From: a virus
Direction: 5' to 3' (one strand)
Virus record (IMG/VR): IMGVR_UViG_3300017759_000025
Span: 1-34,815 of that record
Length of the DNA stretch: 34,815 bases
The position numbers and the translations under genes were made by a program. The notes under the pieces are model-generated. The model saw only the letters and a list, made by a program, of their open reading frames with translations, searched no databases and was not told the origin of the DNA. Below, one piece after another: positions 1-34,815 of this stretch. Position 1 is the stretch's first letter, and every line of letters begins with the position of its first letter.

Positions 1-37
1 TATATTAGTTCATAAGTTTGCTAGGGTAGTCACCTAC

Positions 38-964
38 TCAAGACAGTGATACATGGTTGTTGGTCATGAGCCATGTGATGCTGTTCATAGTTGCACCGGC
101 ACCGGTGTAGACAGTCTGTGGTGCGCCTTTGTTCTTGGCGATGTTTCTCACGGTTATGCTAGGCATGCTTGAGATGTTAGCGATGGTTAGTTTGACCTCT
201 TCCTGTACAGGTGCTTTGACAGTTGCAGTTGGTGTTGGAGTTGCTTGAACATCAGTGCTAGGAGTACGGGTGATTACTGCCGCTTTCTTCATGTCCTTCT
301 TCTCGTCTTTGGTCTTGCCTTCATACCATTGGGTCACGACTTTGCCGTTTTCATCACGGACATTGAACTCGTTTCTAACCCATATCTTGCGGGCTTGACC
401 CTCAAACTCACATGGGGTTTGGTTAGGGTCGTTAGCGGCGTAGTAAGCCTCACCTTTTTGCACAGCACTCATAACAGCGATGTCACTTCTGTTGTCACGG
501 ATGAACTTACGGATGTTACCCATTCCATGTGCTACTAGGCTGCGAGTGTTGCCTTTGTTCTTACCGTTCAAGACCTCATGCTCATGGGAGAGCATGTCTA
601 GGACATGGGCTTCGGTAGTTGTGTAGGAAGGTACTTGCTCTTGGAAGGCTTTGTTTGCATGTTCACGGAACCCTGCAAGTGCAACCATAGATGCTACTAC
701 TTCTGCTCTTGTGTAAGTGATGAACTCAGTTGCTATCCATGCAGTTTTGTCTGCTTGCTTAGGTGCGTCACCTGTCCATTCAAGGTAGCCGCCTTCTTCG
801 TCGAAGGTCACAGGTAGGCTCACTAACGCATAGTCACTTGCTAGGAAGTCATGCATTTGGTCACATACATTAGTGAACTGGTCACCTCTTGCGGCACTCC
901 TGTCTACAGGGGTAGGGGTTACGGTCATTATCGGGCTTGGGGTTGCTTGGCTTGTCTTGCTCAT
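38..964 (-). CDS. Hypothetical protein with Thr/Pro-rich segments
   Basis: I do not recognise this 308-residue protein. Residues 7-20 and about 235-255 are rich in Thr, Pro, Ala and Val, like flexible linkers, and they flank a mostly soluble central region (about 25-230) with no signal peptide or membrane segment. The ATG at 964 is well supported: a GAGGT ribosome binding site lies six bases upstream and a TATA-like box lies about 30 bases further out. It is transcribed away from the rest of the window and reads out from the GC-rich repeat block at 1040-1460. Its base composition is clearly richer in G and C than the genes to the right, so it may be recently acquired or under different codon selection. 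It could be a virion or early protein; no function can be assigned. Confidence 0.75.
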   Translation of the reverse strand: MSKTSQATPSPIMTVTPTPVDRSAARGDQFTNVCDQMHDFLASDYALVSLPVTFDEEGGYLEWTGDAPKQADKTAWIATEFITYTRAEVVASMVALAGFREHANKAFQEQVPSYTTTEAHVLDMLSHEHEVLNGKNKGNTRSLVAHGMGNIRKFIRDNRSDIAVMSAVQKGEAYYAANDPNQTPCEFEGQARKIWVRNEFNVRDENGKVVTQWYEGKTKDEKKDMKKAAVITRTPSTDVQATPTPTATVKAPVQEEVKLTIANISSMPSITVRNIAKNKGAPQTVYTGAGATMNSITWLMTNNHVSLS

Positions 965-1008
965 TTCGATACCTCAACCATCATTTCTTAATTGGTTTAT
1001 ATATCATT
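965..1008 (-). promoter_or_regulatory. Archaeal-type promoter and RBS of the leftward gene
   Basis: Reading leftward, the segment contains GATATATAAACC (1005-994), a good archaeal TATA box, then GAGGT at 975-971 ending six bases before the ATG at 964. The TATA box centre is about 25 bases upstream of the expected transcription start near 975, so a short leader carrying the ribosome binding site is predicted. Confidence 0.55.
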
Positions 1009-1039
1009 TGACTTCAGTGACTTGATTTTGATGTTGAAA

Positions 1040-1530
1040 TCTACATAGCATACACCATAGCACATAGCACCTAAGCACATGAAGGGAAGGTGCTATTCGC
1101 ACCCGTATGGGTTGGGTCAAGGGTCGCTATTCATGGGGGTGCGAATTAGAGAAGGCTATGGGTATGGGTATATTCGTACGGTCGGTCGGGCGGGCGAATG
1201 GGCGAGCGAGAGTGCCACTTAGGAATCTATAGAACGCCACATGTGGGCGCAGGTAGGGGCGCAGTATAGCGGTCTATAGAATGCGTGTGCCACACCCACG
1301 CCCCACTCACGCATAGCACGCACGCAAGGTTTAGCCATAGCACAAAGTGCTATGCCGTTCTATAGAACGGGGTACGGCGGCCATAGCATAGCCCATAGCA
1401 CCCCCCATAGCACGCCCCCTTAGAAGGAGAGATAGCCATAGCACGCCCCATAGCACTTCTTTTAACCACGCACAGCATTTTAGAAAAAAAATTTTGTAGA
1501 AAAAAATTCAGTATGAAAGTAATTTTATAG
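1040..1530. repeat. GC-rich iteron-like block with palindromes and adjoining A/T tract (candidate origin)
   Basis: The 600 bases between the divergent genes hold no convincing gene. CATAGCAC occurs directly at 1056, 1063, 1312, 1336, 1394, 1406, 1437 and 1449, and inverted at 1347-1354, with a near copy (GTGCTATT) at 1090. Copies at 1336 and 1347 form a perfect 8-bp hairpin with an AAA loop. The next 16 bases, 1355-1370, are a perfect palindrome centred on TCTATAGA; TCTATAGAA also occurs at 1226 and 1273. Between these are G/C-rich runs (about 1175-1265). From about 1478 the sequence becomes A/T tracts. Iterons next to an easily melted AT tract is a classical origin layout, but a packaging site or a multi-site operator is equally possible. 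Confidence 0.55.
1336..1370. repeat. Perfect hairpin followed directly by 16-bp perfect palindrome
   Basis: 1336-1343 pairs with 1347-1354 (CATAGCAC / GTGCTATG, loop AAA). Immediately after it, 1355-1370 reads CCGTTCTATAGAACGG, identical on both strands. This is the most structured point of the repeat block and a likely protein-binding site. Confidence 0.6.
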
Positions 1531-1544
1531 CGAATATCTTTTAT
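1523..1544 (+). promoter_or_regulatory. Possible TATA boxes for the rightward genes
   Basis: TTTTATA at 1523-1529 and CTTTTAT at 1538-1544 lie about 40 and 25 bases before the ATG at 1567. The second would give a leaderless transcript, which fits the lack of a ribosome binding site in front of that ATG. The match is weak in this AT-rich stretch. Confidence 0.3.
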
Positions 1545-1566
1545 CCTCATTGTTCTTAGCACCTGC

Positions 1567-2175
1567 ATGGTGGAGTATGACTTCTGTGATTGTTGTAGCC
1601 CTGCCGATTTAGCATTTGCAGTGTTAAAAACTAGAAATCCAAATGATTTAAGAAATAATACGATGCCTACAAGGGGTATACAGACTTCTCCAACAAATGT
1701 AGGTTTAGATGGTACATCATTAGAACCCGACCAAGAATATTTTACTTCACCCGAAAAGAAAGCGGCTTTTATGCGTATGATTGCGGCGGCGGCGGCAGAA
1801 GAAGACCCACATCAAGCAGGGCATTTTACACAAGAGTCGGATTTAGGGGCAGACACAGATTTTGCTGAACAACTGCATTTAGACCGGCAAATGGCTAAAG
1901 CAAAGAAAAAGTCCAAGCCGTTTCACGGTTACAACCCTAACAAGCACCACAAAAAAGGTGGGCTGAATGCTAAAGGTAGGGCGGCGGCCAAAAGGAAGAC
2001 CGGCGCAAACTTGAAGCCGCCTGTAACTACCAAACCGTCAAAACTTAAGCCCGGCTCTAAGAAAGCAAAGCGTCGAAAGTCTTTTTGTGCGAGAATGGGT
2101 GGTATGAAAGGGCCAACTTCTAAGAAGGGCAAATTGACACCGAAAGGTGCGGCATTGAAAAGGTGGAATTGTTAA
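1567..2175 (+). CDS. Basic protein with C-terminal marine-virus Lys-rich module
   Basis: This is a 202-residue protein. Residues 11-23 (SPADLAFAVLKTR) match the window-wide AWxLLK motif, which argues for the ATG at 1567 rather than the internal ATG at 1660. The middle has an Ala run (AAAAAEEDP). From about residue 125 it is very basic and contains GGLNAKGRAAAKRKTG, then KRRKSFCARMGGMKGP and a final ALKRWNC. I recall this C-terminal module from many marine phage proteins (a DUF6321-like family, name from memory and not searched). Nucleic-acid binding or internal head packing is plausible. The stop codon overlaps the next ATG, so the two are probably translationally coupled. Confidence 0.75.
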   Translation: MVEYDFCDCCSPADLAFAVLKTRNPNDLRNNTMPTRGIQTSPTNVGLDGTSLEPDQEYFTSPEKKAAFMRMIAAAAAEEDPHQAGHFTQESDLGADTDFAEQLHLDRQMAKAKKKSKPFHGYNPNKHHKKGGLNAKGRAAAKRKTGANLKPPVTTKPSKLKPGSKKAKRRKSFCARMGGMKGPTSKKGKLTPKGAALKRWNC

Positions 2176-2630
2176 TGACAGTATTTGAACAAGCATGGAG
2201 TATTTTGAAAATGCGTTTTCAAGATTATCAAGATAAAGCAAAAGATATGCAAAATGATATTAGAATTAGGTATCAAAAAGAAAAAGGTGACCCAAGCAAA
2301 ATACATCCAATTAAACCTCACATGTTAAGCGGCCATCCGATGTTTCACATGCCACCTCATGAGCAAGATACAGTTAATCAAACTATAGTAGATAGATTAG
2401 TACATGATAAGATGCAAGAAAACATGCAACAAGGTAGAGTCGGAGAACAAACCACAGACGCATTAGAAAGTGGTAAACCTTTATTCGTACCTAGATTTGA
2501 CGCTCGTGCAATACGCCCACGATTTACAGTAAGACAAGATATACAAGATAAAATGCCTTATTCAATGTCGGATATATACACTGATAATCCACCAATTAAT
2601 TACTTTGACCCAAAAAATTATGATGAATAA
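2175..2630 (+). CDS. Hypothetical protein with N-terminal AWxLLK-type motif
   Basis: This is a 151-residue unknown protein. The ATG at 2175 shares its A with the preceding TAA, and AAGGTGGA lies about eight bases upstream, so I prefer it to the in-frame ATG at 2163. Residues 2-14 (TVFEQAWSILKMR) carry the AWxLLK-type motif that recurs in other proteins of the cluster, followed by a charged helical stretch with Lys, Asp and Gln. The rest is hydrophilic with many Met and His residues and no recognised domain. It has no membrane segment. It probably belongs to the same set of tagged head-associated proteins. Confidence 0.7.
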   Translation: MTVFEQAWSILKMRFQDYQDKAKDMQNDIRIRYQKEKGDPSKIHPIKPHMLSGHPMFHMPPHEQDTVNQTIVDRLVHDKMQENMQQGRVGEQTTDALESGKPLFVPRFDARAIRPRFTVRQDIQDKMPYSMSDIYTDNPPINYFDPKNYDE

Positions 2631-2665
2631 AAGTAAAATTGTTAGATAACTTTTAGTGCTAATGG

Positions 2666-2902
2666 ATGGATTGTGATTCTACCGACAACTTTAATTTCTA
2701 CACTTACTTAGGCTCGGACATGAGTATGTTAGAATTTTTATTAACGAGAATGTTAGGATTATTTGCATTAGGTATTATTTTTGGATTTACATGGGCTTGG
2801 TTTGCCCTCGTTGAAGAAAAAGACCCCGGTTTAGTTATCTTTGAAGACGAAGCCGAACTACAAGAAATGTGTATCGGTGGTCTTCGGAGAGTGAAAGAGT
2901 GA
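2666..2902 (+). CDS. Small single-pass membrane protein
   Basis: This is a 78-residue protein with one strongly hydrophobic helix at about residues 20-48 (MLGLFALGIIFGFTWAWFAL is its core), followed by an acidic tail rich in Glu and Asp. No ribosome binding site is obvious before 2666; the in-frame ATG at 2720 would give a 60-residue protein starting just before the helix and is an alternative start. Its stop overlaps the GTG start of the HMG-CoA-lyase-like gene, suggesting co-translation. Viral small membrane proteins of this type may be holin-like or membrane anchors, but nothing here is specific. Confidence 0.55.
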   Translation: MDCDSTDNFNFYTYLGSDMSMLEFLLTRMLGLFALGIIFGFTWAWFALVEEKDPGLVIFEDEAELQEMCIGGLRRVKE

Positions 2903-3735
2903 AGGTAACCGTCTATGAGGTTGGCCCTCGTGACGGTTTGCAAAATTTAAAACAATTTATACCTACTGAAATTAAGAAGGGCTTGATTGACGAATTGTAC
3001 AAAGCCGGTTTAACTCATATTGAAGAAACCTCATTTGCACATCCTAAGTATGTGCCACAAATGGCAGATGCCGAAAGTGTGTTTGAGAGAGGTTCTGTTT
3101 TAGTAATGAATCAGCGTGGACTTGATAGAGCCTTAAGTGTAGGTGCTGAAAAAATAAATATTGTATTTTCACCTTGTGAAAAATTTAATATGAAAAATTT
3201 AGGTAAAACAAAAAGTGAATTAATTACAATGTATTATACAATGCTTAACGGTATACCTAAAGAAAACATAAGAGTGTATATTTCTATGGCATTTGGAAGT
3301 CCGTATAGTGGCATAGTATCGCCTAAAATGATGCAATTATGTATAAAAGATGCAAAAATATTAGGTAAAACAGTAGTTTTATCCGATACAGTAGGTGTTG
3401 CAACAAGAGAAGAAGTTTCTCTTTGGACAGATATGATTAAAGAGAATAATTTAAAACCTGCTATTCATATTCATCATAATGGAGATGAGCAAAAAGCGTT
3501 ACAAACAGTAAGGCATGCTTTGTTTGAAGGGATTACGGAAATAGATTCAAGCATTGGTGGACTTGGTGGCTGTCCTTTTGTAGAAGAAAGTGGTGCAAAC
3601 TTATCTACTGAAACATTAGTGCGACATTTGAATGCATGGGGCTTTGATTGTGGTATAACTGAGAAAAAATTACGACCTGCATTAAAAATAGTAAGAGAAA
3701 TAAAAAATATTCAAGAACTAATGTTAGTGAAATAG
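2899..3735 (+). CDS. HMG-CoA-lyase-like TIM-barrel enzyme (viral metabolic gene)
   Basis: This 278-residue protein belongs to the HMGL-like (pyruvate carboxyltransferase) family. It begins VTVYEVGPRDGLQN, the family signature with the metal and catalytic residues E7, R11 and D12. ETSFAHPKYVPQMAD follows at about residue 47. H190 and H192 (HIHHN) fit the metal-binding HxH. GGLGGCP contains C225, and N234 follows nine residues later, the same spacing as the catalytic Cys and Asn of known HMG-CoA lyases. All key residues therefore appear present, and the length is close to the usual 300. HMG-CoA lyase splits HMG-CoA into acetoacetate and acetyl-CoA in leucine and ketone metabolism; a related aldol-type lyase activity is the main alternative. 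The start is GTG at 2899, with GGAGA eight bases upstream; the in-frame ATG at 2869 lies inside the previous gene. It was probably captured from a cellular host. Confidence 0.88.
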   Translation: MKVTVYEVGPRDGLQNLKQFIPTEIKKGLIDELYKAGLTHIEETSFAHPKYVPQMADAESVFERGSVLVMNQRGLDRALSVGAEKINIVFSPCEKFNMKNLGKTKSELITMYYTMLNGIPKENIRVYISMAFGSPYSGIVSPKMMQLCIKDAKILGKTVVLSDTVGVATREEVSLWTDMIKENNLKPAIHIHHNGDEQKALQTVRHALFEGITEIDSSIGGLGGCPFVEESGANLSTETLVRHLNAWGFDCGITEKKLRPALKIVREIKNIQELMLVK

Positions 3736-5082
3736 ATGTTGATTTCTTGGCTCAACCACTGTTGGGTTTTCTTCTTTATAGTTTTCAGCCATTAATTGTA
3801 TAGTTCTGTGCATAAAAGGGTCAATATCTTCAATTAATGTACCGTTATTCGTCGGTGTCATTTTATGTGTACGGTCAAGCATCATTACATCATCAATGAA
3901 TTCTTGTGGTAACTCTTCGTTGTGGTGAAGTTCTACTGATTCTTTAAACAGCATTTGCCACGCTAAATCAAATGGTTCACTGTGTCTTATATCTTTAGTT
4001 TTTGTAGCGTTTGCTTGTCTTCTTGCCGCTTGTTCTTTTCTTTTATTCTTACTAAGTTTACCATCTATTGCTTGTCTGCGTTTTATATGTTCTTTGTATT
4101 CATTTCCTTTTAAACCATGGGCGTTAAGAGTCATTGTATTATTTTTTCCAAACTGGTCGCCTATAAATTCTTGCCCCGCCGCAATATCCGGTATGTGACG
4201 ATTCATAACTGTAATAAGTTGAGGTTTATTTTTAAATCTTTCATGGGGCTTAACAACAGCAATAACTGAATCACCTACACTAACACCCTCATTAGGTTTT
4301 AAACCGTGTTGTCTTAATACATCTTTAGGAATTTCTTTCGCTTCCCTAATGTTATCTAACAAATGAGTTCGTATAGCAAATTCTTTAGTAGGAACATCTC
4401 TTTTGTAATTTCCATCTTTATCTAAATACGGACTTAGTGCAGAATGTATTCTATCTATTACCTCTTGTCTTTCTTCATCATCGTTTATTCTATAATCTTT
4501 AAATAATCTTAATTGAGCATGAGGTCTTGCATAAAATTCATCGGGTAATCTACCTTCAAAACTAGGTTCTGCATTGGGGTCAAATTGAGGTTTGGCTTCG
4601 GGTTCAATTTTAGGAGGTAAATTTTGAGCCGGAATATCTAAAGGTGATTTATCAGCATCTATATTTTCGGTAAAAAACCCACCTTCTCGGTTTCCTGCTA
4701 ATACATTTGTAAAATTTTGTCTTGAAACTCCCGAATAATCTTCCGGTAGATTTACACTAGGGTCATTATACATATTTTGTATATGTTGTTGTACAGAAGG
4801 ATGTACATACTCTCCTTTTGCCACACCTGCACCGGCTTTGGCTTTGTCAGCCATATCTTGAGCCGATGATATTTGTGCTTGATTCTTCTGCTGTTGCATT
4901 TCTGCTCGTCGTTGTTGCATTTCCATTCCTGTTTGAGCAATACTTTGAGGCTTAAGTTTTTCTTTTATGGCTTCTACTGCAACTTGACCTGCCTTATCCT
5001 TTGCTTTAGTTGCAACACTTGCTATTGCGCCACCAATTGCTCGTAAAGGTGCGGCTTTACGCACAGCAATAGGTCGCCTCAT
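3724..5082 (-). CDS. Hypothetical leftward protein with shared cluster motifs
   Basis: This 452-residue protein is convergent with the lyase gene (12-base overlap) and divergent from the gene at 5145. The N-terminus MRRPIAVRKAAP matches the start of the small protein at 26504 and resembles other N-termini in the cluster. Residues about 50-95 are Gln/Lys/Ala-rich and probably coiled coil. The central part is hydrophilic with many Pro and Asp. Residues 368-382 (SEPFDLAWQMLFKES) are a clear copy of the EPMxxAWxLLK motif. Two cluster tags in a gene of opposite orientation suggest that its product still joins the same particle or complex. No enzyme motif is visible, and no strong ribosome binding site precedes the ATG. 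Confidence 0.75.
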   Translation of the reverse strand: MRRPIAVRKAAPLRAIGGAIASVATKAKDKAGQVAVEAIKEKLKPQSIAQTGMEMQQRRAEMQQQKNQAQISSAQDMADKAKAGAGVAKGEYVHPSVQQHIQNMYNDPSVNLPEDYSGVSRQNFTNVLAGNREGGFFTENIDADKSPLDIPAQNLPPKIEPEAKPQFDPNAEPSFEGRLPDEFYARPHAQLRLFKDYRINDDEERQEVIDRIHSALSPYLDKDGNYKRDVPTKEFAIRTHLLDNIREAKEIPKDVLRQHGLKPNEGVSVGDSVIAVVKPHERFKNKPQLITVMNRHIPDIAAGQEFIGDQFGKNNTMTLNAHGLKGNEYKEHIKRRQAIDGKLSKNKRKEQAARRQANATKTKDIRHSEPFDLAWQMLFKESVELHHNEELPQEFIDDVMMLDRTHKMTPTNNGTLIEDIDPFMHRTIQLMAENYKEENPTVVEPRNQHLFH

Positions 5083-5144
5083 GGTTAGCGTAGAGGGCGA
5101 GCATTCTAAATGCTATCGCTACTTCGCCCATAACAGGTGCGAGT
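5083..5144. promoter_or_regulatory. Divergent intergenic region with imperfect inverted repeat
   Basis: The 62 bases separate the leftward gene (ATG 5082) and the rightward gene (GTG 5145). GCGAGCATT at 5097-5105 faces AATGCTATCGC at 5109-5119, pairing as GCGA-GCATT / AATGC-(TA)-TCGC around a CTA loop, with GTA/TAC continuing outward. Such a site between divergent genes could be an operator. AGGTG at 5135-5139 is the ribosome binding site of the rightward gene. Confidence 0.4.
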
Positions 5145-7283
5145 GTGAGCAAAATATTCGTTAAACAACAGCGCACCTTACAAGACTACGGTATGGGGCG
5201 AGTAGACGAATTTCCAACCGTACCTTATGACCCTTCACAATTAGCACCCGGTATTGCCGCAAGTATTAATGAAAGACCAACTGCTCAAGAAGCAGTAAAA
5301 CAAGGTACTTCTATAAATAATTTACAAGATTATCAAAATTTTATGTATGATGATTATATGAATTATGTAAATGCAAATACAAACCCCGAAACAATAACTG
5401 ATATTCGTGATACAGTTGAAAATGCTAGAAATAATGCAATTAGACAAATTGCAAATAATGTGGGTGGATACGATTCATCTGCAAAATTTCAATTGTATCC
5501 CCAAGAAGGTGAAACTTTAACAAATACAGTGAATTCTAATTTTGATGAGGCTTTTGGTACAGAAGGTAATGATAAATCATCAAGAGATTACTATGCTAAT
5601 TTAGTTAGAAGGTATGGTAAAGACGGTGCCGCAGAAATTTTAATAAATCATCCTAATTTACAAACAGGTACTCAATTGAGTCTACCCCAAGTAGTACCGG
5701 GTTATCAAACTGAAAACCCATTTAATGAAGATGGCTCGATAAAACCCGGTGCTGTACCTCCTGTAACAGCCGTTAAACAAATGAATAGAGAAGATATTCA
5801 AAATTTAATGATGGGTGCGGGACTTTTACCTGTAGGTAGTAATACCGATGCTGATAATAGAGGTTATGAAGAGGGTGTAATAAGAAGATTAATGGCGGCA
5901 TTTAATCCCCATAAAGGTGAAGGTGGGCGTGAAACATTAAAATTATCAAAACCATTTGTTGTTGACAATAAAACTGTAGATGGAAAAAGTGGTGCTACTC
6001 AAGCAGGATATTTCGTGTCACCAACTACAAAAAGAGATATTTATGAGGCTGTAGTTGCATCAAAAAGAGGTGGACCAAAAGGAATGATAGGAATAAGAGG
6101 TTTAAATTCTGTTGATGACTTTTTGCAACAAAGAGCATCGACAGGACAGCGAGAAGGAGTAGATGAGGGTTTTGTTCATTCGAGAATAGACCCTTCAAGA
6201 TTAGTTCCTATACAAATGCCTCAACACACAATACCCAATACTGTTATAGGAAATTTATCTATGTCTACTAGAGAAAATGATGGTTTATACACAGAAGACC
6301 AAAGAGTTCAACAAATTTTAGGAGGGTCCTATGCAAACGAGGGTCTTCGTCACGGTGTAAATAGTGGTTTCTTTCAACCCGATTTAGGACCTAAAAGTTT
6401 AAGTTTTCAAAATTTATTTAAATTAATTAACAATAAAGATAAAATTAAACGAAATATAATAACCGATAGTATAGAAAGAAACGAAAGAAAATTAAATAGT
6501 TTATATGCTCATGAAGAATCATTAACTGATGGTGCTGAAAAAATGTATGAAATAATGGGGGCAGGGTATAATAAAGAAGAATGGATGGATGATTATATAG
6601 AAAGAAATAATAAACAATATTATATTGACCAAACACTCGATAATTTAAAAACCTTAAAACATCAAGCAAGAAACTTTGAAAGTGACTTTGCTAGAGCAGT
6701 AGAACAATATACTAAAGGACTTAAATCTTTTAATGAACAATTACCTATGCTTCAAGATGTACAGTCTAACATAAATTTAGACGATAAAACAGCGAGTTTA
6801 ATACAAAGACCCATAAAACCGGATAAAGATATGAGTTTACCATTTGCACAAGTATTAGAAGAACCAACCAAAGATTCCGGTATTTATCAAACAGAAAGTG
6901 ACTTACAGGCTAGAGATAAATTAAATTTTAATTTAGATAAACATGGTTTTCCATTAAATGAAGACGGTAGTGCTATGTCAATGAATGATAAAATTAATCT
7001 TGTAAGTGACCCTAATTTAAAAGAATTAGCACAAAATATATTTGATAATAAAACTAAAGTTGTAGACCAAATTAAAAGATATAATACTGCTTTACCATTT
7101 GGAAGTGATGATGTAACACAAAGAAAAATCAAACCATACGAGTTTGAAAACTTTTTAGATACTTTAAGAGATAGATTTGCATCAGCACCGGGTGAATTTA
7201 ATTTCCAAGAAAACTACAATAGAACTAAAGCATTTAACAAATATATAGAAAAACTAAAGGAGGACTATTATGGTAGACGATAA
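5145..7283 (+). CDS. Large hypothetical structural-type protein
   Basis: This is a 712-residue protein with no domain that I recognise. It starts with GTG, preceded by AGGTG five bases upstream. The N-terminus MSKIFVKQQ resembles MTKILVKK and MTKVLIRK of two other cluster proteins. Most of the sequence is rich in Asn, Asp, Gln and Lys; residues about 430-560 look helical and charged (repeated Glu/Lys/Asn), perhaps coiled coil. No transmembrane segment, signal peptide or catalytic motif was found. It overlaps the next gene by 14 bases and is followed by its strong ribosome binding site, so the two are co-expressed. Its size, solubility and place suggest a virion or internal head protein, but this is inference. 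Confidence 0.75.
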   Translation: MSKIFVKQQRTLQDYGMGRVDEFPTVPYDPSQLAPGIAASINERPTAQEAVKQGTSINNLQDYQNFMYDDYMNYVNANTNPETITDIRDTVENARNNAIRQIANNVGGYDSSAKFQLYPQEGETLTNTVNSNFDEAFGTEGNDKSSRDYYANLVRRYGKDGAAEILINHPNLQTGTQLSLPQVVPGYQTENPFNEDGSIKPGAVPPVTAVKQMNREDIQNLMMGAGLLPVGSNTDADNRGYEEGVIRRLMAAFNPHKGEGGRETLKLSKPFVVDNKTVDGKSGATQAGYFVSPTTKRDIYEAVVASKRGGPKGMIGIRGLNSVDDFLQQRASTGQREGVDEGFVHSRIDPSRLVPIQMPQHTIPNTVIGNLSMSTRENDGLYTEDQRVQQILGGSYANEGLRHGVNSGFFQPDLGPKSLSFQNLFKLINNKDKIKRNIITDSIERNERKLNSLYAHEESLTDGAEKMYEIMGAGYNKEEWMDDYIERNNKQYYIDQTLDNLKTLKHQARNFESDFARAVEQYTKGLKSFNEQLPMLQDVQSNINLDDKTASLIQRPIKPDKDMSLPFAQVLEEPTKDSGIYQTESDLQARDKLNFNLDKHGFPLNEDGSAMSMNDKINLVSDPNLKELAQNIFDNKTKVVDQIKRYNTALPFGSDDVTQRKIKPYEFENFLDTLRDRFASAPGEFNFQENYNRTKAFNKYIEKLKEDYYGRR

Positions 7284-9378
7284 ATACTGGCAACTCCTTA
7301 AAAGAAGTCTAGCAGACCAACATAGGCAGTACTTAGAAGAAGTTACCGAGCCTATGAGTCTTGGATTTGATGCGCCCGAAGAATTTGTAACTACTAAACC
7401 GTCTATTTATCATTCGTTAAGAATGCAACCTATCGCTGGTTTAGATGGTCAAGTGAGGGCTAAACCGGCAAGAGCAAGAAGATTATACAACGAGGAAAAT
7501 AGAGGATTTCAAGAGTCAATTCGTAATTTTTCATTACCATTAAGGACTAATCAAGGTGAATTTTTATATGGTAGACATGTTTATCCGGGTGAATTATATT
7601 CTTTAAATCGTGATTTTAATGAGGAATACCTTCCCGATGTACCAAATTCTTACAAAGATGGATGGGGAAATAATGATAAATTTAGACCGCTTAATTTGTA
7701 TGGTTTTACTGGTAATGCACCTATACCGCAAAGACATACTGCAACAACTTTTCAACCGGAAGGTATACTTTATGGTAATTTAGATGAAAATGATATAGTG
7801 CAATTAAACAGAAAGCCCACTACGGCAAATAAACTTGCTCAAGTAGCAAGAGCAATATCACCATTTCATGAAAGTATGAATGTAACAAAATTAGGTAGAA
7901 ATCAACAAGAATTAGCAAGTGATATTATGGAAGCAGGTATTCCACCGATATTAGCAGAATCTAATGTAGATACTAGAGGTAGAATACATCCTCGGCCAAT
8001 AATATTAGACGAGGCAGGGAGTGTAGAAGAAACACATGACCCGTTTGTACAATGGAGGCCCGATAGTCTAATGACTTCAAGCCCGGAAGGTCTTGAACAA
8101 TTTACACTTGATAACCTAAGAAGAAGCGAACCAATGGACATCGCTATGCGTTTGCTCAAACTTGAATTAGCACCACCTATGACGCAGGGTGTTGAAGAAG
8201 AAACACCGATGCAAGAAGATATACCTATGGTAGATATGACAATGGATAATTATGAAAGCCCTTGTGAATGTGCTGAAAGAATTAGAAGTGATGTTCTTAA
8301 TATGATTTTAGATGCTATGAATAATCATGAAGAATACTATGACCATATTGATGAAATAAAAGAAATGTATCAAGATTGGCAAAGTCATGAGTGTCAAGAG
8401 ATTTTAGAATGGGCCGAAGGTACTGAAAAGTATGGTGATTGGTGCAAGAATAATATGAGTGAAACCGACCAAATGAAATACACAGGCGAACCTATGGACA
8501 TCGCTATGCAGTTGTTGAAAGAAGAAGTACCCTATGGTAGTAGAGACTATCCTCCACAAGAAATCGCTGTATCTACAGGTACTCCGCTTATGGGTTCTAA
8601 AAATTCCGGCCCGGCACCCGAAGTATGTAACATGCCGGGATGTGAATCGGGTCTACCACCTGTAATCTATAGAAGGATGGCTAATCCAATTAGAAGTATA
8701 GATAATCATGAATTTATGTGTGAACAGTGTGCTTACAAAAATGATATGCAATCATTACTATATCACAAAATGCTTAAAGGTGAAATAACTTTAGCAGATT
8801 TTGCTATGCGTTTGCTCAAGGAAGAACCTTTACATTTGAGAAATAGTGCTGAACTTGCTGAATTAGCAAGACAAGGTGACATAGAAGCATACAATGAAAT
8901 GATGGAAAGAACAGATGATTATTACTCGGCTAATGAAATAACCGGAGAGCCCGATATTGAGGCTAACTTAGAGGCTTACGGGGCTGAAACAGGTAAAAAT
9001 CCATTTAAAACTCCCCCTATTGGTCGTACAAATCAAATTCAAATTCATCAACGCCCTGTAACTCCTATTCATGCTGATAAAAAAATACACAATTGGCAAT
9101 ATAAAAACGCAAGCGAACCAATGGAGATTGCTATGCAGTTGCTCAAAGAGCGTGTTAGCCCCGAAGCCAAGCGGCATAAGTTAGAGTATGATAAGAAGTA
9201 TGAATCTTCACCGGAGAGAGTAAAGTACCGTGAAGAGTTGAATCGTGAGCGTAGGCGTAGACACATCATGGGACAGGGTGGACCGGATATGAGTCACACC
9301 AAAGACCATACCATTGTACCGGAAGACTCTCATACCAATCGGGCAAGGCATTTTAAAGACAAAGGGACTCTCTTGTAA
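7270..9378 (+). CDS. Modular protein with four AWxLLK-type repeats and a C-terminal basic module
   Basis: This 702-residue protein is built from unlike segments separated by copies of one short motif: SEPMDIAMRLLK at 286, GEPMDIAMQLLK at 406, LADFAMRLLK at 508 and SEPMEIAMQLLK at 615. Segment 330-400 is acidic with several Cys. Segment 450-500 has a zinc-finger-like pair of Cys sets (CNMPGC and CEQC). The last 75 residues (after SPEAKRHKLEYDKKY) include NRERRRRHIMGQGGPDMSHT and NRARHFKDK, a module I recall from many marine phage proteins; its D-x-SH and N-R spacing vaguely resembles HNH nucleases, unverified. AAGGAGG ends six bases before the ATG. The layout suggests a scaffold or a precursor to be cut, but no cleavage site is proven. 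Confidence 0.8.
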   Translation: MVDDKYWQLLKRSLADQHRQYLEEVTEPMSLGFDAPEEFVTTKPSIYHSLRMQPIAGLDGQVRAKPARARRLYNEENRGFQESIRNFSLPLRTNQGEFLYGRHVYPGELYSLNRDFNEEYLPDVPNSYKDGWGNNDKFRPLNLYGFTGNAPIPQRHTATTFQPEGILYGNLDENDIVQLNRKPTTANKLAQVARAISPFHESMNVTKLGRNQQELASDIMEAGIPPILAESNVDTRGRIHPRPIILDEAGSVEETHDPFVQWRPDSLMTSSPEGLEQFTLDNLRRSEPMDIAMRLLKLELAPPMTQGVEEETPMQEDIPMVDMTMDNYESPCECAERIRSDVLNMILDAMNNHEEYYDHIDEIKEMYQDWQSHECQEILEWAEGTEKYGDWCKNNMSETDQMKYTGEPMDIAMQLLKEEVPYGSRDYPPQEIAVSTGTPLMGSKNSGPAPEVCNMPGCESGLPPVIYRRMANPIRSIDNHEFMCEQCAYKNDMQSLLYHKMLKGEITLADFAMRLLKEEPLHLRNSAELAELARQGDIEAYNEMMERTDDYYSANEITGEPDIEANLEAYGAETGKNPFKTPPIGRTNQIQIHQRPVTPIHADKKIHNWQYKNASEPMEIAMQLLKERVSPEAKRHKLEYDKKYESSPERVKYREELNRERRRRHIMGQGGPDMSHTKDHTIVPEDSHTNRARHFKDKGTLL

Positions 9379-9548
9379 TAGTCAACATCTCATATATCTC
9401 ATAGTATTAGTCAATAAATTGACTATATCATTATCTCATAGTTTTCTATAATAATAATATAATAATAATAATATCAAAATAATGAGTGATATAATGAGAT
9501 TAATGAGTATATAGATAGAAATGTTTATATTGACTATTAAATTGACCA
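9379..9548 (+). promoter_or_regulatory. AT-rich control region with paired short repeats and TATA box
   Basis: No gene is present. GTCAAT-AA-ATTGAC forms an inverted repeat at 9410-9423, and ATTGAC recurs at 9529 and 9541 next to the start. TATCTCATAG occurs at 9395 and 9432. TAATGAG occurs at 9480, 9492 and 9501, and is roughly the reverse complement of the TCTCAT sites. A run of ATA triplets lies at about 9449-9473. TTTATATT at 9523-9530 is a good TATA box about 30 bases before the likely start codon. I read it as the promoter and operator of the operon beginning at 9561. Confidence 0.5.
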
Positions 9549-9560
9549 ATGGTGAGCAAC

Positions 9561-10100
9561 ATGCAAGGAACAGGACAAGACTCGGATGCAGAAATAAGAT
9601 TGATGGGATTAATTTTAGCCCAATCAGCGTTAGTAGGTTTAGCCATAGGGATATTTGACGCAGAACTTTGGTTAGAAAGTGAAACGGCTATGTTAAACGG
9701 ATTTACATACGCCATGGCCGCTTTCTTTGTACAAGGTATAGCCTACTATTTCTTTAAAATGTTTTTTGAAAGAGAAATGCAAGAAAGAGTAAGAAACACC
9801 GGAATGCAAAGGTCAAGAGAATTAAGGTATAAACAAATGCAAAGTAACTTTGATAACCGTAGAGTAGAAATGGAAATGCGTATGCAAGAGGCTCAACTTG
9901 AGCGTGAATTGCGTTGGATGGAATCTAACCCCGGTCAAATGCCTCCAAGTTGGGGTGTGCCGGGTGGTTCACAATCTATAGTTTCGCAATATGATACTGG
10001 ACAGTTCAATCCGGGTATTCCAACTCATGATGCTGAAATAGAACAACCTATTAATCTTGGAATCACCGAAGAAGAAACAACTGAAAAGAAAAAGAAATGA
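9561..10100 (+). CDS. Membrane protein with two helices and a coiled-coil tail
   Basis: This is a 179-residue protein starting at the ATG with GGTGAG four bases upstream; an in-frame ATG at 9549 would add four residues. Two hydrophobic helices lie near residues 15-33 (LMGLILAQSALVGLAIG) and 45-67 (an Ala/Phe/Tyr-rich stretch). They are followed by a long charged helix, about 68-125, full of Glu, Arg, Met and Gln, and an acidic Pro/Gly tail ending in a Lys run. It opens a tight operon with a second membrane protein and an Arf-like GTPase, so it may provide the membrane platform for that GTPase. No family was recognised. Confidence 0.7.
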   Translation: MQGTGQDSDAEIRLMGLILAQSALVGLAIGIFDAELWLESETAMLNGFTYAMAAFFVQGIAYYFFKMFFEREMQERVRNTGMQRSRELRYKQMQSNFDNRRVEMEMRMQEAQLERELRWMESNPGQMPPSWGVPGGSQSIVSQYDTGQFNPGIPTHDAEIEQPINLGITEEETTEKKKK

Positions 10101-10109
10101 GGTGATTAG

Positions 10110-10352
10110 TTGGGTCGTATATTCAAAACGCCTACCGATGATTCTACAGAAGCAACACTACGGGCTATGCACACACAAAATATGTTAGATACATATTACG
10201 AAAAAGGTGTAGGTTGGTTGAGAACATTATTATTTGTTGTTATTGCTATATTTGCAACTAGTGCCTTTGAATTAAGAAGTGGAGATTCAATATGGGAAAA
10301 CACCGTTGAATGGTTTTGGAACAAACTAGAAAATTGGATAAGTGGTGATTAA
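10110..10352 (+). CDS. Small single-pass membrane protein of the GTPase operon
   Basis: This is an 80-residue protein. The start is TTG, with GAGGTGAT three bases upstream, the same spacing seen at several other starts in this window. A single hydrophobic helix covers about residues 35-54 (LRTLLFVVIAIFATSAF), preceded by a charged N-terminus and followed by a Trp-rich amphipathic tail (WENTVEWFWNKLENW). It is flanked by a two-helix protein and the GTPase with spacing of a few bases or none, which supports a common function at the membrane. No family was recognised. Confidence 0.7.
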   Translation: MGRIFKTPTDDSTEATLRAMHTQNMLDTYYEKGVGWLRTLLFVVIAIFATSAFELRSGDSIWENTVEWFWNKLENWISGD

Positions 10353-11069
10353 ATGGTTGAACCTGCTGGTACTGCTTTAGTTGGTGTTGCAGTATGGGGG
10401 CAGAATTTATACAATTCTTGGAGGCCACGAAAAGTAGGAATATATGGTGCGGCTATGGTTGGTAAAACTACACTTGACCGTTATATGACTACGCCCGGTG
10501 AAATGGAAGAGATACCCGATGAGGAAAGAACAGGTCACATGAGATTACTTGGAAAATATCTTTTACCTAAACCCACAAGGAAGCGTATATCTTGGAAAGG
10601 AGATAGAAGAGTAGTATATTCTGCTGATTTAGGCGGCCAAGAAAGATTTTGGTCTTTGTGGATAGATGATATGGTTGCTAGACAGGTGGAAGTTGTGGTG
10701 TATATGTTTGATGAAAGAGCATTCAAAGGTGGGGATGAGGCATTACAACAAATTGCGGGATTCAAATACTTAGTTGATTGTATAATAAACAGACAATATA
10801 GGTATCGTACATTAAAAAGTAGATGGAAGGGTAAAAAATATACACCAAGACTTATTATGTTAGTTGCTAATAAAGCAGATAGATTCTTTGATGATACTGC
10901 CGCTATGCTTTGGCAACAGAACAGAATAGGAGAACATAAAGTGTTTGACCCGTTTAGAGATGATTTAGTTAGATTACAAAAAGCCGGAGTACCGTCAAGA
11001 AGGTCATTCATGGCTACAAGAATAGGGTGGAATGTAGAAACCACATTAATAGATTTACTTTCTACATAG
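10353..11069 (+). CDS. Arf/Ras-like small GTPase
   Basis: This 238-residue protein has the complete small-GTPase motif set: P-loop GAAMVGKT with G32, G37, K38 and T39; the switch II motif DLGGQERFW at 92-100, which resembles the Arf/Sar DxGGQ rather than the Ras DTAGQ; and NKAD at 173-176 for guanine specificity. Basic inserts occur around residues 68-82 and 145-158. The first 25 residues are mildly hydrophobic and could sit at a membrane, like the N-terminal helix of Arf proteins. GTP binding and hydrolysis are expected. The start follows GGTGATTAA directly. It sits in one operon with two small membrane proteins and an AbrB regulator. Small GTPases are unusual in viruses; host-membrane or assembly control is a guess. 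Confidence 0.85.
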   Translation: MVEPAGTALVGVAVWGQNLYNSWRPRKVGIYGAAMVGKTTLDRYMTTPGEMEEIPDEERTGHMRLLGKYLLPKPTRKRISWKGDRRVVYSADLGGQERFWSLWIDDMVARQVEVVVYMFDERAFKGGDEALQQIAGFKYLVDCIINRQYRYRTLKSRWKGKKYTPRLIMLVANKADRFFDDTAAMLWQQNRIGEHKVFDPFRDDLVRLQKAGVPSRRSFMATRIGWNVETTLIDLLST

Positions 11070-11077
11070 GTGATAAT

Positions 11078-11248
11078 ATGAAAAAGACAACAAAAGTTAT
11101 AGCAGTAAATAAAAATACAAAATGTGTAAGGACAGTAATTCCTAACGCCATGGCGGAATTATTAAACATTAAAGCGGGCGATGAAATCAAATGGAAATTA
11201 GTAAGTAATAATGGTGAATTTTATCTTGAAGTAAATAAGGAGGAATAA
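11078..11248 (+). CDS. AbrB/SpoVT-type DNA-binding regulator
   Basis: This 56-residue protein is a single swapped-hairpin AbrB domain. It shows the typical order: a lysine-rich first strand, RTVIPNAMAELLNIKAGD, where VIP and the LxIKxGD turn are family hallmarks, then a closing strand (FYLEV). Such proteins act as dimers that bind operator DNA; archaea and their viruses carry many. The ATG at 11078 follows AGGTGATAAT, the operon's usual ribosome binding site; longer upstream in-frame starts lie within the GTPase gene. It could regulate the promoter at 9379-9548 or the divergent region at 5083-5144. Confidence 0.85.
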   Translation: MKKTTKVIAVNKNTKCVRTVIPNAMAELLNIKAGDEIKWKLVSNNGEFYLEVNKEE

Positions 11249-11250
11249 GA

Positions 11251-12192
11251 ATGTACAATTCAACAAATCAACCAAATTTAGGTCAAGTCAATCAAGCGCA
11301 ATTATTAGCGTTAAGTCAACAAGGTAATACATCTTTAACTCATAAAGCACTAATTGAACAAGCGACAGCACAAGCGGCCATGCAAGAAGCCTCTCAAAAA
11401 ACTGATTTACAAGTTCCTAAAGTAAACTTTTATCCAAGTAGACACCCTAATCCGCACAAAGCAAGAAAAAAAGATATTAAACAAGCATACAAACTTCTAA
11501 CCCCTACTAAAAGAAGTATATTTAATCCTATGCGATGGGTTTTTGGGAGAAAGTATCGTTATAATAAACAAAGCCATGTATGTGTAGTAGATGGTTGCGA
11601 TTGTGCGAATTTAATTCAATATGATAATTTATATCATAAAATTACTGATGAAGATACAGGAGAATCACTTTGGGATTTATATTGGAAAAATCCTGTTACC
11701 GGAGAGCCGGAAGCATTTGTTGCTCGTGAAAAAGTTACAAGTGGGCGTAAAATGCGTGGTACTTATTGTCCCGAACACATGCACTTATACCATCTACTTT
11801 GTAAATGGGAAGCAGAAGAAGATAAAATAAGTGAATCTAATCCTAAAAGACTTAGAGATAGAGTTAAAAAAGGAGTTTCTATAGTTACCGTACCTATTAC
11901 TGCTATTAAAAAACAAGACCCTACCCCGGAAATGTTAAAAAAATACGAGCCATTTTTTGCTGAGTTAGAAAATGATGCAAGAAAAACTAAAGGAATTAAC
12001 ATTCAGTATTATACTAATCCTTTGACAAAACAAAATGATATTACTATTGTAAGTTTTGATTTGAGAATATTTCAACATGAATTGGCTATGTTTAACCAAC
12101 CAACACCTGCTTTTCAAAATATGTTAAATAGTCAAGTAGAAGAAGTTATCAATCAAAACACTAATTTGGTAGATACTCTTCCGAAGGAGTGA
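11251..12192 (+). CDS. Hypothetical protein with Cys/His zinc-site candidate
   Basis: This is a 313-residue protein. The first 55 residues are Gln/Asn/Ala-rich and probably disordered. Residues about 105-200 hold HVCVVDGCDC and, some 60 residues later, YCPEHMHLYHLLC, enough Cys and His for one or two metal sites. The C-terminal third contains strands (INIQYYTNPL, DITIVSFDLRIF) and a Gln/Asn-rich tail. AAGGAGGA lies seven bases before the ATG. It stands between the AbrB gene and a Gln-rich protein with four-base overlap or close spacing, so it belongs to the same transcript. I recognise no family. Confidence 0.7.
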   Translation: MYNSTNQPNLGQVNQAQLLALSQQGNTSLTHKALIEQATAQAAMQEASQKTDLQVPKVNFYPSRHPNPHKARKKDIKQAYKLLTPTKRSIFNPMRWVFGRKYRYNKQSHVCVVDGCDCANLIQYDNLYHKITDEDTGESLWDLYWKNPVTGEPEAFVAREKVTSGRKMRGTYCPEHMHLYHLLCKWEAEEDKISESNPKRLRDRVKKGVSIVTVPITAIKKQDPTPEMLKKYEPFFAELENDARKTKGINIQYYTNPLTKQNDITIVSFDLRIFQHELAMFNQPTPAFQNMLNSQVEEVINQNTNLVDTLPKE

Positions 12193-12197
12193 TAGCG

Positions 12198-12824
12198 ATG
12201 TTTGGTCTAAGTGGAAATAATCAAAATAGTAACACATTAAATTTAGGTGTTCAGTCACAACAAGGGCAAATGCCATTACAAAATGCTAATCCATGGGGTC
12301 AACCCCAACAACCTAATCCCTTTGTGGCAGGTTTGTTTGGTGGACAACAACAAGCAAATCAGTTCATGCAACAACCAATGCAACCTCCAAGTGAAATAGA
12401 AATACAAATGGAATTATTAAAACAGCAAGCCGTAATTGAAAGATTTATTGCAAGTAGTCAAATGGGTGTTTTAATAGAAATGATAGGTAGTGTAGTTACT
12501 TTAAGTGTTTTAGATATTTTACGGAATGCTACTTTTACAATTAACGAAGACGATGGTACTATGACATTAGACACTACAAAGTTACCTGCTAATCTACAAA
12601 CTATGAGTGCAGAAAATATAGCAAGTCAGTTTACTAATTTACAATCATCTGCACAACAAATTGTAAATCAAAGTGAAATGACTCAACAACAATTAGCCAC
12701 TTTTGCTCAGCAATCTATGATGGGTAATGCACTTTCAGCCGCACTTGCTGATGAAGGAATGATGAATAAAGTGGGTGGCGGAGTAGGTAGTTTCGCTCGC
12801 TCAATAATTACAGGTGGAAGATAA
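12198..12824 (+). CDS. Gln/Met-rich protein, probably virion-associated
   Basis: This is a 208-residue protein. The first 70 residues are low complexity (Gln, Pro, Asn, Met, Gly), followed by a helical region, about 68-105, that includes a hydrophobic stretch (GVLIEMIGSVVTLSVLDIL), then an Asp/Thr turn region and a Gln/Ser-rich helical region ending in GGGVGSFARSIITGGR. I chose the ATG at 12198 because GGAG ends nine bases upstream; the GTG at 12189 is inside the previous stop overlap. It has no enzyme motif. Its composition fits a surface or internal virion protein. Confidence 0.65.
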   Translation: MFGLSGNNQNSNTLNLGVQSQQGQMPLQNANPWGQPQQPNPFVAGLFGGQQQANQFMQQPMQPPSEIEIQMELLKQQAVIERFIASSQMGVLIEMIGSVVTLSVLDILRNATFTINEDDGTMTLDTTKLPANLQTMSAENIASQFTNLQSSAQQIVNQSEMTQQQLATFAQQSMMGNALSAALADEGMMNKVGGGVGSFARSIITGGR

Positions 12825-12825
12825 A

Positions 12826-13077
12826 ATGGTAGATAAAGATTATAATTCATATATACCGCAATCTTTTGCGGCAACTACTTTAGATGTATTAAACCCGAAT
12901 AGAAGCGTAATAGTTGATATGATAATGGTACAATTATTATCAATAATAGTATGTATGTCTATGATACTAGTTTTCAAAGGCGGCTCTATGCCATCATCCA
13001 CTATATCATATTTCTTGGTTGGATTGTTTGCTAGTTTGATTATGCTTACTGGTGTCTATTCTCGTATCACTCGCTGA
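12826..13077 (+). CDS. Small membrane protein with two helices
   Basis: This is an 83-residue protein with two hydrophobic helices, about residues 30-50 (MIMVQLLSIIVCMSMILVF) and 60-79 (ISYFLVGLFASLIMLTGVYS). A short GGS-type turn separates them, and the tail ends ITR. The ATG follows GGTGGA by seven bases and comes one base after the previous stop. The two-helix, small, positively ended form is compatible with a holin, but no lysis enzyme was found nearby. Its 3' end overlaps by 72 bases the end of a zinc-ribbon gene on the other strand. Confidence 0.65.
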   Translation: MVDKDYNSYIPQSFAATTLDVLNPNRSVIVDMIMVQLLSIIVCMSMILVFKGGSMPSSTISYFLVGLFASLIMLTGVYSRITR

Positions 13078-13341
13078 AGGCCACATTCCGATAGGACAAC
13101 TTGAACTTAATAAAGCGATTTTTGTTTTAACAAAACAACCACACATATCACACCTCTTTCCTCCGAATTGACAAGAGTTGCATACCTGTTCTCTTAAAAT
13201 TTTCAACTCCGGCGGAGTTCTATTGTTTAATGCTACATCTTTAGCGGCTTTAGTTAAACTTTTGAGAGTCTGCATATTTAATGGTACACCCGCTACCCTC
13301 TTTGCTCTCCACATAGTACTTTCCAAGTTATTTTTCTCCAT
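13006..13341 (-). CDS. Zinc-ribbon protein of a common phage type
   Basis: This is a 111-residue protein read leftward. The recognisable part is REQVCNSCQFGGKRCDMCGC followed by a Lys-rich bridge and SSSCPIGMW. This five-Cys CxxC-CxxCGC-CP-W pattern is a zinc-binding motif that I know from small proteins encoded by many phages. The N-terminal half is helical and basic. I start it at the ATG at 13341; an upstream in-frame ATG at 13377 would add 12 residues, and neither has a ribosome binding site. CTTATACC about 27 bases upstream may be a TATA box for a leaderless message. The last part overlaps the convergent membrane-protein gene by 72 bases, so the tail after MW may be little constrained. 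Confidence 0.6.
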   Translation of the reverse strand: MEKNNLESTMWRAKRVAGVPLNMQTLKSLTKAAKDVALNNRTPPELKILREQVCNSCQFGGKRCDMCGCFVKTKIALLSSSCPIGMWPSASDTRIDTSKHNQTSKQSNQEI

Positions 13342-13396
13342 AAGCGTTTTGTAAGGGATAGGTATAAGGGTGTACATGCAGGAGGCGCATCGCATA
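13342..13396. promoter_or_regulatory. Divergent promoter region between zinc-ribbon and TerS-like genes
   Basis: The 55 bases separate two divergent starts. Leftward, CTTATACC (about 13366-13359) can serve as a TATA box. Rightward, AGGAGG at 13380-13385 is the ribosome binding site for the GTG at 13397. No clear operator repeat was seen. Confidence 0.35.
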
Positions 13397-14056
13397 GTGA
13401 AACGCTCTTGCAAACTTTGCACTAGTGATAGTAGAGATGAGATAGAAGAACAATTACTCAACGGACACATTACACCTAAAGAAGTAGACAAAATGATGAA
13501 CTGGCGAGCCAATACTACAGATAGACACTTCCGTAATCACATGGGAGAATACCACATGGCCGCTAATCCTTCATGTCCTGTTTGTTCAAGCCCTAAAAGA
13601 GCCGAACACGAAAAAGAATATTTTGAAGGAAGTGCTGATACTCATGCAATAGCAAAAGAGTTAGGATGCGCCGAAAGAACTGTGTACAATCACATGAAAC
13701 ATCACTTTCAACCTTTAGTGCAAAAAACTGCGGCATACGAAGTAGCATTAGCGGCAGGTCAAGAAATTCAGTTATTGCGTTCTAATGCAGAAAAATTAAA
13801 CGGTAAACTAAGTGAACTATTAGATGAAGGTACAGTTCATGAAGATGGTTTTGTTAGAGATGCGGTAATACTTCACAAGGAAGTAAGAGAAACGGTAAAA
13901 GACTTACTTCGCTTCCAAGACCAATGGGGGGCTAAAACTGATAATCAACAAGTTAATCAAACTATTAATGTTCTACAGATAGAACTTAGTAAAGAAAGCC
14001 CGGAAACTTGGACAAGAATTAGAAAGCAGTTAGCCGAAAACATGGGGGTAGAATAA
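13397..14056 (+). CDS. Candidate terminase small subunit with duplicated zinc/HTH unit
   Basis: This is a 219-residue protein. Two related units follow each other: CKLCTSDSRDEIEEQL to HFRNHMGEYH (about 5-53), and CPVCSSPKRAEHEKEYF to TVYNHMKHH (about 60-104). Each has CxxCxS, Arg-x-Glu, a helix-turn-helix-like stretch (AIAKELGCAERTVYNHM in the second) and an HM-x-x-H end that could complete a zinc site with the Cys pair. A long helical, acidic region follows. DNA-binding HTH plus a helical oligomerisation part, upstream of the large terminase, fits a small terminase, although three genes lie between. The GTG start has AGGAGG 11 bases upstream; an upstream in-frame GTG (13370) is possible. Confidence 0.6.
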   Translation: MKRSCKLCTSDSRDEIEEQLLNGHITPKEVDKMMNWRANTTDRHFRNHMGEYHMAANPSCPVCSSPKRAEHEKEYFEGSADTHAIAKELGCAERTVYNHMKHHFQPLVQKTAAYEVALAAGQEIQLLRSNAEKLNGKLSELLDEGTVHEDGFVRDAVILHKEVRETVKDLLRFQDQWGAKTDNQQVNQTINVLQIELSKESPETWTRIRKQLAENMGVE

Positions 14057-15840
14057 TGCCAATGATGGGTCGTGGTTCGGATACTAGAATGTACTCGCCA
14101 AGAAGCGAGTCTTCTCACATGTATGGTTCGGCTAACGAAGATGGTGGTAAATACAGTCCTACATCTCCCGAAGATGCTGATAAGCGTAGGGAAGAAAAAC
14201 AAAGAAAGGATGAGGAAAGGAGAACAAAACTCAAAGATATTAAACATATCAAAATAAAACCATCACAAGGGTTGGGTAGTGGTCCTAAATTACCTACAGA
14301 AGAAGGATTAGATGATGGTAATAAGCGTGATGATGAGCGTGAAATTTCACTTCAAGGTGGACCGGCAGGTAGTCGTGGACATTTACTTGATATGGCTACA
14401 GGTGCAAAAACAGGCACAGGTTCAGCGATGGGTACGGGTAATTCCGCAGTTAGAACAGGCGAGCCAATGAAAGATGCTTGGTCTACATTGTTGAAAGCAT
14501 CTGTAGAAGATTTAATTCAAGAGCGTGACCGATTATTAGAGTCGGGTCTTAATCAAGAGGCAAAACAATTTGACCGAGTTATTCAACAAATGATGCGCCC
14601 CGACCAACAACAACAAAAATTAGTGGAAAATTTAGGTATACCTTCTGCAAGATTACTTATGCCCGAACTTGGAGATGAAGAATTAACAGCCATGGGTACA
14701 GAAATGATGTATGAAGGTAAACAAAATCCCGATTATATTGAAATGCAACGCAGAATGGATGAATACGACCCTCAAACAAGGCAAGAATTTATGAGGAATA
14801 TTAGTCGTATGGCTCGTCGTATGCCACAAATAGAAGAAAACCGACAACTAGCACAACAAAATTTAGAAAGTTTAGAAGCGGCTGACCCAACCAAATTCTT
14901 TGCAGACCAACAAGTTATGACAGGTGAACCGATGGAAATGGCTTGGCGTTTGTTAAAGCGTGAAACTCCAAAAACTATACAGGCTCGCCGTCGCCGTGAA
15001 GCAAGGCAAAATTTTAGACCATCTACAGGTCAATTCAAGAAACCACCCGGCGGTCAGTCCGGCGGTGCAGGTGCCACCATGCGTAGATTCAAAGCAAGAA
15101 TGCGTGGCATCAAAGGTGGTAAAAGAACAGGTTTGATGAAACCTCATTTGTCTGTTGAGATGAGCCACCGTGGTATTGCTACTAAGCAACCTATGAGTAA
15201 AGACCCACAAAAGTATCGTCAGTATATGGGGCAACAAGAAGCACAAAAAATTCTTGGTGGAATAAGAAATACATATTCACCTCACGCAAGACATAGTGCA
15301 AGAAGTTTCCAAGCCGGTCCTACCGGTGGTGGTAGACTGACAGGTATGTTACCGGGTCAAGCAGGGCAAATGAGGCAACCATCTTTGGCTAATTTAAGTA
15401 GGCCACGCAGACCTCGTATGCCTCGTATGCCTCGTATGCCTCGTATGCCAATGGCACCACAAATGCCTATGATGCCACCCGCACCTCCTGCACCTATCAT
15501 GACAAGTGAGGATACTCCTTCACAAATTATGATGAGTGCTGATAGAACCGAAAGTGAAATTCTCAAAGCAAATAGACATGCTAGAAAATTAGAAATGTTA
15601 GAATTAATGCGTAGATTAATTGATTTACAAAAGAAAAGAAATAAATTAATGAAATATGTCCAAGGGGGAGGTTCTGCTTTTGAAAATGGTCATGTACCAA
15701 CTCACCCTGCCGGTGTTCAACAACATGAAGATGAAGATGAGAAAAATGATGGACCGACACAGAATTTAGAAACAAATTCGAGTCGTTTAGGTCTTGACCC
15801 TGCGGGGCATTTATCCGGTAAGAGGGGGCATTTCGGTTGA
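14056..15840 (+). CDS. Low-complexity basic protein with two AWxLLK motifs
   Basis: This is a 594-residue protein. The N-terminal 110 residues are charged and disordered. GEPMKDAWSTLLKAS lies at 135-149 and GEPMEMAWRLLKRE at 290-303, both strong copies of the cluster motif. Between them is a helical acidic domain. After the second copy comes a very basic stretch (residues 305-370, many Arg/Lys/Gly). PRM is repeated four times near 453-464, followed by a Met/Pro-rich stretch and a Lys/Arg-rich helix. The basic segment could bind DNA inside the head. The ATG overlaps the stop of the TerS-like gene. No catalytic motif was seen. Confidence 0.75.
   Translation: MPMMGRGSDTRMYSPRSESSHMYGSANEDGGKYSPTSPEDADKRREEKQRKDEERRTKLKDIKHIKIKPSQGLGSGPKLPTEEGLDDGNKRDDEREISLQGGPAGSRGHLLDMATGAKTGTGSAMGTGNSAVRTGEPMKDAWSTLLKASVEDLIQERDRLLESGLNQEAKQFDRVIQQMMRPDQQQQKLVENLGIPSARLLMPELGDEELTAMGTEMMYEGKQNPDYIEMQRRMDEYDPQTRQEFMRNISRMARRMPQIEENRQLAQQNLESLEAADPTKFFADQQVMTGEPMEMAWRLLKRETPKTIQARRRREARQNFRPSTGQFKKPPGGQSGGAGATMRRFKARMRGIKGGKRTGLMKPHLSVEMSHRGIATKQPMSKDPQKYRQYMGQQEAQKILGGIRNTYSPHARHSARSFQAGPTGGGRLTGMLPGQAGQMRQPSLANLSRPRRPRMPRMPRMPRMPMAPQMPMMPPAPPAPIMTSEDTPSQIMMSADRTESEILKANRHARKLEMLELMRRLIDLQKKRNKLMKYVQGGGSAFENGHVPTHPAGVQQHEDEDEKNDGPTQNLETNSSRLGLDPAGHLSGKRGHFG
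15412..15447 (+). repeat. Four tandem 9-bp repeats coding for Pro-Arg-Met
   Basis: CCTCGTATG is repeated four times without change (15412, 15421, 15430, 15439). Perfect identity at the DNA level, with no synonymous change, points to recent slippage expansion within the gene. Confidence 0.85.
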
Positions 15841-18029
15841 TTGGTGTTAAACCCTATTCACTTTACAAAGCGTGGAGTATGATAGGTTACACTCCGCAAG
15901 GACCGACAATGTTTCGTAACCCACCGGCACCACATTTCAAACCCCCACAAAATATGGATTTACCTTTGTTTGCTCATGATGGAAGAGGGAAATCTTTGGT
16001 AGGTGAATGGTCAACTGGGGAACACGGAGAACAACTCTACAATACTGAACTTGGTGCTTTTCAACACGGTATAGATGCTTTAGCGAGTCATTTAGGGAAT
16101 TTTTTACGAAGGCAGGGTATTAACAGAAATCCGGTAGATGTAATCAATCAAGCAATAAAACAATTCAATGCTACACATACAGATAAGGCTCATCAGTTAC
16201 CTATGTTCGATAATATGGCTTGGAGGAAACTAAGAGCCGGTATGTTACCACCGGGTGACGGGGATAGAGAATCAGCCACAAGACCAACTAGAACTCATAA
16301 TAATACTTTAATTACGACTTATACAAATAAAGACGCTAAACATACTCCATTTGGTAGATTTATGGAATCTTATGCAATACCTTTCCATCAACAATTACAA
16401 CATGTATTAGAAGATGAACATGCTGTAGAAGAAGATACATGGAAAAAACATACATGGTTAAAATTTCCATATATTTACGCACACTTCACCGTTCCTAATG
16501 TTATAGATGAAAACGGACATATTCGTGCTTATGTTAGAAGTAATCATCAAGAACATCCCGGTCAAGTTACTTCAAAAATGATGGGTGGCGCACCGGCAGA
16601 TTACTTTGGAGATATACAAAATGTACACACATGGGAAACTTTACACCATTTACCCGATATTTTCTTTTATCCTAAATTAAATCAACACGGACAGAAAGGT
16701 GGTGCAACACCTACTGATTTATACCAAGCCGCACACTCCATGATAGACCAAATAATGGATAAAGGAATAGAACACATACCGGATATTAATGTTACTTACA
16801 ATCAATCCGGTAAACTAACTCAACCCGATATGGTTCAAAGACCGTTAAGAGAAGTCTTACAAACACCGGATATGCGTGAAGCACTAATCAAAGATTTAGG
16901 ACATGCACCCGCTATGATGTATTTGTTTGGCAGAAGTTTTCAAGGAGATTTCAAAAAATTATACAATCTTATGATGGAAAATTACGGTACAGGGGAAGAT
17001 GGTATATCACATGAGGACCACATGAGGTATCTTCAAGCGGGAGAAAAAGGTGGTAAAGGATTACATACTACTGCCGGTAAAATTATGGCTCTTGCTCGTA
17101 AATCGGGCGTTGGAGAAAATGAGAGTAGAAGTAAATTTGGTGACCATCAAATTACATCCGAAGAACTAAAAACATTAGGAATTAAACATCACAATGAAAC
17201 TGCACTAGGTCAAGTAGACAGGTATCGTGGGATAATCGAAGCCTTAGCCGACCATCAAGCAAGTGCTAGAGGTCATAATGTAAAAATGGGAATTGGTGAT
17301 ATACCAACTGAACCAATGCAAAATCTTGATATTTTTGGATACCCCGAAGAGGGTGCTAGTATGGGTATGGAAGAACACATGTCACCATATCTCCATGATA
17401 TGAGTGATTATGCGCCGAGTGAAGGAATGCCCATTCCACCTCAATCTACACCTCCTGTATCAGTAGATGCACCTCCTAGTTCCGCCGGAAACACAGGCAT
17501 GTCTGCCCCCTCCCCGGCTCTACCTCTTCCGGTTTCTCAACCCGGCGGAACACCTTTAACTCCAAGTCCGGCGGTTGCTGTAAGGCGACCACCACTATCT
17601 TTACCGCAACAGTTCCAAGAGCGCAGACCGCAAGTAGCATCTTTCGACCCTGCACAGTTTAGACAGTTTTTAGGTGCTAGAGAAGGACCATCGGAACTAT
17701 CCGAACTCGAACAAGCACAACAAAGGGCATTAGCCGACCCACGACAACAACTTCTTACTCAATATATGAAATCCGAAGATTCTCATTTACCGATTATGGA
17801 TAGAACATTGAAGGCTTTGGAAAGAATGCAATTTCATGAGGCTAGTTTGGATAGTGGAATAAATCACGGCGCAGTTTTTACTGATGCAGGGCAAATAGCC
17901 AAACATGTAGGTCTTACAAGTAGTGAAGTTAATTCTATAAACGAATCAATGGGTGATTGGCACAAGATAGCAAAAGCATATCATGTACAACCTAAAGTGG
18001 TAAAAGTAATTAAATTAAATATGAAGTGA
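15837..18029 (+). CDS. Large hypothetical structural-type protein with C-terminal HTH-like pair
   Basis: This is a 730-residue protein starting at TTG, overlapping the previous stop, with a G-rich site about nine bases upstream. The N-terminus has SLYKAWSMIGYTP (8-20), a variant of the cluster's AWxLLK motif. Residues 30-520 are His-, Gln- and Asp-rich and look globular, with no known domain. Residues 530-600 are a Pro/Ser/Ala linker. The last 70 residues contain two HTH-like helices, GQIAKHVGLTSSEVNSI and WHKIAKAYHVQPKVVKVIK, so DNA contact is possible. It lies between two other large tagged proteins upstream of the large terminase. Confidence 0.7.
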   Translation: MIGVKPYSLYKAWSMIGYTPQGPTMFRNPPAPHFKPPQNMDLPLFAHDGRGKSLVGEWSTGEHGEQLYNTELGAFQHGIDALASHLGNFLRRQGINRNPVDVINQAIKQFNATHTDKAHQLPMFDNMAWRKLRAGMLPPGDGDRESATRPTRTHNNTLITTYTNKDAKHTPFGRFMESYAIPFHQQLQHVLEDEHAVEEDTWKKHTWLKFPYIYAHFTVPNVIDENGHIRAYVRSNHQEHPGQVTSKMMGGAPADYFGDIQNVHTWETLHHLPDIFFYPKLNQHGQKGGATPTDLYQAAHSMIDQIMDKGIEHIPDINVTYNQSGKLTQPDMVQRPLREVLQTPDMREALIKDLGHAPAMMYLFGRSFQGDFKKLYNLMMENYGTGEDGISHEDHMRYLQAGEKGGKGLHTTAGKIMALARKSGVGENESRSKFGDHQITSEELKTLGIKHHNETALGQVDRYRGIIEALADHQASARGHNVKMGIGDIPTEPMQNLDIFGYPEEGASMGMEEHMSPYLHDMSDYAPSEGMPIPPQSTPPVSVDAPPSSAGNTGMSAPSPALPLPVSQPGGTPLTPSPAVAVRRPPLSLPQQFQERRPQVASFDPAQFRQFLGAREGPSELSELEQAQQRALADPRQQLLTQYMKSEDSHLPIMDRTLKALERMQFHEASLDSGINHGAVFTDAGQIAKHVGLTSSEVNSINESMGDWHKIAKAYHVQPKVVKVIKLNMK

Positions 18030-18033
18030 TAGT

Positions 18034-19200
18034 ATGACTAAAATTCTTGTTAAAAAATCCGCACCTAAAGGTGTGTTAATTAAAAAGAAAGTAGACCAAC
18101 AACTTCCAAATGACCAAGGTTTATTTCAAACACCGGATAGGGGTAAATCTTTAATGGATTTTGCTAGAATTGCCTTCGGACCAAGAAGAAAAAAAGCAAC
18201 TAGTGAGTTTGGTGCTGATAAACCCGGTATTAAACCAACAGCAAGATTAGCCGCATTTGCAGGTATGGGAGGTAAAGCAATTGCAGGTCTTGGGGCTATA
18301 AATGAAACTATGAATGCTATGCAAGGTGGTAATATGACCGCACCATTAGGTATAGGTTATTCTTATGAAAGACTTGACCCAACAGGAAGAATGATTAGTG
18401 ATTATGCCGACCCTACTTTATCTCATAAACCTGTAAAATTAGATAATACACCACCGAAAAAAGCAAGTGTTGATGCGTTTTTAGACCCACGAAATAGTCA
18501 TACTAGAGGACCAACAGGACCACCTATAAGACTACCACCATCAACTTCCTATCCCGAAGGAGAACTTATTTCTCAAGATGACCCTCGTAATCAACCTTCG
18601 ACAAAACCTATGAATTACGATAATACACCTTATACTCAAATGTTAGAGGCAGGTAAAGGTATGAGTCAGCGACAGGCTAATAATATATTGACGCATGGTC
18701 AGCCCCCTTTTCAGCCTTTTGTACCCGATAGACCCTCACCCGTTAAAGTTCCACCTAACCATGTTCCGGGTGCTGTAGCGAGTAATGTAACTCCTATGCC
18801 TGTATCTCAAATGCAACCACCGGGTTATCCGCCTAACCAAATGCAAAGTATTCCCCTTCCCCATCAAGTACCCCCTGTAAAAACTCAAGAGCAAATAAGG
18901 GCAGAAGCAAATACAACTTTGGGGCAACAAGCACCTACACAACCTATACATCAATCTATGTCACAACAAACTACCGCACCTGTGGAAAATGTTCCTCTTC
19001 CCGGTCAAACACCACAAGGACCACAAGGATTCGCCCCAATACCGGGTAACTTTCAACAAGATATGATGAATGACCCAAACAAACCGCAAAAGTCATTCGT
19101 TACTGCACTTACTGAAAAGTTAGGTGCTGATGTAGTTTACAAAATGTCACCCCATGAAATAGGAACATTCGCCGCATACACTTTACTAAAATTGAGATGA
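18034..19200 (+). CDS. Pro/Gln-rich hypothetical protein
   Basis: This is a 388-residue protein. The N-terminus MTKILVKKSAPKG is one of several like it in the cluster and is followed by a basic stretch. Residues 40-55 (GKSLMDFARIAFGPRRKK) are a weak relative of the AWxLLK motif. The middle (120-350) is Pro/Gln/Thr-rich and disordered. The end, FAAYTLLKLR, again resembles the motif (AxxTLLK). AAGTGAT precedes the ATG, and the gene ends four bases before the large terminase. The pattern suggests a flexible linker protein with tags at both ends. Confidence 0.7.
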   Translation: MTKILVKKSAPKGVLIKKKVDQQLPNDQGLFQTPDRGKSLMDFARIAFGPRRKKATSEFGADKPGIKPTARLAAFAGMGGKAIAGLGAINETMNAMQGGNMTAPLGIGYSYERLDPTGRMISDYADPTLSHKPVKLDNTPPKKASVDAFLDPRNSHTRGPTGPPIRLPPSTSYPEGELISQDDPRNQPSTKPMNYDNTPYTQMLEAGKGMSQRQANNILTHGQPPFQPFVPDRPSPVKVPPNHVPGAVASNVTPMPVSQMQPPGYPPNQMQSIPLPHQVPPVKTQEQIRAEANTTLGQQAPTQPIHQSMSQQTTAPVENVPLPGQTPQGPQGFAPIPGNFQQDMMNDPNKPQKSFVTALTEKLGADVVYKMSPHEIGTFAAYTLLKLR

Positions 19201-19204
19201 TACT

Positions 19205-20692
19205 ATGAGCGAAAACATGGAACAGTTTATCCTAGATATGGATAGAAAGATGGCTGAAAAGTCATTTAAGTTCTTTTTTACAGATATACTTGGCTTTCAT
19301 TATAGTAAACATCATGAGATGTGGGATGAAGGTTTGAAGAGTCAAAGATACTATTGCGTTAAAGCAAGTCGTGACCACGGTAAATCTACTTTGTTTATGT
19401 CGTATGCTTTATGGATAGCCGCTTATAATCCCGGTACTCACATCATGATTTTCTCTCACTCATTAGAACAGACACTTGAACACATGAGATTTATTCGTAA
19501 TAGTATAGAAAGTGCAGATATACTTAGACATCTAAAACCCGAACAAGGTAGACCGTGGGCTAAATCTTACTTCGAGTTTACCAACGGTAGCCGTATCATG
19601 GCTAAGTCGGTTGGTGGTGCTACTCGTGGTTTCCACCCGGATGTAGTTGTATGTGATGACATCTTGTGGGGTACTACAGGTGGAGAGTTACAAAGAGCCG
19701 CCGATTGGTTCTATGGTGTATTACTTCCGGTACTCCACCACACCGCACGATTGATGATGGTCGGTACACCGTTTAGTTACAATGACTTGTATGCTGAACT
19801 TGAAGAGAAAGAAACTTTCACTGTAGAAACATATCCTGCAATCAATGCTGAAGGTGTAGCCCTTTGGCCGGAAAGATGGAATCTTGAGGCACTTGAACAA
19901 CGGCGATTATCAATGCCCGCTATACAATTTAGCCGTGAGTATCTGTGTGAACCTATTCACGATGTAGCGAGTATGTTCCCTGCTACTATACTAGATGCGG
20001 CTCGTGATAAGGACTTAGTGTTACTCGATAGGGCTGATACTGAATTCGATGAAGAGGGTAATCCGGCAGGTGTCTTTGGGCAACATTTCATCGGTTGGGA
20101 TACTGCGATTGCATCCGATAAAAACGCAGACTACACCGCTATGTTAGTTCTTAGAACACCACCGGGAGATAACCTAAAACAAATCGTGGGTATAGTACAC
20201 GAAAAAGGTCTTGGTGGTGCGGCACAGAAAAAACAAATTTTACTGTTAAATAACAGGTTTCAACCGGACTTGATTGAACTTGAAGGTAACAACTTTCAGC
20301 GTATGTTTGCGGCTGAACTCCAAGATATGAGGGGAGATATACCGATTCGTACATTTATGACAACACGCCAAAGAAAAGAGAGTATGTTCATGTCACTTCT
20401 CATGGCGTTTGAGCAAGGACAAATAAAAACTCCATACGGTGATGAGCGAAGTCGTGAATTTACACACAAGTTAGAATCCGAGTTAAACAGATTTGGTATG
20501 CAGAAGAATGGCAAACTAGAATCTGTAGGAACTCATGATGACTTGGCTATGGCTTTGGCTTTGGCTAATTGGGGAACAAAAGAATTCAAAGGTTCAGTAG
20601 TGCTTCTTGATGATGTGCTACCGGGCTTTGATGAGTGGATAACAGGGAAACCACACAGAAATTATGGAAAAAATGATTGGGTGATACCGTGA
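19205..20692 (+). CDS. terL: Terminase large subunit
   Basis: This 495-residue protein has the two-domain plan of the DNA-packaging motor. ATPase: Walker A KASRDHGKST at 53-62, Walker B VVVCDD at 147-152 followed by an ILW segment, and a coupling motif near MVGTPFSY. Nuclease: RNase H-like fold with D299 in HFIGWDTA, E360 in LIELEGNN and the Asp pair 445-446 in HDDLAMALA as metal ligands. The length is normal. It cuts concatemeric DNA and drives it through the portal using ATP. The ATG follows GAGATGATACT. Its stop overlaps the GTG of a small Lys/Cys-rich protein. Confidence 0.93.
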   Translation: MSENMEQFILDMDRKMAEKSFKFFFTDILGFHYSKHHEMWDEGLKSQRYYCVKASRDHGKSTLFMSYALWIAAYNPGTHIMIFSHSLEQTLEHMRFIRNSIESADILRHLKPEQGRPWAKSYFEFTNGSRIMAKSVGGATRGFHPDVVVCDDILWGTTGGELQRAADWFYGVLLPVLHHTARLMMVGTPFSYNDLYAELEEKETFTVETYPAINAEGVALWPERWNLEALEQRRLSMPAIQFSREYLCEPIHDVASMFPATILDAARDKDLVLLDRADTEFDEEGNPAGVFGQHFIGWDTAIASDKNADYTAMLVLRTPPGDNLKQIVGIVHEKGLGGAAQKKQILLLNNRFQPDLIELEGNNFQRMFAAELQDMRGDIPIRTFMTTRQRKESMFMSLLMAFEQGQIKTPYGDERSREFTHKLESELNRFGMQKNGKLESVGTHDDLAMALALANWGTKEFKGSVVLLDDVLPGFDEWITGKPHRNYGKNDWVIP

Positions 20693-20874
20693 GTTGTGAA
20701 TGTGGACATTGTATTGGAATGGATAGTGCGTTTGATTTTTTAGAAAAGAAACTATGCCCCGCAGGTAAAGCGGCGGCAAAGCGTAAATTCAAAGTTTATC
20801 CGTCAGCCTATGCAAACGGCTGGGCTGTGCAATACTGCCGTGGTAAGTTCAAGAAAAAGGGGAAGAAAAAATGA
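20689..20874 (+). CDS. Small basic Cys-containing protein (marine-virus module)
   Basis: This is a 61-residue protein. The start is GTG at 20689, with GGTGAT ending three bases upstream, overlapping the terminase stop. It begins SCECGHC, a possible metal site, then has KLCPAGKAAAKRKFKVYPSA, then ANGWAVQYCRGKFKKKGKKK. The central and C-terminal part is a module I recall as a stand-alone or fused piece in many marine phage proteins. It is very basic, so nucleic-acid binding is likely. Its place right after the large terminase suggests a role near packaging. No exact function is known to me. Confidence 0.75.
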   Translation: MSCECGHCIGMDSAFDFLEKKLCPAGKAAAKRKFKVYPSAYANGWAVQYCRGKFKKKGKKK

Positions 20875-21032
20875 AACTTAAAAAAGATAAATGTTGTTGT
20901 GGTGGAACTAAAAAAACACCATGCGTATGTATGATAGAAGGTAATCAATGTTCTGCATCTGCACCTAAATGTCCATGTTATGCATTAATGGATAAACAGA
21001 AAAACATTAGAAAAATGGTTGCAGTAAGGTGA
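20871..21032 (+). CDS. Very small Cys-rich protein
   Basis: This is a 53-residue protein. Its ATG overlaps the previous stop (ATGA), and the G/A-rich stretch just before could serve as ribosome binding site. Eight Cys occur in 53 residues: CCCGG, CVC, C, CPC, a metallothionein-like spacing. The pattern CxCGxxxxPCxC resembles CGCGKKPCEC in the protein at 25910, so both may share a metal-binding unit. The Lys-rich ends give it a basic charge. No family name is known to me. Confidence 0.6.
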   Translation: MKLKKDKCCCGGTKKTPCVCMIEGNQCSASAPKCPCYALMDKQKNIRKMVAVR

Positions 21033-21036
21033 GTAG

Positions 21037-22062
21037 ATGACCAAAGTATTAATCCGCAAGAATTTGAACCGATGGTTCAAAGAAAAGTGGGTTGATGTTA
21101 GTCGTAAAGACAAGGATGGTAAACATCCACCGTGTGGTAGGTCAAAAGCCAAAAAAGGTAGTAAAGGTTATCCAAAGTGTAGACCGAGTGTAAAAGTTTC
21201 AAGTAAAACTCCAAAAACTTCCGGCTCAATGTCCGAAGGACAAAAGCGAGCCGCTACAAAAAGAAAGCGAGCCAAAAAACAAGGAGTTGGTGGTAAGCCT
21301 ACAATTGTAAAAGAAGATTTCATCAATGACCCTATGAGTGATTTTAACATGATGATGGCTTTAGAAGATGAGGCGTATAAATTGGCTGAATTAAATATGC
21401 CTTACTCTCGTCAAATATATCCAAATCGTGATGAATATGAAGATGCTTTAGAAATAGAAGGAGAATATCAACTCATGCAGATGATGACTAATCCTAAGTA
21501 TGCACCTTTAAGAGAAAGATATATGCAAAGTATTCCAAAAATGACTGAAACAGATGGTTTTACTCAAGATTTTATTGATACTTACAAAGGCAATCCAATA
21601 GAAATCGCATTTAGATTATTAAAAGCACCACGCATTCCTCGTAAGAAAGGGCAACCTGCGGGTTCAAAGAAGCACTCCGACTTGTATACTGATGAAAATC
21701 CAAAAGGAACTATACATAATTTAGGATTTAAAAATCCACAAAAAGCAAAACAGTCAGTTAGTAAAATCAAAAACAGTAGTAGAACTCATGCTCATAAAAC
21801 TCAAGCGGCTATAGCCATGGAACAAAGAGCAAGAGAAATGGGTAAAAAGCAAGAAGCAGGTATATATCGTAGATTCATAGAGCAACAGAAAAAGAAAACA
21901 AAGGAGATGAAGAAAATGAAAGATGATGATAAAAAGAAAAAGAAAGGCATGGTAGTAGTAATTGCAGTTGGGGGTAAACCTCCAAAAGCACCTACTAAGA
22001 CTATGGATGCTGATGATAAGAAAAAAGCATTCAATGACGCTTGGAATACATTAAATAGATAG
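21037..22062 (+). CDS. Basic protein: N-terminal marine-virus module, AWxLLK motifs and Lys-rich tail
   Basis: This is a 341-residue protein starting at the ATG after GGTGAGTAG. The N-terminus MTKVLIRKN is the shared start motif. Residues 12-90 are a basic Cys/Gly/Lys module (KWVDVSRKDKDGKHPPCG, KGYPKCRPS, then QKRAATKRKRAKK) that I recall from many marine virus proteins. Residues 185-198 (GNPIEIAFRLLKAP) are a clear cluster motif, and the last residues (FNDAWNTLNR) a second weaker one. Residues 270-310 are Lys/Met-rich. The architecture of tag, basic module and motif repeats what is seen at 1567 and 7270. Confidence 0.75.
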   Translation: MTKVLIRKNLNRWFKEKWVDVSRKDKDGKHPPCGRSKAKKGSKGYPKCRPSVKVSSKTPKTSGSMSEGQKRAATKRKRAKKQGVGGKPTIVKEDFINDPMSDFNMMMALEDEAYKLAELNMPYSRQIYPNRDEYEDALEIEGEYQLMQMMTNPKYAPLRERYMQSIPKMTETDGFTQDFIDTYKGNPIEIAFRLLKAPRIPRKKGQPAGSKKHSDLYTDENPKGTIHNLGFKNPQKAKQSVSKIKNSSRTHAHKTQAAIAMEQRAREMGKKQEAGIYRRFIEQQKKKTKEMKKMKDDDKKKKKGMVVVIAVGGKPPKAPTKTMDADDKKKAFNDAWNTLNR

Positions 22063-22080
22063 GACAATTAGGTGGTCAAT

Positions 22081-23379
22081 ATGTGGGGTAGTGCTTTACT
22101 CGGTGACGAGTATGATTTAAGCGTATACCCTGCTGATGATTTAACTAAAAGTGTTATATCAAATTTATCTCAACATCCTAATTTTATAATTAATAAAGCA
22201 CCTATACAAAAAACTTCGAGTTTATTTTCTAATGATAATATTAAGTCTTATAGTTTTGCACCTAATGGTGATGGATGGTTAGAAAGTACATACGGCAAAG
22301 ATGCTAATTCTATAATTCGTATGTGTAGAAAAATGCGTAGATTAGATAAAAATAATCGTGAAAGTATTGATTCTATAATTGATGATGTTCGTACAATAAA
22401 ATCTATGGAAATAGAAGCCACTATAGGTAATCTTTCATGGAGTGAAGGTTTAGAAGATGTAATAAAAAACATAGGACTCAATGATAGAAATCTTAAGGCT
22501 TTACGCAAATTTGGTGAAACACGCTCACTATCTTTACAAAAAGCGTGTCAATTATATCTTAAATCTATGACTGTTCTAAATATTCTAAATGATAATATTG
22601 ATTGGGGTATGGATGAACAAAAAGAATGGGCTAACGCTTTACAACTAAAAAAAGATGCTCGCAAGATGTGGTCTAACACATTACATCAAATAGATTCACT
22701 TACAAAAACCGATAAGCAAACTCTTAATTTTATTTCGGAAGAGTTGACAAAATCCGGTCCACTTAGTAGTCGAGAGTTAGTTCGTAGAGGTGTTGGTATT
22801 ATCTCTAAATCTGTTACTCCAACAAAAGTAGGAATGTTACTCAAAATGTATGGTGAAGAAGTAGATATTTACAAAAGTAGCAGTAGAGGTGATTTTGTTA
22901 AATTAGATACTCATGGTTTAATCATAAAAGATATATGGGCTTATGCGGCAGGTTTTCTTGATGCTGACGGAAGTATATTTATCACTGAAAGAGGTGAACC
23001 AAGAGCCACTTTTATCGCTACTGGTGATAGAGGTCGTTTACAATGTGAAGAATTACATAAAGCGATAGGATGTGGTCGTTTAGTATTAAATCAAAGAATT
23101 CATAAAAAGAGTGTAAGAAGTCAACACCGGCTTATATTCTCATCAAAAGATGATTTAAGACAATTGTTAAAAGGTATTTTACCTCATTTAAAAATGAAAT
23201 CGTTGCAAGCAAAGGCTGTTTTATCCTTTGTAGATGAAAAAGACAAAATGAGAAAGAATGAATTATATCGTTTAGTTACATATAACAATTGGAAAGACGA
23301 TAAGAAAAAAGCCGATAGTTTCTTGAGTAAATGGAACTTGGATGTAGATACAATAGGTAGTTATGCGGAGAGTTTGTAA
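22081..23379 (+). CDS. LAGLIDADG homing endonuclease with long N-terminal part
   Basis: This is a 432-residue protein. The last third is a LAGLIDADG-type nuclease: YAAGFLDADGSIFI (residues about 288-301) holds the signature with the acidic active-site residues, followed by the saddle strands and HLKMKSLQAKAVLSFVDEKD. One LAGLIDADG copy is clear, so it should act as a dimer unless a hidden second copy lies further on. The first 210 residues are helical and unknown; residues about 215-265 (SGPLSSRELVRRG and following) look like a winged-helix DNA-binding domain. The ATG follows GGTGGT by four bases. It is wedged between terminase and portal genes, a usual home for selfish endonucleases. Confidence 0.82.
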   Translation: MWGSALLGDEYDLSVYPADDLTKSVISNLSQHPNFIINKAPIQKTSSLFSNDNIKSYSFAPNGDGWLESTYGKDANSIIRMCRKMRRLDKNNRESIDSIIDDVRTIKSMEIEATIGNLSWSEGLEDVIKNIGLNDRNLKALRKFGETRSLSLQKACQLYLKSMTVLNILNDNIDWGMDEQKEWANALQLKKDARKMWSNTLHQIDSLTKTDKQTLNFISEELTKSGPLSSRELVRRGVGIISKSVTPTKVGMLLKMYGEEVDIYKSSSRGDFVKLDTHGLIIKDIWAYAAGFLDADGSIFITERGEPRATFIATGDRGRLQCEELHKAIGCGRLVLNQRIHKKSVRSQHRLIFSSKDDLRQLLKGILPHLKMKSLQAKAVLSFVDEKDKMRKNELYRLVTYNNWKDDKKKADSFLSKWNLDVDTIGSYAESL

Positions 23380-25169
23380 TGGCGGATGATGATAGTAGAA
23401 TAAGTCGGTTTCTTTCGACATTAAGTAAACCATTCAAGCGTAAGTCATCTCCTACACCTACTATGCCGCTTTGGACAAGTGGTATTCAAGAGCCTGTAAT
23501 GGCACAAGGAATTACAATACCTGCTCTATATGCTGTGAGTACAGAATGTTTAATTCTTAGAACAGTTCTTTCTAAACTTAGACAAGAGATGTTTAGAAGA
23601 GGATATTATTGGGAAAAGCGATTTCATAAGAAATGTACTCAATGTGATGAAGAGTTCAGTCATGATGTAGAAACTTGTGAAACATGTGGTGGTGAAGTTA
23701 GAGGACCGGAAACAGAAGAATTGGTTTATGCCAAATGGTTACTTAAACAAGAAAACAGTATGGAACAACAATTTTTACATATTTTACATGAGTTAGAAAA
23801 CGATTTAAATATTGTAGATGATGCATTCTTAATATTTGTAAAAGAGTATTATATTGACCCCGAAACTAAAGAAGTATCATTTTACCGTGTAAAAGAAATG
23901 ATTAGAGGTGACCCAATCTTTATGCGAATAGTTGCAGATAAAAGAGGGGTTAGAGGTGGTCGTTACAAAACCTGCTTAATCCACCGTGACCAAGTTAAGA
24001 CACATGCCGAGGATGACAAGTGCGAGATATGTGGTAGCGATTTACACGATGTACATTATGTTAATATGGCAGGTAGTGGTAAAACACAATACTTTGTTGA
24101 AGGTGAAGTTTTACATTTAAGTAAATATAACCCATCTAAATTATATGGCCGTTCACCGGTAAACACAATGTGGCGGCAAGCCATGACTCTAACAGCGATG
24201 GATAACTACATGTATACTGCATACCAAAAGCGTAGAATGCCAAAAGGTATTATTTCTGTTACTACTGATAATCTTGAGTCAATGAAATCGTTTTGGAAAT
24301 CTGTAGATGAAAAAATGGAAAGGGACCCACATTATGTACCTAAAGTTGGTATAGAATCTAGCACAGGTAGAGGTGGTGTAAATTGGGTCAAGTTTATGGA
24401 TACGCTTGAAGAAATGCAATATATTGCTGTTCGTGATGAAATAAGAAATAGAATAGCCGCATATTTTGGTGTATCAAGTATTTTTATGGTAGACAATGGT
24501 AAGTCCGGTGGTCTTAACAATGAAGGTCTACAGATTCTTGTTACCAATCGAGCAGTAGAGTTTGGACAAAAAATCTATACTGATGTATTATTCCCTAAGA
24601 TTCTAAAGCAAATGGGAGTGTTTGATTGGAAATTAACTCTTTATCCAAATGAAGAAGAAGACGAAATTACAAGACTACGCCGAGATGAGCAAGAGTTGAA
24701 TGTAGCGCAAAGAATGGCTCAACTAGGATTTGTACCGGAATTAGTTAATGGTGATACTAGTAATGATATTAAATTTGTTTATCGTAAACCTAAACCCGAA
24801 GAACAACAACAAGGCGCACCATCTCCGGGTGGCGCACCACCAATGATGCCTCCGGGTGGAGGAAGAATGCCTCCGGGTATGATGGGTGGAATGCCTCCGG
24901 GTATGATGGGTGGAATGCCTCCGGGTGGCGCACCAATGATGCGAGGAATGCCTCCGGGTATGCCACAAGGTAATATGCCAATGCCGCCTCCACAACCCGG
25001 CGGTCAAGGTGTAGGAATACGCAACCGTGGTCCTGCCGCACCCGAAAGAAGAACCTCACCGGGTAGTGGCGCACCTGTAACTAGTGTACAACAAAGAGGG
25101 CCACCACCATCCCTTGGACAACAGAATGTAAACACTATGCAAAATGCACGAAGATTTAGAGGGGCATAA
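23379..25169 (+). CDS. Portal protein with inserted zinc-binding Cys sets
   Basis: This is a 596-residue portal, the dodecameric ring through which DNA enters the head. Typical portal traits are the YNPSKLYGRSPVNTMW region (about 247-262), the TAMDNYMYTAYQKRR helix, FGVSSIFMVDNGKSGGLNNE (about 365-385) and EFGQKIYTDVLFPKIL. Unusual are two Cys sets: C86, C89, C100, C103 and C199, H202, C215, C218, which look like zinc ribbons. The C-terminal 120 residues are Pro/Gly/Met-rich with PPGMMGGM repeats, presumably disordered. The ATG shares its A with the previous stop. The portal label rests on motif memory and on its place between terminase and protease. Confidence 0.82.
   Translation: MADDDSRISRFLSTLSKPFKRKSSPTPTMPLWTSGIQEPVMAQGITIPALYAVSTECLILRTVLSKLRQEMFRRGYYWEKRFHKKCTQCDEEFSHDVETCETCGGEVRGPETEELVYAKWLLKQENSMEQQFLHILHELENDLNIVDDAFLIFVKEYYIDPETKEVSFYRVKEMIRGDPIFMRIVADKRGVRGGRYKTCLIHRDQVKTHAEDDKCEICGSDLHDVHYVNMAGSGKTQYFVEGEVLHLSKYNPSKLYGRSPVNTMWRQAMTLTAMDNYMYTAYQKRRMPKGIISVTTDNLESMKSFWKSVDEKMERDPHYVPKVGIESSTGRGGVNWVKFMDTLEEMQYIAVRDEIRNRIAAYFGVSSIFMVDNGKSGGLNNEGLQILVTNRAVEFGQKIYTDVLFPKILKQMGVFDWKLTLYPNEEEDEITRLRRDEQELNVAQRMAQLGFVPELVNGDTSNDIKFVYRKPKPEEQQQGAPSPGGAPPMMPPGGGRMPPGMMGGMPPGMMGGMPPGGAPMMRGMPPGMPQGNMPMPPPQPGGQGVGIRNRGPAAPERRTSPGSGAPVTSVQQRGPPPSLGQQNVNTMQNARRFRGA
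24867..24930 (+). repeat. Tandem 24-bp repeat in the portal tail
   Basis: A 24-base unit coding for MPPGMMGG is present twice without change (24867-24890 and 24891-24914), and a third, partial unit begins at 24915. It lies in the disordered Pro/Gly/Met tail and gives rise to spurious His/Arg-rich reading frames on the other strand. Confidence 0.8.
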
Positions 25170-25214
25170 GAAACGCTTTTAACATAGTAGTATGTGAGAT
25201 AGGTAGGGAAGAAG
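25170..25214 (+). promoter_or_regulatory. Short intergenic region with weak inverted repeat
   Basis: ACATA-GTAG-TATGT at 25182-25195 can form a weak five-pair hairpin, and the G/A-rich GGGAAGAAG directly before 25215 is the ribosome binding site. Nothing else was seen. Confidence 0.25.
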
Positions 25215-25565
25215 ATGGAATTAAAGAAGATGCACCCAATGGCAAGAAAACTTGAACAAGCCCAAAAGGGATTTTTAACTGCTCTTGAGAGTGACAATGC
25301 GGAAGTAGCAAAACAACACCTAACAGAAGTACAAAAGTTAGCAGACTTCCTTGCAGATGACCTAAATACAGTTATTGCAAAATCCGAATCTGCTAAGGGT
25401 GTAAACGATATTTATGCAGGTGGAGTGCCTGTATTAAAGTTTACAGAAGGAAGAGGTAGAGTAGGTTCCATCGAAGGGAAAAGACTCCCCGGTTCCATTA
25501 CTACAGGAATTAGAAAGTCTAATTTTACCCCTACCACTGGTACATTTGGCCGCTATACTAATTGA
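25215..25565 (+). CDS. Small hypothetical protein after the portal
   Basis: This is a 116-residue protein. Residues 1-60 form a clear amphipathic helical hairpin (ARKLEQAQKGFLTALES, then AKQHLTEVQKLADFLADDL). The second half is Gly/Arg/Thr-rich with short strands. I recognise no family. Its place between portal and protease and its small helical form would suit a minor head or scaffold component. Confidence 0.65.
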   Translation: MELKKMHPMARKLEQAQKGFLTALESDNAEVAKQHLTEVQKLADFLADDLNTVIAKSESAKGVNDIYAGGVPVLKFTEGRGRVGSIEGKRLPGSITTGIRKSNFTPTTGTFGRYTN

Positions 25566-25574
25566 GGTCTTAAA

Positions 25575-25913
25575 ATGACAGAAGATAACTCCGAGCGTTT
25601 AGTAAACGCTTTGATTACTAAAATGGAAGTTATGGATAATAGTATAGAATTACTAAAGCAAGAAAATCAGCGTTTGAAGAATTTACTTAATAATCCTCAA
25701 ACATTACTAAGAAAAATGGGTATGGTAAAAACTACCACACCTTTTACCGAGGATGTACAAAATGACCCATTTAGAAATGACCTTAACGATAATAGTATTC
25801 TAAAAGGAGAAAACTCATTTATTCCACAAACTAATGAAGAATTCCATAATATGGATTGGGATGAAATTCATGAGTTAGCAAATAAATCTAAAGAAAAAGA
25901 GATGATTCAATGA
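25575..25913 (+). CDS. Coiled-coil protein sharing the C-terminal motif of the protease-scaffold protein
   Basis: This is a 112-residue protein. Residues 5-45 are a likely coiled coil (RLVNALITKMEVMDNSIELL and onward). Residues about 90-105 (EEFHNMDWDEIHELANKSKE) match the C-terminus of the S78 protease-scaffold protein at 33680-33737 (DLNNMSWDEVHTLAN): 9 of the 14 residues from Asn-Met to Ala-Asn are identical or conservative. This suggests that both bind the same partner, most simply the capsid shell. The ATG follows GAGGTCTTAAA. It overlaps the next gene by four bases. Confidence 0.72.
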   Translation: MTEDNSERLVNALITKMEVMDNSIELLKQENQRLKNLLNNPQTLLRKMGMVKTTTPFTEDVQNDPFRNDLNDNSILKGENSFIPQTNEEFHNMDWDEIHELANKSKEKEMIQ

Positions 25914-26494
25914 AGCCAAGATATGAAGAAATGAGTTACGAAACCACAGTTATGCTTGAAAAAGCAAAACAAATGAACGACAGACTAAATAGAATAGAGA
26001 AAGAGATGACTCTACCACTTTCAGCAGGTACACCTAGAACTTCAAAAAGAGGTAAAATGCAAAGGATGAGAACACCTCGTGAGGGCATGCGTGAAACTGG
26101 TGAGATGCCTCTTCCGGGTACCGGTGACGATGCAGGTATGGCTCAAAAAGCAGATTGTGGTTGTGGTAAAAAACCATGTGAATGTAAAGATTGTCCTAAG
26201 TGTGGTTCTAAAATGGAAAAAGGTAGTTGCATGAAGATGGGATGCGACAAGATGGCTAAGGCACAACCGGGATTTCCAGCAGAAAAAATTACTGATGTTA
26301 ATCCTCACTTTGTAGCAGAATCCGGTGGTCAAACAAAAAGCGGTTACTTTACCACTAATGGTAAAACCATAGAAACCGAAGATGCTAAACCAAAGAGAAA
26401 GAAACATGACTCTAAAGTGAATATGGAAAGACTATCATCAAGACAAAACCCGCACTCCGATACCGGAGTCGTTAGAGAAGAAAGTTTTAATTGA
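25910..26494 (+). CDS. Cys-rich and basic hypothetical protein
   Basis: This is a 194-residue protein. The first 40 residues are helical and charged. Residues 42-70 are basic (Arg/Lys/Met/Thr). Residues about 80-115 hold a dense Cys cluster: CGCGKKPCECKDCPKCGSKM, then C and C, about eight Cys, metallothionein or double zinc-knuckle-like. The C-terminus is hydrophilic with charged and Ser residues. The Cys pattern recalls the small protein at 20871. The gene starts within the previous stop (ATGA). Metal binding is likely; function is unknown. Confidence 0.65.
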   Translation: MKPRYEEMSYETTVMLEKAKQMNDRLNRIEKEMTLPLSAGTPRTSKRGKMQRMRTPREGMRETGEMPLPGTGDDAGMAQKADCGCGKKPCECKDCPKCGSKMEKGSCMKMGCDKMAKAQPGFPAEKITDVNPHFVAESGGQTKSGYFTTNGKTIETEDAKPKRKKHDSKVNMERLSSRQNPHSDTGVVREESFN

Positions 26495-26503
26495 GGTGAT
26501 TTT

Positions 26504-26674
26504 GTGAAACCAATAGCGGTTAGAAAAGCAAATATCAACTCTAAACTTAGAGAAGCGGGAGAAGCGGGAATACCAATAGTATGTAGAAAATGTGGTGGCA
26601 CAAATACTTCGGGTTGTAAATTACATCAAGGTATGGATATACACGCATGTCCTTTATTTGAACCGCTATCATAG
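26504..26674 (+). CDS. Small CxxC protein with shared N-terminal motif
   Basis: This is a 56-residue protein starting with GTG, GAGGTGAT ending three bases upstream, in a gap too short for many gene finders. The start MKPIAVRKAN is nearly that of the leftward protein at 5082 (PIAVRKA identical). After a helical stretch, CRKCGGTNTSGCKLHQGMD and a final HACP give four Cys and two His, probably one zinc site. It ends 11 bases before the giant gene. No family known to me. Confidence 0.7.
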   Translation: MKPIAVRKANINSKLREAGEAGIPIVCRKCGGTNTSGCKLHQGMDIHACPLFEPLS

Positions 26675-26685
26675 GCGGTGAAAAA

Positions 26686-29600
26686 ATGCTACAAGATTTC
26701 TACATTCGTAAAAATGATTTTGTTATTTCACTTTACGATGGTTTAGATTTATCTCGAACTGCCGCAGAATATATCATGGCGTGGGAGTCTTTAGAAAAAG
26801 CCCCTAAAGATTTATTTTCTTTAAATCTTAAAGATACTGCTGAAACAATAATTAAATTTGATAAAAAAGAAGGTGCAGGATATTTATTAGCATCTAAACC
26901 TACTTTTGGTGAACCAACAAATCATGTTTGGGCTGACGGTATGATTCGTAGAGAGGGTAGAGGTCACTCAATATTTCCAACTTATAGGGCAGATGCTAAG
27001 TCATCTTACACTGATTCTCATTTTCCATATCACGAAATGAACCATCCATTAAGACAAATAAATCACGCAACAGGTTTACCCAATATGTTAGAGGTACTTA
27101 GGTCGTTTGCACTAGGCGGTGCAAGTACTCAAGAAATGGAGATGGAGAAAAAGTGGTATAAGATTATGACGGAAAAAAATAGTCCTTTAGTTACTGGTTT
27201 CAAAAGCGGTTCAACTACTATACCTATACTTGGGGATATTAATACACCGGGAACTGTAGCACAACATCAACATCATTTATATGAAAGGGACTATAGAAGA
27301 TGGAAGAAGGGAAATGCTGATTTAGAAACAGAACTCCAAAGTAAAGGATTGAAAGGTAAAGAATTAGAAAGTGAGTTACGCCATAGCCACTTTGATGATA
27401 AAGTCAAAGAGTGGACAAGTGAAGAAGGAGAGTTAGGTTTAGATGGTTTTATGTATGGACTCGAATGGTTTACACCGGAAGAAAGAGATTCTGTTGAAGA
27501 ACAGTTACACGAAGGTATAGATAATAAATCAACACTTACATTACCCAACGGTGAGAAAATACCTACTGCTAGACTAGCAGTAAATAATTTACTTAGAAGA
27601 ACACCCGAAATGAATTTTATGCTTAGGTCAAATCAAAATTTTGGTCGTAACGCTCATTATCGAAATCAGTCTAATGAAGATGATTACTCACAAGGTGAAA
27701 ATAGATTTATCCGTAGTGCTTTAGGTGAATCAGTTCATAATCAAAATGATTTGTTAGATTACCCTATTGCTGACTATATATTAAGTGAAATTAATGAAAA
27801 ATACGCTGTTGATGATAAAAAACCATTACAGGTTTTACCATCACTTGGAATCCATAAAACAAAACCTAAAGATAAATATACTTATCAAGACCTACAAAGA
27901 GCATCTAAACACAAAAGACTCTCTATGGAAGATTTACTTTTCTTAGCAGGATTTGACCCTAATACTAAACAATTAATTGAGAATCATCCTATACATGGTA
28001 AAATGGATGGACCAATTATTGATTTACCAACGCTAGAAAAAACACAAGAATACGCACAACGCAACGGAACAGTTCAACAGTTAGCAAAAGAAATGGTAAA
28101 CGATTTAGCATTTTTAAAATCTCCACATGGTCCTCATCCCGATGAAGAAAAACAAGAGTTTTGGGAAACAGACCCGGATGGATATACATACGGTCCGGGT
28201 AAATTTTACTCTTCATTATACAATAATATGCCCGGAATGAATGTATCACCTGCTACATGGATTGACTTTTTGCACTCTATGTCGCATAACAAAGATGACT
28301 CTATCATGTTCCAAACAGACCCTACTAATAACCAATTTTGGATGCCAAACCAAGAAAACACTATTTTAGGAATGCACTTTAGTCCACTCTTTTCACAAGA
28401 AATAGGTAGTTTTGATACTAACAAAATGAATTTTTCTTTTACCCACGAAAAAATGCCTTTACAAAACATATTCTCACCATTCGGAACAAGTAAAAAAAGT
28501 AGTTTGAGTGAAAAAAATAACTATACTGAACATAAATCTGCAATTAATCCTATGTATGAATATGCCATGAGAACAGCATCTCCTGCATTTAAACGACAAT
28601 TAGATTCATTCAATCAACACTTATCACCACACACATCAAGCAATCCTACATTTGCTCAAAGACCGGAATCTATGTATGGTAGTAGTCCTAGTGATAGTAG
28701 ATTACATGAAAGAGCGGTTAAAGCACAATTACATAATACATTTTTGAATAGAGTAGGCCATCCATTTACTCCACCAAAAAAAGCCATAGGACAACTTAAA
28801 GATTTTTTAACAGGAGATTTAACACTATCAGCAGGTCTTGACCTTCAAGAATTCAAAGATTATGTAGGGTGGGATTCAAAATCTAACACTTATAGTAGTG
28901 TTAAAGATATTATAGAAACAGGTGACTTTCCAATAGTTAGATTAGTAAATTCCATTAGTAAGATACTCAACACAACAGATGGTAGAAAGATTAACGACTT
29001 CATGGAAAGTTTATCTGTTGATAAAAATAATGAAAACTATAAACAATTACATGATTATTATATGGATAATTTTGATTTTAATGTTAATGATAAAATAAAT
29101 TTAAATGATGCTAATAGTGGATTACAAAGTATAACATCTAAATTCCATCAAAGAAAATTAGATAATAAGAAAAGTAGAAGTTATAAACCTAAAACAAATC
29201 CTAGTGAAGTTATACAATCTATTCTAAGATTTGGTGGTAGTTCTATTTCTACTGAAAAAGAAAATAGGATTAGAGAAACCATTGACTCAATAAATGAAAT
29301 GATGATGAATCCCGATTTGTCACAAGAACAAGTGATGGGTTTAAGAGAAGATTTACAAGATGCTGTAACTCAATTAAATAGAGTTCAACAATCAACAAAA
29401 CAAAAAGACAAACCTAGTTCTCATTGGAAAATTAATGCTAAACAATATTTAGATATGTTACAATCCCATCATGATACAATAGTAGATTATGCTAAAAATG
29501 TAATGATACCATTAGTTATTGAACAACAACCCGATGCTTTCGACCCTAGTAACCCTGTGCAGTTTATACATAATGTACAAAAGTTATTGGCTGATACCCA

Positions 29601-32259
29601 AAAGCATATTTTAGCAACCGACAATCATGACTTGTCACCTGTAACTTATGGAATAGATTACAATGTAGTTAATCAAAAACCTAAAAAAGTAAACGAACAT
29701 AAGTCTATTGCTAATTACTTGTTAAATAATGGTGCAGAAATAGATGGTAATATGTCTATTGATGAAGTAATTAATAAATTAAATTTAGAAAAAACTCCAT
29801 CCATGAAAGAGCATATCGCTAATATTATTAACGAATCTTCTATGAGGCAACAACCTTTATTCGTTTCTACAGTAGGAAATTTACTTACAAGTGGTGCTTT
29901 ATCAAAAATAGGAAATACCGATATATCTCATTTACATACTTCTAATGATGAAATCATGGGTACTAAATATGATGAATTAAACAGTAATGATAAATTTCAT
30001 CATGATTTACATAATTCAAATTTACATAACGCAATAGGTATTGCACAAAAAAGAGCAAGAAAAGAAAATGAAAATTGGAAAGCAAATCCAATACACTCTT
30101 TATCTCAATCGTTAAACCATGTTCTTAGTACACAACATTTTGGTCAATCAATGCAAAATAGTGGATTAGAGTTTTTCCATGCTAGAGATTTTGATGCTCA
30201 TGGTGCAAAAGACATGGGTAAAGGAGTTAAGAAAATTACCGCTACTACTAGGAATAACTTGGACTCTTTAATTGTGTTAGATGAAAGAAAATTGATGGAT
30301 GATAGAGGTGATGTGTTAGACAGTGCATTTGAAGCACCTACAACCGAAACAGTTGCTAGAGCAGGTTTAGGTACACATTCTAAAATAGGTAAAGTAAATC
30401 CTACTAATGCATCTATGTATAATATATTTGGTGTAGGGGATATTCATGAAGGGTTTGTAGCAGAACCATCTTTTGGTATTGAAACTAATACACAGGGTGA
30501 ACCGATAGTTGGAGAGTATACTCAGCCGGGTTTTTATCCAAGAGTAAGTGAAGAAGCGTTGAATACATTGTTTGGAGAAGAAACTATACAACAAGTACTA
30601 CCAAATTTACCACCACCACAAAATACTCTTTCAGCACATCAAGGAGTAAATATGGATACTTACTTATCTCCATCGGATGACCCTTCAACAATCGCTATGA
30701 GTGAAGTTTCTACATATATCTCATCTCTACTAAATCCCGATGTATTATTGATGAAGAGTGACGATGTTAAATGGTCACCCCCCATTAGACCAATGCATCG
30801 TATTTTTGAGTTAAGTGATTTACATCATCTAAGAGGTTTTAGTGGTTCTTGGGTTGTAAGTAAATGGTATGATGGAAAAAGAGTTATCATAGTAAGTGAA
30901 GATGAAGTAATTACTACATACGATGAAAATGGTAAAAAAGTAGGATTGAAAAAATCATTTAAAGAAAATCTTTCAAAGTTAAATAAAAGAGATTATGTTA
31001 TAGATGGTATTTTAGGTGAAGAAGAATTAAACATAATAGATATTCTAAATTATGATGCTAACAATGTAAGTGATATGACCATGTTTGAAAGAATGAAATT
31101 ATTGAGAAGTCAATTTGATAGTCATGAAAATATAATTATTCCGGGTCCACATGATACTAAAATGACAGACGAAGAAGGTTTAGATGAAACAGTTTCTAAT
31201 TTACAAGAGGAACATGAAATAATTTTACTAAGAGATGGTAAATCTACATACATGAAAGGTGAAAGACGACACCCGAAATGGATGCTACTTAGGAATACTA
31301 AAGACTACAACTTCATAGTTTTAGATGTTAAAGGTAATAATTCACATACTTATAGATTAGGTGCAGGACCAATATTAGACGGTTCAAAACTAGGTAATAG
31401 AGCAGTAGAAGTAAATGGACAAGAGTACATGGACATAGGAACAATACATAATCAAACAGATTCATACAAAGTGGGAGATGTAGTTAGAGTATCTATTACA
31501 GGAGTAACTAAAAAAACTCGTGGTGGAAGAAATGTCTTCAATGTACAGATGAAGCAAATAACTGGTAAAGGTGATGGTGAAGGTGCGGCTAGTGCTGAAT
31601 CTTTAGATATACTTACTAAATCTTTGAGTCCTATTTTAGTTCCACACGATATAGAGTATGATAATAATAAATTAAAAGTTATACTAAAAGATATAGATAC
31701 TGTAGAATATGATGTTGTGGAATACGGTAACCTATGGTATTTGGAAAGTCCTTCTACTGCATTGAGTGGTATGCTAAAGTCAAATTATCCTATTACATTA
31801 GCAGAAAGTATGTACCCATATTGGGGTGCCGTAGCACCACTTATGTTTAATGGTCATTTAGTAAAAAGAGATGTGTTAGATGAAAAACCCCCAAGTCGTA
31901 AACGCCAAGATAAACAATCAGCAGGTATTTTAGATGCAGATGATGATAACCGGTTACTCAAACCAACTACTAAGAAAGCATTAGAAATAATATCTCGTGC
32001 TTTAGACCAACTTTCTAAAGAAAAAATGACATGGACAGGACCAAAAGGGCTTGGTATAGATATGGCTACACCTATAGAATCACCAAGTGGTCCGACTCGT
32101 TTGGCTAACGAAGAAACTATGCCGGATTATGATGGTAGAAAGCGTAGTGACGAAAAAGAAATTGAGCCTAAAAGTAATCATAAAGGAAAAAAACCCATTA
32201 AACACATAGATGTTAAACAAAATACTTCGCAGTTGTCCGATTTTAATAAAGTAGGTTGA
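26686..32259 (+). CDS. Giant 1857-residue protein with degenerate DNA-ligase-like domain
   Basis: The largest gene of the window lies between portal and protease genes, with GGTGA before the ATG. Residues 1-1370 are hydrophilic (Asn, Lys, Gln, His), mostly helical, without a domain I know; the start has FYIRKND (cf. other N-termini) and EYIMAWESLEKAP (about 28-40), a weak cluster motif. Residues about 1375-1620 follow ATP-dependent DNA ligases in order: SKWYDGKRVIIV (K1393, D1396, G1397; motif I, usually KxDG), YVIDGIL (D1440; motif III), LNIIDILNYDA then FERMKLLRSQ, HEIILLRD (motif IV), KWMLLRN (W1532; motif V), then an OB-fold-like segment (YKVGDVVRVSITGV). The key Lys is shifted by one, and motifs IV and V have lost Gly and Lys, so catalysis is doubtful. 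A head-internal or DNA-end binding role is inference. Confidence 0.8.
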   Translation: MLQDFYIRKNDFVISLYDGLDLSRTAAEYIMAWESLEKAPKDLFSLNLKDTAETIIKFDKKEGAGYLLASKPTFGEPTNHVWADGMIRREGRGHSIFPTYRADAKSSYTDSHFPYHEMNHPLRQINHATGLPNMLEVLRSFALGGASTQEMEMEKKWYKIMTEKNSPLVTGFKSGSTTIPILGDINTPGTVAQHQHHLYERDYRRWKKGNADLETELQSKGLKGKELESELRHSHFDDKVKEWTSEEGELGLDGFMYGLEWFTPEERDSVEEQLHEGIDNKSTLTLPNGEKIPTARLAVNNLLRRTPEMNFMLRSNQNFGRNAHYRNQSNEDDYSQGENRFIRSALGESVHNQNDLLDYPIADYILSEINEKYAVDDKKPLQVLPSLGIHKTKPKDKYTYQDLQRASKHKRLSMEDLLFLAGFDPNTKQLIENHPIHGKMDGPIIDLPTLEKTQEYAQRNGTVQQLAKEMVNDLAFLKSPHGPHPDEEKQEFWETDPDGYTYGPGKFYSSLYNNMPGMNVSPATWIDFLHSMSHNKDDSIMFQTDPTNNQFWMPNQENTILGMHFSPLFSQEIGSFDTNKMNFSFTHEKMPLQNIFSPFGTSKKSSLSEKNNYTEHKSAINPMYEYAMRTASPAFKRQLDSFNQHLSPHTSSNPTFAQRPESMYGSSPSDSRLHERAVKAQLHNTFLNRVGHPFTPPKKAIGQLKDFLTGDLTLSAGLDLQEFKDYVGWDSKSNTYSSVKDIIETGDFPIVRLVNSISKILNTTDGRKINDFMESLSVDKNNENYKQLHDYYMDNFDFNVNDKINLNDANSGLQSITSKFHQRKLDNKKSRSYKPKTNPSEVIQSILRFGGSSISTEKENRIRETIDSINEMMMNPDLSQEQVMGLREDLQDAVTQLNRVQQSTKQKDKPSSHWKINAKQYLDMLQSHHDTIVDYAKNVMIPLVIEQQPDAFDPSNPVQFIHNVQKLLADTQKHILATDNHDLSPVTYGIDYNVVNQKPKKVNEHKSIANYLLNNGAEIDGNMSIDEVINKLNLEKTPSMKEHIANIINESSMRQQPLFVSTVGNLLTSGALSKIGNTDISHLHTSNDEIMGTKYDELNSNDKFHHDLHNSNLHNAIGIAQKRARKENENWKANPIHSLSQSLNHVLSTQHFGQSMQNSGLEFFHARDFDAHGAKDMGKGVKKITATTRNNLDSLIVLDERKLMDDRGDVLDSAFEAPTTETVARAGLGTHSKIGKVNPTNASMYNIFGVGDIHEGFVAEPSFGIETNTQGEPIVGEYTQPGFYPRVSEEALNTLFGEETIQQVLPNLPPPQNTLSAHQGVNMDTYLSPSDDPSTIAMSEVSTYISSLLNPDVLLMKSDDVKWSPPIRPMHRIFELSDLHHLRGFSGSWVVSKWYDGKRVIIVSEDEVITTYDENGKKVGLKKSFKENLSKLNKRDYVIDGILGEEELNIIDILNYDANNVSDMTMFERMKLLRSQFDSHENIIIPGPHDTKMTDEEGLDETVSNLQEEHEIILLRDGKSTYMKGERRHPKWMLLRNTKDYNFIVLDVKGNNSHTYRLGAGPILDGSKLGNRAVEVNGQEYMDIGTIHNQTDSYKVGDVVRVSITGVTKKTRGGRNVFNVQMKQITGKGDGEGAASAESLDILTKSLSPILVPHDIEYDNNKLKVILKDIDTVEYDVVEYGNLWYLESPSTALSGMLKSNYPITLAESMYPYWGAVAPLMFNGHLVKRDVLDEKPPSRKRQDKQSAGILDADDDNRLLKPTTKKALEIISRALDQLSKEKMTWTGPKGLGIDMATPIESPSGPTRLANEETMPDYDGRKRSDEKEIEPKSNHKGKKPIKHIDVKQNTSQLSDFNKVG

Positions 32260-32318
32260 TTTCTTTAACACATAAAGTATCAGTTTACTATAAGTAGGAT
32301 GACAGTAAGTTGTGTAAA
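32260..32318 (+). promoter_or_regulatory. Possible promoter of the protease and capsid genes
   Basis: TTTACTATAA at 32284-32293 lies about 30 bases before the ATG at 32319, the distance of an archaeal TATA box with a very short leader. No strong ribosome binding site is present, which fits leaderless or near-leaderless translation. This is the only sizeable gap between portal and major capsid genes. Confidence 0.35.
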
Positions 32319-33737
32319 ATGATGCTAACCTTACAGCGACCATCCACAGGGCTATCTGTCCTAAAGAGTGGTAGCGATTTGATTGTAGCGGGATACGCAT
32401 CTGTAGAACTTGTTGATAAGCAAGGAGATTTAATTACTCGTGGTGCATTAAAGAATGCATTTGATGGTTTTATGAAGAGTGACAAGTACCGAAATGTACA
32501 ATTGGCTCATTCTAATATACAAGTTGGAGAAGTTATAGACAGTTATGTTGACTCCAACGGGAGAATGTGGAAGTCCGAAGTAGACGACACAGGAATGTTT
32601 GTAGTATGTAAACTACGAAACGACATAGAAAAGGCTCGTGAAGTAGCCGCAGAAATACGCAAGGGTAACTTGCAAGGATTTTCCATTGGTGGACAGGCTT
32701 TCAAGCGTGTTAGAAAGGCTGATGGAGAACATGGAGAATACCAAGAAATTAGTAAAATGGAACTCCACGAAATTACAATTTGCGAAAAAGGAATTAACCC
32801 GGAAGCGCAATTTAGAATTTTAAAAGAAGATGTGAGTAAAATGACAGATATAGACAATGACCTAAACGCAGTAATGAACAGGCTAGAAGCAAGACTTGAC
32901 GCTATGGAGAAAGGTGAAATTCCACCTCAACTCCGAGAGCATATCAAGGGTAAGAAAGATGATTCCGACGACAAGAAAGAAATGAAGGATGATAAGATGA
33001 AGGCCGAAGAAGAAAAGAAAGAAATGAAGGATAAGAAAGAAGACAAAGATGACAAAATGAATTACATGAAAGGTGATGAATACAGTGATGTTATCAGTGC
33101 TGAATATCTAAATTGGATGGAAGACACTCTTAAATCCGCAGGTGTAAACACCCTAGAAGCAAGACTTCACTTTGACCAAATGGAAAAAGCACAACTTGGT
33201 GGATTCGATAACCCGGATACAGTAGACGGTGCAGATTACTTCGGTGGACAAGTTAGAGGCCGAGGACAAACAGCAGGTAGCCCATCAACTGGTGCTATCA
33301 GTGCAATAACTCAAAGCGGTGGAAAACAACCGGCAGGTGCTATGGGACCGGCTGACCTTGCAAAATCCTACATTAATCCTAATGAAGTTTCAGCAAGTGA
33401 TATTGAAGCGGCTTATGAAGTTTACAAAGCGGCGGCTATGGAACAACAATTCCGTGGCAACCTAGAAGGACACTTCGCATCTCGCTTTAATGAAGAACAA
33501 GCAGTAGCAAAATCTCAAGCAGAAAAGGCTCAATTTGATGCTCGTGAACCAATTAGTGAAGTTATGAAGGCTCTTGAAGGACTATCCGAAAGAATTGATA
33601 ACCTAACCACAGAAGGAACAACAATTGCAAAATCTGTAAGTTCTAACAATGTAACAATCCCGTCTACTCAAGACCTAAACAACATGTCTTGGGATGAGGT
33701 ACATACACTAGCAAACAGTGTATACAGGAGTGCTTGA
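32319..33737 (+). CDS. S78-type prohead protease fused to a scaffold-like domain
   Basis: This is a 472-residue protein. Residues 1-165 match the HK97-type prohead protease (peptidase S78): VELVDKQGDLI, H64 in LAHSNIQ, S122 in LQGFSIGGQ and the conserved HEITI strand with E151. Residues 175-260 are extremely Lys/Glu/Asp-rich and helical; 270-472 are Ala/Gln/Glu-rich helices ending in MSWDEVHTLAN. The protease cleaves scaffold and capsid N-termini during head maturation; fusing scaffold behind it is known in tailed viruses. The last 15 residues are shared with the protein at 25575. The start could be ATG 32319 or 32322; an upstream TTG at 32310 is less likely. Confidence 0.88.
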   Translation: MMLTLQRPSTGLSVLKSGSDLIVAGYASVELVDKQGDLITRGALKNAFDGFMKSDKYRNVQLAHSNIQVGEVIDSYVDSNGRMWKSEVDDTGMFVVCKLRNDIEKAREVAAEIRKGNLQGFSIGGQAFKRVRKADGEHGEYQEISKMELHEITICEKGINPEAQFRILKEDVSKMTDIDNDLNAVMNRLEARLDAMEKGEIPPQLREHIKGKKDDSDDKKEMKDDKMKAEEEKKEMKDKKEDKDDKMNYMKGDEYSDVISAEYLNWMEDTLKSAGVNTLEARLHFDQMEKAQLGGFDNPDTVDGADYFGGQVRGRGQTAGSPSTGAISAITQSGGKQPAGAMGPADLAKSYINPNEVSASDIEAAYEVYKAAAMEQQFRGNLEGHFASRFNEEQAVAKSQAEKAQFDAREPISEVMKALEGLSERIDNLTTEGTTIAKSVSSNNVTIPSTQDLNNMSWDEVHTLANSVYRSA

Positions 33738-33769
33738 GGATAATAAATTAAAAAAAGGAGATGAATAAT

Positions 33770-34815
33770 ATGGCAAGAGATTACATAAGAAACATAACAG
33801 ATATGGAAAGATACTTTTACGGTGCAGGAAACGCTATGGGCTACTCCTACTCCGGTAGTGAGTTATTGAAAGCAGATGCCCCAATGCTAAGTACTACAGC
33901 AGGTACTTACCAAGCAATTTACGGCAGAAAAGTTTGGTCACAATTGAACCAAGAATTCAATGCATTTTCAGTACTACCTAAGAGGCCGTGGGAAAGAAGC
34001 GGTTGGAGAGTTATTACTGACAGACCATCATTCAGTGTTGGTGGCGGAGTTGCAGAAAACGCTACTCTACCGGACACAACAAAACCTGTGTTCCAACATA
34101 TTGCGGCAAAACCTAAGACAGTTGTTCACACATTCGATATGAGTGAAACTGCTATGTTCTTGGCTGACAAAGATGACGGACTAGGCGACATTCGCTCAGT
34201 ACTAAAGGAAGAAATGGGTAAGCACCACGCAGAACACATCAACAAGATGTTGACAGAAGACGCTGAAACAGTTGCAGGTAACGATTTCGAGTCACTTGAC
34301 AGAATCACTGGTAACGATGGTGGCGCAAGCGGTGGACTAACATCTATGGAAACTGGTGCATCAGCAGGTACAGACCACTGTGGCGCAAATGACCTTGATA
34401 TTTACAGCATTGACCGAAGTGCTAACGCATGGTCAAACGCAGAAGTAAACTGTGGCGCAGACCGAGCCGCAGGTAGCCGTAGAACTCTTTCACTAGACCA
34501 TTTGGACACCCTATTCCAACAGATTTGGGTTCGTGGTGGAAATCCAAAGGTTATCCTAACTGGATATGACACTCTAATGAGATTACAACAACTACTACAA
34601 AGCCAACAAAGGTTCATGGAAGAGAAGAGAGTTACACCAACCTACAACGGTGTTAAGGGTGTACCGGGTATTGAAGCCGGTTTCATCGTAGCAACCTACA
34701 ATGGTGTACCAATTATCCCATCTAAGGACATACAAAAAGACGGAATATCCCGTATGTACTTCCTAGATACTGATTACCTATACTTCTCAACTGCTATACC
34801 AACTCAATACTTTGA
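33770..34815 (+). CDS. Major capsid protein, HK97 fold (3' end beyond the window)
   Basis: The reading frame is open from the ATG at 33770 to the window edge (348 codons seen). AAAAGGAG ends nine bases before the start, the strongest ribosome binding site of the window, as expected for an abundant protein. Its sequence has capsid traits: GAGNAMGYSYSGSELLKAD near the N-terminus, VAENATLPDTTKPVFQHI followed by TVVHTFDMSETA (the E-loop and P-domain region), a long helix with KEEMGKHHAEHINKML, and PKVILTGYDTLMRL and YNGVPIIPSKDIQK near the visible end. Codons are more GC-rich than in most genes here. It follows the protease-scaffold gene, the usual order. The call is made on pattern and context, without a search. 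Confidence 0.85.
   Translation, partial: MARDYIRNITDMERYFYGAGNAMGYSYSGSELLKADAPMLSTTAGTYQAIYGRKVWSQLNQEFNAFSVLPKRPWERSGWRVITDRPSFSVGGGVAENATLPDTTKPVFQHIAAKPKTVVHTFDMSETAMFLADKDDGLGDIRSVLKEEMGKHHAEHINKMLTEDAETVAGNDFESLDRITGNDGGASGGLTSMETGASAGTDHCGANDLDIYSIDRSANAWSNAEVNCGADRAAGSRRTLSLDHLDTLFQQIWVRGGNPKVILTGYDTLMRLQQLLQSQQRFMEEKRVTPTYNGVKGVPGIEAGFIVATYNGVPIIPSKDIQKDGISRMYFLDTDYLYFSTAIPTQYF

Follow-up and report, generated by a model that had tools for sequence, protein, structure and literature searches.

Results

A ligase-like domain within a giant head-cluster protein

The window (i.e., the whole stretch of 34,815 bases analysed here; G+C content 37.6%) is an IMG/VR virus record. Between its portal gene and its S78 prohead protease gene sits a giant open reading frame (ORF), and the length, the flanks and the ligase elements described for its product in the initial annotation were all confirmed: every quoted motif lies at its given place, in order, and is followed by an OB-like stretch. 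The main features are as follows.

23379-25169, + strand: portal (Pfam E 1.3e-10, PHROG 1.7e-66)
26686-32259, + strand: giant head-cluster ORF, 1857 aa (same architecture in relatives, 1785-2147 aa)
30703-31605, + strand: ligase-derived domain, residues about 1340-1640 (profile searches, Foldseek, conservation, dN/dS)
31306-31575, + strand: OB-like domain, residues about 1541-1630 (AF2 model, pLDDT mostly 75-88 here)
31936-32097, + strand: second conserved C-terminal block, residues 1751-1804 (conservation along the ORF)
32310-33737, + strand: prohead protease, S78 (9.1e-11)

The portal of the window is 28-29% identical to Haloarcula tailed virus portals, a close relative has an MCP with 33% identity to its counterpart in halovirus HCTV-5, and PolB is found in near-complete relatives. 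The window also contains an HMGL-like gene, which is listed as an aoguangvirid feature (PMC10768690). Because the portal and MCP are halovirus-related and the HMGL-like gene is present, these data, read together with the magrovirus literature, point to a magrovirus-type (Poseidoniales virus) contig, with the host assignment itself drawn from gene content and literature.

Several other genes of the window have features of their own. A 435-aa protein encoded between terminase and portal (22072-23379, + strand) has an HNH-endonuclease-like C-terminal part (PHROG 1.1e-7), and haloviruses likewise have an HNH gene at the equivalent place. Directly upstream of it, in the head cluster, lies a gene with a DUF5872 domain (21037-22062; Pfam 1.4e-9), and a DUF6321 domain is found at 1567-2175 (Pfam 9.7e-17). 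Residues 86-105 of the portal form a CxxC...CxxC zinc-ribbon-like stretch (Pfam DZR E 0.003). A 112-aa protein (25575-25913) and the protease both end in an IPxTxxxxxMxWDEVHxLA-like tail, which recurs in the protease of relatives and could be a scaffold- or capsid-targeting tail. Finally, a 238-aa protein (10353-11069, + strand) has the small-GTPase signatures GAAMVGKTT, DLGGQERFW and NKAD and matches Pfam Roc weakly (E 0.0059); if this gene does encode a GTPase of the Ras/Arf type, it would be unusual for an archaeal tailed virus.

The domain descends from ATP-dependent DNA ligases

Pfam, NCBIfam, PDB sequence and Foldseek comparisons agree on a ligase-type nucleotidyltransferase fold, and the profile and structure searches proposed in the initial annotation (carried out here as a PDB profile search and as AF2 modelling with Foldseek) returned ligases, not another fold. 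The Pfam family DNA_ligase_A_M is matched by the whole protein at E 5e-4 and by the domain at 1.6e-5; both profile halves match in order and together reach 27.5 bits versus a cut-off of 26.2, the single-sequence Pfam scores of the window's copy being near threshold. The same family is also matched by 20/20 full-length relatives and TIGR00574 by 48/49 domains, with 6.4e-9 as the best NCBIfam ligase match, and the PDB profile search retrieved the archaeal DNA ligase 4eq5 at E 1.2e-6. The m3G-cap-binding domain of snurportin (PF21974) is a further match for part of the N-half fragments (20/37 at E <= 0.1, best 6.8e-4); this similarity is weak and spans motifs I-III, and the window's copy falls below the Pfam cut-off. 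WD40 matches of the N-half profile were discarded as sums of weak repeat matches.

When the second of two AF2 models (mean pLDDT 62, pTM 0.39, much of the motif III-V region below 50; the earlier model, at pLDDT 45, was unusable) was compared with the PDB by Foldseek, the best 22 matches were all DNA ligases, and the order of strands and helices in the model agrees with the ligase profiles. The poor quality of the model keeps the Foldseek TM-scores low, its moderate-to-low confidence does not allow side-chain geometry to be judged, and the claim for the fold therefore rests mainly on the sequence profiles. The closest structural match in BFVD is A0A516LT18, an 827-aa viral protein (E 1.5e-14, 24% identity) that is possibly a shorter relative beyond the contigs examined. 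Superposition of the model on human LIG3 (10ye chain L) gave an aligned range that begins at 60<->420, with an rmsd of 1.8 over 68 residues; this is consistent with W1394 lying at the position of the catalytic LIG3 residue K421, the alignment ranges giving the ends only. Taken together, the comparisons show that the domain is a descendant of the nucleotidyltransferase and OB region of ATP-dependent DNA ligases.

The adenylation site is lost throughout the family

Residues were counted column by column over 173 aligned rows, made up of the window and its 172 unique relatives, with the register taken from PDB profile alignments. The sites in question are located in the window as follows.

30793-30807, + strand: MHRIF (1370-1374), a family signature just ahead of the domain core (H 172/173, R 172/173, I 173/173, F 172/173)
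30859-30894, + strand: motif I region SKWYDGKRVIIV (1392-1403), ungapped alignment to IKYDGARV of 4eq5/3rr5
30862-30864, + strand: K1393
30865-30867, + strand: W1394, at the ligase Lys site
30994-31014, + strand: beta-strand YVIDGIL (1437-1443), with I1442 for the ligase xDGE Glu (model topology, column counts)
31033-31059, + strand: motif III region IIDILNYDA (1450-1458), with I1451 for the ligase Phe/Tyr (alignment, column counts)
31084-31104, + strand: FERMKLL helix (1467-1473), R1469 in 170/170 non-gap rows
31213-31236, + strand: motif IV region HEIILLRD (1510-1517), Glu and Gly lost, Lys replaced by R1516 (alignment, column counts)
31237-31293, + strand: hairpin GKSTYMKGERRHPKWMLLR (1518-1536), conserved STYMxGExRHPKW, both motif V lysines replaced (HPKW in 166-167/167 non-gap rows)

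The degeneracy of the active site that had been noted in the window proved to extend over the aligned relatives, in which the motif I Lys and the motif V lysines are gone and the motif IV Glu is not conserved. The motif I Lys site is occupied by W (127 rows), Y (27), Q (6), H (6), I (5) or M (2) and never by Lys (0/173), and the Asp of KxDG varies (D105, E22, Q20, K9 and others). Site 1442, equated with the xDGE Glu from the model topology, is I (144) or V (24); site 1451, the motif III aromatic, is I112/V22/N11/L9/F7; and site 1511, the motif IV Glu, is variable. Of the two motif V lysine sites, the second of which lies in KWMLLRN (residues 1531-1537) together with the first, 1534 is L/V/M/I and 1536 is R/S/T/A and others, with no Lys among the residues listed. 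The initial annotation was right that motifs IV and V lack the usual Gly and Lys, with the qualification that the motif IV Lys aligns with R1516, which is R in 164/169 non-gap rows, so that a basic residue is retained at this site. No clear RxDK (motif VI) could be seen by eye in the OB-like region of the window.

The initial annotation had also read the usual KxDG as KxxDG. These letters are present, but the ligase Lys site aligns to W1394 without a gap, and KxxDG is therefore not a shifted KxDG. K1393 is invariant within the window's two clades; over the 173 rows its column holds K105, L19, I15, S12, H9, A7, V3, D1 and C1. A register shift with K1393 as the nucleophile was rejected because the residue is not conserved outside these two clades, and since it is no conserved substitute across relatives, K1393 is very unlikely to be the nucleophile. 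Relatives with intact motifs, which it had seemed worth looking for, were absent among the 172 unique domains. At the level of the aligned sequences, the residues for covalent adenylation are shown to be lost in every relative seen.

The domain is nearly universal and is the best-conserved part of the protein

Scans of viral contigs with domain peptides gave 132-134 relatives, and scans anchored on the MCP, with a halovirus and a distant marine lineage as starting points, gave many more; as the MCP anchor is independent of the domain, the latter provide an unbiased view. Of the 102 MCP-anchored loci whose sequence ahead of the MCP reaches 4.5 kb or more, 99 have the domain, and the ORF that bears it ends 1382-1522 bp before the MCP start. 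There is no detectable copy in the haloviruses or in L331, L332 and L388, cellular (bacterial/archaeal) genome contigs yielded no relative, and the phage records gave no match to the window protein or to a clade-B domain except one at chance level. The gene for the giant protein belongs to the core set of the magrovirus-type archaeal tailed viruses, which are abundant in the sea.

Conservation is 0.74-0.92 in the domain versus about 0.5 elsewhere in the giant protein, of which it is the best-conserved part, and dN/dS is 0.05-0.09 in the domain versus 0.12-0.25 in the N-terminal part, showing that purifying selection is stronger on the domain than on the rest of the protein. There is almost no variation in MHRIF, W1389, G1397, R1469, R1474, LLRD or the STYMxGExRHPKW hairpin, and the domain is retained even among relatives at only about 30% identity. 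One lineage, with an HKD/QKD-type motif I (12 unique sequences), has kept the nucleotidyltransferase core and is missing the OB fold through a clean deletion between the core and the C-terminal region (L361, L341, L357, L390, L333, L338 and relatives). It should be noted that 16 rows were scored as lacking the OB fold, of which the 12 with an IQKD/IHKD/VHRD/IQED motif were counted as true losses; the four that bear WVVSKWYD are apparently cut by contig ends and were left out. The conservation pattern and the loss of the OB fold fit a binding role, not a decaying relic or a nick-sealing enzyme.

The published magrovirus ligase

In a first set of 19 long records, of which 14 have a PolB gene, PF01068 matches nothing but the giant ORF; no second ligase (PF01068, NAD-dependent PF01653 or RNA ligase PF09414) was found in these records, which are not certified complete. 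A second set of 16 records includes four that encode PolB, and in 17/18 PolB-bearing records (again not certified complete) the degenerate domain is the sole ATP-ligase-like sequence. The exception, G026 (102 kb, from a distant lineage), has a degenerate OB-less domain and an additional 379-aa stand-alone ligase (L394:1222-2361) with intact motifs (RKFDGVR, DGELY, EGYEGAMVRN, LQKVK), a Pfam match of 2.6e-19 and an OB domain. The search thus detects true ligases, and the degenerate domain persists beside one.

According to published work, the replisome genes of magroviruses include one for an ATP-dependent DNA ligase (PMC12999244, PMC10768690), present in 'almost all the vOTUs' (PMC10160649), and reviews and ICTV profiles count it among the genes that give near-independence from the host replisome. 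Apparently, this published ligase is, in group A at least, the gene described here. The ligase resemblance itself is noted in earlier literature; the loss of the active site and the location in a giant head-cluster protein are apparently undiscussed in the searchable literature, as far as a non-exhaustive search goes. Because the only ATP-ligase-like sequence in the examined clades is a catalytically dead head-cluster domain, the inference of replisome independence needs correction for these clades. Their viruses probably rely on the host ligase, and what is called the viral 'DNA ligase' probably serves, in at least the group to which the window belongs, as a binding module and not as a replication enzyme.

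Discussion

We propose, with a probability of roughly 0.75, that the domain is a catalytically dead, ligase-derived binding module that would act in head building, filling or emptying. The giant late-cluster protein would be made together with the head genes, and its C-terminal 'pseudo-ligase' domain would bind, non-catalytically, while the head is built, filled or emptied; for the virion association of the protein, the pointer is gene position only. The partner that we favour, at somewhat less than even odds, is the double-stranded DNA of the virus, which the domain might contact close to the portal, at an end or a nick, during packaging or ejection; a capsid or portal protein would be the next candidate, with a lower likelihood. 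A bolder and rather doubtful version is that a DNA ligase has turned into a universal virion component of the magrovirus order, a dead ligase that would clamp DNA ends or nicks at the portal vertex. If true, such a clamp, acting in packaging or ejection, would be a kind of head protein not described before.

An unlikely alternative is that the giant protein enters the head and is injected along with the genome, as phage 'polyvalent proteins' are, with the pseudo-ligase possibly binding DNA ends or nicks or host repair factors in the newly infected cell and thereby shielding the genome from host nucleases or defence. A large multi-region protein between portal and protease occupies the usual site of packaged polyvalent/MuF proteins in portal-terminase phages (PMC5512222), and in the related haloviruses the genes that separate portal and MCP include those for an ADP-ribosyltransferase, a MuF protein and a zeta-toxin/ParB protein of 1293 aa. 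However, the remaining 1340 residues of the giant protein are without a recognisable effector domain (Pfam, PHROG), the same searches of 20 full-length relatives gave nothing beyond ligase and chance-level matches (i.e., no MuF or catalogued effector domain), there is no detectable similarity to the halovirus gp114, gp118 or gpF-like proteins, and near-universal presence with slow evolution is atypical of arms-race effectors.

That the domain takes part in viral replication, as published annotations imply, in the form of an active enzyme (ligase or nucleotidyltransferase) whose nucleophile would be non-canonical, be it K1393 or a different residue, is very improbable. Its standing as the only ATP-ligase-like sequence in nearly all PolB-bearing records and the invariance of K1393 in the window's two clades would suit such an enzyme, and other invariant residues (H1371, R1372, K1531) may mediate an unusual nucleotidyl transfer; against it stand the L, I, S, H, A, V, D or C that other lineages have in place of K1393, the loss of the motif Ia Glu, the motif III aromatic, the motif IV Glu and the motif V lysines, the absence of the OB fold in one lineage and the head-cluster location. 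The lost catalytic residues could be expected of a vestigial domain decaying after a recent fusion, an idea refuted by the finding that no other part of the protein is so well conserved or has so low a dN/dS, and that the domain is kept in relatives at about 30% identity. We give just as little credence to a chance resemblance with no nucleotidyltransferase fold behind it: single-sequence scores near threshold and low TM-scores would be compatible with one, but independent relatives all match ligases (PDB profile 1.2e-6, NCBIfam up to 6.4e-9), the profile halves come in order, and the top 22 Foldseek matches are ligases. A binding module derived from a ligase raises a new, testable question, namely for what reason the most conserved part of a core protein from the structural cluster should be a ligase fold without catalysis.

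Comparison with known systems

With the polyvalent/MuF proteins of portal-terminase phages (PMC5512222) the giant protein shares its large size, its multi-region make-up and a gene beside the portal, but no domain of that repertoire was detected in it, and these proteins are scarce in archaea according to the same survey (PMC5512222). The published magrovirus ligase is listed with the replisome (PMC12999244, PMC10768690, PMC10160649), whereas here we find a dead domain in the head cluster. As the initial annotation remarked, this is an abnormal setting for a ligase, embedded as the domain is in a giant head-cluster protein.

With archaeal ATP-dependent DNA ligases (PF01068; 4eq5, 3rr5), the domain shares the order of the motifs (RPMxxxx...YDGxRV, ELNxxDIL, ERxKxL, STYxxGxRxxKW); in the window, an OB-like domain follows them as in the ligases, but it is absent from one lineage of relatives. 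Unlike them, it has no catalytic Lys, motif Ia Glu, motif III Phe, motif IV Glu or motif V lysines, it lies inside a 1.8-2.1-kaa late protein, and no N-terminal ligase DNA-binding domain was recognised in that protein.

The m3G-cap-binding domain of snurportin-1 has the same fold and binds its ligand without catalysis. Snurportin-1 differs in being a eukaryotic nuclear import factor, and the ligase motif IV-V hairpin is present in the viral domain; by analogy, snurportin-1 may nevertheless serve as a precedent for a dead member of this fold that is used in binding.
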